DNA of 64,000 nt from Fulvivirga maritima (GTDB lineage Bacteria > Bacteroidota > Bacteroidia > Cytophagales > Cyclobacteriaceae): positions 4,583,001 through 4,647,000 of the forward strand of contig NZ_CP089980.1 in the NCBI RefSeq assembly GCF_021389955.1, read 5' to 3'. Under the pieces are notes generated by a model that did not search any database, was not told the origin of the DNA, and worked only from the letters and a program-made list of their open reading frames with translations. Shown piece after piece: positions 1-64,000 of this stretch. The position numbers were made by a program, and so were the translations under genes. The first letter of the stretch is position 1. Each line of letters begins with the position of its first letter.

Positions 1-710
1 GCTGGAATTATCAAAAGTGGTTTCGGCTTCATCCATATTAGTAAAACTGCCATTAACTAGTAAAGCAGATTCGTTGATGAATTTGGCTTTCGCTTTATTA
101 TAGATTGTCATTTTTCCACCAACCGTTAAAGTAGTATGATCTAAGTCAAGGTTGCTGCCATCTGGGCCGATAAAACCAAAGTCTAGTCCTACTTCAATTT
201 CACTATTTTTTACTTTTAAGCTGGTTTGTGATGCTGTTTTGAAATGGCCAGTGGTTTTAATGGAAGAATTATCAATTCTTAAAGAGCCTGTTTGCGTATT
301 GTCTACAAAATCTCCACCAATGTTAATTTGGGAATCATCTATATCCAGTCCGCCGTGATATCCTGTGTTAAAATTATTTGTAACATTTAATGTAGTCTGA
401 TCAAGGCCTAAGGTAATATCATTTCCCATAGAAACAGAATTGACGTTCATCACTCCACCAGAAATAGTAATGTTTGTACTGCCACTATTTCTAAGCTGGC
501 CACCAACGGTAATAGATGCGCCTGCTTCTATAACCAGGTTTCCGCTAAGCGTGAAGTCTCCAGATATAATAATGTGAGAACCGGAAGGTATAATACAAGC
601 TCCGGAGTGGTAACAGATCCATTTACATCAGAGGAAGGGCATTGGGCAAAGGCAAAGTGTGATGTGAATGAAATGATAAATAATAAGGCATAATGTCTTA
701 AATAAGGCAT
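1..710 (-). CDS. Secreted beta-solenoid-like protein, partial, frameshifted
   Basis: The ATG at 710-708 opens a signal peptide (MPYLRHYALLFIISF, ending HFAFAQ) followed by CPSSDVNGSVTT. Near 600-615 the sensible reading moves to another frame (SGACIIPSGSHIIISGDF) and then stays open to the window edge. The downstream part is made of degenerate units of about 20-30 residues rich in Gly, Asn and Thr with alternating hydrophobics (for example LDIDDSQINIGGDF, LRIDNSSIKTTGHF, LDLDHTTLTVGGKM), the pattern of a right-handed beta-helix surface protein. The C-terminus lies outside the window. The single-base frameshift may be a sequencing error or a real lesion. Specific function is unknown; an adhesin or cell-surface role is inference. 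Confidence 0.6.
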
Positions 711-731
711 GAGTAATGTAATTAAAGCCAA

Positions 732-1213
732 AAAATTCAGGTTGTAGTTTAAATAATATTGCTAGATACAAAAATGACGCGGGAGGGCTTAAAATAATTA
801 TGTGAATGGGTGTTAAATTGAGTAATCGGATGTTAAGGTATGTTGAATGGAATTGATTAAAAATTAAACAAAATATAATAATATAAGATTGTTAATATAT
901 TTAGATTAATAGTGTTATGTAATTTGTAATTGTAATTAATAAATAAAATATATTGAATTTATAATCTTGTAGATATGTGTCATATTAACGTTATTGCCAC
1001 TAAAATGGTGTTGTTTAGTCAACTTTTTTACGGTTATCTTCTGATTGTGAGATGCTAATAACTGTTTATGCAAATTTTCAACTAATTATGAACGTCGCTT
1101 ATATTAATAGTGCATGGTTCATGTAAGTTTTGATTGTTTTATGAGTTTTAGGTAACTTTTTTTAAAGTCGATCGTTTTACTTACTATTGTAATAGTATTA
1201 CTATCATTTTGAT
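732..1213. other. AT-rich divergent intergenic region
   Basis: This 480-base spacer separates two divergently transcribed genes. It is strongly AT-rich and I see no convincing coding frame or RNA gene. Its right end carries the palindrome described at 1182-1204. Confidence 0.5.
1182..1204 (+). promoter_or_regulatory. Putative TetR operator palindrome
   Basis: A perfect inverted repeat TACTATT-GT-AATAGTA occupies 1182-1197, overlapped by a second palindrome ATAGT-ATT-ACTAT at 1192-1204. Both end about 10 bases before the ATG of the TetR-family gene at 1214. TetR regulators usually bind such palindromes at their own promoters, so autoregulation of the export operon is the natural inference. 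Confidence 0.5.
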
Positions 1214-1891
1214 ATGAAAGACTTGCGAATTGAGATTCAGGTTAACTCTTGTACTTATTTAAAGGACCCACTGTCTAGTACATTAGGCAAGAAGATTATC
1301 TCTGGAAGTATAGATTTGATTAATAATCTGGGCTTTGAAAGCTTTACCTTTAAAAAGCTGGCCTTGAGGATTGGTTCCACGGAGGCTTCTATTTATAGGT
1401 ATTTTGAGAGTAAACATAAGTTGCTTTTGTATCTCACCTCATGGTACTGGGCGTGGATGGAATACAGGCTGGTGTTTCTTCTGGCTAATATTTCATCACC
1501 CATAAAAAAGTTAGATCTTTCGCTTGAAGCGCTAACTGAAGAGGTGAAAGAAGACAAAAGTATTTCGCATATTAATGAGCGAAAGTTATATAAGATTGTT
1601 ATTAATGAATCTGCTAAGGCTTATTATACTAAAGAGGTAGATAAGGAGAATAAGGACGGTGTTTTCCTCGGATTAAAGAACTTGGTGGATCGGGTTAGTG
1701 ACATTATTTTGGAAATAGATCCTCAATATCCATTTCCGCATATGTTGGTCTCTACAGTAATTGAGGGAGGGCATCATCAACGCTATTTTGCTGAACATTT
1801 CCCCAGACTTACTGATACGGTGGGGCAGGGAGATGCTATTACTCAGTTTTATAAAGATTTAGTCTTTGGAGCATTGAAAATTAATTTATGA
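1214..1891 (+). CDS. TetR/AcrR-family transcriptional regulator
   Basis: 225 residues. The N-terminal helix-turn-helix is visible at about residues 25-70 (FESFTFKKLALRIGSTEASI, then YRYFESKHKLLLYL), typical of TetR proteins. The C-terminal ligand domain is poorly conserved and its ligand cannot be read from sequence. The stop overlaps the start of the ABC exporter by four bases (ATGA), so it is the first gene of a coupled operon with ABC, HlyD and TolC-type genes. By family precedent it is a repressor of that exporter, probably acting at the palindrome just upstream. Confidence 0.88.
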   Translation: MKDLRIEIQVNSCTYLKDPLSSTLGKKIISGSIDLINNLGFESFTFKKLALRIGSTEASIYRYFESKHKLLLYLTSWYWAWMEYRLVFLLANISSPIKKLDLSLEALTEEVKEDKSISHINERKLYKIVINESAKAYYTKEVDKENKDGVFLGLKNLVDRVSDIILEIDPQYPFPHMLVSTVIEGGHHQRYFAEHFPRLTDTVGQGDAITQFYKDLVFGALKINL

Positions 1892-3618
1892 AAGAAAATA
1901 CATCTACACTTACACCTACACAGCGGTTTTGGAGGTTACTAAAACCAGATAGAAAAGAGATAAAGAACGTTTATCTGTATTCTATATTTAATGGGTTGGT
2001 AAGCTTGTCACTTCCGTTAGGAATTCAGGCTATTGTAAACTTTATCCAAGGGGGGCAGATAAGCACTTCATGGGTGGTTCTTGTGTTTTTGGTAGTATTG
2101 GGTATAGCTGTTTCTGGTGTACTTCAGATTTATCAATTAAGGATTACGGAGAATCTTCAGCAGAAGATATTTTCAAGAGCGGCTTTTGAGTTTGCTTATA
2201 GAATGCCCAGAACCAAGATGGAAAGCTTGTACAAGCACTATGCTCCTGAATTGATGAATCGCTTTTTTGATATTATATCGGTACAAAAAGGCCTTTCTAA
2301 AATATTAATAGACTTTTCTGTAGCGTTGCTCAATGTTGTGTTCGGTCTCTTATTACTTTCATTTTACCATTCATTCTTTATTCTGTTTAGCGTTATTTTG
2401 GTTATTCTGGTAGTCGTGATTATCCGGTTTACGGGTAAAAAAGGTATGGCAACTAGTTTAAAAGAGTCGAAATATAAGTATAAGGTAGCTTACTGGTTAG
2501 AGGAGCTGGCAAGAACTAACACTACTTTTAAGTTGGTAGGTAATACAGATTTGCCTTTAGAAAAAGTGGATACGCATGTAAGCAATTATCTGGAATCTAG
2601 AGAGAATCACTTTAAGATTTTAGTTCAGCAGTATTCGTTAATGGTGGTTTTTAAAGTATTGGTAGCCACAGGCTTATTAGCCATAGGCGGAGTACTGGTC
2701 ATGGAGCAGCAGATGAATATAGGTCAGTTTATTGCCGCTGAGATTATTATTCTTACCGTAATGGTGGCTGTGGAGAAATTAATCAGAAGCCTTGAGACTA
2801 TTTATGATGTTTTAACTTCTCTGGAAAAAATAGCTCAGGTTACAGACATGGAGCTGGAAAAAACCGAAGGCGTAGACTTTACTAAAGAAGTGAATGGTAA
2901 CGGACTGTCCTTAGATTTGGAAAAAGTCACTTTTGCTTATCCTGATCAACAAAATCCCGTATTGCAAGACGTGAATTTATCAATAGAATCAGGAGAAAGG
3001 GTAGTGATAAGTGGAGATAATAATTCTGGCAAACGGACTTTGCTGTATGTTATTGCGGGTCTTTATAAGGTGCAAAAAGGCACAATAGCCTATCAGGGGT
3101 TGCCGATTGGTAACTTGAATATAAGTTCGCTAAGAACAGTATTTGGTGATTATTTGTCACAAGAGCAGTTGTTTGAAGGTACTGTAATGGAAAATATTAC
3201 TATGGGCCGAAAGAACGTAAGCTTTGAAGAGGTGAAGTGGGCCATAAAAAATCTTAATCTGGAAGAATTTATAAAGGGACTTTCAAAAGGATATGACACT
3301 GAGCTAGATGCGCAAGGAAATAAGCTGCCAGGCAGTATCGCTCAAAAGTTATTGCTAGCCAGAAGTATTGTGGGTAATCCTAAGTTGTTGATTTTAGAAG
3401 ATCTGTATATGCACTTAGATGAAGAGGAGTATAGAAGAGTGATTGATTTTCTCATAGATAAAAGTCATCCGTGGACTTTGGTGGCCATTTCTTCCGAATA
3501 TTACTTTACCAGTAAGTCTGATAAGGTAATAATCATGGAAAACGGAAAAGTGAGTAAAAGTGGAAAGTACACTGAATTAAAATCATTTTTAAACCTTAAA
3601 AACAACGGCCATGCTTAA
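1888..3618 (+). CDS. ABC exporter, fused permease and degenerate ATPase
   Basis: 576 residues: an N-terminal exporter-type transmembrane domain (about 1-320) and a C-terminal nucleotide-binding domain (about 340-570). There is no C39 peptidase domain. The NBD departs from consensus at most catalytic motifs: Walker A reads GDNNSGKRT (376-384; the third glycine is Asn and Ser is Arg, but K382 is kept), the signature is LPGSI (480-484) instead of LSGGQ, Walker B ends ILED (E504, D505) in place of the usual DE, and the H-loop reads AISSEYY with no histidine. It overlaps its neighbours by 4 and 8 bases and is probably the inner-membrane part of a type I-like export system with the next two genes. 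Substrate unknown. Confidence 0.88.
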   Translation: MKENTSTLTPTQRFWRLLKPDRKEIKNVYLYSIFNGLVSLSLPLGIQAIVNFIQGGQISTSWVVLVFLVVLGIAVSGVLQIYQLRITENLQQKIFSRAAFEFAYRMPRTKMESLYKHYAPELMNRFFDIISVQKGLSKILIDFSVALLNVVFGLLLLSFYHSFFILFSVILVILVVVIIRFTGKKGMATSLKESKYKYKVAYWLEELARTNTTFKLVGNTDLPLEKVDTHVSNYLESRENHFKILVQQYSLMVVFKVLVATGLLAIGGVLVMEQQMNIGQFIAAEIIILTVMVAVEKLIRSLETIYDVLTSLEKIAQVTDMELEKTEGVDFTKEVNGNGLSLDLEKVTFAYPDQQNPVLQDVNLSIESGERVVISGDNNSGKRTLLYVIAGLYKVQKGTIAYQGLPIGNLNISSLRTVFGDYLSQEQLFEGTVMENITMGRKNVSFEEVKWAIKNLNLEEFIKGLSKGYDTELDAQGNKLPGSIAQKLLLARSIVGNPKLLILEDLYMHLDEEEYRRVIDFLIDKSHPWTLVAISSEYYFTSKSDKVIIMENGKVSKSGKYTELKSFLNLKNNGHA

Positions 3619-4993
3619 TATTTCTGTTAATAGTGTAAGAGATAAAATTGACCGTACTAAGTACAGTGCTCTTAATCTGGTAGAGAATAAGGTATCTGGT
3701 AGGGTGTTTTTAAGGATTATTAGTTTTACGCTGATTGCTGTGGTAATCATCATGTTTTTTCCATGGACTCAGAATATTAACTCAGGCGGTAATGTAACTG
3801 CCCTGCGGCCTGATCAAAGACCACAGACTATTCATTCTATAATAGCAGGTAGAATAGAAAAGTGGTACGTGCAGGAGGGGGATTTTGTGGCGAAAGGAGA
3901 TACTATTCTTTTCATTTCAGAGGTAAAAGATAATTATTTTGATCCGCAATTGCTTTCAAGAACTCAGGAGCAGCTAAAAGCCAAAGAAATGGCGGTGAAG
4001 TCTTATATGGAAAAGGTTAAAGCTCTTGATAATCAGATAGATGCTTTAGCTACTACCAGTGATCTTAAGTTGGAGCAAGCTAAAAACAAATTAAAGCAAG
4101 CCCACTTAAAAGTACAGAGTGATAGTATTGGCTACGAAGCGGCTATAACTAATTATAACATTGCCAAAGAGCAGTATGGAAGACAAGAGCAGTTATATAA
4201 TGATGGCTTGAAATCGCTGACGGATCTGGAAAAGCGTAAGCTGACTTTACAAAAGGCACAAGCGGATATGATTTCTTATGAGAACAAGTTGCTATCAAGC
4301 AAAAATGATGTGATTAATGCGAAAGTGGAGCTAACTTCTATAAGAACTAAATACAGGGAGAGCATAGCTAAAGCGGAATCAGATAAGTATTCGGCTATGT
4401 CTAATATGTATGATGCGGAGACTACCGTATCAAAACTGCAAAATCAATACATGAACTATTCAGTGAGAACGGGCATGTACTATATCACCGCTCCACAAAA
4501 TGGCTATGTAACAAAGGCCATTCAAACGGGGATTGGTGAGACGATAAAGGAGGGGGCCAGTATTGTGAGTATAATGCCATCTGATTATACTTTGGCGGTA
4601 GAAATGTATGTTCGGCCTATTGATTTACCATTATTGGAAAAGGGACAACCAGTACGTATTCAGTTCGATGGCTGGCCGGCAGTAGTTTTTTCCGGATGGC
4701 CGAATACCAGTTATGGTACTTATGGTGGTAAAGTGTATGCCATAGATAATTTTATAAGTCCAAATGGTAAATACAGAGTGCTGGTAGAGCCAGACCCCGA
4801 AGATCATGAATGGCCTAAAGCGATAAGGGTAGGAGCAGGAACCAGAAATATGGTTTTACTGAAAGACGTGCCTATCTGGTATGAATTATGGCGACAAATC
4901 AACGGCTTCCCACCAGATTATTATAAAGCTAATCAGTCTGGTGCAGGCACAAGCGACAAGTCGTCAAAGGCTTCAGATAAATCAAAAAAATAG
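3611..4993 (+). CDS. HlyD-family periplasmic adaptor (membrane fusion protein)
   Basis: 460 residues. A single transmembrane helix lies at about 33-51 (FTLIAVVIIMFFPW). It is followed by a biotinyl-lipoyl-like half (GRIEKWYVQEGDFVAKGD), a long Lys/Gln/Glu-rich coiled-coil hairpin at about 110-275, the second lipoyl half (ITAPQNGYVTKAIQTGIGE) and a beta-barrel region. The tail is charged and low-complexity (SDKSSKASDKSKK). Such adaptors bridge the inner-membrane ABC exporter and the TolC-type channel, which are encoded on either side. The start overlaps the exporter gene by 8 bases. Confidence 0.92.
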   Translation: MLNISVNSVRDKIDRTKYSALNLVENKVSGRVFLRIISFTLIAVVIIMFFPWTQNINSGGNVTALRPDQRPQTIHSIIAGRIEKWYVQEGDFVAKGDTILFISEVKDNYFDPQLLSRTQEQLKAKEMAVKSYMEKVKALDNQIDALATTSDLKLEQAKNKLKQAHLKVQSDSIGYEAAITNYNIAKEQYGRQEQLYNDGLKSLTDLEKRKLTLQKAQADMISYENKLLSSKNDVINAKVELTSIRTKYRESIAKAESDKYSAMSNMYDAETTVSKLQNQYMNYSVRTGMYYITAPQNGYVTKAIQTGIGETIKEGASIVSIMPSDYTLAVEMYVRPIDLPLLEKGQPVRIQFDGWPAVVFSGWPNTSYGTYGGKVYAIDNFISPNGKYRVLVEPDPEDHEWPKAIRVGAGTRNMVLLKDVPIWYELWRQINGFPPDYYKANQSGAGTSDKSSKASDKSKK

Positions 4994-5030
4994 AAAACAG
5001 TCAATTATAAATATAAGCGCTAAATAGCTT

Positions 5031-6468
5031 ATGAGCATAGTGAAGAAAGTAACCTGTATGTCTTTCATGCTGATGGTATTCATGATTACTATCAGTGAAG
5101 GGCAACAACAAAATATTGATTCAGCTACACTTACGCTGGAAGATTTTTTAGATATAGTTAGAACTAACCATCCAGTGGCTATTCAGGCTAATTTGCAGCC
5201 AGAGAAAGGAGAAGCAACTGTACGTCAGGCTCGCGGCGGGTTTGACCCGAAAGCAGCGGCGAAGGTGTCTGAAAAATACTTTAAAGATTATACGTATTAC
5301 AGTAAAAACGACGTAGGCCTTAAGGTGCCTACCTGGTTTGGTATTGAGGCGAAGGCTGGCTATGAAGAAAATAAGGGTACTTATCTTAATCCTGAAAACA
5401 GCACTTCAGGAGCGGGCTTATGGTATGCCGGAGTATCTGTGCCAGTAGGAAAAGGTCTTTTTATAGATAAACGAAGAGCCGAGTTACGACAGGCACAAGT
5501 TTATCAGCAGAGCTCAGAAGCTGAAAGAAGATCTATGCTTAATGACTTGCAATACGAAGCAGGAAAGGCGTATTGGGAGTGGTTTAAATCATATCATAGC
5601 CTTAAGGTATATGTAGAGGGGCTGCAATTGGCCACTGAGAGATTTCTGGCTGTGAAGCAAAGTGTGAAGTATGGAGATAAGCCTGCCATAGATACTTTGG
5701 AGGCCTCTATACAGGTGCAAAACAGGCAATTATCATTACAGCAGGCGCGACTGGATTATTTGAATTCAACGGCATTGCTGTCTATATACTTATGGGCCGA
5801 AGGTGTGGTGCCACTTGAGTTGGATGAGTATACCGTTCCATCAGATTTAAGCGAAATTTCCGCTTTAGATGTCAACCTTGAATATAGAGATAGGATCAGT
5901 GAAATGGTAAATGCGCACCCTAAACTTCAGCTATATGAGTATAAAATTGCTGATTTGGATATACAGCAAAGGCTGAAAAGGGAGAATTTGAAACCCGAGC
6001 TTAACCTCAACTATAATGCTTTAAATGAAGCTATGGGATCAGATCCTACCGCAGGTTATAGTATGAATAATTACAAATGGGGGCTCGAATTTAGTTTTCC
6101 TATATTTTTAAGAAAAGAAAGAGGTGCATTGCAGCTGGCTGACTTGAAGATTAGAGAAGCTCAACTTTCCTTTACTCAGCAAAATGCACAGCTGATATAT
6201 AAAGCCAACACAGCGTTAAATGCCTGGGATAACACCTTTGACCAGGCCAATACCTACGAGCAAACCGTAGAGAACTACAACCAACTGCTAACAGGAGAAA
6301 GAAAAAAAATACCAGGCAGGAGAGAGCTCACTATTTTTAGTTAACTACAGAGAAATGAGCTATATCAATGCCCGAATCAAATGGGTAGAACTGATCAGCA
6401 AGAACCGAAAAGCCAAAGTAGAAGCAGAGTATTCTTTGGGGCTTTTAGGTACAGGGATAGAAGAATAA
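5031..6468 (+). CDS. TolC-family outer-membrane efflux protein, frameshifted near the 3' end
   Basis: The first frame gives 437 residues with a signal peptide and the two TolC-type repeat regions (about 30-240 and 270-425), ending prematurely at 6344 with an unrelated tail. Removing one A from the A8 run at 6302-6309 restores a family-typical C-terminus (KKYQAGESSLFLVNYRE to LGLLGTGIEE) ending at TAA 6466-6468, about 477 residues. The gene supplies the outer-membrane channel of the upstream ABC/HlyD exporter. The lesion is in a homopolymer, so a sequencing error, slipped-strand phase variation and a true pseudogene are all possible. Confidence 0.85.
6302..6309 (+). repeat. A8 homopolymer at the TolC frameshift
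   Basis: Eight consecutive A residues sit exactly where the TolC-family reading frame is lost; seven would keep it open for a further 40 or so family-like codons. Such tracts are hot spots for both polymerase slippage and sequencing indels. Confidence 0.7.
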
Positions 6469-6483
6469 TTCCTTAGTATTTTG

Positions 6484-6538
6484 TAGTCTTTAACTAAGAA
6501 CTTTCAAATGATCATTAGGGTTCATGACACGATTTTAA
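6484..6538 (+). repeat. Dispersed 55-bp repeat, copy 1
   Basis: Aligns without gaps to 7071-7125 with about 43 of 55 identical positions, sharing the core CTTTCAAATGATCA and TGACACG. It lies in non-coding sequence on the left flank of the RHS/IS decay zone. Confidence 0.5.
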
Positions 6539-6784
6539 GACGTGTATCGTCGGTTTTAACTGTCGCTTGATTGTTGCCACTTGGCAACTATTTCCGATGC
6601 CTCGGGCTCGTTAAGTAAATATAATTTTCAATAGCTTTGCTTAAAATTAGATTAAGTCATGCCTGCCGCCGTCTTTTCAGTGTTTGGGTTTAGGAAATGT
6701 GGTGCAATATCGGCCAGTGGACTAAAGGAAAGTGATCACTCGAAGTGTGCCGAGCGATTGCAAGTGACTCCAAATAATTAGTTT

Positions 6785-6967
6785 ATGAAAGCAAGATATA
6801 GGTCTGTAATTAAATTTATATTTCTAATCCCATTAATTACTACCTTAGGTTTGGTTTTAAAGATGAATTTACAATGGGAGGCAGGTATATACGCGTATAC
6901 AGTCATTCTAGGAACATTGATATCAGGACTTATTGTATATGCTTTATTAATTTATTTGTTTAAATAA
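6785..6967 (+). CDS. Small hydrophobic protein, unknown
   Basis: A 60-residue frame from ATG 6785, basic at the N-terminus (MKARYRSVIKF) with two predicted membrane segments (about 10-27 and 36-58). No recognised family and no clear ribosome binding site. It stands alone between repeat-rich spacers; the hydrophobic profile makes it plausible but it could be a chance frame. Confidence 0.4.
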   Translation: MKARYRSVIKFIFLIPLITTLGLVLKMNLQWEAGIYAYTVILGTLISGLIVYALLIYLFK

Positions 6968-7019
6968 TTTCTGAATTGGGGCTGTCTCGTCCAAAAATAA
7001 GCTTCGACTAGCCCAAACT

Positions 7020-7041
7020 GGCGCAAGTGTCCACTTGTGCC
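7020..7041. repeat. REP-like hairpin
   Basis: GGCGCAAGTG at 7020-7029 and CACTTGTGCC at 7032-7041 form a 10-bp stem with one G-T mismatch and a two-base loop. It sits in the repeat-rich spacer after the small membrane protein. Probably a short dispersed hairpin repeat; no U-run follows, so it is not an obvious terminator. Confidence 0.45.
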
Positions 7042-7070
7042 TATTTTGTTTTCAGTTATCTAGTTGTTCG

Positions 7071-7125
7071 TAGTCTGCAACTACGAGCTTTCAAATGATC
7101 AGGAGTGTCTCTGACACGGTATTAA
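7071..7125 (+). repeat. Dispersed 55-bp repeat, copy 2
   Basis: Second copy of the element at 6484-6538, same orientation, no indels between the two. It precedes the RHS remnant. Confidence 0.5.
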
Positions 7126-7225
7126 AATATCCTTTCTGCTCAGCCAGCAGTACTGATCATTAATTCCCCGGCTGTCCACTCCGTTACGGTTGGAATGACG
7201 GTTTGATGTTGATTTATCCTTCCAA

Positions 7226-7362
7226 GAACTGGTTTTTGCGAATACAGCAAAGCGTAATGAAGCCATCTCGAAGTTACTTTTACAGTCCATTTCAGCCTGG
7301 GTTCCATAGCCTAATTATCTTTCCTTTTTTGCAATCGATCAAAAAATTAACAAAAAATCAAG
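7226..7362 (+). repeat. Degenerate copy of the REP and hairpin repeat modules
   Basis: This stretch resembles sequence at 14869-14927 (AACTGG, then TTGCGAA..., then CATCTCGAAGTT) and also part of the 251-bp repeat (TTGCAATCGATCAAAAAA). It joins directly onto RHS coding sequence at about 7362, suggesting that repeat insertion or recombination removed the upstream part of the RHS gene. Confidence 0.5.
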
Positions 7363-8034
7363 GTGATTTTCTCTATTTGATGGTACCTGATTTTATCTAT
7401 ATTTACGCCTCTAACGAAGACCAGCAAGATATGGATGTTTATTTTGATGACCTTAAAGTAACCCATACCCTCGGTAACGTAGTATCAGGGGCAGATTTCT
7501 AACCCTTTGGTTTAATCATGACAGAAAGAAATATTACTCGCGAGAAATTTAGATACGGCTACTTCTTTTTTTATAGTCCTACCGGTACATATGCTCTTGA
7601 AACAGAATTACTAGTTATTCAACATTACGAAGGATTACCAGATAGAATTGATTATTCTCCTGATTTTGTTCTCACAAAAGAGATAGTAGATAGACATTGG
7701 CAAGGGGGATCAGGAGAAGATTTATATGTTAATCAAGCAAATATCCAATTACCAGGTGTAACAACCAAAGATTTTAATTCTATGGGCTATGAGTAATACA
7801 GGTCAGGTGTATGGTACACTTGATATGACATTGCTCAACCCTAAAACAGGAACGGTTAAGTTAGGCTATAGAAACCCAAATGTTAGTCCAAACGGGTTGG
7901 TAATGGATAGATACGATTTTACTTATGATGGCAGAAAGTTTCGTGATTTTGCTACGTGGGTTGGTAAACCCTCAGGTAAAGGAAATGCATTTGATATTCA
8001 CGGTTATGGAGTGTCGAAAATTCCCGTGAAATAA
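7362..8034 (+). pseudogene. Remnant of RHS-repeat protein 3' end with C-terminal domain
   Basis: From 7362 the translation VPDFIYIYASNEDQQDMDV, then YFDDLKVTHTLGNVVSGADF, an in-frame TAA at 7500-7502, then PFGLIMTERNITREKFRYGY, matches the end of Bacteroidota RHS cores, where the usual text is DYYPFG.. and K(Y/F)RYG. After RYGY the sequence leaves the core and becomes a variable C-terminal region. A frame change near 7785-7796 (ATGAGTAA overlap) leads into the segment YGTLDMTLLNPKTG to FDIHGYGVSKIPVK, ending at 8034. The 5' several kilobases of any RHS gene are missing. RHS proteins carry variable C-terminal toxin tips; whether this tip was toxic is unknown. The 7518-7796 and 7789-8034 frames could alternatively be two overlapping small genes. 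Confidence 0.65.
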
Positions 8035-8046
8035 TTAGAGTAGGTA

Positions 8047-8211
8047 ATGAAAAATAAATGGATTTTTATTTTAGCAATTTCAGCCATAGTGTGGGGAGTG
8101 TTAGCTCATCTCTGTCTGCTTCCCTCCCAGGAGCTAGCCCCTGGGAGGGAATTTTTTATTTTTTGGTTTGACTGGTTTTTAGTTCCAGTTCCAATCTTCC
8201 CTCAAATCTAA
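8047..8211 (+). pseudogene. Small membrane ORF truncated by the IS element
   Basis: ATG 8047 begins MKNKWIFILAISAIVWGVLA, a signal-like or membrane segment, 12 bases after the RHS tip ends. At about 8106 the reading runs into the IS256 terminal repeat, and the remaining residues to TAA 8209-8211 come from IS sequence. Genes immediately downstream of RHS tips are often immunity genes, so this may be the stump of one; that is inference from position only. Confidence 0.45.
8120..8158 (+). terminator. Strong hairpin with T-run inside the IS left end
   Basis: The stem TCCCTCCCAG (8121-8130) pairs perfectly with CTGGGAGGGA (8141-8150), extended by one pair on each side, and is followed on the plus strand by ATTTTTTATTTTTT. 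It would stop plus-strand transcription entering the element from the RHS side, and it sits just beyond the transposase stop. Confidence 0.7.
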
Positions 8212-9394
8212 TGGCTAATTGCTGCACCGTCAAACCCCAATTCCGCAAAGGTGAAGTCCATTTTTTCTCAATACGTCTGCAAACTAAGTAAACTAATTTC
8301 ATCAAGGCCATATCACTGGTAAATGCTCCCTTACTCTTGGTAACTTTTCTTACTTGTCTATGAAAGCCCTCCACTGGATTTGTAGTGTATATTAACTTTC
8401 TTATGGGTTTACTGTAATCGAAATAAGTGCTAAGTAGTTCCCAGTTATCATTCCAAGATCGTATCACCACAGGATATTTCTTTCCCCATTTTTCTTCCAG
8501 TTCTAATAAAGCAGTCTCTGCCTGATCTTTTGTGTCTGCTTGATAAACTAATTTAAGATCTTGTATAAACACTTTCTGTTCTTTACTGGCTACATATTTC
8601 AAGCTATTTCGAATCTGATGAACTACACAAAGTTGAACATCTGTTTGTGGGTAGATGGAGTGTATCGCTTCACTAAAACCTTTCAAGTTATCAGTGCAGG
8701 CTATCAAAATATCTTTCAAGCCTCTATTTTGTAGCTCAGTAAGTATCTGAAGCCAAAAATTAGCTCCTTCGCTTTCTGATAGGTACATGCCCAATATCTC
8801 CTTGTTGCCCTGCTTATTGATCCCTAAAATATTATAAAGGGCTTTATGCTTCACCTTACCTTCATCTCGCACCTTGAAATGCATGGCATCTAGCCAAACA
8901 ATACAATAGACCGATTCTAATGGCCTATTTTGCCACTCCTTTACTTTAGGGATCACTCGGTCTGTGATATCACTTAACACCTCTGTTGATATATTTGTGT
9001 CATACATCTCCTTGATGTGCTCTTGAATATCTCTCAAACTATTACCTAGCCCATACATGGCTATTATTTGCTTCTCAAGATTGTCTGCCAGTATACGCTG
9101 GCGTTTCTCTACTATTCTTGGCTCAAAGCTGCTATGACGATCTTGAGGAGTATTTATCTCAACGTCTCCTAAACTACTCTTAACTGTTTTCTGGCCTTTG
9201 CCATTGCGCTTATTGCCATGAGAGCGTCCTTTTTCTTCACTGGATAGGTGATCCTCCATTTCTGCTTCCAGAGCTTCTTCTAAGAACTCCTTCAACATGG
9301 GGCTGAAAGCCCCATCCTTACCAAATAGAGATTCTCCTTTTAAAAATTGTTTAAGTGCTTTTTCCTTTAATTCTTCTTTCTCTTGTTTGTTCAT
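8156..9394 (-). CDS. IS256-family transposase
   Basis: 412 residues, full family length. The catalytic triad of the mutator/IS256 DDE domain is visible: D169 in VWLDAMHF, D235 in ACTDNLKGF and E342 in TTNPVEGFHRQVRK, with the C/H-containing QLCVVHQIRNSLKY in between. No internal stop or frameshift, so it looks functional. It catalyses transposition of the surrounding element. Confidence 0.95.
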   Translation of the reverse strand: MNKQEKEELKEKALKQFLKGESLFGKDGAFSPMLKEFLEEALEAEMEDHLSSEEKGRSHGNKRNGKGQKTVKSSLGDVEINTPQDRHSSFEPRIVEKRQRILADNLEKQIIAMYGLGNSLRDIQEHIKEMYDTNISTEVLSDITDRVIPKVKEWQNRPLESVYCIVWLDAMHFKVRDEGKVKHKALYNILGINKQGNKEILGMYLSESEGANFWLQILTELQNRGLKDILIACTDNLKGFSEAIHSIYPQTDVQLCVVHQIRNSLKYVASKEQKVFIQDLKLVYQADTKDQAETALLELEEKWGKKYPVVIRSWNDNWELLSTYFDYSKPIRKLIYTTNPVEGFHRQVRKVTKSKGAFTSDMALMKLVYLVCRRIEKKWTSPLRNWGLTVQQLAIRFEGRLELELKTSQTKK

Positions 9395-9447
9395 TGCTCT
9401 TTAGTCTAAACATTATTTCTTTATATCCAAAGTTTAGACAGAGATGA

Positions 9448-9589
9448 ATTGACAGTCTCCTCAATCGCAATTATATTGCAATTGCCATCTTAACGGGCAT
9501 TTGTAAGCCCTTATCATAAAACTCAGCCCCGGTTCGTTCACCTTTATAAGTGTTGGCGCGTTGTTTTGAGTGGGTGTCATTAAGCCTTT
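9448..9589. other. Spacer between the IS and the J-domain gene
   Basis: The spacer has an open minus-strand frame containing HSKQRANTYKGERTGAEF and KMAIAI, which looks protein-like but has no clear start or known family. It may be a remnant cut by the IS. Confidence 0.3.
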
Positions 9590-10051
9590 CTAAGCAGCAG
9601 ACTCTTCTTGCTTGGCGTCTTTTTTAGATTTTCTGTAAAGGAAAGAATGGAATATGTTGCGTTTAGCAAAACGATATGGGTTACTCGCATTGAGAAATTT
9701 ATTAAAAACATTGCTGTTCACTCCAAAATACTCATAGGTAGAGCCGTCTGTAAAGCTCATTTCCAGCAGTAGCCCTTTATGCTTATATCCATCTATGCCA
9801 GATTCTGTGGTGGTTTTAGTGTAGGCATCCAGGTTGGCCTCTTTGGTTTCAGGAGCAATGCTAATTAGAAAGTGGTAAGCATCTATTATTTTTAGGCTCA
9901 TCACTTTCGCTTCTTCAGCTTTTTCATCGCCCTCTTGAAATTTATCAGGATGCCACTCTTTTACGAGGTTGCGGTAGGTTTTTTTTAAGTCTTTCAGATC
10001 AATCGCTGAATCGATGTTAAACAACTTTTTGTATTCTTTGATACGCTTCAT
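9590..10051 (-). CDS. J-domain protein with C-terminal KTSC-like domain
   Basis: 153 residues. The N-terminal half is a J-domain (KLFNIDSAIDLKDLKKTYR, then the HPD motif in VKEWHPDKF), the part that stimulates Hsp70 ATPase. The C-terminal half has the KTSC-type pattern (SFTDGSTYEYFGV then a hydrophobic motif and YRFAKRNIFHSFLYRK), a small domain often found alone or joined to nucleic-acid-linked domains. The tail is Lys/Glu-rich. Likely a cytosolic co-chaperone with a specialised client; the client is unknown. Confidence 0.8.
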   Translation of the reverse strand: MKRIKEYKKLFNIDSAIDLKDLKKTYRNLVKEWHPDKFQEGDEKAEEAKVMSLKIIDAYHFLISIAPETKEANLDAYTKTTTESGIDGYKHKGLLLEMSFTDGSTYEYFGVNSNVFNKFLNASNPYRFAKRNIFHSFLYRKSKKDAKQEESAA

Positions 10052-10352
10052 ATGACCTTACTTAAAATGGAAGTGCGAAGCTACATATTAAAAATAAGAT
10101 TCTATGATTTATTTTTCTTATTGCTAATTATCTCCGGTTTTTATTATCCTCTGGCGCAAGCATCCGTTTCTGCCAATAATAGATATTTTCCCACTGTATA
10201 GGTGAAACTGAAGACTTTATAATAGTTCTCACGGCATACTAATAGACTGAAAAATAAGTGTTTTTTGTAGCTTCAAGATTGAATTAAAATAACAAGCGCA
10301 CTACCTGTGTTGCGTGCTTGTTATTTTTAATTCGCTAAGTCTGATCTTTCAA
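10052..10352. other. Intergenic region with terminator only
   Basis: Apart from the hairpin at 10286-10328, I see no coding frame or RNA gene in these 300 bases. Confidence 0.4.
10286..10328 (-). terminator. Hairpin terminator downstream of the alpha/beta hydrolase
   Basis: AAAATAACAAGC (10286-10297) pairs with GCTTGTTATTTT (10316-10327) around an 18-base loop. T/A-rich tracts on both sides allow termination in either direction; the hydrolase at 10353 reads towards it. Confidence 0.6.
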
Positions 10353-11315
10353 TCAGGGTTTTTCAGTAGTAGAGAAAAAAGGTAGCAAATGCTTTAATAA
10401 TTGTTCTGGCTGTTCTTCAGCAGGGAAGTGGCCACTATTAGTTATAATTACAGAGGTAACATTAGTTGCCAGCAATTGCCATTCTTGTTCCACAATAGGA
10501 CCGCAGGCTAAGTCTCCGGCAAACGTAAAGACAGGCATAGAAAGTTTAGTTTTCATATGTGCTCTAATTTGTGGTATAGTGGTGTCTATGCTGCGGTAAT
10601 ATTCAAAACTCGCCTTTAATGTTCCTGGCTTTTTACGCAATAGTTCAATGTAAAAATCTCGTGCATATTTATCTATTGCATCTGGGTGACCACTTTTGCT
10701 TTCAAATTGATAACCAAAATAAAGGGCTTCCCTTCCTTCTACAAGTCGTTCATTAATTTCTAAAGCACGATTAAAGTTAAAGTGCCATAGAAAATCACTC
10801 GTAGTCCTATCGTCAGAAATAAGCGCTGGCGAAGGGGAGGCTCCCGGAATCATACCTTCTCCTATTGCCAGTTTTAAAACTCTATTAGGCTCCATTGCAG
10901 CCAGAGCATAACCTACCATAACACCAATATCATGTCCTACGTAAAAAAATTGGGAATGTCCTAGCTGGTCCATTAAGGTTAACATATCATTGGCTAAAGT
11001 ATCTACATCAAAACCGCTGTCAGGTCTTCCGGAAAGCCCAAAGCCTCTGGGATCTACCGTAATAACGGTAAAGTACTTACTTAAAGGGAGCATTAAATGG
11101 CGCCAGGCATACCAGTTTTCTGGCCAGCCGGCATGGAGTAGCAATGGAGTGCCTTGTCCACCAATAACTGCATGTATGCTTAGATTGCCAATATTGATAT
11201 AATGGCTGTCAAATGTTTTTGTGAAATCAGTAGGCAAGTAGGGTACGTTGTGTACACTACCATATTCATTACTTGATATGGTGGTTTCGTGATTGTTCGG
11301 GTTTGTTGAATTCAT
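10353..11315 (-). CDS. Alpha/beta hydrolase, epoxide-hydrolase-like
   Basis: 320 residues of the alpha/beta-hydrolase fold. The oxyanion region is HAGWPENWYAWR (about 61-72), then VDPRGFGLSGRP, the nucleophile elbow VGHDIG with D129, and a catalytic His in NSGHFPAEE near 296. An Asp nucleophile with an HGxP-like loop is typical of epoxide hydrolases and haloalkane dehalogenases rather than esterases. There is no signal peptide, so it is cytosolic. It is divergent from an HxlR regulator at 11428, a common arrangement in which the regulator controls the enzyme in response to an electrophile. Substrate unknown. Confidence 0.85.
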   Translation of the reverse strand: MNSTNPNNHETTISSNEYGSVHNVPYLPTDFTKTFDSHYINIGNLSIHAVIGGQGTPLLLHAGWPENWYAWRHLMLPLSKYFTVITVDPRGFGLSGRPDSGFDVDTLANDMLTLMDQLGHSQFFYVGHDIGVMVGYALAAMEPNRVLKLAIGEGMIPGASPSPALISDDRTTSDFLWHFNFNRALEINERLVEGREALYFGYQFESKSGHPDAIDKYARDFYIELLRKKPGTLKASFEYYRSIDTTIPQIRAHMKTKLSMPVFTFAGDLACGPIVEQEWQLLATNVTSVIITNSGHFPAEEQPEQLLKHLLPFFSTTEKP

Positions 11316-11356
11316 TGTATTGTCTTTTATGATTTTATTTGTGCAAAATAAACCAG

Positions 11357-11397
11357 GTGCTTACTTTTGTACAAGTACTTACTTAAAAGTGAGGTAC
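11357..11397. promoter_or_regulatory. Putative HxlR operator between divergent genes
   Basis: Direct repeats GTGCTTACTT (11357-11366) and GTACTTACTT (11375-11384), 18 bp apart, are followed by an imperfect inverted copy AAGTGAGGTAC (11387-11397). They lie between the divergent hydrolase and HxlR starts, as expected for an HxlR dimer site. Inference from position and symmetry. Confidence 0.5.
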
Positions 11398-11427
11398 TAA
11401 CATAAAAGTTAAAAACGTTGAAAATCA

Positions 11428-11760
11428 ATGAGTAAGGAACGAAAAAAAATTACGCCATCTGATGATCATTGTCCAGTAAAGGCTTCTCTAAATATTTTGG
11501 GAGGTAAATGGTCACTGATTATTTTATATCAAATAAATGAACGGGTTATAAGGTATGGTGAGCTAAAAAGAGCCATTCCGGGAATTTCAGAAAAAATGTT
11601 AATTCAAGAGTTGAATAATCTTGTTAAAAATGGACTTGTTAATAAAAAGGCTTATCCGGAGATCCCCCCAAGAGTAGAGTATACTTTAACAAAGTCTGGT
11701 TATAAAACGCTTCCTATTATTGAGGCCTTAGCAGTTTTTGGTGAAGAAAATTTATTGTAA
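11428..11760 (+). CDS. HxlR-family transcriptional regulator
   Basis: 110 residues. It has the diagnostic HxlR start CPVKASLNILGGKWSLIILY with the single conserved Cys near the N-terminus, then RYGELKRAIPGISEKMLIQE (recognition helix) and the wing RVEYTLTKSGY. HxlR proteins are small winged-helix dimers, several of which sense aldehydes or redox-active electrophiles through the Cys. It is divergent from and probably controls the alpha/beta hydrolase. Confidence 0.92.
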   Translation: MSKERKKITPSDDHCPVKASLNILGGKWSLIILYQINERVIRYGELKRAIPGISEKMLIQELNNLVKNGLVNKKAYPEIPPRVEYTLTKSGYKTLPIIEALAVFGEENLL

Positions 11761-11860
11761 AAATGAACTTGGAATCTAATTGCACTAATCGTATGAAATT
11801 GTAGTTGGGGAAAAGCATACAAATGTCTGGTCTGTTGGTTAGCTTAGGCACTAATATCAA

Positions 11861-12445
11861 ATGAAAATCATGGACTATTGGATTGACGATAGGCAATTGA
11901 CGGTGTTAACACAAGATTCACTTCTCTTTGGTTCGTATCCCAAAAAGAAGTTGAATGAGTATAAGCTTAAGCTAGATCAAGGAGCCATTCCCATAGAACT
12001 CATGGGGTTTAGATTGGATTACATAAAATATATAGAAACGCAACATGATAATTCCAAAATAAAGTTTGAACTCGGAAGGAGGTCTAAAGAAACTATAGAA
12101 TTTCGCTCAAGTCAACTGAAGCAAGAAGTATTAGATAAAATCATAGAAACTCGGCCTAACTTTATTGAAATCAGACCGCGAACATCAAAAATGTGGTTAA
12201 CTTATTTTCTGGTCACAGCTTATATTGTTGCTGTTTTCTATTGTATGACTAGTGGCCATGGGGATTTTAGAGGTGGTGCAACACCATCAGCTCAAGCCAT
12301 AGGGTACATTATGACTTGGTTTTCGAACACATTTTCTAAAGAATTGGTCTTAGCTGTTGGAATGGTGCTGATAATATGGAGAACTGTTATTTTAATTTTA
12401 AATCTCAGGAAAATTCCTAAGACGCTTAGATTGAAACAAAAATAA
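11861..12445 (+). CDS. Hypothetical membrane protein
   Basis: 194 residues. The N-terminal about 105 residues are soluble, with a PH-like beta-rich pattern (LTVLTQDSLLFGSYPKKK). Two membrane segments follow at about 111-128 and 160-182, with a short Gly-rich loop GHGDFRGGATPSAQ between them. The C-terminus is basic. No family recognised; it stands alone between the HxlR gene and a convergent gene. Confidence 0.6.
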   Translation: MKIMDYWIDDRQLTVLTQDSLLFGSYPKKKLNEYKLKLDQGAIPIELMGFRLDYIKYIETQHDNSKIKFELGRRSKETIEFRSSQLKQEVLDKIIETRPNFIEIRPRTSKMWLTYFLVTAYIVAVFYCMTSGHGDFRGGATPSAQAIGYIMTWFSNTFSKELVLAVGMVLIIWRTVILILNLRKIPKTLRLKQK

Positions 12446-12531
12446 TGATCCTGATATTTTCCCCACCTCAAAATCCCAAATAGAAGACTCTGAGTAGGGG
12501 AATGCTTGTTGTTGAAATGATTGTATGTCAG

Positions 12532-14160
12532 CTACTTTATATTAACTCTTAAAAGAACATCTTCTTTCTTCTTTTTATAAACTTCTACAATAAACTGGTC
12601 ATCGTTAGGCTGCATCACTCTGGAGGGGGTAAGTTGGTATACCCTCATACCGTTCACATCTTCCGTATTGAATAGGTTAACGCGCTTCATATTACCTGTG
12701 GCGTCATCTATAGTGTAATCAGTGAGCAGGCCTACACCTTTATTCCCGATGATGTGGGGTACTTCATTGCCTTGTAAGTCTTCATTTTCAATATTATCTA
12801 AAAACACGAAATGATGCCTTCCTCCTTGGCGAAAATATTTGTATGACATGCTGCCTGCATTGTTATAATCGCTTTGCCTTTTAGGTATTTTATTGATCCA
12901 CACAAGCTGGCCGTCAGGTGAAATTTTAGTGGCCAGAATATCATTGTAGTTATAAATAGTGTAGGTATGAGAGCGTCCATTAATGTTAGAGGTGAAGGTG
13001 TTTGCAGAAAATTGTTCTCCTACCATAATAATACTGCCATCTTCTAAAAGGTCTGCATGATCAAAATACAGGTTACTAAGTGAGGCTTTCTGATCTTCCT
13101 TTTTATCTTTTTTTATGTTTTTCCTGGCAGCCCGATCAGATAAATTCTTATTGATAAGCTCCAGGCTGATTTCATAGGTGTTAGAGTCGAAAATTTGGCC
13201 GTCTTTCCTTACCTTACACACAAAAATGCCATCGGCATCGCGCATGGCTTCTCCTTCATTGTAAAAGCCTGCACAAAGCATAAAATCATCTGAAGCTTCA
13301 AAAATGTTCAATGTGTTTATAAACTTATCCTGAAGTGAGATAGGTGTTTTGTTTACTCCTTCGCTATTGGCATGTACTGTAAGTAGCTCAATATGATAAT
13401 TAGGTGAATCTTTATTTGATCTTTTGCTATCTGTGGTTTCATCGTTATATACCATGGCTAGCACATAGGCATTGCCATCTTTATCTACTGAATAGTCAAG
13501 ATTATTCATCATTTTTTCAGTGTACGGCATGGTTACTTCTTTGCTCCAAATAGGGTTGAAATATCTGCCAAAAACATGCATTCCTATAATGTCGTGGCTT
13601 TTCTTGTCACTTTTAAATTCAGGTACTTTTCTGTATTGAATCATAAGCTTGGAGCCATCATAGGAATCAAGAAAATTAAATTTATTGGTTACAACTACCC
13701 GCATGCCTTTCCGTATCATGTCGCCGGATATTTTACCCGGTACAGCAAGAAGTTTATTAGTTTCTTTATTTAAGGTGCCATTAGCAAAATCTATTTCTCT
13801 GTAAAAGAGCTGGTCTAATTTTTTGCTACCATCCCATTCTGAATAAAAAAGATAGAATCCACCATTGTGTTCACCTATCCATTCTATGGCTGCATTTCGA
13901 GGTAAGTCTTTATATTCATGCTGAGATTTGAATTTTAGATTTTTATCAAACTTTTGAATAAAGATCATTTGTCCGTCAATTTTCACAGTCATGACTTCAT
14001 CTCTATCATGGAAGTAAAGCTTGGTATGGGCATCAATTACCCGGTAGGGCGGGCCTACGGTTATATCTGCTTTTTGAGCCTTTAAGCTACTGTATAAGAA
14101 GCAACAAAAAAGGAAAACTAGAATTCTGTATTTCATCTGTATAAAAATAACTTTTAGCAT
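12532..14160 (-). CDS. Secreted protein of unknown function
   Basis: 542 residues in the longest frame; the start is more likely the second Met (MKYRILVFLFCCFLYSS, ATG at 14136-14134), giving a clean signal peptide ending at LKAQ. The mature protein is mostly beta-strand-rich, with recurring segments of the type DGSKLMIQYR and SPDGQLVWINKI, reminiscent of propeller-like repeats, and a Lys-rich linker (KNIKKDKKEDQKA). I recognise no named family. Single-gene transcription unit. Confidence 0.75.
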   Translation of the reverse strand: MLKVIFIQMKYRILVFLFCCFLYSSLKAQKADITVGPPYRVIDAHTKLYFHDRDEVMTVKIDGQMIFIQKFDKNLKFKSQHEYKDLPRNAAIEWIGEHNGGFYLFYSEWDGSKKLDQLFYREIDFANGTLNKETNKLLAVPGKISGDMIRKGMRVVVTNKFNFLDSYDGSKLMIQYRKVPEFKSDKKSHDIIGMHVFGRYFNPIWSKEVTMPYTEKMMNNLDYSVDKDGNAYVLAMVYNDETTDSKRSNKDSPNYHIELLTVHANSEGVNKTPISLQDKFINTLNIFEASDDFMLCAGFYNEGEAMRDADGIFVCKVRKDGQIFDSNTYEISLELINKNLSDRAARKNIKKDKKEDQKASLSNLYFDHADLLEDGSIIMVGEQFSANTFTSNINGRSHTYTIYNYNDILATKISPDGQLVWINKIPKRQSDYNNAGSMSYKYFRQGGRHHFVFLDNIENEDLQGNEVPHIIGNKGVGLLTDYTIDDATGNMKRVNLFNTEDVNGMRVYQLTPSRVMQPNDDQFIVEVYKKKKEDVLLRVNIK

Positions 14161-14375
14161 TCATCCTGATGTAGGTATCGGGATTGTGCTCTTTTTATCT
14201 TAAAAAATTGAAGTGGTTAATTTAATAAATATTCAAAGTTAAATTTTATTTCTTTGGAAATAACCATGTGATTATCTGGAGTCAGTATTTAAGCGGGTTT
14301 GAGGTGCTAAATTCATTTGCTGGTTGCCTTATTATGGAATAAATTGCCAGCTCATTTTATAAACAATAATATTTC

Positions 14376-14534
14376 ATGAAGCATTTTTTCTTAGTTGGCT
14401 GTCTGTTTTTACTTTTTGCCTGTGGCTCTGATGATAATGAATCTAAAGGGGTATCTGGTACTGTTATTTTTGATGGTAAAGAATACAGGATTGCACGTGG
14501 GTTAGCAGGAGAGGGTAGTCATACCGAGACCTAA
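14376..14534 (+). pseudogene. Truncated lipoprotein gene
   Basis: ATG 14376 gives MKHFFLVGCLFLLFACGSDD, a textbook lipoprotein signal with lipobox FACG, then GVSGTVIFDGKEYRIARG and a stop TAA at 14532-14534 after only 52 residues. Similar Bacteroidota lipoproteins continue for 150 or more residues after a motif like this. The stop lies just before the 14.57-15.9 kb repeat block, so the 3' part was probably displaced or deleted by the repeats. Confidence 0.55.
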
Positions 14535-14599
14535 CATTTGTTTCAACTGTACCACTAGAATTGACATAATCTACTCCCTAAAATCCAGGGTCTTCTCGA

Positions 14600-14850
14600 C
14601 GAAAGGAGACATCTATGTATTCATCTAGGATAGGCTTTTCAAATATCTGCTTGCTTGGTTAATTCACTGTCTGCATTCCATAGCTGAGGTTCTTTACTTT
14701 TTTACAATCGATCAAAAAAGTAACAAAAAACTCTTTCTTGCTGTGAGGTCTTCCGCTCGCTGAAACATTTCATGGTCATGAACTGCCACTAAGGACTTGA
14801 GAAAAGCCTGTTTTTCAATCCTATTTCACTTCACGACGGTACAGCAAGAT
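14600..14850 (+). repeat. 251-bp repeat, copy A
   Basis: Runs from CGAAAGGAGACATCTATG to ACAGCAAGAT. It has exactly the same length (251 bp) as copies at 15135-15385 and 15478-15728, with only scattered substitutions. Inside is a hairpin, TTACTTTTTT / AAAAAAGTAA around CAATCGAT. No open frame is conserved between copies, so it appears to be non-coding. Confidence 0.85.
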
Positions 14851-14868
14851 AACGTACTTACAATAAAA

Positions 14869-14927
14869 CTGGTTATTGCGAACGAAACGAAGTGTAGTAA
14901 AGCAATCTCGAAGTTGCTTTTCCAGTC
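14869..14927 (+). repeat. REP-like module (TTGCGAACG...GCAATCTCG)
   Basis: GGTTATTGCGAACG, then ACGAAGTGTAG and AAGCAATCTCGAA, recurs at about 15743-15800 and in degenerate form at 7226-7290. This is the style of short dispersed repeat seen between genes in many Bacteroidota genomes. It follows copy A of the 251-bp repeat directly. Confidence 0.65.
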
Positions 14928-15019
14928 AGGCGAGATACAGTATTTCATAGCTTCAAGATTACTTCGTCATATCTTCCTCGTAATTACCAGATAGGGAAGG
15001 TGAAGATCACACCCACCGA

Positions 15020-15048
15020 GTCACACTGAGCCCCGTCGAAGTGTAGAC
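15020..15048 (+). repeat. REP-like module (GTCACACTGAGC...GTCGAAG), copy 1
   Basis: GTCACACTGAGC followed by CCCGTCGAAGTGTAGAC. Related copies are at 15400-15428 and, as an inverted pair, at 20836-20863 and 20894-20921. In both local copies it is followed by GATCGGTACTGATT. Confidence 0.65.
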
Positions 15049-15134
15049 GATCGGTACTGATTTATGATTTAATTACATCTCAACTGTGTTGAGTTTTTCA
15101 TATTACCTACAAATTACTTATACTGTCATTGGTA

Positions 15135-15385
15135 CGAAAGGAGACATCTATGTATTCATCTAGGATGGGCTTTTCAAGCATCTGCTGGCTAGGTTAATCC
15201 ACTTTCTACATTCCATAGCTGAGGTTCTTTACTTTTTTGCAATCGATCAAAAAAGTAACAAAAAACTCTTTCTTGCTGTGAGGTCTTCCGCTCACTGAAA
15301 CATTTCATGGTTATGAACTGCCACTAAGGACTTGAGAAAAGCCTGTTTTTCAATCCTATTTCATCGCATGACTGTACAGCAAGAT
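15135..15385 (+). repeat. 251-bp repeat, copy B
   Basis: Second copy of the 251-bp element. Unlike copies A and C, it is followed at once by the GTCACATTGAGC module and lacks the TTGCGAACG module in between. Confidence 0.85.
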
Positions 15386-15399
15386 GGAACCGCAGTCGA

Positions 15400-15428
15400 G
15401 TCACATTGAGCCGTGTCGAAATGTAGAC
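15400..15428 (+). repeat. REP-like module (GTCACATTGAGC...GTCGAA), copy 2
   Basis: GTCACATTGAGCCGTGTCGA then AATGTAGACGATCGG, closely matching 15020-15048. It connects copy B to the lead-in of copy C. Confidence 0.6.
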
Positions 15429-15477
15429 GATCGGTACTGATTCATACTCTACTTCCTAAAAATCAGGGTCATGTCTA

Positions 15478-15728
15478 CGAAAGGAGGGATCTATGTATTT
15501 ATCCAGCATAGTCTTTTCAAACATCTGCTGGCTAGGTTAATCCACTTTCTACATTCCATAGCTAAGGTTCCTTACTTTTTTGCAATCGATCAAAAAAGTA
15601 ACAAAAAGCTCTTTCTTGCTGTGAGGTCTTCCGCTCACTGAAGCATTTTATAGTTATAAACTGCCACTAAGGACTTGAGAAAAGCTTGTTTTTCAATATT
15701 ATTTCACCTCACGACGGTACAGCAAGAT
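15478..15728 (+). repeat. 251-bp repeat, copy C
   Basis: Third copy, again 251 bp, slightly more diverged. It is followed at about 15743 by the TTGCGAACG-type module, like copy A. The lead-in CTACTTCCTAAAAATCAGGG also resembles the lead-in of copy A at 14571. Confidence 0.85.
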
Positions 15729-15742
15729 AACGTACTTACAAT

Positions 15743-15860
15743 AAAACTGGTTATTGCAAACGAAACGAAGTGTAGTGAAGCAATCTCGAACTTGATTCTA
15801 CAGTTCTTTGCGCGCTGCATCTCATAGGTTCGAGATTACTTTATCATACCTGCCTTGTAA
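15743..15860 (+). repeat. REP-like module (TTGC.AACG...GCAATCTCG), second full copy
   Basis: GGTTATTGCAAACGAAACGA then GTGAAGCAATCTCGAA, parallel to 14869-14927, continuing into a shared but diverging tail (TCAT, then CGAGATTACTT). Together with copy C it forms a composite repeat like that of copy A. Confidence 0.6.
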
Positions 15861-15966
15861 TTATCAGATAGGGGGAAGGGCATGACCTCTACCGAGTCAG
15901 TTCGTCAAGAGGCGCTCATGCTATTTGGTCTAATTGTAAACGGCCAAAAATGTCATGCAGTTAATG

Positions 15967-16988
15967 TCAGTCTACTTTTATAATGAGTTTTTTGCCACTA
16001 TGACTGCCATCAAAAAGGGTTTGAAAGGTTTCAGGAAGCTGGTCAAAACCATCGACAAACTCTTCCTGATATTTGATTTTTCCATTCTGCACTAATGGCG
16101 TCATCTCTTCTAAAATTCAGGCATTTTATCCATAACATAGGGCGTAGCAAATGCTTTAATACTAAGAAAACGGTAATGGATAATGGTGATAAGCCTTGGT
16201 AGATAGTTAGTTCCTTCTGGCAATGTGGTGTCGTTATAATCTGCAATGGTGCCGCAAAGTGTCATCTTTGCATTTTCATTAAAATGCTCCATTAAAACAG
16301 GGAAAATGGGGCCACCCACATTTTCGTAGAAGGCATCAATTCCGTTTGGTAATGCCTTCTTTACCTGATCTTCAAAATCATTAGCCTTATAATCTATGGC
16401 TTCATCTAAGCCAAGTGTGTTTTTTAAATAGGCCACTTTTTCGGCACCACCGGCCACGCCCACCACACGGTAGCCACGCAGTTTACCTAGCTGAGCAGCT
16501 ATGGAGCCCACAGAGCCTGCCGCACCAGTAACAACTAAGGTGCCGCCAGGCTTAAAATCATGGAGCTTGGTCATGCCGTACCAGGCAGTAAAACCATTAA
16601 GCCCGAGCGGACCTAGAGCGGTGGACAGTGGTGCTACCTTAGCATCTAGCTTGCGAAGGTCTGAACCATCAGAAATGGCGTAATCCTGCCAGCCAGACCA
16701 AGTCTGTACATAATCGCCGATTTTAAAATTCTCATTATTGCTTTTTTTTACCACAGCTATCGTTGGGCCCTGCATTACATCATCTATATCGATAGTGGGC
16801 CACTCCGAAGAGCCATTACCCATAAGATTTCGCTGATAAGGCTCTACGGAGATCATAGTGTTCTTAAACAACACTTCGCCGCTGTTAAGCGCAGGTATTT
16901 CGCTAACTATCTTTTCAAAGTCGCTGAGTTTAGCATTGCCTACCGGACGTTGCTTTAAAATAATTTGTCTGTTTTTGGAATGTGTCAT
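15967..16988 (-). CDS. NADP-dependent MDR-superfamily oxidoreductase, frameshifted
   Basis: The N-terminal 292 residues are in one frame and include the MDR Rossmann motif VVTGAAGSVGSIAAQLGK and the family pattern ENVGGPIF, typical of zinc-free NADP-dependent 2-alkenal/curcumin-type reductases. The frame stops at 16110 inside MPEF, but adding one T to the T4 run (plus-strand AAAA at 16112-16115) restores LEEMTPLVQNGKIKYQEEF and the usual C-terminus GKKLIIKVD, ending at 15967. Full length would be about 340 residues, normal for the family. It is divergent from an HxlR regulator, so it is probably electrophile-inducible. Sequencing error and true pseudogene cannot be separated here. Confidence 0.85.
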
Positions 16989-17046
16989 CTTTATTGTTTT
17001 TAACTGAGCGACAAAACTAAAAGATGGAAGTGTTTTATATAAACTA

Positions 17047-17087
17047 AGTAACTAAAAGTTACTGTAACAAAAAAGTAACCTAGTTAC
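17047..17087. promoter_or_regulatory. Cluster of GTAAC palindromes, putative HxlR operator
   Basis: Three overlapping or adjacent palindromes built from GTAAC/GTTAC half-sites: AGTAACT-AAA-AGTTACT (17047-17063), GTTAC-T-GTAAC (17058-17068) and GTAAC-CTA-GTTAC (17075-17087). They lie between the divergent starts of the oxidoreductase (16988) and the HxlR gene (17201), close to the enzyme start. Such regular symmetry in a divergent spacer strongly suggests regulator binding. Confidence 0.65.
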
Positions 17088-17200
17088 GTTTGGAGGTAAA
17101 ATTCTTTTTCAATTATTATTAGGAGTTTAGGAGGTGTTTGTTTCCTTTGTATGGTCAGTAACAAAAGGAAACTTATACTGAAAGGTAATTTTAATAAACT

Positions 17201-17533
17201 ATGGAAGAGCAGGATCAAAAGATTAAGGCGGTTCATGATGCCATGGACATATTAAATGGGAAGTGGAAAATATCAGTCATTTCATCGATTTGTTATCATA
17301 GCTCAAGGAGGTTTTCTGAGATTCTTAATGACGTGAAAGGCATATCTAATAAAATGCTAAGTAAAGAATTGAAGGAATTGGAAAAGAACGAATTAGTAAC
17401 GCGTACCGTGTTAGATACCCAGCCTATTACAGTGGAATATAAGTTGACCGACTATGGCCAAAGCTTACGAACCATTATTGATCACCTTTCTGACTGGGGC
17501 ATGGCACATCGTAAAAAGAGTATGTATAAATAG
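17201..17533 (+). CDS. HxlR-family transcriptional regulator
   Basis: 110 residues with the HxlR winged helix: DAMDILNGKWKISVISSICY, RRFSEILNDVKGISNKMLSK and the wing TVEYKLTDYGQSL. The usual conserved N-terminal Cys is replaced by Ala in HDAMD, but a Cys is present at CYHSS about 15 residues later. It is divergent from the NADP-dependent oxidoreductase and likely regulates it through the GTAAC cluster. Confidence 0.92.
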   Translation: MEEQDQKIKAVHDAMDILNGKWKISVISSICYHSSRRFSEILNDVKGISNKMLSKELKELEKNELVTRTVLDTQPITVEYKLTDYGQSLRTIIDHLSDWGMAHRKKSMYK

Positions 17534-17633
17534 GGGTGTAGCTATATCTTCTGTGGATACTGTCATTTTCTTAGTTATTTCGCGCCTAATCCAGTAAATG
17601 ATGGCGCATCGTTTTCAGCGCCTGCCACAGTAA

Positions 17634-17673
17634 AATAATACCTCACTAAATACTGAATTAGTGAGGTATTATT
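17634..17673. terminator. Bidirectional terminator hairpin
   Basis: A perfect 15-bp stem, AATAATACCTCACTA (17634-17648) with TAGTGAGGTATTATT (17659-17673), lies between the convergent HxlR and Old Yellow Enzyme genes. The ends are AT-rich on both sides, fitting termination from both directions. Confidence 0.75.
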
Positions 17674-17675
17674 GT

Positions 17676-18773
17676 TTATTTCCATTCACCATGATTGGGA
17701 TAGGCTCTTTCATATTGTTTTGGCCAGGTTGTTTCATGCTCATCATCTAAAATATGTGCTGCATATAGTGGGAAATTAGGGTTTCTCAGGCTTTCTCTAC
17801 CGATAAAGATGAGGTCGGCATGTTCTTCCTGTAAGATCTTTTCTGCTTGCTCAGGTGTGGTGATCAGCCCTACAGTACCAGTAGGTACGTTGGCCTGGCT
17901 TCTTATAGACGAAGAGAAAGGTACTTGATAACCCGGTTCTACAGGAATATTAGCCAATGTATTTCCTGCCGTTGAAACATCAATTAGGTGAACTCCCAGT
18001 TGTTTTAAAATTTCAGAGAATTTTACTGAATCACTTATCTGCCAGCCATCATCTACCCAGTCTGTAGCAGATATTCTTACCATAAGAGGCTTCTCTTTAC
18101 CCCAAATTTCTTTTATAGCATTTACTATTTCTACTATGAGGCGTATTCTGTTTTCAAAACTCCCACCATAATTATCCGTTCGGCTATTGCTTAAAGGAGA
18201 GTAAAACTGGTGTAATAAATAGCCATGACCGGCATGTAGTTCAATAACATCATAATTAGCGGCTATAGCCCTATGTGTAGCGGCTTTGAAATCATTAATA
18301 ACTTGTTGAATTTCTGATAAGGACATTTCATGGGGTAGAGGCTCATTTTCGGAAAATGGAATGGGGCTCGGCGCAATGGGCTGCCATCCATTGGTTTGAT
18401 CCTTGTTAATATTTTTTCCTCCTTCCCAAGGTCTTTCTTTGCTTGCTTTTCGGCCCGCATGAGCTAATTGGATTCCTATTTTACTGCCATGTTGATGTAC
18501 AAAATCCACTATGTTTTTTAAAGGAGGTATATGATCATCTTTCCAAAGACCGAGGTCGGCATGGGTAATTCTTCCTTCAGGTGATACTGCTGTGGCTTCT
18601 TGGATGATTAAACCGGCACCACCAACTGCTCTGGCTCCTAAATGAACCAAGTGCCAGTTATTGGCAAAGCCATCCACAGCTGAATATTGGCACATAGGAG
18701 AAATGACAATTCGGTTTTTTAAAGTGATGTTTCCTAATTGATATGAACTCAATAATTTGCTTTTTGTATCCAT
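17676..18773 (-). CDS. Old Yellow Enzyme-family NADH:flavin oxidoreductase (YqjM/NamA-like)
   Basis: 365 residues, a complete FMN-binding TIM barrel. It has the YqjM-class motifs SPMCQYSA (flavin-contacting Cys), QLAHAGRKAS, IELHAGHGYLLHQFYSPLSN (substrate His pair region) and the phosphate-binding end LIFIGRESLRNPNFPLYAA. It reduces activated C=C bonds of alpha,beta-unsaturated carbonyls and nitro compounds with NAD(P)H. It sits beside the 2-alkenal-type reductase and HxlR genes, which suggests a shared electrophile-detoxification role. No signal peptide. Confidence 0.93.
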   Translation of the reverse strand: MDTKSKLLSSYQLGNITLKNRIVISPMCQYSAVDGFANNWHLVHLGARAVGGAGLIIQEATAVSPEGRITHADLGLWKDDHIPPLKNIVDFVHQHGSKIGIQLAHAGRKASKERPWEGGKNINKDQTNGWQPIAPSPIPFSENEPLPHEMSLSEIQQVINDFKAATHRAIAANYDVIELHAGHGYLLHQFYSPLSNSRTDNYGGSFENRIRLIVEIVNAIKEIWGKEKPLMVRISATDWVDDGWQISDSVKFSEILKQLGVHLIDVSTAGNTLANIPVEPGYQVPFSSSIRSQANVPTGTVGLITTPEQAEKILQEEHADLIFIGRESLRNPNFPLYAAHILDDEHETTWPKQYERAYPNHGEWK

Positions 18774-19074
18774 TATATTGTTTTATTATTCTATTAACAG
18801 TGCAAAGGTGCTTGAAAGCTGCTACTTATGAAATGAACTAGATAAGATTCTCTATTTTTTCGTTTATTTCTGATTTTAAATTAGAATTTTGGAGTCATAT
18901 TTAATTAGAAAGCCAGATCATATTGAGCATATGCCTATCTGCCTGACTGAAAAACTCAATCAATGAAAGTACATTGAAAATAGCCCAAATCTCTCTCATT
19001 AATGCATGTTTAATTCATTCTTACTATCTTATAATACAATTATTATTTCATGTAAATAAAACAAGAAATAGATT
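18774..19074. other. Divergent intergenic region
   Basis: AT-rich promoter-bearing spacer between the Old Yellow Enzyme and the pectate-lyase-like gene. I see no coding frame, hairpin or RNA gene in it. Confidence 0.4.
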
Positions 19075-20805
19075 ATGAGGTATTTAGTAAGTCTGGTGTT
19101 GGCTCTGTTTTGTGTTACGGCTGTAGCTCAAACTACTTTTTTGAATGTTAAAACGTTGGGTGCTTATGGGGATGGCACTCATAATGATTACACGGTGCTT
19201 CAAGATGCTGTGGATAGCGCGGCGTCCATTGGAGCAACGGTGTTCTTTCCGGTGGGCAATTATAAAATTGATCAAACGCTGGTGATCCCTGCCGGGGTGT
19301 CATTAGTAGGGGCGGGGAGAGGCCTTACGGCTACCGGAACTCCCGCTTTGGGCTCTATCATAATTAATTCTGGCACTGCAGTAACCTTGAGTGTAAGAGG
19401 TACCAATGTGGCTATCACTGATATGGTGATTTATGATGATAACAATGCAGGGGCAGCTGGCGGCATAGAGCTGTTGGGTGATGGCAAAATAGTAGAAGGA
19501 GTGGTGCTAAGGCAGGTGCTTATTTCAGGGTTTACTGATGGGGTGGCGCTAAAGTTAAAAGCCATTAATTCTGGCGGGCTTACCTATTGTTCTTTTTATG
19601 ATGTGCGTATTCGCTATGGAGCTACGGGGGTAAAGATAGAAGAGGAGGCAGGTTCTTTCGTAAATTCAAACTCCTTTTATCATGGAGCTATTTCTGGTGA
19701 TGGTTTTGATTATGGTATACGTGTTTCAGGAGGAAATAATAATGTTTTTAATGGTACGGTGGTAGAACCTTACTCTTCTGCTTATGGGCATTTGGTAGTA
19801 GAGAAAGGTGAGTTTACGGGGGCTCACATCCGGATTGAAGGCAGTAATCAGTCGGACACCATACCGCTGGTGGAGTTTAAAGCGGGCACAAGAAATAGCT
19901 ATGTTACCGGAATTTATTCTGGTGGTCTCACCATAGATAATGGTGATAATTACGTGGGCTTTCGGGCAGCAAAATCTTTCTCTCAGCAGCTGGGTAGGAA
20001 TAATTTGTATCAAAATGCCGCTTTTTATGGTGTTAAAAACGGGCAAGTGCCGTATTGGCAAATGTCAGGAGTTGATACCGTGATGGAAGTGAGTGACGTA
20101 TGGCGAAAAAACATGAAAGTATTGCAGGTAGAAGTAGCGGCTGGAGCCTCAGGCTATCTCCGGCCTGATCCTATTTACCTGCCTGAATATGAATCTTCAC
20201 CAGCCTATCAGCAGGTGAATTTTGGAGCTTTTATAAAGACTGACGTGAGTAATTTTGTGACTACTACCAGCCGTTCTCCTTCCGGATTGGTTACTGGCGG
20301 CTACCACCCTGGCGACGGTCAGTGGCATTCTATTGGCATGACCAGCCTGGTAGATACCACACAATCATATGACCCAAAGTTCTATTTTAATAATACTACA
20401 GGGGCTAAGCAATCTTTTTATATAACGGCTCCTGCTTTGAGTTTTGGTTACGCACAGCCGCAAACAGATCATTACCTTACTGCTAATGGAGGGGTGGTGA
20501 ATGGCACTATCACTTACGGTTTGGGGCAGAGCTACCAGTTGTCTGGTGGTTTTCTGGTGCTGCCGGGGGAGGGAAATATCTTTACCATTACAGGTGCGGC
20601 ATCCATTACCCGTATTAATCACCTGACGGCTGATCGTATGCCGGCTGGCACTATGATTACTTTGCTTTTAGATTCAGGAGCTACCCTGGTGAAAAGTGCT
20701 TATCTCAAACTCGTAACTTCTTATACTGCCAGTGCTAATGGTTCTATTACTTTGGTTTCTATGGGAGACGGCACCTGGAGGGAGATATCTAGGGCGGGTA
20801 GTTGA
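19075..20805 (+). CDS. Secreted pectate-lyase-superfamily (right-handed beta-helix) protein
   Basis: 576 residues. Signal peptide MRYLVSLVLALFCVTAVAQ, then the hallmark start of Pectate_lyase_3/GH28-like helices: NVKTLGAYGDGTHNDYTVLQ, VFFPVGNYKIDQTL and GVSLVGAGRG. A parallel beta-helix runs to about residue 300, and the C-terminal 200 residues look like beta-sandwich appendages. Likely a secreted polysaccharide-active enzyme or surface fibre; the substrate cannot be read. Monocistronic. Confidence 0.85.
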   Translation: MRYLVSLVLALFCVTAVAQTTFLNVKTLGAYGDGTHNDYTVLQDAVDSAASIGATVFFPVGNYKIDQTLVIPAGVSLVGAGRGLTATGTPALGSIIINSGTAVTLSVRGTNVAITDMVIYDDNNAGAAGGIELLGDGKIVEGVVLRQVLISGFTDGVALKLKAINSGGLTYCSFYDVRIRYGATGVKIEEEAGSFVNSNSFYHGAISGDGFDYGIRVSGGNNNVFNGTVVEPYSSAYGHLVVEKGEFTGAHIRIEGSNQSDTIPLVEFKAGTRNSYVTGIYSGGLTIDNGDNYVGFRAAKSFSQQLGRNNLYQNAAFYGVKNGQVPYWQMSGVDTVMEVSDVWRKNMKVLQVEVAAGASGYLRPDPIYLPEYESSPAYQQVNFGAFIKTDVSNFVTTTSRSPSGLVTGGYHPGDGQWHSIGMTSLVDTTQSYDPKFYFNNTTGAKQSFYITAPALSFGYAQPQTDHYLTANGGVVNGTITYGLGQSYQLSGGFLVLPGEGNIFTITGAASITRINHLTADRMPAGTMITLLLDSGATLVKSAYLKLVTSYTASANGSITLVSMGDGTWREISRAGS

Positions 20806-20835
20806 CAAGCTCAGTCGGTCTCAAGTCAGTAGAAA

Positions 20836-20921
20836 GTCTACGCTTCGAGATCCTCAATGTGACTTTATTTCTGTTAATAGTACACAACTAGAGGTCATGC
20901 TAAGTAACTCGAAGCATAGAC
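20836..20921. repeat. Inverted pair of REP-like elements
   Basis: GTCTACGCTTCGAGATCC at the start of 20836-20863 is the reverse complement of a unit whose forward partner, GTCATGCTAAGTAACTCGAA, starts at 20894 and ends at 20921. The two arms could form a long imperfect hairpin between convergent genes. They are related to the modules at 15020 and 15400 and probably double as a transcription barrier. Confidence 0.65.
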
Positions 20922-20941
20922 CGACTTTTTTGCTTAAGCTC

Positions 20942-21886
20942 TTAATGTTCTTGGTAAGCTACTCCCTTTTCTTTGTAACCGAAAAATTCAGCTATTTTAC
21001 GGTAGTTTGGAGCTGCTACTTCTAAACGATCAGCAATTTTCACAATATCAAAAATCAATTGCTCACGCTCATCAGGTTTGCCTGCTGCCAGGTCCTTTTG
21101 CAGAGATGCTGTAAATTCATCAGCCAAATGATTAAGGATCTTTAAGTTTTCTTCTATCAGATCATAGTCATTAGTAAAATGTGCTGCCTCTTTAATTTCA
21201 TCTAGTTCTGCCAGGAGTGCTTTAAACTGCTCATTATACTCCTTGTTTTCCCTCATATCCTTAGCGTTAGCATTATGGAATGAGCCTACTGCAGCAAAGG
21301 CAGAGGTGAAGCATAGTTTTCTGAAAATGGCACTGTATATATCAGAAGCGTAGGTAACGTTAATGTCACTGCTGGTAAGGTCATTTTCCAGTTGTATCAG
21401 GGCAGGGAAATCAGTTTTTTCTTTCCCGCTAAAGCCATATACGATTCTAAAAATCTGATTGTTTTGGGTGATTTCACCTGGGGCCGAGATGTATCCTGTT
21501 ACATAAATACAGCCATCACTTATTTTTCTATTAGGAATTTCTTCTCTAAGAATGTTACCCGCTTCCATGGCATTGAGTATAGGAATGATGATGGTGTTTT
21601 CATCACTTGCTTTTTCTACTGTGGAAGCTATATCTTTGAGGCTGTAAGCTTTTACACAGATGAAAATAACGTCATAAGGTTGGTTATCCAGCTCTTCTGC
21701 TGAAATAGCTTTAATGTTTTTGATGGAGTTGGTTTCGCCGGTATAACTATGAATGATTAGTCCGTTATTTTTAATATTTTCAAGATGCTTTCCTCTGGCC
21801 ACCAGTGTTACATCATGGTTTGTTTTTGCTAAATAACCACCAATCAGTCCCCCGGTACCTCCAGCACCTACAATTAAATATTTCAT
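20942..21886 (-). CDS. Ketopantoate reductase family protein
   Basis: 314 residues. N-terminal NADP Rossmann motif MKYLIVGAGGTGGLIGGYLA, then the PanE/ApbA patterns VTLVARGKHLENIKNNGL and PYDVIFICVKAYS, and a C-terminal helical domain with RKLCFTSAFAAVGS and NKEYNEQFKALLAEL. The family reduces 2-dehydropantoate to pantoate for CoA synthesis, but many paralogues act on other 2-oxoacids, so panE identity is not certain. Not in an operon with other CoA genes. Confidence 0.85.
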   Translation of the reverse strand: MKYLIVGAGGTGGLIGGYLAKTNHDVTLVARGKHLENIKNNGLIIHSYTGETNSIKNIKAISAEELDNQPYDVIFICVKAYSLKDIASTVEKASDENTIIIPILNAMEAGNILREEIPNRKISDGCIYVTGYISAPGEITQNNQIFRIVYGFSGKEKTDFPALIQLENDLTSSDINVTYASDIYSAIFRKLCFTSAFAAVGSFHNANAKDMRENKEYNEQFKALLAELDEIKEAAHFTNDYDLIEENLKILNHLADEFTASLQKDLAAGKPDEREQLIFDIVKIADRLEVAAPNYRKIAEFFGYKEKGVAYQEH

Positions 21887-22208
21887 AATTCTAATCTATT
21901 TTTTTTGTTAGTCTGTTAGGGTACTAAGTTACTTGATCTAGAGTTATGATAGGGTGTAATTTAGCCTCTATCTTTAAAATAAAGCCGTTTTTGGGATTTT
22001 AGGAGTTATTTTTTGAACTGAAAATTGTCTCTATTTTGGGCGAGTGGTTTACATAAAATTTGGTCATTTTATGTAATGGTAATAGTATAGGAGGTGGATT
22101 GTGTGGAAGTGTAATGAAAGAGGATGTTGAAACTAATCTTTATAAAATTATATTTCGAGATCCTCTTTAAGTCTTGAGTGAGTAAGTTTTTAATGAATAA
22201 GCAGGTGA
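21887..22208. other. Intergenic region without recognised features
   Basis: About 320 bases lie between two minus-strand genes. I see no open frame with protein character, no tRNA and no strong hairpin. Confidence 0.4.
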
Positions 22209-22754
22209 TTATTCATTATCAATAAAAGTGATAGGTATCTCTACTTTGGTTTTGTCCCACATCATTGCCAGTTTGGCTTTTTCATTGCTTTGTTCAAAGG
22301 CCATGGTAAAGGGCTCCCAGGTTACGCCCGGCTTCACATTTAAGGTGGGCACTTCAAATCGAAGGACATCTGCCTGCGGGTTATAATTATAGGCTCCCCA
22401 TTGGCCTAGTTCTCCATTAATAATGATGGTCCATTTATCAGAGCTAGGAATAGTGAAAATGGAGTAAGTGCCAGCCTTCAAAGTATCAGTTTCGTTAATA
22501 AGCAGATCTCCGGTAAGGGTTATTTCTGTGGCTTCGTTAGCTCCGGTTCTCCACACCTGGCCGTAAGGAACTAACGTGCCGAATATTGTTCTATTTCTCT
22601 TGTGAGGTTGTGAGTAGGTCACTTTTACGTAAGTGTCTTCATACTTCATGGTAATGATGGCCGTGGGGCTGGGGCGTGGGGTAATGGCCTCTTGGGCAAA
22701 AAGACAGTAAGAAAGTAACGATAAGATAAGTGTGAATAAGGGTTTTGATTTCAT
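22209..22754 (-). CDS. DUF2911 periplasmic protein
   Basis: 181 residues with a signal peptide (LILSLLSYCLFAQ). It has the DUF2911 pattern ITMKYEDTYVKVTYSQPHKR, IFGTLVPYGQVWRTGANEAT and KAGTYSIFTIPSSDKWTIII, common and conserved in Bacteroidota. The biochemical role of the family is unknown; secretion to the periplasm is inferred from the signal peptide. Confidence 0.88.
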   Translation of the reverse strand: MKSKPLFTLILSLLSYCLFAQEAITPRPSPTAIITMKYEDTYVKVTYSQPHKRNRTIFGTLVPYGQVWRTGANEATEITLTGDLLINETDTLKAGTYSIFTIPSSDKWTIIINGELGQWGAYNYNPQADVLRFEVPTLNVKPGVTWEPFTMAFEQSNEKAKLAMMWDKTKVEIPITFIDNE

Positions 22755-22842
22755 AATTTTGTCAGCGATTTCTTTTATTAATGGTTAAATATAGTCAACT
22801 TTCCATCAAATACTATACCGCTAAAAATTAGGATTTTAAACG

Positions 22843-23325
22843 ATGAACAAACCAGAGTTTGACGATATATTCATGGAGTTGGCAGTGAATCTGGCCAAAA
22901 GATCGCATTGTATTAAGCGTCATGTAGGCGCAGTACTAACCAAGGATACGAGAATAATATCTATTGGTTATAATGGACCTCCGGCAGGCACGCATAATTG
23001 TGACCTGGAATGGCCTGAGCAGGGCTGCCCCAGAGATTCAAAAGGAGGCTGCTCACTAGCTATCCATGCGGAGCAAAATGCCCTTTTATATGCTGTGAAA
23101 AACAAAACGGAAGTGAAAGGAGCCACTATGTACGTAACCCTGGCGCCTTGCCTCGCGTGTGCCAGAATTATTTATACTATGGGAGTGGAGCGAGTGATTT
23201 TCCTCAACTCTTATGCTGAATATAAAGGCATTAAAAGTGATGAAGGGGTGGACTTTCTGGTGAAATTTGGTGTGAAAGTGGAGCGATACAAAGGAAGTAT
23301 AGCAGCGGTTACTGAGATGATCTAA
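22843..23325 (+). CDS. Deoxycytidylate (dCMP) deaminase
   Basis: 160 residues. Zinc-dependent deaminase motifs are complete: HAEQNAL (His ligand and catalytic Glu) and PCLACARIIYTMGV (two Cys ligands), preceded by GYNGPPAGTHNCD typical of ComEB-type dCMP deaminases. It converts dCMP to dUMP, feeding thymidylate synthesis. Divergent from DUF2911 and convergent with murB. Confidence 0.93.
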   Translation: MNKPEFDDIFMELAVNLAKRSHCIKRHVGAVLTKDTRIISIGYNGPPAGTHNCDLEWPEQGCPRDSKGGCSLAIHAEQNALLYAVKNKTEVKGATMYVTLAPCLACARIIYTMGVERVIFLNSYAEYKGIKSDEGVDFLVKFGVKVERYKGSIAAVTEMI

Positions 23326-23346
23326 GCTCAGTAACCATAATTTCTT

Positions 23347-24366
23347 TTAGATAATATTGACTTCTGGGTGCAGCTCTATACCGAACTTTTTCACTACAGA
23401 AGCTTGTATTTCCTGAGCCAGGGCCCAAATGTCGTTACCATTACCTCCGCCATAGTTAACTAATACCAGGGCCTGCTTTTTATGTACGCCAATATTGCCA
23501 TTGGTGTATCCCTTCCAGCCCGCTTGCTCTATGAGCCAGCCTGCAGGCACTTTTACTTCATTATCAGGCAGTTCATACCCGGGTATGTTTGGGTAATCTA
23601 CTTTTAGGCTTTCAAAATCTATATTGGTAATGGTTGGGTTTTTAAAGAAGCTGCCGCTGTTGCCTATCTCTTTTGGATCTGGCAGTTTGCTTTGTCGGAT
23701 AGAAATTACCGCCTGGCTTACATCCTGAATAGTAGGTGACTTGATCTTTAGCTCTTCCAGCATGCTTTTTATAGCACCATATTCTATATGCAGCTGATGG
23801 TCTTTTTTGCTGAGCTTGAAGGTAACATGAGCAATAATATATTTGCCTTTAAGGTTCCTTTTAAAAACACTTTCTCTATAACCGAACTGACATTGCTCTT
23901 TGTTAAAGGTTTCAATTTCGCCGGTTTCTATATTTACAGCTTCCAGTGACTCAAATATTTCTTTGATTTCAATGCCATAGGCGCCAATGTTTTGCATAGG
24001 AGCGGCACCTACTGTTCCGGGTATCAGTGATAGGTTTTCTGTACCACCCCAGTTTTGTTCTATAGCATAAGTAACGAAATGATGCCATACTTCACCAGCA
24101 CCAACTTTTATAAGAACAAAGTCATCCGTTTCTTCTACTATAGTTTTGCCAGTAATCGTGTTTTTTATGGTGAGGCCATCAAAATCCTGAGTTAGTAGAA
24201 TATTGCTGCCACCACCCAAAATTAACAATGGATTTGACTTCGCTTCTTCTGTTTTTAAGGTTTCCTGTAATTCTTTTATAGAATTTACTTCAGTGTAAAG
24301 CCTGGTTTTGGCTTCCAGCCCGAAGGTGTTATAAGGTTTGAGGGATATATCTTTATGAAATTGCAT
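23347..24366 (-). CDS. murB: UDP-N-acetylenolpyruvoylglucosamine reductase
   Basis: About 339 residues from the ATG at 24366-24364 (MQFHKDISLKPYNTFGLEAK); a longer frame from TTG 24384 exists but is less likely. Type I MurB signatures: FAD-binding LLILGGGSNILLT, ENLSLIPGTVGAAPMQNIGA, CQFGYRESVFK, GSFFKNP (catalytic Ser region) and AGWLIEQAGWKG. It makes UDP-MurNAc from UDP-GlcNAc-enolpyruvate in peptidoglycan synthesis. Cytosolic, monocistronic. Confidence 0.95.
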   Translation of the reverse strand: MQFHKDISLKPYNTFGLEAKTRLYTEVNSIKELQETLKTEEAKSNPLLILGGGSNILLTQDFDGLTIKNTITGKTIVEETDDFVLIKVGAGEVWHHFVTYAIEQNWGGTENLSLIPGTVGAAPMQNIGAYGIEIKEIFESLEAVNIETGEIETFNKEQCQFGYRESVFKRNLKGKYIIAHVTFKLSKKDHQLHIEYGAIKSMLEELKIKSPTIQDVSQAVISIRQSKLPDPKEIGNSGSFFKNPTITNIDFESLKVDYPNIPGYELPDNEVKVPAGWLIEQAGWKGYTNGNIGVHKKQALVLVNYGGGNGNDIWALAQEIQASVVKKFGIELHPEVNII

Positions 24367-24438
24367 GTAATGCGAATTACGCAATTATTAGGGAATAAAA
24401 AAGCCCTCCTTTTTAGAAAATATGCTTTTATGCTTTAT

Positions 24439-25185
24439 TTAAAGCACCTCAATACCCAATTGATGAAAAGCCGTTAGTTTTTGATCTTCATGGTTACTGG
24501 TAATAATGGTGCTGATTTTATCTACACCACACACAAAATAAGGCTCAGCCGTATCCAGCTTTTTGGGAGTGGCTAGTGCAATAGTCTGCAAAGATGATTC
24601 AGTCATTACCTTTTTTACTTTGCTTTCTTCATAATTAGGAGCGGTAACACCATGCTCATGATGCAGGCTGCAAATACCAAGAAAACACAGGTCAGCTCTA
24701 ATATCTTTGAAGAAATTAATGGTGTCATAGCCTGTGGTAACAAAGGCCTCGTTAAATAGCTGGCCTCCTGCAAAAAGCACTTTTATGTTTTTGCGATCTT
24801 TTAAAATAGTAACCACCGGAAAGCTGTTGGTAGCTACTGTAATGTGCAGGTCATCTGGCAGCATATGGGCGATGGCCAGGGTAGAAGTGCCTCCGTCAAA
24901 TATTACCGTTTGCCCGTTATGAAACAGTGGAATGGCTTTTTTTGCAATTAGTTGCTTGGCTTCTGAGTCATAATCAAGCCGGTCCATGAAGTTATGCGGG
25001 TTGGTGGAGTGGGCTATAGCACCGCCACGTACCGCCTTTAATTGGCCTTGAGAGTCTAATTCTTTAATATCTCTCCTTATAGTATCAATAGATACTTCTA
25101 ATAAAGTGCTGAGCTGGTCCAGATACACTTTGTGGTGCAGGTTCAGTTCTTTTAGAATGTGCTGAAATCTCTCTTCCTTTAGCAT
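24439..25185 (-). CDS. DeoR-family transcriptional regulator
   Basis: 248 residues. N-terminal DeoR helix-turn-helix (LDQLSTLLEVSIDTIRRDIK, GQLKAVRGGAIA) and a C-terminal sugar-phosphate sensor domain (FDGGTSTLAIAHMLP, VTTGYDTINFFKDIRADLCF). Divergent from a deoxyribonucleotidase/MFS operon with four evenly arranged TTGCAA-like boxes in between. Effector unknown, probably a phosphorylated sugar or nucleotide derivative. Confidence 0.92.
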   Translation of the reverse strand: MLKEERFQHILKELNLHHKVYLDQLSTLLEVSIDTIRRDIKELDSQGQLKAVRGGAIAHSTNPHNFMDRLDYDSEAKQLIAKKAIPLFHNGQTVIFDGGTSTLAIAHMLPDDLHITVATNSFPVVTILKDRKNIKVLFAGGQLFNEAFVTTGYDTINFFKDIRADLCFLGICSLHHEHGVTAPNYEESKVKKVMTESSLQTIALATPKKLDTAEPYFVCGVDKISTIITSNHEDQKLTAFHQLGIEVL

Positions 25186-25218
25186 GATTTGCGATTTTCA
25201 GCAAAATAAGAAATTAAA

Positions 25219-25266
25219 TTGCAATATGTTGCAATTTATATTTAATTTTGATGCAAAATATTGCAA
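25219..25266. promoter_or_regulatory. Four-box TTGCAA operator array
   Basis: TTGCAA at 25219 and 25229, ATGCAA at 25251 and TTGCAA at 25261 form two direct-repeat pairs, TTGCAAtatgTTGCAA and ATGCAAaataTTGCAA. Each has a 10-bp period and the pairs are 32 bp apart, about three helical turns. The array sits between divergent DeoR and nucleotidase starts. Direct repeats spaced by one turn are usual for DeoR-family sites. Confidence 0.7.
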
Positions 25267-25283
25267 ATATAAATAGTGAGATA

Positions 25284-25814
25284 ATGAGAAAGTCTATAGC
25301 GATAGATATGGATCATGTGTTGGCGGATATAGAACAGCAGATGATAAAATGGTATTCTGATAAATATGGCGTGCAGGTGGAGGCAGAAACCTTAAAAGGC
25401 AAACCTGAGCAAGAGGCGTTTCCTGACAGAGAGAAGTTGAGAGACCTACTATTTATGCCTGGTTTTTTTAGGACAGCAGCTGTCATAGAAGGAGGTATAG
25501 AAGCAGTAAAACAGTTATCAGAAGATTTTGAAGTGTACATTGTTTCTGCGGCTATGGAGTTTCCTCAGTCGTTAGCAGAAAAGAAGGAATGGCTTACCGA
25601 GCATTTTCCATTTATTAGCTGGAAGAACATTGTTTTTTGCGGTGATAAAGGTATTATTGACACCGATTTCATGATTGATGATCACATGAAGAATCTAAAT
25701 CATTGTAAAGGTCGCGGTATACTTTTTACGGCGAACCATAATGCGAATATAGACTATGATGTACGGGTTAATAACTGGAAAGAAGCTTGTGATTACCTGT
25801 ACCAAAACAGATAG
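25284..25814 (+). CDS. 5'(3')-deoxyribonucleotidase-like HAD phosphatase
   Basis: About 176 residues from ATG 25284 (MRKSIAIDMDHVLADIEQQM); an upstream frame to 25248 overlaps the operator boxes and is unlikely to be translated. HAD motifs: nucleophile and acid/base DMDHV, YIVSAAMEFP (motif II Ser), and FCGDKGIIDTDFMIDDHMKN (motif IV Asp pair). The form matches NT5C-type enzymes that remove phosphate from deoxynucleoside monophosphates. It ends 5 bases before the MFS gene, with which it is probably co-transcribed. Confidence 0.85.
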   Translation: MRKSIAIDMDHVLADIEQQMIKWYSDKYGVQVEAETLKGKPEQEAFPDREKLRDLLFMPGFFRTAAVIEGGIEAVKQLSEDFEVYIVSAAMEFPQSLAEKKEWLTEHFPFISWKNIVFCGDKGIIDTDFMIDDHMKNLNHCKGRGILFTANHNANIDYDVRVNNWKEACDYLYQNR

Positions 25815-25819
25815 ACTGA

Positions 25820-26950
25820 TTGAATAATCTACAAAAATCCAGGATAGGCATTGGCGCTATATTTTTTGCATATGGCTTATGCTTTGCCAGTTGGGCGTCA
25901 CGTATTCCCAGCATACAGCAGGCTATGGAGCTGTCAGATTCAGCACTTGGTATGGTGCTGTTTTCTTTGCCTATAGGTTCATTAATTTCCTTGCCGCTTT
26001 CAGGGTATCTGGTTGCTCGCTATGGAAGTAAAATAGTAGTTATCATTTCAGGGAGCATCTATGTTTTTGCATTAACAGGCATAGGCTTGGCTCCTAATCT
26101 TTTTACCTTAATACCCGTGCTGGTCTCATTTGGTTTGGTGGGTAATACTCTTAATATAGCCATTAATACCCAGGCGGTGAGCCTGGAAAGCAAGTATGGT
26201 AGAAATATCCTGGCAACCTTTCATGGTATGTGGAGCTTGGCAGGGTTTGCCGGAGCCGCCATTGGAGCATATATGATATCTGACAGTATAGTGCCAAAAT
26301 ACCATTTTATGGTGGTGTGGGCATTGGCTTTGCCTATATTTCTTTTCAGTTTCCGGTTTTTATTAGCTGAAGATGCCGCAGATAATGAGCCTAAGCCCAT
26401 TTTTGCATGGCCAGAGAAGTCTTTATTGTTACTTGGTGTAATTGCCTTTTGCTCTATGATTAGCGAAGGAGCTATGTTTGACTGGAGTGGCGTGTATTTA
26501 AAAAAAGTGGTGCAAGTGAAGCAAGATTGGGTAGGTCTGGGATACACTGCTTTTATGGTGGCTATGGCTACTACCAGACTGGTGGCTGATAAGCTTACGC
26601 ATCATTTTGGAGTGAATAAAATGCTTAAGCTAAGCGGACTGTTTACAGGCATAGGGCTACTGATTGTAGTTACATATCCTAAGTTTATCATCTCTGTTAT
26701 TGGTCTTTTAATAGTGGGAATAGGTGTTTCTTCCGTAGTGCCTTTGGTTTATAGTGTGGCCGGAAAAACTAAGCAGATGTCATCTAGCGCGGCATTGGCC
26801 TCAGTCTCTACTTTTGGTTTTCTGGGCTTTTTGGTAGGTCCACCAGTGATCGGCCTTATTTCCGGAGCCTCCAGCTTGAGAGTGGCTTTTACCATACTCT
26901 CATTAATGGGGATTATAATAGGTTTTTTGGCTCAAAAGCTTTCTAAATAA
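25820..26950 (+). CDS. MFS transporter (YbjJ/FucP-like)
   Basis: 376 residues with about 12 hydrophobic segments. The start is probably TTG 25820, since a stop codon precedes it and no ATG occurs before residue 36. Near the N-terminus it has the MFS pattern GLCFASWASRIPSIQ, and SGYLVARYGSKIVV after TM2. The group includes sugar and nucleoside-like permeases; the substrate is not determined. It is translationally close to the deoxyribonucleotidase, suggesting uptake or efflux of a related compound under DeoR control. Confidence 0.85.
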   Translation: MNNLQKSRIGIGAIFFAYGLCFASWASRIPSIQQAMELSDSALGMVLFSLPIGSLISLPLSGYLVARYGSKIVVIISGSIYVFALTGIGLAPNLFTLIPVLVSFGLVGNTLNIAINTQAVSLESKYGRNILATFHGMWSLAGFAGAAIGAYMISDSIVPKYHFMVVWALALPIFLFSFRFLLAEDAADNEPKPIFAWPEKSLLLLGVIAFCSMISEGAMFDWSGVYLKKVVQVKQDWVGLGYTAFMVAMATTRLVADKLTHHFGVNKMLKLSGLFTGIGLLIVVTYPKFIISVIGLLIVGIGVSSVVPLVYSVAGKTKQMSSSAALASVSTFGFLGFLVGPPVIGLISGASSLRVAFTILSLMGIIIGFLAQKLSK

Positions 26951-27116
26951 TAATGGTATTATATATGCATAAATCAGAGGTATAGGCTAAATACCTGTGT
27001 GATATGCTTAAAAAAAGCTTGTATAAGGACATATAGCAGGGATAGATGGAAGAGGATAAGAAGTTAATATAGCAATACCTCGCAGGTATGTGAATTTTAA
27101 TACACATATTAAATAG

Positions 27117-28181
27117 ATGATAAAGCAAATAGGTATTTTCGTTATTGTGGTACTGCTGATTTTATGGAGATGTACTAATCCTAATAAGCAACAATCTGAC
27201 CCAGAGAGCAATGTAATGGCAACAACCATTGCCAATCAGGAAGAGCAGAAGGCAGACAATAATGAAATAGAATGGATTGATTATACTACTACTAAATTTC
27301 ATTTTACACTGGAAGTGCCTGACAACTGGAAGGTAGAAGACACCAAAAATAGCAGAGGTTTAAGTGTAGTGACTTTATTTAGTTCGGCCTATGATCTGGT
27401 GGCCAAGCCTCCTTTTGACTTTATTGAATATCCTAAAATCACGTACATTACTATGCACCCTGACGGAGGAAGTCATCCGGAGCCTTTGGGTAGTAAAATC
27501 AATTTGCAGGGTTGGAATAAAGATCTTCCTGTAGATTTTCAATTGAATAGAGATTCTTCTTTAGTATATATTCTTAATGATGGTGAGCCCTGGGCTTATC
27601 TGTTAAAGCCTTCTAATCCTCCGAAGGGGTGGAGTGATAGCGGCTTTATATTTGTTCATTTAGGAGTATCTGATTTTTCAGCCCGCTGTTTTGATAATAC
27701 GGGAAAGCCAAAACCCATATCGGCCTATGACATGTCTGCCGGCGATAAAATGACTTATTATGGTGAAGTGAAAGATGAGGAGAAAGAAACCGTACAGCAT
27801 ATCATGAATTCACTTTACTTTTTTAACGGGAGAGGCACCAGGCAAGATATTAGTCAGCTCATCAAGGCGGACTGGCCTCAGCCTAATGATACGATATCCT
27901 CACCAGTAACAGTGAAAGGTAAGGCCAGAGGATATTGGTATTTTGAAGGCAGCTTCCCGGTTTTGCTCAAAAATGAAGAGCAGAAAGTACTACAGGAAAA
28001 GGTTGCTACAGCCAAGAGCAAATGGATGACTAAAAAATGGGTGCCATTTGAAATTACTATTGACTATGATCAACCTAATCATAAAAATGGATTTTTGGTG
28101 CTAAAGAAGGCTAATGCTTCTGGTAAGCCTGAAAATGACCGGCATTTATCTATTCCTGTGGTATTTGCCTCACAAGAATAG
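27117..28181 (+). CDS. Lipoprotein-like protein with C-terminal Gmad2 domain
   Basis: 354 residues. The N-terminus (MIKQIGIFVIVVLLILWRC) is a membrane or lipoprotein signal. The middle is a PsbP-like or unassigned domain (FHFTLEVPDNWKVE). The C-terminal region matches the Gmad2 Ig-like domain: ISSPVTVKGKARGYWYFEGS, FPVLLKN and WMTKKWVPFEI. Gmad2 domains occur in extracytoplasmic proteins; function is unknown. It ends two bases from the convergent thioredoxin-like gene. Confidence 0.8.
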   Translation: MIKQIGIFVIVVLLILWRCTNPNKQQSDPESNVMATTIANQEEQKADNNEIEWIDYTTTKFHFTLEVPDNWKVEDTKNSRGLSVVTLFSSAYDLVAKPPFDFIEYPKITYITMHPDGGSHPEPLGSKINLQGWNKDLPVDFQLNRDSSLVYILNDGEPWAYLLKPSNPPKGWSDSGFIFVHLGVSDFSARCFDNTGKPKPISAYDMSAGDKMTYYGEVKDEEKETVQHIMNSLYFFNGRGTRQDISQLIKADWPQPNDTISSPVTVKGKARGYWYFEGSFPVLLKNEEQKVLQEKVATAKSKWMTKKWVPFEITIDYDQPNHKNGFLVLKKANASGKPENDRHLSIPVVFASQE

Positions 28182-28183
28182 TG

Positions 28184-28699
28184 TCAGATAGGCATCTTTT
28201 CTTTTTTTCCGGAAGAGATGATTAACCTCATATTCTCTTTGCTATCCCACTCACGAGCACCCGTTTCACTAAAGCTCAGCTCACCATCTTGAGATACAAT
28301 GAAAGTAGTGGGTAAACCTTTAATATCCAGCTGCTCCAGAGGCATATCTAGTTTGGCAAAAGTAACGTCATACTCATGAGTTTTAAGGAATTTTCTGATT
28401 TGCCCCAGCGGCTCATTAGATACCAATAAAAATTCCACATCTTTTTCTTCGAGTGCTTTTTTTGCATTTTCTAAGGAAGGCATTTCTTTGATACATGGCG
28501 TGCACCAGGTAGCCCAAAAATTGATCACCAAAGTTTTTCCTTTATACTGGGTAAGGTCTATCTTGTCGCCTTCAATAGTTTTTAGTTTTATGCCTTCTAA
28601 AATATTGTCTGGCTCAGAGTCTGAGGTTTCTGTGCTGGCACCAGAACAAGAAATTATAGCCAATACGATTACTAACAGTATAAACGGTTTTAAATACAT
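28184..28699 (-). CDS. TlpA-like thioredoxin-fold lipoprotein
   Basis: 171 residues. Lipobox-like IISCSG at the N-terminus, then a TlpA/ResA-type thioredoxin domain: KGKTLVINFWATWCTPCIKE with the CxxC motif, EFLLVSNEPLGQIRKF and the cis-Pro region KGLPTTFIVSQDG. Anchored in the envelope, it probably reduces or oxidises thiols of secreted or metal-binding proteins. The adjacent divergent CGGKC protein is a plausible partner (inference). Confidence 0.9.
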   Translation of the reverse strand: MYLKPFILLVIVLAIISCSGASTETSDSEPDNILEGIKLKTIEGDKIDLTQYKGKTLVINFWATWCTPCIKEMPSLENAKKALEEKDVEFLLVSNEPLGQIRKFLKTHEYDVTFAKLDMPLEQLDIKGLPTTFIVSQDGELSFSETGAREWDSKENMRLIISSGKKEKMPI

Positions 28700-28803
28700 A
28701 TCATTACTCTTTTAATACCATAACAAAAGGAATAAGCTACTGTTATTCTCAAAATGTTTTTGAAACGGATGTTTTGTCTTAGCTTCGCAACTTATTATTA
28801 CAG

Positions 28804-29187
28804 ATGGAATTGAGGCGGTTTTTAGCAGTAGCTTTTGTATGCATGTATTTTGTTGGTTTGTTAGAGCCAATTGCTCCTTATATTGAGTTTGAAATCAATA
28901 AAGGATACATTCAGGAGGTGCTTTGTATCAATAAAAATGAACCTATTACAGTTTGTGGAGGTAAGTGCTACCTCTCCAAGCAGCTAAAGAAAGTCGCCGA
29001 AAAAAGTAAACAACCCACTTCTGGTAGTTTCAAAATAAACCTCAATACTTATCCTATTGGTTTTGTGCAGATTTTAAATTTTGAGTTTAAAGCTTTTACA
29101 AGCAGTCAGGATGCGCAATGTCTGTATATTGAAAACTATTCTTTTCAGCCTCAATATCAGGTATTTCATCCTCCAATGTTTTCCTGA
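28804..29187 (+). CDS. Small envelope protein with CGGKC motif
   Basis: 127 residues. An N-terminal membrane anchor (FLAVAFVCMYFVGLL) is followed by CINKNEPITVCGGKCYLSKQ, then a Lys-rich helix. The C-x3-C motif and third Cys suggest a metal- or thiol-reactive site. Small proteins of this kind precede outer-membrane transporter-like proteins in Bacteroidota copper-linked loci, as here. No characterised function. Confidence 0.7.
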   Translation: MELRRFLAVAFVCMYFVGLLEPIAPYIEFEINKGYIQEVLCINKNEPITVCGGKCYLSKQLKKVAEKSKQPTSGSFKINLNTYPIGFVQILNFEFKAFTSSQDAQCLYIENYSFQPQYQVFHPPMFS

Positions 29188-29321
29188 GTTTCTTTCTTAA
29201 AGCTTATATCAAGCGACAAACAAGTCTAATTTATTAAAATCAATTTGAAGATTATTGAAGGGTAATACCATTGCCCTGTTATAATAACTACTGCATTTCT
29301 GTGGTAGGAAAATAATGTATT

Positions 29322-30377
29322 ATGAAAAAAATATTTATTTCAATGGCCTTGGTGATACTAGGGTTACAGTTTGGTCACGCACAAGAAAAAGTAAGTTTAC
29401 CTAATGCTCATGCTCCACTAGGGGTGATGGGAGATCACGCTCACAATAAAGGGGAGTGGATGGTTTCTTATCGTTATATGCACATGACCATGGATGGCAA
29501 TAGAAATGGCACCGATGATTTGGATGATAGCTTTATTGCTACCACCGTACCTAATCGATTTTCAGGTATGGACATGATGCCACCTACGTTGAGAGTTGTG
29601 CCTCAGGATATGACTATGGATATGCACATGCTTGGCGTTATGTATGCGCCTACAGATAAACTCACGCTCATGGCTATGGTGCCTTATGTGGTGCGCGATA
29701 TGACTTTAACTACTTACCAAGGAGGTATGGGTTCGGAAGTGCTGGGTAATTTTAATACGTCAAGCTCAGGCTTGGGAGATGTTAAAATATCAGGTATTTA
29801 CAAAATCACATCCGCTTTTAGAGGTACTTTGGGAGTAAGTATACCTACAGGTTCAGTTGAGGAAACCGATGAAGTACTAACACCCATGAATATGCGCAAT
29901 GAAATGAGATTACCTTATGCTATGCAAAACGGCACTGGCACTTGGGATCTTTTGCCTGGCTTAACTTATAGTAAAAGTAGCGAGCAGACCGGATATGGAG
30001 TGCAAGCAAAAGCCATTTTGCCTTTAGCGGATAATTCTGAAGGTTATAAAAGAGGCAATAGAGTAGAAGCCACTGCCTGGGGAAGTTATAATATAAAGCG
30101 CTGGGTGAGCTTTTCTCTAAGAGCACAGTATGCTCATGAAGCCGATATTGATGGTATAGATGATGAAATAATGGCTCCTGTACAAACCGCAAATCCTGAT
30201 TATTATGGCGGATCATGGATTAATGGTTTTACCGGTTTAAATTTCATTGGTCAATCAGGCATAGTGAAAAATCATAGGCTAGCCGTTGAGTGGGGAGCAC
30301 CGTTCTATCAGGATCTAAATGGCCCGCAAATGAAAGCTAAAAGTACTTTGATCATCGGGTGGCAATATGCCTTTTGA
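29322..30377 (+). CDS. Met/His-rich outer-membrane transporter-like barrel protein
   Basis: 351 residues. Signal peptide ending GHAQ, then a Met- and His-dense region (HAPLGVMGDHAHNKGEW, YRYMHMTMDGN, GMDMMPPT, MTMDMHMLGVMY) at about 25-115, and beta-barrel strands to the C-terminal aromatic residue (GWQYAF). The family is usually annotated only as transporter. Met/His clusters favour Cu(I) contact, and the neighbours are thiol or metal related. A copper role is inference. Confidence 0.75.
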   Translation: MKKIFISMALVILGLQFGHAQEKVSLPNAHAPLGVMGDHAHNKGEWMVSYRYMHMTMDGNRNGTDDLDDSFIATTVPNRFSGMDMMPPTLRVVPQDMTMDMHMLGVMYAPTDKLTLMAMVPYVVRDMTLTTYQGGMGSEVLGNFNTSSSGLGDVKISGIYKITSAFRGTLGVSIPTGSVEETDEVLTPMNMRNEMRLPYAMQNGTGTWDLLPGLTYSKSSEQTGYGVQAKAILPLADNSEGYKRGNRVEATAWGSYNIKRWVSFSLRAQYAHEADIDGIDDEIMAPVQTANPDYYGGSWINGFTGLNFIGQSGIVKNHRLAVEWGAPFYQDLNGPQMKAKSTLIIGWQYAF

Positions 30378-30520
30378 TTAGCTTTAAAGAACGGTTTCTT
30401 TAGCACGAATACCTTTGCCTTTAAATAATCAACCATAAATCAATTATTTTTATTAAAATACTGTTATTAATAGCGATTTGGCTTATTATCAACTAGATTT
30501 ATCGTTTAAGTATTTATACA

Positions 30521-31042
30521 ATGAAAAATAATATTTTATTAATCTTTCTAGCTAGCCTGTTCTTTGCCGCTTGTGGTAGTGATTCAGATTCAGGCGATGA
30601 TGATATGTATACCGGAAGAGAGCTTACGTACACTTTGTATCAAGCCTCTGATTACCCTACCCATGGGACAGTTGTTTTTAAAGAATTATCAAACGGAAGA
30701 GTAGAAGCAGTAGTGCATTTAGATGGTACTGAAGGTGAAGCTACACACCCTGCTCACTTACATTTTGGTAATATAGAAACAGAAAATGCCGTAGTGGCCG
30801 CTAACTTTAATGATGTATCTGCTGAGAACGGTGGAAGCACCACTGTGGTGAATACGTTGACAGATAATAGTGAATTTACTTTTGATGATATTGAGAACTT
30901 TAATGGTTCAGTGAAAATACATTTGTCAGCTACTGGTGAAGGTGAAAAGGTGATCTTAGCTGCAGGTAATATAGGAACGAATAAAACTACTACCATACTT
31001 CAAAATGGTAGAGCAAAAGTGGCTATTTGTACTAATGAATAA
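30521..31042 (+). CDS. CHRD-like lipoprotein
   Basis: 173 residues. Clear lipoprotein signal (LFFAACGSDSDSGDDD). The body has the CHRD-type patterns VEAVVHLDGTEGEATHPAHL, HFGNI and NFNGSVKIHLS. Surface- or periplasm-anchored beta-sandwich of unknown function; such genes are frequent beside copper-related outer-membrane proteins. Confidence 0.75.
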   Translation: MKNNILLIFLASLFFAACGSDSDSGDDDMYTGRELTYTLYQASDYPTHGTVVFKELSNGRVEAVVHLDGTEGEATHPAHLHFGNIETENAVVAANFNDVSAENGGSTTVVNTLTDNSEFTFDDIENFNGSVKIHLSATGEGEKVILAAGNIGTNKTTTILQNGRAKVAICTNE

Positions 31043-31080
31043 GTCTTTATAGTGCGCTTTGCAACTGTAATTTATTAATA

Positions 31081-31120
31081 AAAGAAAGGCCGTTCAAATC
31101 ATTTGAACGGCCTTTCTTTT
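31081..31120. terminator. Strong bidirectional terminator
   Basis: AAAGAAAGGCCGTTCAAAT pairs perfectly with ATTTGAACGGCCTTTCTTT around a near-zero loop, between the convergent CHRD-like and DUF4136 genes. A/T runs at both ends allow use from both sides. Confidence 0.85.
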
Positions 31121-31136
31121 ACTGATAGTTGAAATT

Positions 31137-31715
31137 TTACTTCGCCATGCTGGTCATCTGACCTTCTCCTGCACGGTAAGGGTATTTTCCAAATATCATG
31201 GAAACACCTTCTCGTATTTCAGTCTGCTTGTTTTCAGTTTGCGGGTTTAAAATACCTGAAGCATAGCCCTGCCATACCAGCTGTCTTTTGCTGCGGTCAA
31301 TAATGTCTATTACTATACTTCCTTGCTTGGTATTAGAAGTTTCTACATTATTACCCCATGAGTAATAGCCATAGTAGGGGTAGGGATTATAGTTTTTACT
31401 GGTGATCTTCTGCTCCACTATTACCTGAGGGTTGATCAGTAAGTCCGGGTTTTCACTGGAGAGGGTATAGCCTCTTCCTGTCATTTCTTCTTCTATTGAT
31501 TTTTTTAGCCTTTTTTTAATCAATGTATTATAAAACAGAGGCTCATTATTCTTGTCTCCGTTTTCGTTTTGAAAGTTATCAGACCAATAGAAAGTTTGGT
31601 AATTACTAAAGTCAGCATCTCTATCATAGTCTGTGTTTACTGCAGTGGAAACGGCTGTACAACCGGTAAGCCATAATGAGATTAATCCTATTCCTAATAT
31701 ATTCCATTTCTTCAT
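31137..31715 (-). CDS. DUF4136 lipoprotein
   Basis: 192 residues. Lipobox LTGCTA, then the DUF4136 pattern AVNTDYDRDADFSNYQTFYW, SIEEEMTGRGY, NPDLLINPQVIV, GSIVIDIIDRSKRQLVWQG and the end IFGKYP. Envelope lipoprotein, common in Bacteroidota; role unknown. Confidence 0.9.
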   Translation of the reverse strand: MKKWNILGIGLISLWLTGCTAVSTAVNTDYDRDADFSNYQTFYWSDNFQNENGDKNNEPLFYNTLIKKRLKKSIEEEMTGRGYTLSSENPDLLINPQVIVEQKITSKNYNPYPYYGYYSWGNNVETSNTKQGSIVIDIIDRSKRQLVWQGYASGILNPQTENKQTEIREGVSMIFGKYPYRAGEGQMTSMAK

Positions 31716-31835
31716 ATTTCCTCCTTTTTTATAGTCAAACTCACAGTTTTATAACGAATTAGGAGGTGGTAATGTTGAGTCAATAAAGGAGAAATGTGCT
31801 TTTTTGGAGAATTTAAATAATTGAAATAGAAGTGT

Positions 31836-33032
31836 TTAGTTTCGTTTATTAGCTAAAATGCTAATATCACAGTTCAGGCTTATAAGGAAGGCTTCAAGCC
31901 CGTCGCTACGCCTATAATTGGCGGCTCTTATTGCTATGCCTTTAAGGATTGATAGCTTATTTTTACTCAGTTTCATTCTTCCAATTCCATAAAGAGGAGA
32001 ATAGTAAATACCCAGGCCAAGCTTATGGCTATTGAAGCCAGAGAGATCATAGTCTGAAGTGTAATATTCCTGATCAATGGAATGTTGCTGATAGGCAGCG
32101 AAAAAATCAGCTTTGGTCTGAGTATGAAATCGATAAAAAGGGCTGATGGTTAGGTACGGCGTTATTGAAATGGGGAGTTCTATATCAGCGGTATGCGCTG
32201 CAATACCAAAATCATCAGCATAGTAGCGGTAAAAAAATCGGCCTATAAAGTAATCGTTAATATAATAGTTAAGTCTGAGGCCAAGTGGGTATTTCCAGCG
32301 GCTATCGGGCAGTTTTTCTATTTTGGGTAGGTCTTCATCAACAAAGTAAACACGATGAAAAGGAGTAGACAATAAGCCTTTTTGATAAACCAGGTCAAAA
32401 AGGAGTGAAGCCTGCAGTTTTTTATTGATTACCTGAGAATACACGGCAGATAGGGCATATGAATTTCTCTTATTGGTAGTGATAATAGCATTATTGGTAC
32501 CTCTGATTTCTTCGGGAAAAATAGGCAGCCAAGTGTCAAAGTAAGCGCTTGCATTAAGCCCCAGTTCGCGGTTATCATCATCAGAACCGATAGACCAACC
32601 GCCTTTTATATAAGTAGAAAGGTAATCTGTTTCGGTAGACCCGCCAGCACTGATTGAGTAAGTGTGGCGATCATTATAGTCTTTAGTGTAGCCTACCTCT
32701 GCAGAGGCACGGACATCCTCTCTGCTGGCTGATGACATGCGGCTATCGATATTATCTGTAGAGGCCGAAGTATAGACGTTAAGATGTGTGTAGAAGAATA
32801 TGGCACTGATTGAATCTAGCGGTATATTGATGTCTATTTCAGTGGCTCTGTCTTGCAAGTCTTGGGTTCCGGTGCCTCCGGTTACAGCGGCATGGTCACC
32901 GTCTTGTGAGTAGTAGTTAAACAAAAAATTAACATCTATCTCCTTTTTCTCTTCTGCCTGGCCGTAAGCCCAAGAGGAAATAAGGCTTAAGCTTATTAGT
33001 AATAATATGCTTTTTATTGGTTTACAATGCAT
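31836..33032 (-). CDS. DUF3570 outer-membrane protein
   Basis: 398 residues with a signal peptide (SLISSWAYGQA). DUF3570 features include the early EIDVNFLFNYYSQDGDHAAV, DINIPLDSISAIFFYTHLNV, SASREDVRASAEVGYTKDYN and many alternating aromatic strands. A beta-barrel in the outer membrane is likely. Relatives often sit with DUF4266 and ApbE genes, which are absent here. Overlaps the next gene upstream by 11 bases. Confidence 0.85.
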   Translation of the reverse strand: MHCKPIKSILLLISLSLISSWAYGQAEEKKEIDVNFLFNYYSQDGDHAAVTGGTGTQDLQDRATEIDINIPLDSISAIFFYTHLNVYTSASTDNIDSRMSSASREDVRASAEVGYTKDYNDRHTYSISAGGSTETDYLSTYIKGGWSIGSDDDNRELGLNASAYFDTWLPIFPEEIRGTNNAIITTNKRNSYALSAVYSQVINKKLQASLLFDLVYQKGLLSTPFHRVYFVDEDLPKIEKLPDSRWKYPLGLRLNYYINDYFIGRFFYRYYADDFGIAAHTADIELPISITPYLTISPFYRFHTQTKADFFAAYQQHSIDQEYYTSDYDLSGFNSHKLGLGIYYSPLYGIGRMKLSKNKLSILKGIAIRAANYRRSDGLEAFLISLNCDISILANKRN

Positions 33033-33648
33033 GAAAGCGGAGGCCTAATAAAAGTGAAAGATTACGAATTAAATGCTTAGTGTTCTCCTCTTCAGGCTTA
33101 ATAGTCATGGCTACATATTGAAGCTGCAAGTGCAGAGAGGTGTTTTTACCCAAGCCAAACTGATTAGATGCTCCTATTTTAAGGTACGTTTTGCTGTCAT
33201 CATTTTCATGGCCTATATAGGTGGCAGAAGTATCAAACCATCCGTAGGCTACAGAAGGACCAAGTTTATAATTAGGGCTTTTAATAAGGAAAAACTCTGT
33301 AGTAATGAAGGCTGATCTGAAAGTAATATGTTCATCGCTTATGGCATATTTATTTCTCACGGCATTGTCATTATAGGCGATAAGCTCGTGTTCACCTAAA
33401 CTGCTGTAGTTTACACCTGCTCCCACATTCCAGGTATTAGTTATACAGTACAGTGCATTGAAGCCAAAATCAAGATTAGCGATATAGTGTGAGCGATCCC
33501 ACTGCTGAATATCACTTTTGTCATAAACCCACCAGCCAGCTCCTGCGCTGAATGTAGGCTCTATTATTAGTCTTTTTTCTGGCTGCTTTTGAGCATATGT
33601 AGTAAGGGATAAACCACAGAGCAGCAATAATAATAGAGGGTTTCTCAT
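33022..33648 (-). CDS. Small outer-membrane beta-barrel protein
   Basis: 208 residues. Signal peptide (LLLLLCGLSLTTYAQ), then strand patterns such as FSAGAGWWVYD, ITNTWNVGAGVNYSSLGEHE and HLQLQYVAM. It ends overlapping the DUF3570 start by 11 bases, so the two are coupled. Function unknown. Confidence 0.75.
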   Translation of the reverse strand: MRNPLLLLLLCGLSLTTYAQKQPEKRLIIEPTFSAGAGWWVYDKSDIQQWDRSHYIANLDFGFNALYCITNTWNVGAGVNYSSLGEHELIAYNDNAVRNKYAISDEHITFRSAFITTEFFLIKSPNYKLGPSVAYGWFDTSATYIGHENDDSKTYLKIGASNQFGLGKNTSLHLQLQYVAMTIKPEEENTKHLIRNLSLLLGLRFHAL

Positions 33649-33762
33649 GAGGTGTTAAAGATACTCAGAAAGTGATGAATCAATTGTGGTGGAAAATTAA
33701 GAAATTATGTTTTAGGTACAGAAAGATTAATCAGATTATAATATAAGAAAATTGATATACAG

Positions 33763-34050
33763 ATGATTAATTACTATATTGATATCATGGTGACTAAGGA
33801 GATGTTCGATGGCTTTACTTTTGATGAGAGGTATGAGATAATTCTGACAAATGGTGTTTTCTTAAAAGAATGTCATCATTTTGAGAAGCTCCTCAAGCTG
33901 TATAAGCTTGAGAATTTCTTAGTTGAAGCTTGTTTTAATGATAAACACCGGCTTATTCAGGTAGAAGTGATATCACACCGGTCGGCCATGTTCTTTTATG
34001 GCATTTCAGATAAAGTATTTAGCGCTTCCATTACAGGAGGGCATATTTAA
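33763..34050 (+). CDS. Small hypothetical protein
   Basis: 95 residues (or 87 from the second Met, MVTKEMFDGFTFDERYEIIL). Soluble, mixed alpha/beta, no signal. Its 3' end overlaps that of the convergent permease gene by 20 bases. No family recognised. Confidence 0.6.
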   Translation: MINYYIDIMVTKEMFDGFTFDERYEIILTNGVFLKECHHFEKLLKLYKLENFLVEACFNDKHRLIQVEVISHRSAMFFYGISDKVFSASITGGHI

Positions 34051-35263
34051 TTATTATCCCTCCCAGAAGCCAGATATAAGCTATTATTGCTAACACTTTC
34101 AATATACTTTCTAGTTTTCCTTTATCTGCCATGGCGTGTCCGTGGTGATGTCCTCCATCTTTGGGCTTTTTACTTTTGAACCAAATTAATAGTCCAGAGA
34201 TAGCTAAAAAGGCAATATTTAGAAAGAAAGTGTAATTGATTTTGAAGTGCTCCTGATCTTGCATTCCTTGTCCACTCTGCGTTTCAGGCAGTATATCTAA
34301 AAAGCTGAAACCATAATGTAATAAGAGTGAAGAGCCTATTAAGGCTACAAAGAGGGTTAATAAAATGTAAAGGGCCATTTTCCAACCATAATATTTGGCA
34401 TTAATTCTTAATACCGGGAATACTACCAAATCACTGAAAATAAAAGCCATTACTCCGGCAAAGCTCACACCATTAGAATACAGCAATGACGCCAACGGTA
34501 TATTACCCATAGATCCTATGAAGGTGGTAAATGCGGCAACCGGACCAACTAATACATGCTCTAATACTTGCACAAAGGAGAGGCTATCGGCTCCACCGTT
34601 TCCAGTACCTATAAATAGTGTTTGGTAGAAGCTTTTAGGAACAAAAGCGGCTATTATTCCGGCTATGGTAAAACCGATGGTAACATCTTTCCATACCATT
34701 TTCCATTCCATGATGTACTGCATCCCTACTTTATGCCAGCCTTTAAAGCTTTTGATCTCTTTGCGCCAGTCAGGTGAATCCATTTGATGGCCTTCCTCTT
34801 CATTGCTGAATTTTTCTCTGACTTTCTTAATAAGCTTTTGAGGTTTAGTCAGTTTTATGAAAACCCAGGAGATGAGTATGAGTAATAGACCTCCCACATA
34901 TTCACCCACCACAAATTGCCAGGTAAGGAAAATACTTATTACTATTCCTAGCTCTATCACCAGGTTGGTGGAGGCCAGTAAAAAGGCGATAGAGGGTATA
35001 AATCCTGCACCTTTTTTGAATAATGACTTGGTGGTGGCCAGCGCAGCAAAGCTACAGGAGCTAGATATGAAACCGAAAAATGTGGCCAGACCTACTTCTT
35101 TGGCTCCGGCTCCGCCCATAGATTTTTTCATGCGGTCTTGCGTAACAAAGACCTGGATCATACTACTAACAATGTAGCCTAAAGCAAAAGCCCATAGTGC
35201 TGACCAGAAAAAGCCTAAAGTGGTATATGCTGATTCTCCCCATTTTTCTAAAAATCCTGACAT
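34031..35263 (-). CDS. Permease, SO_0444-type (UPF0718) putative metal efflux transporter
   Basis: 410 residues, about ten membrane segments. Family motifs: GFISSSCSFAALATTKSLFK, ASTNLVIELGIVIS, GSMGNIPLASLLYSNGVSFA and AFIFSDLVVFPVLRI. A histidine-rich loop (DGGHHHGHAMADK) near 375 may bind metal. SO_0444-type permeases have been linked to Cu/Zn efflux. Lies near a Cys-rich copper protein, supporting a metal role by inference. Confidence 0.85.
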   Translation of the reverse strand: MSGFLEKWGESAYTTLGFFWSALWAFALGYIVSSMIQVFVTQDRMKKSMGGAGAKEVGLATFFGFISSSCSFAALATTKSLFKKGAGFIPSIAFLLASTNLVIELGIVISIFLTWQFVVGEYVGGLLLILISWVFIKLTKPQKLIKKVREKFSNEEEGHQMDSPDWRKEIKSFKGWHKVGMQYIMEWKMVWKDVTIGFTIAGIIAAFVPKSFYQTLFIGTGNGGADSLSFVQVLEHVLVGPVAAFTTFIGSMGNIPLASLLYSNGVSFAGVMAFIFSDLVVFPVLRINAKYYGWKMALYILLTLFVALIGSSLLLHYGFSFLDILPETQSGQGMQDQEHFKINYTFFLNIAFLAISGLLIWFKSKKPKDGGHHHGHAMADKGKLESILKVLAIIAYIWLLGGIIIKYALL

Positions 35264-35385
35264 AATTATATTTTGTTTTATTAAAATATAAAAGAGCTAA
35301 TGCTTAATGCTCTTACTAATCATTTATATATACAATTGATAAAGTACCAAATTGTTATGGTTAATGTGTCTTTATAGTATTGAGA

Positions 35386-36144
35386 CTAATTCTTCTGCAT
35401 CATAAGTGCTTTCGACTTATTTTCAAGTACTATAGTTTTCATTTCTCTGGCATCATTCATATTGGGGCCTGTAAATATGGTGTAAACATACCCTGCAGTA
35501 GTTTTTAGTTCAATTTCAGATACCGTTATATCCCCTTTTTTTATCTCGTATCTATGGCTTCCACCAGTTATCTTTTTCATGTCAGTGTTATGAGGGTAGA
35601 GTACCTTCTTAAATAATTTTGAATTTTGTTCTTGCACAGATAGTGGAGTAGAAGAGGGGCTAACATTAACAAAACGGACATAAGGAGCTTTTGTGCTACC
35701 GTCGTAGTTGTCTCTTAACATATACCATTGAGGCATAAAGTTGTTGTCATCTTTGGTTTCTCCTCCAAAAAGCTTCTTCAATTTAAAAATGGTAGTATAT
35801 TCATTGGTTTGAATATCATCAGTTAGCATGCCTGCTAATACTAGGGTGTAAAAACCATTAGCACCTATTACAAATTCTTGCTCCAGAACTTTTTCATTCT
35901 CTATAAGAATTGAAAATTGGTAATGATCTGGTGAGAGATTAACGTATTTCATAGACTTTCCATAGTCAATAGTAAATACAACTTGCTCTCCATTTTTCAG
36001 ATTAGTTATTGTGAGTTTTGCCTCAGGTGCTTCTATAAAATTAACGAGCCTAAAATGAGCATCTTTCTGTTTTGCTGAGGCAGAATGGAATGAAAAAGAA
36101 GCCAATAAGGCTATTACTATTACAATTAAGCTACTCTTTCTCAT
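35386..36144 (-). CDS. DUF4397-like secreted protein
   Basis: 252 residues with signal peptide (ALLASFSFHSASAKQ). Two related domains begin HFRLVNFIEAPEAKLTITNL and PYVRFVNVSPSSTPLSVQE, each followed by a strand like KSMKYVNLSPDHYQF or YTIFTGPN, the DUF4397 pattern. Overlaps the start-side neighbour (APC permease) by 14 bases, so it is the last gene of that operon. Periplasmic; function unknown. Confidence 0.7.
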   Translation of the reverse strand: MRKSSLIVIVIALLASFSFHSASAKQKDAHFRLVNFIEAPEAKLTITNLKNGEQVVFTIDYGKSMKYVNLSPDHYQFSILIENEKVLEQEFVIGANGFYTLVLAGMLTDDIQTNEYTTIFKLKKLFGGETKDDNNFMPQWYMLRDNYDGSTKAPYVRFVNVSPSSTPLSVQEQNSKLFKKVLYPHNTDMKKITGGSHRYEIKKGDITVSEIELKTTAGYVYTIFTGPNMNDAREMKTIVLENKSKALMMQKN

Positions 36145-37420
36145 AATTATCGGACTTATTGATTTTGGCTAATATGGCTGGCCTGCCAAATATGATAATA
36201 ACCCCTAAACCCCCTAATAAAGCTAAGCTTACAGGGTTAATGATAGCTAGCCTGGCTGTAAGAATAATTAAAACAATTCCGCCCACTATAAGGCCAGTCA
36301 TGGGAATCCATTTGCGTGAATTAAATTTTTTCAGGGCTATATAGTTAACGGAGAGAAATGTGAAAAGGAAAACTAAAGACGCAGCTTCTACCAGAGTGGA
36401 TAAAGATCCTAAAATCGCAAGTAAAGCAGCAAGTACTCCTATTACAATCACTGATCGGTCGGGTACATCATTATCATTTTTGTGCTCAAAGAAGTACGGC
36501 ATTTCACCATCCTTGGCTACCCGAGCTGTTAACTTAGCGGTAGAAAATAAAGTGGAGTTGATAGCAGCAGCAGTGGCCAAACCAGCAGCAACAATAATCA
36601 TTATAAAGCCAGGCATGCCTAGTCCTTCTTTAGCAGCAACGGCTAGCGCTACTTGCTTTTCATCTATAGTGGTAAGTGCTCCGGCTAGCATAACCGCTCC
36701 AAGAGCTACCATAATGTAAATGATTACTACAAACAATACTCCTGACATTACTGCAGGGAATAATCTTTTTTTAGGTTTTTTGATTTCATCATATTCATAG
36801 GTAAGCAATTGAAAGCCTTCATATGACACGAAAATGGCTGCTGCACCAATGGGTGCACTCCAAATACTTTTAGGCTCAGCACCAGCCATAAGTTGCAAAG
36901 AATCCCACTGAGAGAGTCCGTAAATAGCCAGGATTAAAAGTGCAATGAGGTTAGCCCAAACAATTATTATTTCTACTATAGCTAACTTACCTGCCCCCAT
37001 AAGGTTTAGGAAGATCATAAGTGCTACTATGCCAATAGCAAGGACTCTTGTTAGCCAAGGACCGGCGTCAAAGGCAAATGAAATATAATGTCCGAAAGCA
37101 AATGCATAGAGAGCTATGGTTAAGACATAGCCAACTACTAGTAGCCAGGAAAGGCTCCCAGCTATTCCATTAAGGTTAATATCTCGCAAATACTCAAAAG
37201 CGCCACCGCTTTCTTCAAACTTATTGGCTAATTTTACATAGCTATATGCAGATGTAATAGCTATTATACCTGCTATAGCAAAACTCAGCCAAGACCATTG
37301 CATTGCTACTGCTACTACCACGCCTAAGGCGGTGTAGATACCACCGCCTACCATTCCTCCGGCAGTAAGAGACCATACAGAGGCAAAACCCAGGTTGCCT
37401 CCTTTGGATGAGTTACTCAT
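36131..37420 (-). CDS. APC-superfamily amino acid/polyamine permease
   Basis: 429 residues, about 12 membrane helices. Characteristic APC motif in TM1 (SLTAGGMVGGGIYTALGVVV) and TM6-like segment (GAAAIFVSYEGFQLLTYEYD then EIKKPKKRL). Substrate not determinable. It starts 4 bases after the stop of the Cys-rich copper-binding protein and overlaps the DUF4397-like gene, an unusual gene trio. Confidence 0.88.
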   Translation of the reverse strand: MSNSSKGGNLGFASVWSLTAGGMVGGGIYTALGVVVAVAMQWSWLSFAIAGIIAITSAYSYVKLANKFEESGGAFEYLRDINLNGIAGSLSWLLVVGYVLTIALYAFAFGHYISFAFDAGPWLTRVLAIGIVALMIFLNLMGAGKLAIVEIIIVWANLIALLILAIYGLSQWDSLQLMAGAEPKSIWSAPIGAAAIFVSYEGFQLLTYEYDEIKKPKKRLFPAVMSGVLFVVIIYIMVALGAVMLAGALTTIDEKQVALAVAAKEGLGMPGFIMIIVAAGLATAAAINSTLFSTAKLTARVAKDGEMPYFFEHKNDNDVPDRSVIVIGVLAALLAILGSLSTLVEAASLVFLFTFLSVNYIALKKFNSRKWIPMTGLIVGGIVLIILTARLAIINPVSLALLGGLGVIIIFGRPAILAKINKSDNYEKE

Positions 37421-37424
37421 AGTT

Positions 37425-37754
37425 TTACGCAGCCACTGCGTTCAAATATTCTTCGCAGATTTCAGCACAGGCTTTACAGGCGTTAGCACATATCTTACAG
37501 TGGTCATGGTCATGCTTAGCACATTCTTTTGCACAATCATTACATACGTCTTTGCATAGTTGAAGCGCAGCCTCAGTATATTCAGAATTACCTGAAACAT
37601 AAGCGGCAGTTAGAGAGCAAATAGCCGCGCAGTCTCTGTCAGTTCTGATGCATCTAATCATAGCTTTTACATTTTCTTCTCCCAAGCAAGCATCAGCACA
37701 GTTATCACAAGCGATAGAACATTCAGATAATCTTTTTAATAATTCAGTATTCAT
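37425..37754 (-). CDS. Four-helix bundle copper-binding (Csp-like) protein
   Basis: 109 residues with 16 cysteines spaced as CxxxC and CxxC along predicted helices (SECSIACDNCADACLGEEN, RTDRDCAAIC, LQLCKDVCNDCAKECAKHD, CKICANACKACAEIC) plus a HDHDH segment. This is the copper storage protein (Csp3-type, DUF326) pattern, in which Cys-lined helices hold many Cu(I) ions. No signal peptide, so a cytosolic store. First gene of an operon with the APC permease. Confidence 0.9.
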   Translation of the reverse strand: MNTELLKRLSECSIACDNCADACLGEENVKAMIRCIRTDRDCAAICSLTAAYVSGNSEYTEAALQLCKDVCNDCAKECAKHDHDHCKICANACKACAEICEEYLNAVAA

Positions 37755-37935
37755 AGTGGTACAAGTTTTCTTAGTTAGTCTTTATAGAAGTGCTTCAAAT
37801 ACACTTGTTTCACCTATATACAACTGCTGTGCCTAATGGCTTATGTACCTTTAATAGGGGAAATGCCCTTTTTTTGTAGGGAAAGAATTCTACAGTTGGG
37901 GGATAATTATGCCAGATTAAGGCTTAAATAAAAAA

Positions 37936-37960
37936 AAGAGGCTGATTGCGGCAGCCTCTT
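37936..37960 (-). terminator. Terminator for the 126-residue protein gene
   Basis: On the minus strand AAGAGGCTG (37960-37952) pairs with CAGCCTCTT (37944-37936) and is followed by a run of T (the plus-strand A-run 37930-37937). It lies 25 bases after the stop of the gene at 37985. Confidence 0.7.
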
Positions 37961-37984
37961 CCATGCGTAAGTATCTAAGTGGAC

Positions 37985-38365
37985 TTATATTTTTATTAGT
38001 TCTGCCGCTATATTGTATTTAGTCACCAGATCTTTAGTGAACTTCATAGATCCATGCGGCACAAATATTTGAAAGGCACCTTCTTTAATAGTAGCCATAG
38101 TGGATAGTAACTTCCATTTATTGACTAGCTTTTGTGTGTCTTTCACTTTTTTTGACAGTTCAAAGTATGCTTTTTTTCCAGATTTGCTTTTTGCAGTGAT
38201 ATCAGGAATAAATACGTCATTGTTGTTCTGATTAACAAGTTTTGCTGGCGTATCAAATTCTGGTAAATCTGCTCTGATGTTATCAAAACCAAGATTTTCT
38301 ACTTTTTCAACTGCCATTTCTAATTTTTCCTGATATCCTGTTTTTTCTCTGTTTTGTTTTAGCAT
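37985..38365 (-). CDS. Hypothetical protein
   Basis: 126 residues, no signal peptide or membrane segment, Lys-rich. Contains DVFIPDITAKSKSGKKAYFE and a helix with KDTQKLVNKWKLLSTM, loosely like a restriction-endonuclease-fold core, but no catalytic motif can be claimed. Monocistronic, with its own terminator. Confidence 0.6.
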   Translation of the reverse strand: MLKQNREKTGYQEKLEMAVEKVENLGFDNIRADLPEFDTPAKLVNQNNNDVFIPDITAKSKSGKKAYFELSKKVKDTQKLVNKWKLLSTMATIKEGAFQIFVPHGSMKFTKDLVTKYNIAAELIKI

Positions 38366-38455
38366 AAAGTCTGTTTTTTAGTTACACACTGCTTAATAGA
38401 TAACTAAAAAAAATGACAAAATCAATTTTTAGAACAGTGAATTAATAAAATAGTC

Positions 38456-39160
38456 CTATTTTATTTCAAACACAGCTCGCATTTCAGACCTAATAGTGAT
38501 GTTTTTAAAATCAAGTTCACTCTGGTAATCCATGCTAGCTGATTCTGATTTCATCATAGCCACATTAGACATTCTCATAGGGGTAGGCGCATTGTAATCA
38601 ATCTCTTCAATTTCAAGAGCTGAGCCTATTTCTTCATCTATACCTGTTAAAAGAAATTCAGCTTTTTCCTTAGCCATTTTCAAGGCCTTAATTTTAAGCT
38701 CTTTACGATATTCTTCTATTTTTGAGTGAGATACTTCATCTACGCCCATGCTGTTAACCCCTTCAGAGTCTAATTTCGCTACAAGGTCATTGATCATTTT
38801 TACATTGCTCACTTTTAGCCTGAAGCTTTTTGTGGCCATAAAATCATCACTACGCTTTTTACGAGGATCCCAGTTATAGCCATAAATATTATCTACTTGC
38901 AGACTTTCCTGTGGTAGACCAAGGCTTTTTACTGCTTTTACCAGTTCGGCCTCCAGCTTATTCATCTCTACCTTTTTAGAGCCATCTTTATATTCTTTTA
39001 AAGCTATTCTAATAAAAATCTCATCAGGAATAATCTCCATTTCGGCACTTCCTCTAACTTCTATTTTTTTAACAAGTGGGCCATTATTGTTTACCATTTG
39101 CTGAGCAAAAGCTGATATCCCGATAAGTAGCATTGCTACGATTAATGTTGTTCTTTTCAT
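38456..39160 (-). CDS. SIMPL-domain (DUF541) periplasmic protein
   Basis: 234 residues with signal peptide (LLIGISAFAQQ). SIMPL pattern: IEVRGSAEMEIIPDEIFIRI, then KSLGLPQESLQVDNI and ALKMAKEKAEFLLTGI. Proteins of this family are periplasmic or secreted and form ring oligomers in some species; the precise role is unclear. Confidence 0.9.
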   Translation of the reverse strand: MKRTTLIVAMLLIGISAFAQQMVNNNGPLVKKIEVRGSAEMEIIPDEIFIRIALKEYKDGSKKVEMNKLEAELVKAVKSLGLPQESLQVDNIYGYNWDPRKKRSDDFMATKSFRLKVSNVKMINDLVAKLDSEGVNSMGVDEVSHSKIEEYRKELKIKALKMAKEKAEFLLTGIDEEIGSALEIEEIDYNAPTPMRMSNVAMMKSESASMDYQSELDFKNITIRSEMRAVFEIK

Positions 39161-39228
39161 AAGTTGTTATTCGTTGTTTAATAGTATGATGTATTAAGAC
39201 ACCATATTCCATAAAACCGTTTGAATAA

Positions 39229-40374
39229 CTACCAAACTAATTTTACCGGTTCTTTCTTATCAGCTGATTCATAGATAGATGTAATTATCTTCATATCTCG
39301 TAATCCCATCTCACCAGGTACTTTTGACTTTTCGTTATTCATTACGCACTTGGCAAAGTCATCCATTTGTAAGGCCTGCTGGTTGATGGGCGGGTAGGTA
39401 AGCTTTTCATCACTGGTTTCTCCTTTTATGCCAGAGTAGGAGTATGCTGGCTTTAGCTCCCACCAGCCTTTTTCGGCTTCAGCCCTAAGGAAGTTGCCAG
39501 AATCATAATAACTGGTAGTAGCATCAGCGGTGGCTCCGCCAGGAAATTTTAGAGTAAAGTCAATAGACTGCTCTACGTCCTTGAATATATCTGGCCTGGT
39601 CACTTCTCCATACTTAGCAGACACTTCTATAGGATTTTTGCCCATAGTATATAAGGCCCCTTGCAATACATAAATACCAATATCCATTAGCGGACCCCCG
39701 CCGGCAAGATCTTGCTTGGCCCTCCAGGCATGTGGATCATTTAGCTTAAAGCTATGGGCACCAGTTATCTTTTTTACTTTACCATACACTTCTTTTTGTC
39801 CCAGTTCACTCACCTTTAAGTTGTAAGGATCAAAATGAAGTCTATAGCCAATAGAGAGGTGTACATCGTTTTCTTTGCAGGCCGCTATCATTTGTTCGCA
39901 CTCTTCTACGGAAATAGCCATAGGCTTTTCGCAAATAACATGCTTGCCAGCCTTGGCTGCTCTTATGGTGTATTCTGCATGCATAAAATTGGGTAGCACC
40001 ACATAAATAATGTCGATGTCGTCGTTATTGGCTATTTCGTCATAGTTTTCATAGTTGTAGACATTGGCCTTAGGTATGTCGTACTTTTTCATCCAGACTT
40101 CTTCTTTGCTAGGTGTACCAGTTACAATGCCTGCCAGGTGACAGTTTTCTGTTTTTTGCAAGGCAGGAGCTAACTGATAGGTGGCATAACTGCCGAGGCC
40201 TACCAGAGCTATGCCCAGGCTTTCTTTAGTAGCTGGGGCTTTTTCGGTTGTACTTTCGGCTGGCTTGTTCTTGCCACTGCAAGATAGTAAGTAGGAAGAG
40301 CCCAGAGACAGCGCTCCGGCGGCCATAGAGCTTTTAATGATGAAATTTCTGCGGTTTTCAGACGTTTTTTTCAT
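39229..40374 (-). CDS. Gfo/Idh/MocA-family oxidoreductase, exported
   Basis: 381 residues. The N-terminus carries a twin-arginine-like signal overlapping a possible lipobox (NRRNFIIKSSMAAGALSLGS, then LLSCSG). Then the Rossmann domain (GIALVGLGSYATYQLAPAL), the motif HVICEKPMA and the C-terminal fold HAWRAKQDLAGGGPLMDIGI. Such periplasmic members resemble glucose-fructose oxidoreductase. Substrate unknown; sugar oxidation is likely. Confidence 0.9.
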   Translation of the reverse strand: MKKTSENRRNFIIKSSMAAGALSLGSSYLLSCSGKNKPAESTTEKAPATKESLGIALVGLGSYATYQLAPALQKTENCHLAGIVTGTPSKEEVWMKKYDIPKANVYNYENYDEIANNDDIDIIYVVLPNFMHAEYTIRAAKAGKHVICEKPMAISVEECEQMIAACKENDVHLSIGYRLHFDPYNLKVSELGQKEVYGKVKKITGAHSFKLNDPHAWRAKQDLAGGGPLMDIGIYVLQGALYTMGKNPIEVSAKYGEVTRPDIFKDVEQSIDFTLKFPGGATADATTSYYDSGNFLRAEAEKGWWELKPAYSYSGIKGETSDEKLTYPPINQQALQMDDFAKCVMNNEKSKVPGEMGLRDMKIITSIYESADKKEPVKLVW

Positions 40375-40477
40375 AGGTTTTAGGTGATTTAGGTGTTGTC
40401 AATCTGAACGTGTGCCTTTGTAATTTTGTTCTTACAGAGGCAAAACTTAATCGACTAATAAAGCGTTTATTCAAGAT

Positions 40478-41152
40478 ATGGAAACAAAAGCAAAAAAGAC
40501 TAAAAAAGCAGCCCCAAAAACGGATATAGCAGGCAAAATTCAAGATGCCTATAAAAAACATGTTTTGCTTAATGGAGAAGTACCCCCTTCGGTATTTAAG
40601 TTTATGATGGACTTAAAAATGAATGAAAGCGAATTTTATCTTTATTACGGATCTTTTGCTTCCATAGAAAACTCTATTTGGCAGAAATATATAGATGATA
40701 CAATAGCTACCTTACATAAAGACTCTGTTTACCCTGAATACACGGTAAGAGAGAAATTATTGGCCTTTTATTATACTTTAATAGAAGTGCTGAAACAAGA
40801 TAGGAGCTTTGTAATGCACTCACTAAAATCTTTGAAGAAGTCACCAGAGTTGACTCCGGGTTTTATGAAAGGTTTTAAGGCAGAATACTTACAATTTATT
40901 CAGCAATTGGTTGATGAAGGAATGGAAAGCGAAGAGATAGTGAAGAGACCATTGATTTCAGAGCGGTATAAAGATGGACTTTGGCTACAGCTGTTATTTG
41001 TGTTAAGGTATTGGAGCAAAGATGAAAGCGCCAATTTCACCAATACAGATGCTGCTATAGAAAAGTCAGTAAACCTGTCTTTTGAACTCATGGGAAGAGG
41101 TCCACTGGATATGATAGTGGATTTTGCCAAGTTTATGTATCAGTCACGATAA
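40478..41152 (+). CDS. TetR-family transcriptional regulator
   Basis: 224 residues. A Lys-rich N-terminus (METKAKKTKKAAPKTD) precedes a TetR-like helical region (KMNESEFYLYYGSFASIENS at the recognition helix), and the rest is the all-helical effector domain. It is 8 bases ahead of the ABC1-kinase gene, an arrangement that recurs in Bacteroidota, so it probably regulates or works with that kinase-like protein. Confidence 0.8.
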   Translation: METKAKKTKKAAPKTDIAGKIQDAYKKHVLLNGEVPPSVFKFMMDLKMNESEFYLYYGSFASIENSIWQKYIDDTIATLHKDSVYPEYTVREKLLAFYYTLIEVLKQDRSFVMHSLKSLKKSPELTPGFMKGFKAEYLQFIQQLVDEGMESEEIVKRPLISERYKDGLWLQLLFVLRYWSKDESANFTNTDAAIEKSVNLSFELMGRGPLDMIVDFAKFMYQSR

Positions 41153-41160
41153 TTAATTGA

Positions 41161-42453
41161 ATGAAAGAACAGATTAATATACCTACCTCAAAGGTACAGC
41201 GGGCCAGTAAGTTTATTAAAACAGGAGCGAAGGTAGGTGGTAATTATATAAAGCATTACAGTAAAAAGCTTTTTGATAAAGACTTGAATAATGATGAGTT
41301 GCATCTTGAGAATGCTACTGATATTTATGAGTCTTTAAGTGAGCTAAAAGGTAGTGCGCTCAAGGTGGCTCAGATGCTGAGTATGGATAAAAACATGCTG
41401 CCTACGGCTTATCAGGATAAGTTTTCCATGTCACAGTATAGTGCTCCACCATTATCTTATCCTTTAGTAGTAAAGACTTTTCAGCAATATCTGGGAGATT
41501 CTCCTGATAAGATATTCGATTCATTTACTCGCTCAGCGGTTAATGCAGCCTCTATTGGTCAGGTGCATAGAGCTACCCTTAAGGGAAAGAAGCTGGCAGT
41601 AAAGGTGCAATATCCTGGTGTGGCCGATTCTATTAGCTCTGACTTGAAGATGGTGAGGCCTATTGCCGCGCGCATGTTTAATTTAGGGAGAGCAGAGCTA
41701 GAGCAGTACATTGAGGAAGTGGAGTCTAAGCTCATAGAAGAAACTGACTATAAATTAGAGCTGGAGCGTTCGCAGGAGATCACCAAGCTTTCATCGCATT
41801 TAGATAATGTGGTGTTTCCTAACTATTATCCTGAGTTTTCTAGTGCAAGGATATTAGTGATGGACTGGCTTGATGGCCATCATTTAAAAGACTGGATAAG
41901 CCATAAACCTTCTCAGGAGTTACGAGATAAAGTAGGGCAGGCACTATGGAATTTTTATGATTTTCAAATCCACCAACTTAAACAAGTACATGCTGATCCG
42001 CATCCGGGAAATTTCATAATAACTACTGGTAACAAAGTAGGAATTATCGACTTCGGTTGTGTGAAAGTGATTCCTGAAGACTTCTATGAAAAGTACTTCC
42101 AGCTGATGCGTAGCGATGTGCTCAACGGAGATTTTGATTTAGAAAAGCTTTTCCTTGACCTGGGATTTTTGGCTAAGACAGATACACCTGAGGAGAGATC
42201 ATTTTTCATGAAAGTATTTGTGGAGCTGATTGACCTGTTAGGAAAGCCTTTTAGGTCTAAAGAATTTGATTTTGGTGATGATGAATACTTCTCTCAGATC
42301 TTTGAACTGGGGGACAGAATGTCTCGCATGAAAGAAATAAGGCACTCTAAAACGGCGCGAGGCAATAAGCACGGATTGTACATTAATCGTACTTATTTTG
42401 GATTGTATAATCTACTTAATATGCTAAGAAGTAAGGTGGTGATATCTTCTTAA
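41161..42453 (+). CDS. ABC1/UbiB (AarF)-family atypical kinase
   Basis: 430 residues. Motifs of the ABC1 fold: the helical KxGQ-like region (LKGSALKVAQMLSMD), AASIGQVHRATLKGKKLAVK, VQYPGV, EETDYKLELERSQE, the catalytic-loop equivalent HADPHPGNFII and GIIDFGCVKV. Members support ubiquinone/menaquinone or lipid metabolism via ATPase activity. Co-transcribed with the TetR gene upstream. Confidence 0.92.
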   Translation: MKEQINIPTSKVQRASKFIKTGAKVGGNYIKHYSKKLFDKDLNNDELHLENATDIYESLSELKGSALKVAQMLSMDKNMLPTAYQDKFSMSQYSAPPLSYPLVVKTFQQYLGDSPDKIFDSFTRSAVNAASIGQVHRATLKGKKLAVKVQYPGVADSISSDLKMVRPIAARMFNLGRAELEQYIEEVESKLIEETDYKLELERSQEITKLSSHLDNVVFPNYYPEFSSARILVMDWLDGHHLKDWISHKPSQELRDKVGQALWNFYDFQIHQLKQVHADPHPGNFIITTGNKVGIIDFGCVKVIPEDFYEKYFQLMRSDVLNGDFDLEKLFLDLGFLAKTDTPEERSFFMKVFVELIDLLGKPFRSKEFDFGDDEYFSQIFELGDRMSRMKEIRHSKTARGNKHGLYINRTYFGLYNLLNMLRSKVVISS

Positions 42454-42492
42454 GAAGAAGAATAGAACTAACTTTTATACCAAATATTTATT

Positions 42493-42531
42493 AAAAAAAG
42501 GCTGTCAATCTATGATTGACAGCCTTTTTTT
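42493..42531. terminator. Bidirectional terminator
   Basis: An 18-bp perfect stem, AAAAAAAGGCTGTCAATC with GATTGACAGCCTTTTTTT, around the loop TAT, between the convergent ABC1 kinase and DEAD-box genes. Confidence 0.9.
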
Positions 42532-42535
42532 GTGA

Positions 42536-43648
42536 TTATCTTACCTGAATAAAGCTTAGGTGAAGTGCTTTCTCTAAGTATCGTAGTTGTTTCATTTCAG
42601 GGGTAGTTACAATAGCCAATGAAACTCCTTTGTTACCTGCTCTGGCAGTTCTTCCACTTCGGTGAGTGTAATATTCTTCTTTGTCAGGTAATTCATAATG
42701 AATAACAAATGAAAGGTCTGGTATATCAATACCTCTTGCCGCAAGGTCAGTGGCTATGAGTAATTGCAGGCTTTCATTTTTAAAGGCACGCATTACTTTA
42801 TCTCTTTCTTTTTGCAGCAGATCTCCATGGATGGCATCTGCAGCTACATTTTTAGCAATTAGCTGCTTAGCAACAGTTTTAGTGGCCTTTTTTGTTTTAC
42901 AGAATACAACGCCTCTATTACCTTTTTGTGTTTTGAGAAATTCCAGCATTACCTGTAGCTTGTCAGCTTCCTGGGTAATCACAAATTGGTGAACTATGTT
43001 TTTATTCACCACCTCCTTTTTATTGATCTCAATACGATGGGCATCGGCAGCCATATGCTGGTTTACAATCTGTCTGATACCATGAGGCATAGTAGCAGAG
43101 AACAACCATTTGTTTTTTACTTTACTAAGAAAGCCAAGAATCTGATCGAGTTCTTTTTTGAACCCCATGCTCAGCATTTCGTCGGCTTCGTCAAGTATTA
43201 CGGTTTTAACATGTGAAAGGTCAACCGCTTTTTTGTTTACCAAATCTATTAAACGGCCGGGAGTAGCCACTATGATATGTGTTGGTCGCTTTAGAGCTGC
43301 TATTTGTTTATCTATCTGAGCTCCACCATATACAGCTTCTGTAAATATCTTATCAGTGTACTTAGTGAATTTGAAAAGCTGTTTGGCTACTTGCTGTCCT
43401 AGTTCGCGGGTAGGGCAAAGAATTAAAGCTTGTACCACCTTTTTGGTAGGATCTACCTTTTGTAGCAGCGGAAGACCATAGGCTGCAGTTTTTCCTGTGC
43501 CTGTTTGAGCCTGGCCTACCAGGTCAGTATCTCCTGAGAGTAACACAGGTATTACTTCATTTTGTATTTGAGAGGGGGTGATTATCCTTAATTCCTCAAG
43601 GCCTTTAACGAGCTGTGGCGTTACACCTAGTTCTTTGAAAGTAGTCAA
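42536..43648 (-). CDS. DEAD-box RNA helicase
   Basis: 370 residues, a minimal two-RecA-domain helicase. Motifs: Q motif, I AQTGTGKTAAYGLP, Ia PTRELGQQ, Ib TPGRLID, II DEADEMLSMGF, III SATMP, IV-VI VVFCKTKKAT, TDLAARGIDIPDL and HRSGRTARAG. There is almost no C-terminal extension. It remodels RNA structures, for example during ribosome assembly or cold growth. Confidence 0.95.
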   Translation of the reverse strand: MTTFKELGVTPQLVKGLEELRIITPSQIQNEVIPVLLSGDTDLVGQAQTGTGKTAAYGLPLLQKVDPTKKVVQALILCPTRELGQQVAKQLFKFTKYTDKIFTEAVYGGAQIDKQIAALKRPTHIIVATPGRLIDLVNKKAVDLSHVKTVILDEADEMLSMGFKKELDQILGFLSKVKNKWLFSATMPHGIRQIVNQHMAADAHRIEINKKEVVNKNIVHQFVITQEADKLQVMLEFLKTQKGNRGVVFCKTKKATKTVAKQLIAKNVAADAIHGDLLQKERDKVMRAFKNESLQLLIATDLAARGIDIPDLSFVIHYELPDKEEYYTHRSGRTARAGNKGVSLAIVTTPEMKQLRYLEKALHLSFIQVR

Positions 43649-43756
43649 AACAATGTTATTTAAATATAGTCTGCAAATGTAGTCATTATGAAGCTTGGTA
43701 ACTAGTGTAAATCTTTACTGCGGTAAAAAGAAATTAATTATAAAAGGAGCTGGATT

Positions 43757-46186
43757 TTATTTTTTCAGCAAATGATTAACCGCCAACACCAAAAACATAT
43801 AGTTAGTAGCTCCACCGCCCATTACATATTCTGTCTGTTGCCAAAAGAAGGGCCACACTTTTAGTTCTGGCAAGTCAGGACGGATGAGAGCGGTTCCGGA
43901 AGCTACCCCGCCAGGGATATAACTCCACTCGGCACGATTTACACCATAAGCTACAGTTACTGATTTCGAGCCAACGCCAGAGGCAAATGAAGAGGTGTTT
44001 TCTCCCGGGTGCACTCCTAATACAAAGTTCAATGCATTGATGGTTAGGTCAGCAGGAGCAAACTCTGGCCAGCCCTTATGGAAAAAGTATTGCTCTACAC
44101 CGAACCGTTGCAAACCCCAGCCTGCACCCCAAATGTTCGGTTTATAGGGTACACCGAAAGGGGTTTCTGTTTTTTGCTTCTTTAATTCTTGTTGGAAATC
44201 AGCCGCTGCTGTGGTCATGGTGTTTTTAAATTTTTTGTTGTCAATAGCATGGATGACATGACCTATAGCCCAACCGCAGTTGGCCATTCGAGCGGTAATC
44301 TCGGGAGCCATTTTTATAAGCTCATCTTTGAATTTTTGATCCTTGGTGGTGAGTATTATTTCTGACAATGCTAGCACGCGGTTATCTATGCCTTTTGCTT
44401 TTTCCTTCGCGGAAGCATATAATGACAAAGCTACTTCAAGGCATTCATCAGCAAGATCTTTATCGGAAGTTTTCAAGACTCGAGCCACAGCAGCTAATCC
44501 GGCAGCCACATAAAGCTCTCTATCAGGATTATCTTCAGTAAATACCAGGCGGTCGTCGGGTCTTCCTTTTTGATTATACACTTTATTGTCTGTCATGTTA
44601 ACAGCATCTCCAAGCATAACATATTGCCTCAGATCAGAGCATATAATTCCTCTGTAGAGCCTACCCATAGACCTATAGCCTCCCAGTATGTTGGCCAATC
44701 CATGCTTTATTTGTTGTAAGGCGTCAGATTCTCCGTCAGGCACATGAATTTCAACCAATTGCTTTTCTTCATCTATAAGGGTCGCATCATAGTCTAGCCC
44801 AAATTCATCAATCATCAGAGCTAGCATCCAGACGGTGCCTATTTGAGATTCCACCCGCAGGTCATAATCGCCGGCATCATGCCAGCCACCACGGTCTAGC
44901 TGAGGCACATGTTCCAAAGGTTTATATTTAGTAAGTGTAGCAGGGCCTTGTACATATCCATCAAAATGATTTGAATCTAGCGGAGCCATCAGAGCATCAT
45001 CTAAGTGACAGCGCCCATGCCACACGCGGTATTTTTCATTGACTCTCATGTGGCACATTTGGACAGGTAGAAAATATTCCAACGTAGGTTGCCACACCTG
45101 CCGATCATAAACATCGTCTCCAATTTTAAAGGCATGCGTTTGCTTACCTCTATACTCAAGGAAATACATGCCTTGAGTTTTCACCTCTGTAAAATCAAAG
45201 GTTTTGTATTGATACCTTAAGAAGGTTCCCCAATCTTCTGGTACAACTGATTTTACTTCTTGCTGTCCATTTTTGCCTAAGCGTAATAGTTTTATGTTAG
45301 AAGACTGATGGTCTTCTTTATCCATTTCTATAACAGCAATTTTCTCCTGCTCAGTAGTATAACCTACCTGAGAGACCTGAATCACCGGAGTGTATTGCCA
45401 GTTAGGGATAACATGAGGCGTAATAATCCATTCAATGGCCTTTTGGGTTTTATTAGCGGGTATTTGGGATCTTACTATGTACCAGCCATTGTTATGATTT
45501 GAGCGGCCGTCCCACAGCTCAAGTTCTGCATCGGAAGTAATCAGCATTCTTTGTTTATCACTCTCAGGAGCTATGGTTAGTTCATGACCAGTAGCTAGAG
45601 GGGTGTTTAAATTTTCATCATTTATATACTTGATAGGGCCATAAGGCTGAGCTGGAAATATGCCATACTGCTCATCCATAATAAAGCTTTTACCAAATAG
45701 GTCTCCCGGAAATAATTCTAAATTGAATCCCATTTTACCCACCCATTCTTGCGGAATGGCGTTTTCCAGGTTGACTGAAACTTTGAATGAGCTGTTTTTA
45801 AGAGGCTCTACTTCTACGTTATAGGTAAACTGTAAATCAGGATAGTCAATAGGATTAAAGCCCGTTCTGTTTTTGGAAGAGTCCGGATACCATAATTTTT
45901 GAGATAGAGTCTGATTTTCTTTGTCAACCGTCAGCTTTCCTCCTTTAGGCATGGGAGACCATTGGCCTGGAGAAATTTCTAAACGAACATCTCCATTGGC
46001 AGCGACTCTTACGCCATGTTGTATAATAGTCACTCCGGTTTGATGACCATCAGGATAAATATCACTGAAGACCGTGACATTCAAACCAGGCATTTCTAAA
46101 TAATTCTGATCATTAAGCTTAAGGTTCGATTGGGCAAACAGTTGGTTTAGCCCCAAAAAAAGGATTAGGCAAAGTAGTGATTTCAT
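43757..46186 (-). CDS. Glycoside hydrolase family 9 protein (cellulase-like), secreted
   Basis: 809 residues with signal peptide (LLCLILFLGLNQLFAQ). An N-terminal about 250-residue beta-rich region and a CelD-type Ig domain (IQVSQVGYTTEQEKIAVIEM) precede the alpha/alpha6 catalytic domain with GGWHDAGDYDLRVESQ (GH9 aspartates), FVLGVHPGENTSSFASGVG and the C-terminal helix with WQQTEYVMGGGATNYMF, whose Glu matches the general acid position. Acts on beta-1,4-glucan-type chains in the periplasm or outside; exact substrate unproven. It is divergent from a porin-like gene and near SusC/D. Confidence 0.88.
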   Translation of the reverse strand: MKSLLCLILFLGLNQLFAQSNLKLNDQNYLEMPGLNVTVFSDIYPDGHQTGVTIIQHGVRVAANGDVRLEISPGQWSPMPKGGKLTVDKENQTLSQKLWYPDSSKNRTGFNPIDYPDLQFTYNVEVEPLKNSSFKVSVNLENAIPQEWVGKMGFNLELFPGDLFGKSFIMDEQYGIFPAQPYGPIKYINDENLNTPLATGHELTIAPESDKQRMLITSDAELELWDGRSNHNNGWYIVRSQIPANKTQKAIEWIITPHVIPNWQYTPVIQVSQVGYTTEQEKIAVIEMDKEDHQSSNIKLLRLGKNGQQEVKSVVPEDWGTFLRYQYKTFDFTEVKTQGMYFLEYRGKQTHAFKIGDDVYDRQVWQPTLEYFLPVQMCHMRVNEKYRVWHGRCHLDDALMAPLDSNHFDGYVQGPATLTKYKPLEHVPQLDRGGWHDAGDYDLRVESQIGTVWMLALMIDEFGLDYDATLIDEEKQLVEIHVPDGESDALQQIKHGLANILGGYRSMGRLYRGIICSDLRQYVMLGDAVNMTDNKVYNQKGRPDDRLVFTEDNPDRELYVAAGLAAVARVLKTSDKDLADECLEVALSLYASAKEKAKGIDNRVLALSEIILTTKDQKFKDELIKMAPEITARMANCGWAIGHVIHAIDNKKFKNTMTTAAADFQQELKKQKTETPFGVPYKPNIWGAGWGLQRFGVEQYFFHKGWPEFAPADLTINALNFVLGVHPGENTSSFASGVGSKSVTVAYGVNRAEWSYIPGGVASGTALIRPDLPELKVWPFFWQQTEYVMGGGATNYMFLVLAVNHLLKK

Positions 46187-46369
46187 GAGAGTAGGGTTTT
46201 TATTAAATATAAGGAATTATTAAGACGAGGAACTTATTATGAATTATCTATTATGAATTATCTAATATGAATTATTATTAAAAAGTTGTTGCTGGGAGTT
46301 GGTATAAGCGTTAACTTCAGTAAGAAGAAGGGAAATTGACGCGGGATAACCTTAACCTGACCTGATTCC

Positions 46370-47506
46370 ATGAGATTTGCTACTACATTCCTACTGTTAT
46401 TTATGGCGCTGCATTCTGCCTATTCACAGATTGATAGTTTAACAGCTTCCAAATTATCTTTTACCGCAGATTTTAGATTTAGAATAGAACAAGACTGGGA
46501 TTCTCGCAAGTCTGACGGCTCCTATAGAGATGACCGATCGCGGCTGAGGTACAGACTTCGGTTCGGTGCCAGCTACCAATATAATGAATGGGCTTCTTTT
46601 GGTACGAGGATAAGAACGGGTACCTATAGCAATCAGCAAGACCCGCATATTACGTTGGGTAGTGGGGGAGGAGAGTTCGAAATATTGCCTTTGGGTTTTG
46701 AGAAGTTATACTTTAAAGGCCAATACAAATGGTTTTCAGGCTGGATTGGTAAGAACACTTATCCTTTTCAGAAACAGAACGAATTATTCTGGAGTGATAA
46801 CGTATACCCTGAAGGCATATTTTTACAAGGTCATTTTAATAAATTGTCTTGGTTTCCTGCTTTTGACGTAAAGGTTGGGCATTTTATCATAGGCTCGGCC
46901 GGAAGGTCCTTTGCAGATGATGGCTACATGGAAGGGATACAGCTGGTAACTACCTGTATGTCTAAGCGATTGAAGTTCTTTCCGGCTTATTATTACTTCC
47001 ATAATTTGCCATTAGTGCCAGATGGCAATGCCAGTGAGCTCATTAAATATTCGATATTACATTTAGGTGCTAATTATAAGTTGAGTGATAAGCCTGCCGT
47101 AAGTATTGGAGTAGACTATTATAATAATTTACAAAGTTATGATGATGCAGAATCTATTTCCTCCATGTTAAAAGAGGAGAGAGAAGGCTTGGTGCTAGGG
47201 CTATTATATGGAGACTTTAAAAAGGCAGGAGATTATACTGTTGGTTTATATTACACCTATTTGGAGCGATTTGCTGCAGTAGATTTTATGGCACAAAATG
47301 ACTGGGTCAGGTGGGACTATTCTTCTTATGATTCACCAGCTGGCAGGTTAACTAATTTTCAAGGGCTGGAGATTATGGCGGGGTATATGATAAATGCCAA
47401 TTTTAAACTCAAGGCCAGATATTTTAATGTAAGGCAGCTCCATGCCTATGGCGATGACACAGAAAACGGTCAGCGCATTCGTTTAGATCTTGATATAGGC
47501 TTTTAA
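46370..47506 (+). CDS. Outer-membrane porin-like barrel protein
   Basis: 378 residues. Signal peptide (FLLLFMALHSAYSQ), then a strand-rich porin pattern starting LSFTADFRFRIEQDW and RSRLRYRLRFGASYQYNEWA, ending in the C-terminal aromatic DIGF. Likely an outer-membrane channel. Lies between the GH9 gene and the SusC operon; a role in taking up released oligosaccharides is inference. Confidence 0.7.
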   Translation: MRFATTFLLLFMALHSAYSQIDSLTASKLSFTADFRFRIEQDWDSRKSDGSYRDDRSRLRYRLRFGASYQYNEWASFGTRIRTGTYSNQQDPHITLGSGGGEFEILPLGFEKLYFKGQYKWFSGWIGKNTYPFQKQNELFWSDNVYPEGIFLQGHFNKLSWFPAFDVKVGHFIIGSAGRSFADDGYMEGIQLVTTCMSKRLKFFPAYYYFHNLPLVPDGNASELIKYSILHLGANYKLSDKPAVSIGVDYYNNLQSYDDAESISSMLKEEREGLVLGLLYGDFKKAGDYTVGLYYTYLERFAAVDFMAQNDWVRWDYSSYDSPAGRLTNFQGLEIMAGYMINANFKLKARYFNVRQLHAYGDDTENGQRIRLDLDIGF

Positions 47507-47618
47507 GTTGATTATTAATATTTTATTAGAAAATCTTGGTTAAATTATTAACAATCGATTGCGTAGTTGATATATTGTTTTTAAATTCAATAAGTAAAAA
47601 GATTTATAAATGGACTTT

Positions 47619-47650
47619 TCAATCGTTTGAATAAAAAACAAACGGTTGTT
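47619..47650 (+). promoter_or_regulatory. Two LacI-like palindromes upstream of susC
   Basis: TCAATCGTTTGA (47619-47630) and AACAAACGGTTGTT (47637-47650) are near-palindromes with a central CG, the style of LacI/GalR operators. They are about 80-110 bases upstream of the SusC-like start. No LacI-family gene lies in this window, so the binder would be encoded elsewhere. Confidence 0.35.
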
Positions 47651-47731
47651 TTATGAAGATTTAAATAGACCTATCGATGACATAGAAAAATAAATATTGA
47701 ACCATTATTCTAACTTATAAACCTATAACTA

Positions 47732-50700
47732 ATGACGCTACGTTTTACTAACCTCAACAGGCGGTCGGGGTTGAGATTGCTCCTCAGTCTGTTCGTAATG
47801 CTTACCTGTAGTCTTTCCTATGCACAAAGCAGAATCTCAGGTACCATTCTTGATGATTCAGGCTCAGCACTTCCGGGAGCCTCTGTGCTAATTAAAGGAA
47901 CTTCTAAAGGTACAGTTACTGATATCAATGGAGAATACAGTTTATCTGCTAACCCGGAAGATGTACTAATCTTTTCTTTTATAGGGTACACCACCCAAGA
48001 GATTAATGTAGGCTCCCAAACCAAAATAGATGTAACCCTGGAGCTCAACGCACAGGAACTTACCGAAGTAGTAGTGGTAGGTTACGGTACGCAGAAAAGA
48101 GCACAGGTTACTGGAGCTATCGCCTCCATAGAAGAGGAGGAGATCACAGCAGTGCCGGTAGCTACTACAGATCAGGTACTACAAGGTCGAGCTCCTGGTG
48201 TTTCTGTAATTAATAACGGTTCTCCGGGTACTAACCCAAATATTACAATCAGGGGCTTAAGTACACTTAATAACAACAATCCCTTATATGTGGTAGATGG
48301 AATTATCGTATCAGGCATTGGTGATTTGAACCCGAATGATATTGAGAATATCCAGATATTAAAAGACGCTTCTACCACAGCTGTTTATGGTTCTAAAGGA
48401 TCAAATGGTGTGGTTTTAATCACTACTAAAACAGGTAAGTCAGGTAAAGTAAAAGTAGATTTTAGTACTTACGCAGGTAGCCAATGGTCAACTAAGCGAT
48501 TTGATTTGCTGAACACCCAACAGTATGTGCAGTATGCCAATGATATTGCTGCTCCTCCCAGAACTTCAGATCCACAGTATGCTAATATGCTTCAAAATGA
48601 TACGGATTGGCAAGATGAAATCTTTCAATCTGGGTTAATGCAGAATTATACTCTGGGAGTATCTGGAGGGGGTGAAAATAGTACCTTCCGTATTTCTGCA
48701 GGATACTTGAATCAGGAAGGTATTATTATTACTACCGATTATGAGCGCTTTAACCTTAGGGCCAATAGTAATTTCACATTAGGTAAATTTGAGTTTGGAG
48801 AGACATTGTCTTTGGCTCTGAGTGATCAGTCTCCCGAGACTAGTAGTGGGGGGCGTTCTATTATAGAGCATTCAATTAAAATGCCACCATACTTGTCCGT
48901 TCGAAATCCTGATAATTTGGGAGGTTTCCAAGGACCTAATTCGTCCATTGACGGACAGGATGCTGCCAATCCAGTCAGAATTTTAGAATTGGTAGATATT
49001 AGTAACAGAGAAAGAAATATAATAGGTAATATATATGGTCAGTATGAGATAATAGATGGTCTTAAATTTAAGTCTCAACTAGGAGGTGAATATTCTCATT
49101 TTAGATTTAATATTCATTCGCCTTCATATAATGATGATTCTGATGGAGCTACTGGTGCACAACCTTTTTCTGAATCTTACCTGAGCAATGGAGAGCTCAT
49201 GACTGTGACTTTTACCAATAGTCTTAACTATAATCTAACGTTAGCCGATCAGCATAATTTTGAAATTTTAGCGTTAACTGAATATGTAGCTACGGATACT
49301 AGAAATCAAAATTCGAGTACAAGGAATGAATTGTCCGATGATATAGAAGAATTGTGGTTTCAGAATCTAGTAACTAATTCTTCTACTATAGAATACAGAA
49401 GAGTAGGTTATTTGGCCAGATTAAATTATAATTTTGAAGGTAAATATATTTTCTCAGGATCTTTTAGAAGGGATGCTTCATCCCGTTTTGGAGCCAATGA
49501 AAGATGGGGGTCATTTTCTTCTATTTCGTTAGGATGGAGAATAAGCGATGAAGATTTCTTTAGTTCATTAGATTTTATTAGTAATCTAAAATTAAGGGCC
49601 AGTTGGGGGCAAACTGGTAATGATAATATTATGGCTTACGGATATCAAAGCTTAATAGAGCCTACCTTCTTTTATCCTATAGGAACTGAATTAACAGCTG
49701 GAGCCAGCTCAGCAGGTTTAGCCAATCCCGACCTAAAGTGGGAAACTAATGAAATGTCTAACATAGGTTTAGATGGAGGATTACTAGATGATAAAATTAC
49801 TTTTTCTTTAGAGTATTATTTCAACAAAGGAAAGGATATACTTTTACCTACAAAGTTACCTAGTTCATCTGGTTTTTATCAAAACGATTATGTCAGAAAT
49901 ATTGGGGAAATGGAGACAAAAGGTTTTGAAGCAATGATAGGTTATCAAGGTAAATCTGGAGATTTTGAATGGTCTGTATCCTTAAACTTAGGTACAAGTA
50001 AGAATGAAGTCACCAGTACTGGCCCCAATCCAGCTTTAGAAGGAGCGTCATTTGAGGGACAATTTATAACTCGAGTGCAGGTAGGAGAACCAGCCTTTAG
50101 TTTTTATGGATGGCAATTTGATGGTATTTTCCAGAATCAGGCAGAGATTGAGGCCCATGCTATTCAACCCAATGCTGAGCCAGGAGATTTTAGAATTGTC
50201 AATACAAATACATCTGAAGTTAATGGTAATCAGGTTATTAATGATGATGATAGAGTTTTTATTGGGAATCCTTACCCTAAAGCTACAGGTGGGCTTAACA
50301 TATCAGGTAAATATAAAAACTTTGATTTGAGCATCTTTGTAAATGGTGTTTATGGCAATGATGTATATAATACTAATAAATATGATTTAGAAGGAATGCC
50401 ACGTCTTTTTAACTCAGGCACAGCCGTACTTGATCGTTGGACAGGAGAGGGGACATCTAATACTGTTCCAAGAGCATTAGGTGTTAGTACTAACACGGAA
50501 ATATCCAGCAGGTTTGTCGAAGATGGCTCTTTCACTAGATTTAGAAACATTTCTATAGGCTACACCATCCCTCCATCTGTATTTAATGATAAGATATCTA
50601 AATTCAGAATATATGTAAGTGGACAGAACCTAATCACAATAACAGATTATAGTGGCTTGGATCCTGAAATTGGTAATTACTCTGCAACTGCCCCCAATGC

Positions 50701-50815
50701 TGTACCGGGAGCCATTGGTGGTTACAATACTGCCAATAACTTCTCCTATGGAGTTGATTTTGGAAATTACCCAATTGCTAAATCCATCATTGCAGGTATT
50801 CAAATCGGATTTTAA
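47732..50815 (+). CDS. SusC-like TonB-linked outer-membrane protein
   Basis: 1027 residues, full length. Signal peptide, then the carboxypeptidase-regulatory-like domain (RISGTILDDSGSALPGASVL), the TonB-box area and plug with ALTEVVVVGYGTQKR-like text (ELTEVVVVGYGTQKRAQVTG), VLQGRAPGVSV, TIRGLSTLNNNNPLYVVDGI, KDASTTAVYGSKGSNGVVLI, then a 22-strand barrel. It imports glycans or other ligands with its SusD partner 5 bases downstream. Confidence 0.96.
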   Translation: MTLRFTNLNRRSGLRLLLSLFVMLTCSLSYAQSRISGTILDDSGSALPGASVLIKGTSKGTVTDINGEYSLSANPEDVLIFSFIGYTTQEINVGSQTKIDVTLELNAQELTEVVVVGYGTQKRAQVTGAIASIEEEEITAVPVATTDQVLQGRAPGVSVINNGSPGTNPNITIRGLSTLNNNNPLYVVDGIIVSGIGDLNPNDIENIQILKDASTTAVYGSKGSNGVVLITTKTGKSGKVKVDFSTYAGSQWSTKRFDLLNTQQYVQYANDIAAPPRTSDPQYANMLQNDTDWQDEIFQSGLMQNYTLGVSGGGENSTFRISAGYLNQEGIIITTDYERFNLRANSNFTLGKFEFGETLSLALSDQSPETSSGGRSIIEHSIKMPPYLSVRNPDNLGGFQGPNSSIDGQDAANPVRILELVDISNRERNIIGNIYGQYEIIDGLKFKSQLGGEYSHFRFNIHSPSYNDDSDGATGAQPFSESYLSNGELMTVTFTNSLNYNLTLADQHNFEILALTEYVATDTRNQNSSTRNELSDDIEELWFQNLVTNSSTIEYRRVGYLARLNYNFEGKYIFSGSFRRDASSRFGANERWGSFSSISLGWRISDEDFFSSLDFISNLKLRASWGQTGNDNIMAYGYQSLIEPTFFYPIGTELTAGASSAGLANPDLKWETNEMSNIGLDGGLLDDKITFSLEYYFNKGKDILLPTKLPSSSGFYQNDYVRNIGEMETKGFEAMIGYQGKSGDFEWSVSLNLGTSKNEVTSTGPNPALEGASFEGQFITRVQVGEPAFSFYGWQFDGIFQNQAEIEAHAIQPNAEPGDFRIVNTNTSEVNGNQVINDDDRVFIGNPYPKATGGLNISGKYKNFDLSIFVNGVYGNDVYNTNKYDLEGMPRLFNSGTAVLDRWTGEGTSNTVPRALGVSTNTEISSRFVEDGSFTRFRNISIGYTIPPSVFNDKISKFRIYVSGQNLITITDYSGLDPEIGNYSATAPNAVPGAIGGYNTANNFSYGVDFGNYPIAKSIIAGIQIGF

Positions 50816-50820
50816 TTAAC

Positions 50821-52320
50821 ATGATCATGAAAAATATAAATAAAACAATATTGTTGCTCTGCATACTTTTTATGACTTATAGTTGTAATGAAGATGATTT
50901 GTCATTAGAAAGTCCAAACAGACCTCCCGCGGATAATTTCTTTCAAAATAGAGCCCAACTTCAGGCTTCGGTTAATGCAATTTATTCCAACCTACAAACG
51001 CAAGGGTTATATAATAGACATATGTTTTTTGCAATGGATAATATGGCGCATGAAAATTCTGGTAACTCTCAACTTGAGGCGGATAAGAGGCAATATTTAG
51101 AATTTACCTTTAATGCAGATCATGGTGCTATTGGTGCTTTTTGGGAAAGCTGTTATAGAGGTATTCATAAAGCTAATTATGTGATTAACAATCAAGAATT
51201 AATAGATCAAATCCTCGTTAGTGAATTGCCACCTGAAGAGAAAAATAAATTTTTAGGAGAGGCTCATTTTCTTAGAGCATTCTATTATTTTATTTTAGTT
51301 ACGAGATTTGGGGATATACCCTATATCAAGGAAATACCTCAATCTACAGAAGGCTTTCCTATTCGTCCAGAAGAAGATATTTATAATGATATTATAATTC
51401 CTGATTTAGAGTTTGCTGTAGCCAATTTATATGCTAAAGAGAATACTGAAAATGGTAGAGCAACGGTTGGAGCTGCATATGCTTTATTAGGAAAAGTGCA
51501 CTTGTATAGGCAAGAGTATCAAGCAGCTAAAGATGCGTTTACTAATATTTTAGGTGAATATACATTAGTAAATAATTATGAGGAGAATTTTCTGGAAGAA
51601 ACAGAACACAATGAAGAATCTATTTTTGAAGTAGAATTTGATGATGCTTTTCCTGATACAGATAAATGGAATTCGGATGTTTCTGGAGCAGGCTATAATG
51701 AAGTGACCTTTCGTGGACAGGAGTATGGTTGGAATGACTGGTTCAATGTTTATCCTTCTGAAATGCTTCTTGATGAATATGAAGACGGTGATCCCAGATA
51801 TGACATGACCTTTTACTCCAATGGAGATACCTTCGCAGGTGGTATTGTATCCATTCCTCTTGATAGAGTAGCAGCATGGAGAAAGTACCAAAATTACTAT
51901 AAAGATGCTAATGAAGATCAGGCATCAGGTATTAATATGAAGGTTATAAGGTTTGCTGACGTTCTGCTAATGATGGCAGAGGTAGAAAATGAGCTGGCAG
52001 CTGATGGAGGTGATGCGTTAATGTATTTAAATATGGTGAGAGATCGGGTCGGTATGCCTAACTATGGTACCCCTGCTATGAATGCTACTTATCCTGTTAC
52101 TACTAAACAGGAACGATTTGAAGCAATAGTGCATGAACGCATGGTGGAGCTAGCTGGGGAGCAGGTGAGATTTCCAGACTTAGTAAGATGGGGTATAGCT
52201 GGTGATGTTCTTGGTCAATTTGATTTTCAGGTAGGTAAGCATGAGCATTTTCCTATTCCTCAAAGAGAAATCAACTCTAATGACAAGGTGACTAACGCAG
52301 ATCAAAATAATGGATACTAA
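50821..52320 (+). CDS. SusD/RagB-family nutrient-binding lipoprotein
   Basis: 499 residues. Lipobox region LFMTYSCNEDD; TPR-rich body with LRAFYYFILVTRFGDIPYI, RATVGAAYALLGKVHLYRQ and the C-terminal signature MKVIRFADVLLMMAEVENEL then RVGMPNYG and FPIPQREINSN. It caps the SusC barrel and captures the ligand. A weak terminator follows the stop. Confidence 0.96.
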   Translation: MIMKNINKTILLLCILFMTYSCNEDDLSLESPNRPPADNFFQNRAQLQASVNAIYSNLQTQGLYNRHMFFAMDNMAHENSGNSQLEADKRQYLEFTFNADHGAIGAFWESCYRGIHKANYVINNQELIDQILVSELPPEEKNKFLGEAHFLRAFYYFILVTRFGDIPYIKEIPQSTEGFPIRPEEDIYNDIIIPDLEFAVANLYAKENTENGRATVGAAYALLGKVHLYRQEYQAAKDAFTNILGEYTLVNNYEENFLEETEHNEESIFEVEFDDAFPDTDKWNSDVSGAGYNEVTFRGQEYGWNDWFNVYPSEMLLDEYEDGDPRYDMTFYSNGDTFAGGIVSIPLDRVAAWRKYQNYYKDANEDQASGINMKVIRFADVLLMMAEVENELAADGGDALMYLNMVRDRVGMPNYGTPAMNATYPVTTKQERFEAIVHERMVELAGEQVRFPDLVRWGIAGDVLGQFDFQVGKHEHFPIPQREINSNDKVTNADQNNGY

Positions 52321-52374
52321 AATCTTATAAAGCATTAATGCTGAAGATTATCTCTTGTATAATAAGTTAAGTTG

Positions 52375-52418
52375 AAAAGGTTCTGAAGGCGTTTAACATG
52401 TTTTTAGAACCTTTTTTT
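52375..52418 (+). terminator. Hairpin after susD
   Basis: AAAAGGTTCT (52375-52384) pairs with AGAACCTTTT (52406-52415) around a 21-base loop and is followed by more T. It lies between the SusD and FG-GAP genes and could terminate or attenuate transcription of the latter. Confidence 0.6.
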
Positions 52419-52457
52419 GAATTACAAATAATTGATCTATTCCTAAATAAACTAATT

Positions 52458-55400
52458 ATGTCATTACTGCAGAAGTTTAAGTACAGTATACTCGCTGGCT
52501 GCTTCGGTCTGGTGCTAAGTTGTATGCCAGAGAAGCCCAATGAAAAGGTCAGTGAGGAAAATGATGTGAAGTATGCACTCTTTAAAAAAGTTTCAATTGA
52601 GAAGTCTAATATAGATTTTGCCAATAAGCTTACAGAAACGGATACATTTAATTACTTCAATTACCCTTATATCTATATGGGAGGCGGTGTTTCCGTGGGG
52701 GATTTTAACAATGATGGCCTTATTGATATCTATTTCACCGGCAATATGGTGGAAAATAAGCTTTATCTCAATAAGGGAAATCTGGAATTCAAAGATGTGA
52801 CCCAGACTTCGGGTACGGCCGGAGATGGCTCCTGGATGCACGGTGTCACTGTCTGTGATATTAATAATGATGGCTGGCAGGATATTTATATCAGTGTATC
52901 TGGTAGAAGTAAGAAAACACCTAATCAATTATTCGTTAATCAAGGCTTAAATGATGAAGGTATTCCTGTCTTTAAAGAGATGGCTATGCAATATGGTATA
53001 GCTGATGTTGGCCATAGTACACAGTCCACCTTCTTTGATTATGATAATGATGGCGACCTGGATTTATATGTGGCTAACTATCCCATAACCAAGTTTGATA
53101 CTCCGTCATTTTATTACAGTCAAATGAATAAACACCCCAGAATGGATCTCTCTGATCATTTATATAGGAATAATGGTGATGGTACTTTTACTAATGTAAC
53201 AGAAGAGGCGGGTCTGCTTTCTTTTGGTCTGTCTTTGAGTGCTACCATTAGTGACCTTAATAATGACGGCTTTAAAGATATATATGTATCTAACGATTTT
53301 GCTAGCCCTGATATCTTGTATATGAATAACGGGGATGGCACTTTTTCTAATACCATTAAGCAATCTACCAGACAAACGGCTTACTATGGAATGGGAGCCG
53401 ATGTGGCTGATTTTAATAATGATGGGTACATGGATATTTTTCAGGCAGATATGGCTCCTGAAGATAACAGACGGTCTAAAGAAAATATGTCTGGAATGAA
53501 CCCTGCAGGTTTTTATGAGCTGGTAGATTTAGGGCTTAACCACCAATATATGTACAATGCTTTGCAAGTACACCGTGGGGTTGATGCCAATGGCCTGCCT
53601 CAATATAGTAACATTGGTTGGTTGGCCGGTCTTACCTCTACAGACTGGAGTTGGTCTCCGCTCTTTGCTGATTTCGATAATGATGGCTGGAAAGATATTT
53701 TCGTTTCCAATGGTACCAGAAGGGATGTGAACAATAATGATTATTTCAAGAAGATACATTCTAATGATATTTATTTCAAAGCAAGTCATGGTGGTAAGAG
53801 TGATAATCAGCTGGAGAAAGTAAAGAAAATGCCTTCGGAGCCGATTGCTAATTATGTTTTTAAAAATAATGGAGATCTCACCTTTGAGAATAAAATAGAA
53901 GCTTGGGGGCTGACTGACAAGGGGTTCTCTAATGGGGCTACTTATGCTGATCTTGATAATGATGGAGACCTTGAATTAATCATTAGTAATATAGATAACA
54001 AGGCAGATATTTATGAGAATATATCTCATGATCATGGCAAGCACTATATTTCTGTGGACTTTAAAGGCCCGGAAGCGAATAAAATGGGAATAGGCACTCA
54101 TGTTAAATTATGGGCTGGAGATCTGTTTCAGGTGGGTGAGCTTACTTTAACCAGAGGCTATCAATCTTCTGTAGCTCCGGAGTTGCATTTTGGATTAGGT
54201 AGTTTAACCGCAGTAGATTCATTAGAAGTAATTTGGCCAGATGGAAAGTCACAGTTAATCAAAAACGTGGAGTCAGATCAAACATTGACACTTAATTATG
54301 GTGAAGCAATGAAGACAAAAACAGCAACAAAAGAAGAGAATGCTCAACTGTTTGCTGCCTATAGTGGTGATTCTACTGTTTTACCAAGCCATGTGGAAAA
54401 TGAGTTTAATGACTTTGATATACAGGTCTTATTACCGCACAAGATGTCCAATTTTGGTCCTGCATTGGCAGTAGGTGATTTTAATGGTGATGGATTAGAT
54501 GACTGCTACATTGGAGCTGCCTCAGGTAGTAATGGTGCTATTTATAAACAAACGGATAATGGCTCTTTTACGAAAATTGATTTTCAAAATACTGCGGATC
54601 TTGCTTATGAAGATTTAGGTGCCACTTTCTTTGATGCAGATAATGATGGTGATCTTGATTTGTACATTGTGAGTGGAGGTAATGAATTTTCCGGTAAGGA
54701 AAATTACTACCAGGACAGGCTTTATATTAATGACAAAGGCAATTTTGTCAAATCTGATTTGCCAGAAATTACAGGTAGTGGCTCCGTAGTGAGACCATAT
54801 GATTATGATGGTGATGGAGACCTTGATTTGTTTGTTGGAGGTAGGCTGACATCTGGCCGATATCCATACCCGGGAAGTAGCTATCTATTGCAAAATAATA
54901 CTAAAAATGGAAAGGTAAGCTTCACTGTAGTAACCAATGAAGTAGCGCCAGGCTTAGAGAATGCAGGTATGGTCACAGATGCTCTTTGGACAGATTTTAA
55001 TAATGATGGACAAATAGACCTGATGGTAGTAGGAGAGTGGATGCCTATAAAAGTATACATTAACAATAATGGCACTTTTGAGGATCGTTCCGGAGATTAT
55101 TTTACTGGTAATACCTCTGGCTGGTGGTTTAGTATTGCTAGCGGAGATTTTGATAATGATGGTGACACCGACTATGTATTAGGGAACCTGGGACTTAATT
55201 ATAAATACCAGGCAGTACCTGGCAAGCCTTTTAATATTTATGCCAGTGATTTTGATAAAGATAAAAGTAGCGATATTGTATTGAGCTATCATAATTCAGG
55301 GCAGGAGTTTCCCGTTAGGGGAAGAGGTTGCTCTTCTCAGCAAATACCAGCCATAAAAGCCAAGTTTAAGGATTATTATACCTTCTCCAGAGCCAATGTT

Positions 55401-55823
55401 ATTGATATTTATGGAGAAGAGAATCTGGAAAATGCTCTAAGCTACAGCGTAGAAAGCTTCGCTAGTATCTATCTGGAAAATAAGGAAGGTAAATATGATA
55501 TGCTTAACCTACCTAATGAAGCTCAAATGTCTCCAATCAATGATATTTTGGTGAAGGACTGGAATAATGATGGCAATTTAGACTTGGTAGTAGCAGGTAA
55601 TCTTTTCGCTTCTGAGGTAGAAACGCCAAGAGCTGACGCAGGTATTGGTTTATGCCTTTTGGGAGATGGTGAAGGCGGCTTTAAAGCTATGAATTTTAAT
55701 GAAAGCGGTATTTTTATGCCTTATGACGTAAAGCAGATGGCCGAAATTAAATTGGGTAGAAAAGAGGGTTTTGTTTCAGTAAGTAATCAAGGGCCAACAC
55801 AAGTGTATCAACTACAAAAGTAA
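52458..55823 (+). CDS. FG-GAP/VCBS repeat lipoprotein with ASPIC/UnbV domain (CRTAC1-like)
   Basis: About 1121 residues from ATG 52458 (MSLLQKFKYSILAGCFGLVL, lipobox LSCMPE); a longer frame to 52398 overlaps the terminator and is not preferred. Many FG-GAP calcium-binding repeats with the DxDNDGxxD text (GDFNNDGLIDIYF, FDYDNDGDLDLYVANY, DLNNDGFKDIYVSND). An ASPIC/UnbV segment occurs at about 540-600 (GIGTHVKLWAGDLFQVGEL, GYQSSVAPELHFGLG), and a second propeller set follows. A surface beta-propeller paired with SusC/D in many Bacteroidota; exact ligand or activity unknown. Confidence 0.9.
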   Translation: MSLLQKFKYSILAGCFGLVLSCMPEKPNEKVSEENDVKYALFKKVSIEKSNIDFANKLTETDTFNYFNYPYIYMGGGVSVGDFNNDGLIDIYFTGNMVENKLYLNKGNLEFKDVTQTSGTAGDGSWMHGVTVCDINNDGWQDIYISVSGRSKKTPNQLFVNQGLNDEGIPVFKEMAMQYGIADVGHSTQSTFFDYDNDGDLDLYVANYPITKFDTPSFYYSQMNKHPRMDLSDHLYRNNGDGTFTNVTEEAGLLSFGLSLSATISDLNNDGFKDIYVSNDFASPDILYMNNGDGTFSNTIKQSTRQTAYYGMGADVADFNNDGYMDIFQADMAPEDNRRSKENMSGMNPAGFYELVDLGLNHQYMYNALQVHRGVDANGLPQYSNIGWLAGLTSTDWSWSPLFADFDNDGWKDIFVSNGTRRDVNNNDYFKKIHSNDIYFKASHGGKSDNQLEKVKKMPSEPIANYVFKNNGDLTFENKIEAWGLTDKGFSNGATYADLDNDGDLELIISNIDNKADIYENISHDHGKHYISVDFKGPEANKMGIGTHVKLWAGDLFQVGELTLTRGYQSSVAPELHFGLGSLTAVDSLEVIWPDGKSQLIKNVESDQTLTLNYGEAMKTKTATKEENAQLFAAYSGDSTVLPSHVENEFNDFDIQVLLPHKMSNFGPALAVGDFNGDGLDDCYIGAASGSNGAIYKQTDNGSFTKIDFQNTADLAYEDLGATFFDADNDGDLDLYIVSGGNEFSGKENYYQDRLYINDKGNFVKSDLPEITGSGSVVRPYDYDGDGDLDLFVGGRLTSGRYPYPGSSYLLQNNTKNGKVSFTVVTNEVAPGLENAGMVTDALWTDFNNDGQIDLMVVGEWMPIKVYINNNGTFEDRSGDYFTGNTSGWWFSIASGDFDNDGDTDYVLGNLGLNYKYQAVPGKPFNIYASDFDKDKSSDIVLSYHNSGQEFPVRGRGCSSQQIPAIKAKFKDYYTFSRANVIDIYGEENLENALSYSVESFASIYLENKEGKYDMLNLPNEAQMSPINDILVKDWNNDGNLDLVVAGNLFASEVETPRADAGIGLCLLGDGEGGFKAMNFNESGIFMPYDVKQMAEIKLGRKEGFVSVSNQGPTQVYQLQK

Positions 55824-55828
55824 AGAGG

Positions 55829-56527
55829 CTAGGTAAGCCTTTGGGTGACTTCATCTCTATAAGATTTGCCTATAGGAATATAAATTTCACCGACTTGTAG
55901 CTGATTTCCATAAATAGATTTAATTACAGTCTTATTCACTATATAAGACTTATGCGTTCTTATAAAAAGGCTTGAGGGTAATTCACTTTCAAGCTTTTTT
56001 AATGATTCAAGAGCAATAATCTTTTCGCCAGATTGCAGATGAAATCTAACATATTCTCTTAGGCCTTCTATATACTTGATTTCAGATATTGGAACCAGGT
56101 GTATTTTATGATCAGCCTTTATAGAAATCGTAGTTTTTTGAGGTGACTCTGAAGAAGTCTTTTGCTCCAATTTTATTAGATCTAAAGCTTTGTTTATGGC
56201 ATTAATAAATCGCTCTAGCTTAATGGGTTTAAGCAAATAATCTAATACATCAAGTTCATAACTCTCAAGGGCATAATTTGGGTAAGCCGTGGTGAGTATT
56301 ACCTTTGGCTTTTGCGTAAAAGATTTTAGAAATTCAATTCCTGTAAGCTCAGGCATTTGAATATCCAGCAGGATGATGTCCACAGGCTGTTCATTTAAAA
56401 AGCTCAAGGCTTCCACAGGATTTTTAAAGGTGCCTACTAGCTCCAGCTGACTCATTTTGCTTACATACTGAGTGAGTAATACTCGGGCCGGGTGTTCATC
56501 ATCTATTATTATACAGCGCGCTTTCAT
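55829..56527 (-). CDS. LytTR-family response regulator
   Basis: 232 residues. N-terminal receiver with phosphorylation site in IILLDIQMPELTGIEFLKSF and conserved Lys near LDYLLKPIKLERF; C-terminal LytTR DNA-binding domain (EIKYIEGLREYVRFHLQSG, SLFIRTHKSYIVNKTVIKSI). Its start overlaps the kinase stop by four bases (ATGA). It forms a two-component pair with the upstream kinase. Confidence 0.95.
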   Translation of the reverse strand: MKARCIIIDDEHPARVLLTQYVSKMSQLELVGTFKNPVEALSFLNEQPVDIILLDIQMPELTGIEFLKSFTQKPKVILTTAYPNYALESYELDVLDYLLKPIKLERFINAINKALDLIKLEQKTSSESPQKTTISIKADHKIHLVPISEIKYIEGLREYVRFHLQSGEKIIALESLKKLESELPSSLFIRTHKSYIVNKTVIKSIYGNQLQVGEIYIPIGKSYRDEVTQRLT

Positions 56528-57600
56528 ACTTCTATAGTGAGGTTAACAGTGAATGAATCAGCTTCTTCTTCAATAATTAGTTCGTGTTTATTAGGATAAA
56601 GTAACTCTAATCGTTTTTTTACATTTTCAAGCCCTATGCCGGAGGTTTTGTCTTTAGAGTAATTTTGAACAGGCCTACTATTACTTATGCTGAATAAAAT
56701 TTGCTCTTCTTTTGATATGAGTGTGATTTTTAACCAACCATTATCACTTTCCAGGTTGCTGTGTTTAAAGCTATTTTCTATAAAGGGAATGAAAAGCATG
56801 GGTTCTACAGGCAGGGCCGTATTTGTTACCTTAATATTCAAATCAATATTGGCTTCTCCTTCAATTTTTAACTTTTGAAAATCTATGAAATTATGGATGT
56901 ATTCGATCTCTTTATCCAGACTCACTTTGTTCTCATTACTTTCATAAAGCACATACCTAAGCATGTCTGATAGCTTCATAATCATATCCGGAGCCTTTTC
57001 CTGACTAGTGAAAGACATGCTGTAGATGTTGTTTAGAGCGTTAAATAGAAAATGAGGATTAATCTGAGACTTTAATAATTTAAGCTCTGTATTTAAATTT
57101 TCATTTTTAATATCTGCCTCAGCTTCCTGTCGTTTACGAGTTTGCATGGTAAGCCAGAAAGTGGTGCTTATAAATAATACCGCTACAGATGATATATTAT
57201 CCATTATCACTCTTGGGCTTATTCTAAATGTTCTTACAAACTTATCAGGTCTATGATCAGGCCTGGGTGGAGGCATATCTCTAAGGCCTTGGAATCTTTC
57301 CGGTGGGTCAATAGGGAAAAAATGATGAATAAATTCTCTGAAAAAGTAGATAGCTATCAGCAGAGAGATTATGGAAAGCAAGTACAGGATATACCTGTTT
57401 TTTTCCATTAGTTTAGGGAGCAACACGTATACATTAATATAAAAAATCAAGGCATGAACTCCTATGATCCTCAGTGTGAGCCACAAGCTTTGTACATAAT
57501 CCATCCAAGCTGATGACACCCAGTTATACATTACTATAGCGTAAGTAAGCCATAATATTATATGTATTCCTATTCTTTGAATTCTCTCTCTTCTCATCAC
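56524..57600 (-). CDS. LytS-like sensor histidine kinase
   Basis: 358 residues. Four transmembrane segments (about 13-30, 40-62, 70-92 and 133-152). Between the third and fourth is a Pro/Arg-rich loop, about 92-130, containing DPPERFQGLRDMPPPRPDHR, which by topology should face the periplasm. The cytosolic part has the His_kinase motif LLKSQINPHFLFNALNNIYS (phosphorylated His near 182) and an HATPase with IPFIENSFKHS and GIGLENVKKRLELLYP. Divergent from a small periplasmic protein and an outer-membrane receptor. Confidence 0.93.
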   Translation of the reverse strand: MMRRERIQRIGIHIILWLTYAIVMYNWVSSAWMDYVQSLWLTLRIIGVHALIFYINVYVLLPKLMEKNRYILYLLSIISLLIAIYFFREFIHHFFPIDPPERFQGLRDMPPPRPDHRPDKFVRTFRISPRVIMDNISSVAVLFISTTFWLTMQTRKRQEAEADIKNENLNTELKLLKSQINPHFLFNALNNIYSMSFTSQEKAPDMIMKLSDMLRYVLYESNENKVSLDKEIEYIHNFIDFQKLKIEGEANIDLNIKVTNTALPVEPMLFIPFIENSFKHSNLESDNGWLKITLISKEEQILFSISNSRPVQNYSKDKTSGIGLENVKKRLELLYPNKHELIIEEEADSFTVNLTIEV

Positions 57601-57806
57601 ATTGTAAATTTAAATAAACATTACAAGCGGTACTGATAATATTCAACCAATGGCCTTTCTTTATCTATGAATAGAAAATGAGCCTCTATGAAAAACAGGT
57701 CATTGGGTGTAGTTGTACTTTCGTTGAGAAAAAGCTTTAGTATGTTGAAAGAATTTTCAAGTGAGACATAATTAAGAAAAATTGCTTGGTGAAATTATAA
57801 CAAGAT

Positions 57807-58172
57807 ATGAAAAATATAGTAATGATATGCTTTGCGCTTATAGCTCTAGGCCAAACAGCCTTAGGGCAGCCAGGTAGAAGAGGTGACTTTGCTGATAGAA
57901 TTGACGAAGAGAAGAAGGAGGTGCTACAGGAAATAACTGATTTGAATGATGATCAGAAATTGCTGATAGAAGAAGTATATGAGCAATTTAAAGCTTCATT
58001 AAAAAATACTATGAGTACTGGAGAACGAGGAGAGATGAGGGAGAAATTTCAAGACATAAAAACAGAAAAGGATAATGCCATTAAGGATGTTTTAAATGAA
58101 GATCAATTCAAACTTTATGAAGAGCTTATGCAAAAGAGAAAACCTCCGAGAAGGCAGCAGAGGGATGAATAA
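57807..58172 (+). CDS. Small Arg-rich periplasmic helical protein (Spy-like)
   Basis: 121 residues. Signal peptide (CFALIALGQTALGQP), then an all-helical charged body with LNDDQKLLIEEVYEQFKASL and LNEDQFKLYEELMQ, patterned like Spy/CpxP or DUF4890 proteins, and a basic end (KRKPPRRQQRDE). It overlaps the next gene by eight bases (ATGAATAA), so the two are coupled. Role as sensor accessory or chaperone is inference. Confidence 0.75.
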   Translation: MKNIVMICFALIALGQTALGQPGRRGDFADRIDEEKKEVLQEITDLNDDQKLLIEEVYEQFKASLKNTMSTGERGEMREKFQDIKTEKDNAIKDVLNEDQFKLYEELMQKRKPPRRQQRDE

Positions 58173-60969
58173 TATTATTAAACTTGTTGTGTATGTTATG
58201 ATTCTGACTCCAGGAACAATCCTGGGTCAGAATCTTTCTGTTTCTGGCCATCTGGTAGATCAAAACGATCAGTCTGCCGTGGTGGGAGCCACTGTGTTGC
58301 TTACCAATGTGAAAGATACTACTAACATATACTATGGAGTAACTGATGAGCAGGGTGCTTTTCAAGTTAAGAACCTGTCAAAGGCCTTTTATAAATTAAG
58401 AATTACCAGTATTGGTTATAAACCTTATCTGCAGTTTGTAAGGGTAGAGACAGAAAAAACAGACCTGGGTAAACTCACTTTAGAGGAAGATACCAAGGTG
58501 CTCAGCGATGTAGAAATTACCGGAGAAGTGATACCCGTTAGGCAAAAGGGAGATACCACGGAGATGAACGCACTCGCATATAAAGTTAATCCTGATGCTA
58601 ATGCAGAAGATCTTGTAGCAAAAATGCCAGGGATAATAGTGAAAAGTGGATCTGTACAAGCACAAGGTGAAGATGTTAAGAAGGTGCTGGTAGATGGAAA
58701 GGAGTTTTTTAGTTCTGATCCTTCATTGGCCTTGAAAAATATACCTGCAGAAATCATAGATAAAATAGAAGTCTTCGATCAGCAGAGTGATCAGTCGCAG
58801 TTCACAGGTTTTGACGATGGCAATACAACTAAGACCATCAATATTGTAACCAGACCAGATAGGAGAAAGGGACAGTTTGGTAGGGCCTATGGCAGTTATG
58901 GTTCTGAAGATAGGTATGCATTAGGAGTTAATTTAAACTCATTTGATAGTACCAGAAGAATGACCGTGCTGGGCATGGTCAATAACATTAATCAGCAGAA
59001 TTTCGCTCAGGAAGATTTATTAGGAGTTATGAGTGGCGGAGGCAGAAGAGGTAGACCGGGCAGAGGCCCAAGAGGTGGAGGTTCATTCAGAGGAGGAGGT
59101 TCTGGTAATTTCTTAGGATCACAGCAAAGTGGTATTTCAGAAACTCAGTCTTTTGGTATTAATTTCGATGATGAGCTTTCGTCAAAAATTCATATAAATG
59201 GCAGTTATTTCTATAACAGAAGTGATAACAGTAATGATCAAACTTCATATAGAGAGACTTTTCTAAATGGAGATTCGAGCCAATTTTATAATGAAACTTC
59301 TCAATCAGGAAGCATTAATAATAACCACAGACTCTCTATGCGTATGGAGTATGAAATGGATGATAACAATTCTATTCTTTTTTCACCAAGAATAAGCTTT
59401 CAGGATAATAGCTCTATATCATCTCAGAGTGGAATTACTACTTCTCAGTCTGAAAACCTGATTAGCAACACGCTCTCAAATTATGATAATGATCGTTTCG
59501 GTCTTAATTTTTCAGGAAACTTATTGTTTAGGCATAAATTCGAAAAGAAGGGAAGAACACTTTCACTAGATGTCTCCAGTAGTGTTAATACTAATGACGG
59601 AGAATCTTATCAGAGGTCTGAAAACACATATTATCTTAATAGTGATCGAAGCGACAGCTTAAATCAGTTTATAGATTCCAATACTAGAGGTAGAACTATC
59701 AGTGGAAATTTGGTCTATACTGAGCCAATAGGAGAGTATGCTCAGTTAGAGTTTACTTATAATCTGTCTCAAACTTATAATGATGCTGAGAAAGAGAATT
59801 ATGATTATGACTTTCAGCAAGAGGTTACGCAGCAATTAGATACTGCCCTTTCTAATACTTTTGAAAGTAAGTACTTGACCCACAGACCTGCAGTGGGCTG
59901 GGGATATAGAAAAGATGCTTTAAGTGTGAGAGCAAATGTAGGCTTTCAAAGTGCTACGCTTTCCAGTGATCAGGAGTTTCCTTATAACTATTATTTGAAA
60001 CGTACTTTTCAAAGTGTGTTGCCTGATCTGATGATTCGTTATAGAGTTTCTCGTAGTAAGAATTTTAATCTCTTTCTGAGAACCAGCACTAGTGCACCTT
60101 CAATTTCTCAACTTCAGAATGTGGTAGATAACACTGAGCCTCTGTTCTTATCTTCTGGTAATGCAGATTTAGATCAAAGCAGAACATCACAACTTCATAT
60201 TAGATATTCAAATGCTAATTCGGAGAAGTCTACCCAGTTTTTTGTTATGCTCATGGCACAGAATACTGCGGATTACGTTACAAATGCCACTTTTGTAGCA
60301 TCACAAGATTCTGTTCTTAACGGCGGCATAGTTCTCAATAGCGGAGCACAGTTATCTACACCAGTCAATATTGATGGGTACTGGAATACCAGAGCATTTT
60401 CAGCTTACGGATTCCCTGTTAAGTGGTTGAAATCCAATATTAACACGTCATTATCTGTCGGTTATGTGCGTGCGCCCGGTATTACTAATAATCAATCTAA
60501 TGTAAGTAGAACCTATAGTGCAGAAGGAGGAGTAACTATAGCCAGTAATATTAGCGAAAAGGTGGATTTTACGGTTTCTTACCAGGCTAATTATAATTAT
60601 GTGGTCAACAGTTTGCAAAAAGATGATGCGGACGATTATATAACCCATAACCTAGGCTTGAAATCTAATTTTATATTCTGGAATGGTTTGGTGTTTAGAA
60701 ATGATTTTCAATACCTGCAATATGCCGGATATGATGATGCTAGCCTCAATGAGGGCTATGTGCTCTGGAATATGAGTGTGGGTAAGAAATTCCTCAAAAA
60801 TGATAGAGCAGAACTGTCTCTTTCAGTATATGACTTGCTGGCTAATAACACCAGTATTTCACGAACTAATACCGAGAGTTATATTGAGGAGGTGAGAACT
60901 AACGTGTTACAAAGGTATTTTCTAGCCACTTTCACCTACACAATTAGAAATTTCAAGAGCAAATCATAA
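58165..60969 (+). CDS. TonB-receptor-like outer-membrane barrel protein
   Basis: About 934 residues from ATG 58165 (MNNIIKLVVYVMILTPGTIL), within the end of the previous gene; a longer frame from 58096 has no signal. Carboxypeptidase-like N-domain (LSVSGHLVDQNDQSAVVGAT), then a plug-like region (AYKVNPDANAEDLVAKMPGI, KVLVDGKEFFSSDPSLALKN). A Gly/Arg-rich loop at about 295-325 (GGGRRGRPGRGPRGGGSF) precedes the barrel. This type lacks clear TonB-box evidence and is often annotated outer membrane beta-barrel family protein. It is coupled to the small Arg-rich protein and divergent from the LytS/LytTR pair. Confidence 0.88.
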   Translation: MNNIIKLVVYVMILTPGTILGQNLSVSGHLVDQNDQSAVVGATVLLTNVKDTTNIYYGVTDEQGAFQVKNLSKAFYKLRITSIGYKPYLQFVRVETEKTDLGKLTLEEDTKVLSDVEITGEVIPVRQKGDTTEMNALAYKVNPDANAEDLVAKMPGIIVKSGSVQAQGEDVKKVLVDGKEFFSSDPSLALKNIPAEIIDKIEVFDQQSDQSQFTGFDDGNTTKTINIVTRPDRRKGQFGRAYGSYGSEDRYALGVNLNSFDSTRRMTVLGMVNNINQQNFAQEDLLGVMSGGGRRGRPGRGPRGGGSFRGGGSGNFLGSQQSGISETQSFGINFDDELSSKIHINGSYFYNRSDNSNDQTSYRETFLNGDSSQFYNETSQSGSINNNHRLSMRMEYEMDDNNSILFSPRISFQDNSSISSQSGITTSQSENLISNTLSNYDNDRFGLNFSGNLLFRHKFEKKGRTLSLDVSSSVNTNDGESYQRSENTYYLNSDRSDSLNQFIDSNTRGRTISGNLVYTEPIGEYAQLEFTYNLSQTYNDAEKENYDYDFQQEVTQQLDTALSNTFESKYLTHRPAVGWGYRKDALSVRANVGFQSATLSSDQEFPYNYYLKRTFQSVLPDLMIRYRVSRSKNFNLFLRTSTSAPSISQLQNVVDNTEPLFLSSGNADLDQSRTSQLHIRYSNANSEKSTQFFVMLMAQNTADYVTNATFVASQDSVLNGGIVLNSGAQLSTPVNIDGYWNTRAFSAYGFPVKWLKSNINTSLSVGYVRAPGITNNQSNVSRTYSAEGGVTIASNISEKVDFTVSYQANYNYVVNSLQKDDADDYITHNLGLKSNFIFWNGLVFRNDFQYLQYAGYDDASLNEGYVLWNMSVGKKFLKNDRAELSLSVYDLLANNTSISRTNTESYIEEVRTNVLQRYFLATFTYTIRNFKSKS

Positions 60970-61152
60970 TGCTAATAGAAGATATATGATTGTTTGTTGA
61001 AAATTATTTCTGAAAAAATATTCATAAGCTACTTTTAAATTATACGGGACTAGAGCTTTTATTAGCATCATGGTATAAAAATTGTAAAAGCTAAAAAGGC
61101 AATAGTAAAAAAGTAATAATTGCTTTAGTTCCGTTCTCTAAAAAATAGCAAT

Positions 61153-61293
61153 ATGAAAAAGAATAAGCAGGCGTTCATTTTGTGTATGGGTGTGGTTTTG
61201 GCCATTCTTCTTCTTCTGGTAATTAAACGGGACGTTACCACTAAAAGTACTACCATAGAAGAGGTGGCCTCTTCTATTGACGGTAGTGACTAA
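61153..61293 (+). CDS. Short single-span membrane protein
   Basis: A 46-residue frame from ATG 61153: basic start (MKKNKQAFIL), hydrophobic CMGVVLAILLLLVI, then KRDVTTKSTTIEEVASSIDG and stop at 61293. Clear N-in single-span topology. Downstream of a long spacer after the barrel gene and convergent with the glycosyltransferase. No family recognised; length makes it tentative. Confidence 0.5.
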   Translation: MKKNKQAFILCMGVVLAILLLLVIKRDVTTKSTTIEEVASSIDGSD

Positions 61294-61307
61294 TGAGATT
61301 AAAGTGG

Positions 61308-62489
61308 TTATGCTGCTCTTTTTGCTTTTTCCCACACAGCAGATTGTGATCCTTTTAAATACCTGAAAAAACCTCTGAAAACGGCATAATTCATCATGCT
61401 GAAATAGTAAGGTATAAAGAATATCTTCAGCTTTAAATTATTGTTTTGAAGTAGCCAGCCAATAATAGAAAAGGCATAAAAGGCTATTTGACACACCAAT
61501 ATTAGTTGATATAGCGGTATTTGAAGATAAGCCAGATATATATTAGCCAATAATACTAGAATGAGACATAGTGGTGCTAAAGTCCAGCGAAGAACGCGGT
61601 GAGAAATGTACTGAAAGCTTAAGACACCATATTTAAAAATATTAAGCAGCCCCTTTAACTTTACTATAGCTTGTATACCACCTGCAGCAATTCTTATTTT
61701 TCTTTTTAATTCTTCCTTCACTGAAGCTGACCCTGATTCCATAGCATAAGCATCAGGCTCATACACTACTTTGTAACCTTCCATAGCCAGAGAAAGAGAA
61801 ATATAAAAATCCTCAATTACGATATTTGTGTCCACCGGGTGGAATAATTCTGTCCGTATAGCGAACAGTTCACCTGCAGCTCCAACTACTGAGTGCAATT
61901 CAGAATCCCATTTCTTTAATTTAGATTCATACTTCCAGTAGAAGCCTTCGCCAGAGGCGGCAGCTCCATCCTTGTCTTTAGAAAGCACCCTTTTTTCACC
62001 GGCTACCAGACCTACTTTTGAGCTAGCGAAGTGGCGCCCTAAGTTTTTCAAGGCATCCTGATTTAAAAGTGTATTGGCATCAGAAAATACAGTGATGTCT
62101 GTTTTCATAAAAGGAATCATACGGTTTACGGCCGCTATTTTTCCACTTCTTTTATCTTCATGGTGGTGCTCTACTTCCGGATACTCCTTAATAATATCCA
62201 TAGTTCTATCAGAAGATCCATCCGTAACTATTATTACCTTCAGCTTATCTTTTGGATAATCAAGATTGAGAGAGTTCGCAATCTTTTCTCTAATGAAATC
62301 TTCTTCATTATAGGCTGCTATAACATGGGTAATGTTTGGTAGAAAATCTGCTTCGGATTCTGGCTTTTGAGATGAAGAGAAGGCCCTCTTTAATTTTACC
62401 AATATGAATAATAAAATACCATAACCGAGGTAGGAGTAGAATATGATGAATATTCCGACCCAGAAGCAAATTTCTATAACTATTTTCAT
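61308..62489 (-). CDS. Membrane glycosyltransferase family 2
   Basis: 393 residues. One N-terminal membrane helix, then the GT2 catalytic domain with HVIAAYNEEDFIREKIANSL, VTDGSSDRTMDII, VFSDANTLLN (DxD-like), VIEDFYISLSL (ED motif) and KRKIRIAAGGIQAI in place of QxxRW; the C-terminus has about three more helices. Resembles BcsA/IcaA-like processive or chain-extending enzymes. Makes an extracellular or lipid-linked polysaccharide; product unknown. Confidence 0.92.
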   Translation of the reverse strand: MKIVIEICFWVGIFIIFYSYLGYGILLFILVKLKRAFSSSQKPESEADFLPNITHVIAAYNEEDFIREKIANSLNLDYPKDKLKVIIVTDGSSDRTMDIIKEYPEVEHHHEDKRSGKIAAVNRMIPFMKTDITVFSDANTLLNQDALKNLGRHFASSKVGLVAGEKRVLSKDKDGAAASGEGFYWKYESKLKKWDSELHSVVGAAGELFAIRTELFHPVDTNIVIEDFYISLSLAMEGYKVVYEPDAYAMESGSASVKEELKRKIRIAAGGIQAIVKLKGLLNIFKYGVLSFQYISHRVLRWTLAPLCLILVLLANIYLAYLQIPLYQLILVCQIAFYAFSIIGWLLQNNNLKLKIFFIPYYFSMMNYAVFRGFFRYLKGSQSAVWEKAKRAA

Positions 62490-62803
62490 TAAATATTTTT
62501 AGTCAGTAAAAACACGCAAAAAAGCGAGTTGTTATCATATATCAAAATTTTTTATGCAAAGTAAGTATTAAGAATAATAATGGATGTTAGAAATGTATAA
62601 AAATATATTATAAATTTGTTATAAATTTAAGTTTGAGAGACTAATGACAGCTTTTATTCCTTAATTTGTTAAACAATATTTTAAGAATCGATTTTCTGAA
62701 TTACTCTCAAATAAAAAGAAGTTCGTTTAATAGCGATAACTTTTAACACTTAGTAATGTTATTGCTGTTAATATTCACCTCTTGCATATATGGTTGTCTT
62801 ATA
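62490..62803. other. Divergent intergenic region
   Basis: Very AT-rich 314-base spacer between the glycosyltransferase and the MBG-repeat gene. It must hold the promoters for both; I see no coding frame, RNA gene or strong hairpin. Confidence 0.4.
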
Positions 62804-64000
62804 ATGAAGCAAAATTTACTAATTAATAATAAAGTATTCCTTCTCTTATGGTGCTTGGGATTGCCTTTTTTTGCGAAGGCACAAGATCCGTACATCACCA
62901 GCTCTCCGGTAGAATCAGCTACTTATGGAGAATCGTATTTATATGAAATTACCACTGGAGGTAATGATTTTTTGGGTATTTCTATAGTGCTTGAATCCGG
63001 AGAATTACCACAAGGTATTGTTCTTACAGATTTTGAGAATGGTACAGGTGAGCTAAGTGGAATTCCAGAAGAAACAGGTGAGTTTGAAATAGTACTGCGA
63101 GCAGAAGACTTTTTTGGAAGAGGTACAAATCAAAGTTTTACGCTTACGGTAAGCAAGGCAGAGGCTAATATTGAACTTAGTGGGTTGAATGCTACTTATG
63201 ATGGTAACCCTAAATCGGCCTCTTATACCACAGTTCCAGCAGGTCTTAACGTGAATTTAACATATAACGGAAGTACCACTGAGCCTGTAAATGTAGGGCA
63301 GTATGCGGTGGAGGCTACCATTGATGAACCTAATTATTCTGGTTCTGCATCAGGTACCCTTACAATAGTAAGAGGGGAAGCTACTATTCAGCTTAGTGAT
63401 TTGGAGCAGGTGTATGATGGCTCACCTAAGCCAGTAAGTTATACAACTGTGCCGGAGGGACTACCCGTAGATATTACCTATGATGGTTTAAGTACGGTGC
63501 CGGTTAATGCAGGTACTTATGCCGTTGAAGTCAGGGTTACCCACGGTAATTATCAAGGCTCGGCATCAGCTAATTTAGTGGTGTCAAAGGCTAATGCCAC
63601 GGTAAATGTGACTCAACTTAATCAGGTGTACAATGGTCAGCCCAGACAAGTATCAGTAAGTACAGTGCCTGCAGGACTTAGTTATGAAACTACCTATGAT
63701 GGATCTACAACCGCACCTACTAATGCAGGTACATATGATGTAGTGGTGAATATTGACAATATTAATTATCAAGGATCATTTACAGACCAACTACAAGTGC
63801 AAAAGGCCACTGGTATTGTTACTCTAAGTGCCTTTACTACCACATATAATGGAACTGCGCAGCAAGTGGGTGTTTCCACTTCGCCAGCAGGGCTTCCTTA
63901 TGAGGTCACTTATAATGGATCTACTACAGCACCCACTAATGCAGGAACGTATAATGTAGAAGCCACTATCACATCTAATAACTATGCGGGGGAAGCTACA
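62804..64000 (+). CDS. Large MBG-repeat secreted surface protein, partial
   Basis: ATG 62804, open to the window edge (399 codons). Signal peptide (VFLLLWCLGLPFFAKAQ), an Ig-like putative domain (TSSPVESATYGESYLYEITT; GELSGIPEETGEF), then at least four MBG (mother of bacterial Ig) repeats of about 75 residues, each with YDGNPK/YNGTAQ, VPAGL, TYDGSTTAPTNAGTY and NYxGxA. Such proteins are often several thousand residues with a C-terminal sorting domain and act in gliding or adhesion. The repeat units are near-identical at protein level, suggesting recent duplication. Confidence 0.9.
   Translation, partial: MKQNLLINNKVFLLLWCLGLPFFAKAQDPYITSSPVESATYGESYLYEITTGGNDFLGISIVLESGELPQGIVLTDFENGTGELSGIPEETGEFEIVLRAEDFFGRGTNQSFTLTVSKAEANIELSGLNATYDGNPKSASYTTVPAGLNVNLTYNGSTTEPVNVGQYAVEATIDEPNYSGSASGTLTIVRGEATIQLSDLEQVYDGSPKPVSYTTVPEGLPVDITYDGLSTVPVNAGTYAVEVRVTHGNYQGSASANLVVSKANATVNVTQLNQVYNGQPRQVSVSTVPAGLSYETTYDGSTTAPTNAGTYDVVVNIDNINYQGSFTDQLQVQKATGIVTLSAFTTTYNGTAQQVGVSTSPAGLPYEVTYNGSTTAPTNAGTYNVEATITSNNYAGEAT

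Follow-up and report, generated by a model that had tools for sequence, protein, structure and literature searches.

The window analysed here is a stretch of 64,000 nucleotides and forms part of the complete 6.39-Mb chromosome of a marine member of the Bacteroidota. Near its end, a kinase gene and a regulator gene are divergent from a small-protein gene and a barrel gene. The genes and features of this locus are:

55829..56527, minus strand: regulator gene, LytTR-family response regulator, 232 aa (Pfam PF00072 72.6 bits, PF04397 64.8 bits)
56524..57600, minus strand: kinase gene, LytS-type sensor histidine kinase, 358 aa (Pfam PF06580 93.1 bits; hydropathy)
57211..57327, minus strand: predicted periplasmic loop of the kinase between TM3 and TM4, Pro/Arg-rich, residues 92-130 (translation)
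57601-57806: divergent gap of 206 bp between the kinase and small-protein genes
57641..57671, minus strand: degenerate candidate operator facing the kinase-regulator operon, TTCATAGAT-N12-TTGGTTGAAT, 2 mismatches
57720..57750, plus strand: candidate operator facing the small-protein/barrel operon, TTCGTTGAG-N12-TATGTTGAA, exact; a 9-12-9 direct repeat with a 21-bp period
57807..58172, plus strand: small-protein gene, signal peptide, 121 aa, four predicted helices, likely Spy/CpxP/CnrX superfamily
57942..57956, plus strand: first LTxxQ-like motif, LNDDQ, residues 46-50, at the start of helix 2 (Q50 invariant and L46 at least 90% conserved in 19 homologues)
58092..58106, plus strand: second LTxxQ-like motif, LNEDQ, residues 96-100, at the start of helix 4 (Q100 at least 90% conserved in 19 homologues)
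58165..58172, plus strand: overlap of the small-protein and barrel genes, 8 bp, ATGAATAA
58165..60969, plus strand: barrel gene, outer-membrane barrel, 934 aa (Pfam PF14905 86.7 bits; AF2; Foldseek; VIA)
59026..59124, plus strand: disordered Gly/Arg-rich insert, barrel residues 288-320 (pLDDT under 50)

The gene coordinates bear out the layout described in the sequence-only reading – a 4-bp overlap of kinase and regulator, a 206-bp divergent gap and an 8-bp overlap of small protein and barrel. The last of these overlaps is likely to couple translation of the two genes that share it. The kinase starts at a GTG (57600) or an ATG (57597). A search of positions 50000-64000 returned no Rfam match for a structured RNA, and the neighbouring ORFs that we scanned include no sigma/anti-sigma genes of the kind found in a CnrX-type ECF system. 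Elsewhere in the window's genome there is a distinct ECF sigma locus that includes two Metal_resist proteins. The SusC/SusD/FG-GAP genes upstream were considered as members of the unit and set aside, as similar-sized neighbours were found in L039 only.

The regulator combines a Response_reg receiver domain with a LytTR DNA-binding domain, and the kinase carries a PF06580 domain with an NPHFLFN motif, which together identify a LytS/LytTR two-component pair. The 5TM-5TMR_LYT sensor domain of LytS proper has no Pfam match in the kinase at E values up to 1. Hydropathy predicts four hydrophobic membrane segments, an arrangement that agrees with the earlier placement of the loop at about residues 92-130 (8 Arg, 9 Pro) in the periplasm.

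We found relatives of the small protein in 45 of the 145 related genomes searched. The protein alone has no significant Pfam match, scoring below the Metal_resist and LTXXQ cut-offs. An iterative profile built from it gave 78 matches at E < 1e-4 among the loci compared at that stage, and nearly all of these share a signal peptide, two LTxxQ-like motifs and basic ends. Some members of this profile family do exceed the Pfam cut-offs, either for PF13801 Metal_resist (L060, 32.1 bits; L136, 41.1 bits) or for PF07813 LTXXQ (L071, 25.2 bits). Metal_resist is the family of CnrX and ZraP, and LTXXQ that of CpxP and Spy. The two motifs of the window's protein stand at positions equivalent to those in Spy, CpxP, ZraP and CnrX. 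Its AF2 model is a four-helix structure (pLDDT 84) that aligns by VIA with Spy at Z 7.4 (22% identity) and with Ni-bound CnrX at Z 7.3, values that unrelated helical bundles also reach. Foldseek alone gave no significant match; in a search of the PDB with the profile, the only near full-length match was Escherichia coli Spy, at E 0.11. No one of these observations is decisive singly, and in combination they make it likely that the small protein belongs to the Spy/CpxP superfamily. As had been noted from the sequence, the protein is Arg-rich at both ends, its basic termini flanking an acidic core.

Pfam identifies CarbopepD_reg_2 and OMP_b-brl_3 in the barrel protein, the latter (PF14905) well above its cut-off of 27 bits. 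The AF2 model (pLDDT 85) consists of a CarboxypepD_reg-like domain, a plug-like region and about 26 strands. Consistent with the plug-and-barrel fold of TonB-dependent receptors, Foldseek matched the model to Cir (E 3e-19), and VIA aligned it with TonB-dependent receptors at Z 11-14 over 390-510 residues; the model also matches MtrB. The Pfam Plug and TonB_dep_Rec models themselves have no match in the protein at E up to 1.

The Gly/Arg-rich insert, which had been placed before the barrel strands, in fact belongs to a loop that follows predicted strand three. Long and short connections alternate in the model, and when strands are counted to the C-terminus this loop falls on the side with the long ones; it is thus predicted to be extracellular. 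The insert is common across the barrel subfamily, including barrels without a small protein or kinase, and its Arg content is mildly enriched in linked barrels (median 6 vs 3, p 0.03). Because it is predicted to be extracellular and is present in unlinked barrels, the insert is a poor candidate for contact with the kinase or the small protein, and we rejected its Gly/Arg bias as a sign of mutual contact. A compositional bias had been proposed to run through three proteins of the unit; it holds for the kinase loop and the small protein, but does not extend in any specific way to the barrel insert.

The four genes recur as a unit well beyond close relatives, as the initial interpretation of the locus required. 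We observed the divergent kinase-regulator/small protein-barrel order in the window and in L039, L051, L052, L079, L081, L157, L239 and L257, and full units span three orders in the NCBI taxonomy – Cytophagales, Chitinophagales and Saprospirales. Hosts include Splendidivirga (L051, the same as L086), Agaribacillus (L079), a Thermoflavifilum MAG (L081) and a Saprospiraceae MAG (L157). Variants of the arrangement also occur: all four genes are co-directional in L050, the small protein is co-directional with the kinase in L069, and in two Fulvivirga genomes (L075 and L076) the kinase is divergent from a small protein that has no adjacent barrel. In L053 and L128 the small protein and the barrel form a single ORF, again divergent from a kinase-regulator pair; these genomes are close relatives, and the fusion therefore counts as one event. 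Gene context thus links the small protein both to the kinase (L075/L076) and to the barrel (L053/L128).

Among 94 barrels compared, a small protein is present beside 13 of the 14 that have a kinase nearby and beside 18 of the 80 that do not (Fisher p 8e-7, kinship ignored); many small protein-barrel pairs accordingly have no adjacent kinase. The unit label turns up in several separate clades of the barrel tree and needs about seven to nine changes to explain, and the unit is therefore not one inherited block. A phylogenetic independent-pairs test on the same tree yielded too few informative pairs and was underpowered. Literature searches of partial coverage found no description of a LytTR-Spy/CpxP-barrel unit, and we call it undescribed provisionally.

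Characterised LytTR sites are 9-bp direct repeats 12 bp apart (PMC6193735), and the candidate operators in the divergent gap have this same layout. Across the gaps of ten units we counted 20 TTGA pairs at a 21-bp spacing, where dinucleotide shuffles gave 0.38, and none of 1000 shuffles came near the observed count at 21 bp or at any other spacing; the gaps of L053 and L128, which share one fusion lineage, are both among the ten and are not fully independent. Most sites facing the small protein are 83-97 bp upstream of its start (196 bp in L051). Of 11 full units, 7 carry a repeat upstream of the small protein; the corresponding counts are 3 of 26 for small protein-barrel pairs that lack a kinase and 4 of 59 for other barrels. 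Among four units outside the set used for operator discovery, one has a clear repeat (L241), one a degenerate triple (L239) and two none (L246 and L257); the strict pattern is not recognisable in the full units L239, L257 and L246.

On the kinase-facing side, arrays of two or three repeats are conserved in L051, L052, L053/L128 and L079, and L075 has a pair. If two mismatches are tolerated, the whole window is expected to contain about 0.7 operator matches by chance, so the kinase-side site in the window rests on its position and on the relatives. Just two exact operator matches occur in the genome, which argues against a wide regulon; the second (L228, around 6272) is in a region rich in transposases, and the next gene in its direction is about 1 kb away. 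The reversed pattern, used as a control, has no match in the genome. The expectation that a LytS/LytTR pair would control the membrane genes beside it is thus strengthened by a LytTR-type candidate operator upstream of the barrel operon, and we consider it very probable that the regulator controls the small-protein/barrel operon.

A second association concerns the kinase itself. At least four Arg occur in the predicted TM3-TM4 loop of all 16 kinases that have an adjacent small protein on their start side, compared with 14 of 33 other kinases (Fisher p 8e-5, kinship ignored). Some of those 14 have a small protein at another position in their locus and others have none; the association is thus real without being exclusive. 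Within the genus, the kinase paralogues nearest to this one (L189 and L190) stand divergent to an unrelated protein of 170 aa, which again is faced by 21-bp repeats, and their loop is much longer and less Arg-dense. This difference fits a picture in which loops change along with the partner.

Building on the gene order, the fusion, the candidate operator, the likely Spy-superfamily membership and the Arg-rich loop association, all of them read from sequence, we propose that the locus encodes a Cpx/Zra-like envelope-sensing switch with a LytS/LytTR core, in which the small protein restrains the kinase. We give this reading as a whole a probability of about 0.5. Active kinase would phosphorylate the LytTR regulator, which, acting as an activator rather than a repressor, would bind the 9-12-9 direct repeats in the gap and raise transcription of the small-protein/barrel operon; it may also raise its own operon, more weakly in the window's genome. 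The Spy/CpxP-like protein, co-produced with the barrel, would act next to it in the periplasm, where its role would probably be that of a chaperone or a plug-side partner. Free small protein would dock directly on the Arg-rich TM3-TM4 loop and hold the kinase off; once unfolded or occupied barrel, or envelope damage of another kind, had used it up, the kinase would be released. The net circuit would be a negative-feedback loop. We regard restraint of the kinase by the small protein, through the kinase's Arg-rich periplasmic loop, as probable; we infer the docking, its inhibitory sign, the direction of regulation, the identity of the small protein's titrant and the part played by the barrel.

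The alternative that survives best is that the kinase senses a signal of its own without contacting the small protein, the operon being simply its output and the small protein the barrel's own chaperone or assembly factor in the periplasm. Spy-family proteins are chaperones, the operator ties the regulator to the operon, many barrels (18 of 94) have a small protein but no kinase beside them, and the fusions in L053 and L128 join the small protein to the barrel. Such an arrangement does not account well for L075 and L076, which retain the divergent kinase and small protein without an adjacent barrel, or for the Arg-rich loops that accompany an adjacent small protein; the nearest kinase paralogues, moreover, face another small protein and have a different, longer loop. 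We therefore view an output-only operon as possible but somewhat unlikely.

The sequence-only reading had instead envisaged a trans-envelope relay, in which ligand binding at the barrel would pass through the small protein to the kinase loop. Receptor-to-regulator signalling is known from FecA/FecR, the barrel has a plug-like region and a receptor-like fold, and the fusion couples it to the small protein. However, the kinase-small protein pair of L075/L076 has no barrel beside it, the Gly/Arg insert is predicted to be extracellular, occurs in barrels without a kinase and is unspecific to the unit, and evidence for a ligand is absent; CpxP and ZraP, for their part, suggest a soluble partner that restrains or chaperones. 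The relay thus appears doubtful. A CnrX/ZraP-type metal sensor, with the small protein as the metal-binding component that signals to the kinase, is very improbable: although the relatives in L060 and L136 exceed the Metal_resist cut-off and those in L075/L076 have His-rich tails, the mature small protein of the window contains neither His nor Cys, on which ground we rejected metal sensing by this protein, and no metal transporter is among the neighbouring ORFs listed.

Envelope monitoring in Bacteroidota is poorly known, and these results suggest that the locus does in Bacteroidota, with different parts, what the Cpx envelope-stress switch does in E. coli. If the small protein does restrain the kinase, a CpxP-like protein wired to LytS/LytTR would represent a second mode of control in the phylum, convergent with the Cpx design. 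A further-reaching version – that the state of the outer-membrane barrel is reported through the co-produced Spy-like protein to the inner-membrane kinase loop, a LytS/LytTR-based trans-envelope route in Bacteroidota distinct from FecR-type and hybrid-kinase systems – seems to us rather unlikely. The unit could partly account for the LytS-type kinases of such genomes, the window's genome having 18 PF06580 matches, and the locus and its relatives offer a defined candidate operator, a candidate interface between kinase and partner, and a naturally occurring fusion of small protein and barrel.

Several known systems resemble parts of this unit. Like TonB-dependent receptors and OMP_b-brl_3 barrels, the window's barrel has a CarboxypepD_reg-like domain, a plug-like region and a large barrel; unlike TonB-dependent receptors, its model has about 26 strands rather than 22, and Pfam recognises neither a plug nor a TonB-receptor barrel in it. 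LytTR Regulatory Systems (LRS, PMC6193735) share with the unit a LytTR regulator, 9-bp direct repeats 12 bp apart and autoregulation (predicted here), but they consist of a LytTR protein and a membrane inhibitor without a kinase, whereas the present regulator has a receiver domain and is paired with a histidine kinase. A 2026 study of Phocaeicola vulgatus described Spy as previously unstudied in gut Bacteroidales and found it under sigma/anti-sigma pairs, as CirYZ-Spy (PMC13114119). Both that system and, by our reading, this locus place a Spy-like periplasmic protein under dedicated envelope-stress control in Bacteroidota – through an ECF sigma/anti-sigma pair there and a LytS/LytTR two-component system here.

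ZraP, a small chaperone-like periplasmic protein, represses its own two-component regulator (Appia-Ayme 2012, cited in PMC6737893). The window's locus likewise sets a small, probably chaperone-like periplasmic protein beside a two-component system, and repression is proposed here by analogy. The signal of ZraP-ZraSR is zinc and ZraR is an NtrC-type regulator; here the regulator is of the LytTR type and the mature small protein lacks His and Cys.

The closest parallel in layout is the Cpx system of E. coli. There, cpxP is divergent from cpxRA and is a top Cpx target, and CpxP restrains CpxA until it is titrated by misfolded protein (PMC6737893). Cpx differs in that its regulator is OmpR-type, whereas the present unit has a LytTR regulator, a LytS-type PF06580 kinase without a large periplasmic domain and a small protein coupled or fused to an outer-membrane barrel. 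In both, the gene for a small periplasmic LTxxQ protein is divergent from a kinase-regulator operon, and it is by analogy with CpxP that the small protein of this locus may inhibit its kinase.

The unit made up of the LytTR regulator, LytS-type kinase, small protein and barrel has the following neighbours in the window:

47732-55823, operon convergent with the regulator
in this operon, a 1027-aa ORF, probably SusC-type
in this operon, a SusD-like lipoprotein
in this operon, a 1141-aa FG-GAP/ASPIC-UnbV protein
61153-61293, small ORF (~46 aa) with a single hydrophobic segment, between the barrel and glycosyltransferase genes

Neighbours similar in size to the operon genes were found only at L039, a relative with the full divergent unit.

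The 21-bp repeats also occur in gaps that separate related LytS kinases from other genes transcribed divergently (locus L243, 1254-1476; locus L254, 1217-1491). An operator of this type may therefore be shared widely within a LytTR subfamily.

Near related kinases, we observed another type of small helical protein of the periplasm, this one with an LSxDEK motif (L189, 6383-8328; L190, 6543-8612; L058, 8414-11645). At L189 and L190 this protein is encoded divergently, with the 21-bp repeats facing its gene, and at L241 an LTxxQ domain is apparently fused to an LSxDEK-type domain. In Pricia antarctica, the small-protein slot ahead of the barrel is occupied by an EF-hand protein (L120, 5504-5791) – a possible non-homologous replacement, with an Arg/Gly-rich start resembling that of the small protein.

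Elsewhere in the genome that carries the window (~5585100), an in-frame TAG interrupts the match of another gene to OMP_b-brl_3 (L230, 4616-6790), possibly reflecting a pseudogene or a sequencing error.

Downstream of Chitinophaga barrel genes (L136, L149, L154, L155) are two genes, one of 188-201 aa and one of 114-118 aa, together with a pair of small proteins of the LTxxQ type, an arrangement that looks like an ECF sigma/anti-sigma version. At a locus separate from the unit, the genome under study has a gene of the ECF sigma-like kind beside two that encode Metal_resist proteins, of which one is membrane-anchored (3065425-3067347; L232, 4926-6848); this locus is a CnrX-like system.
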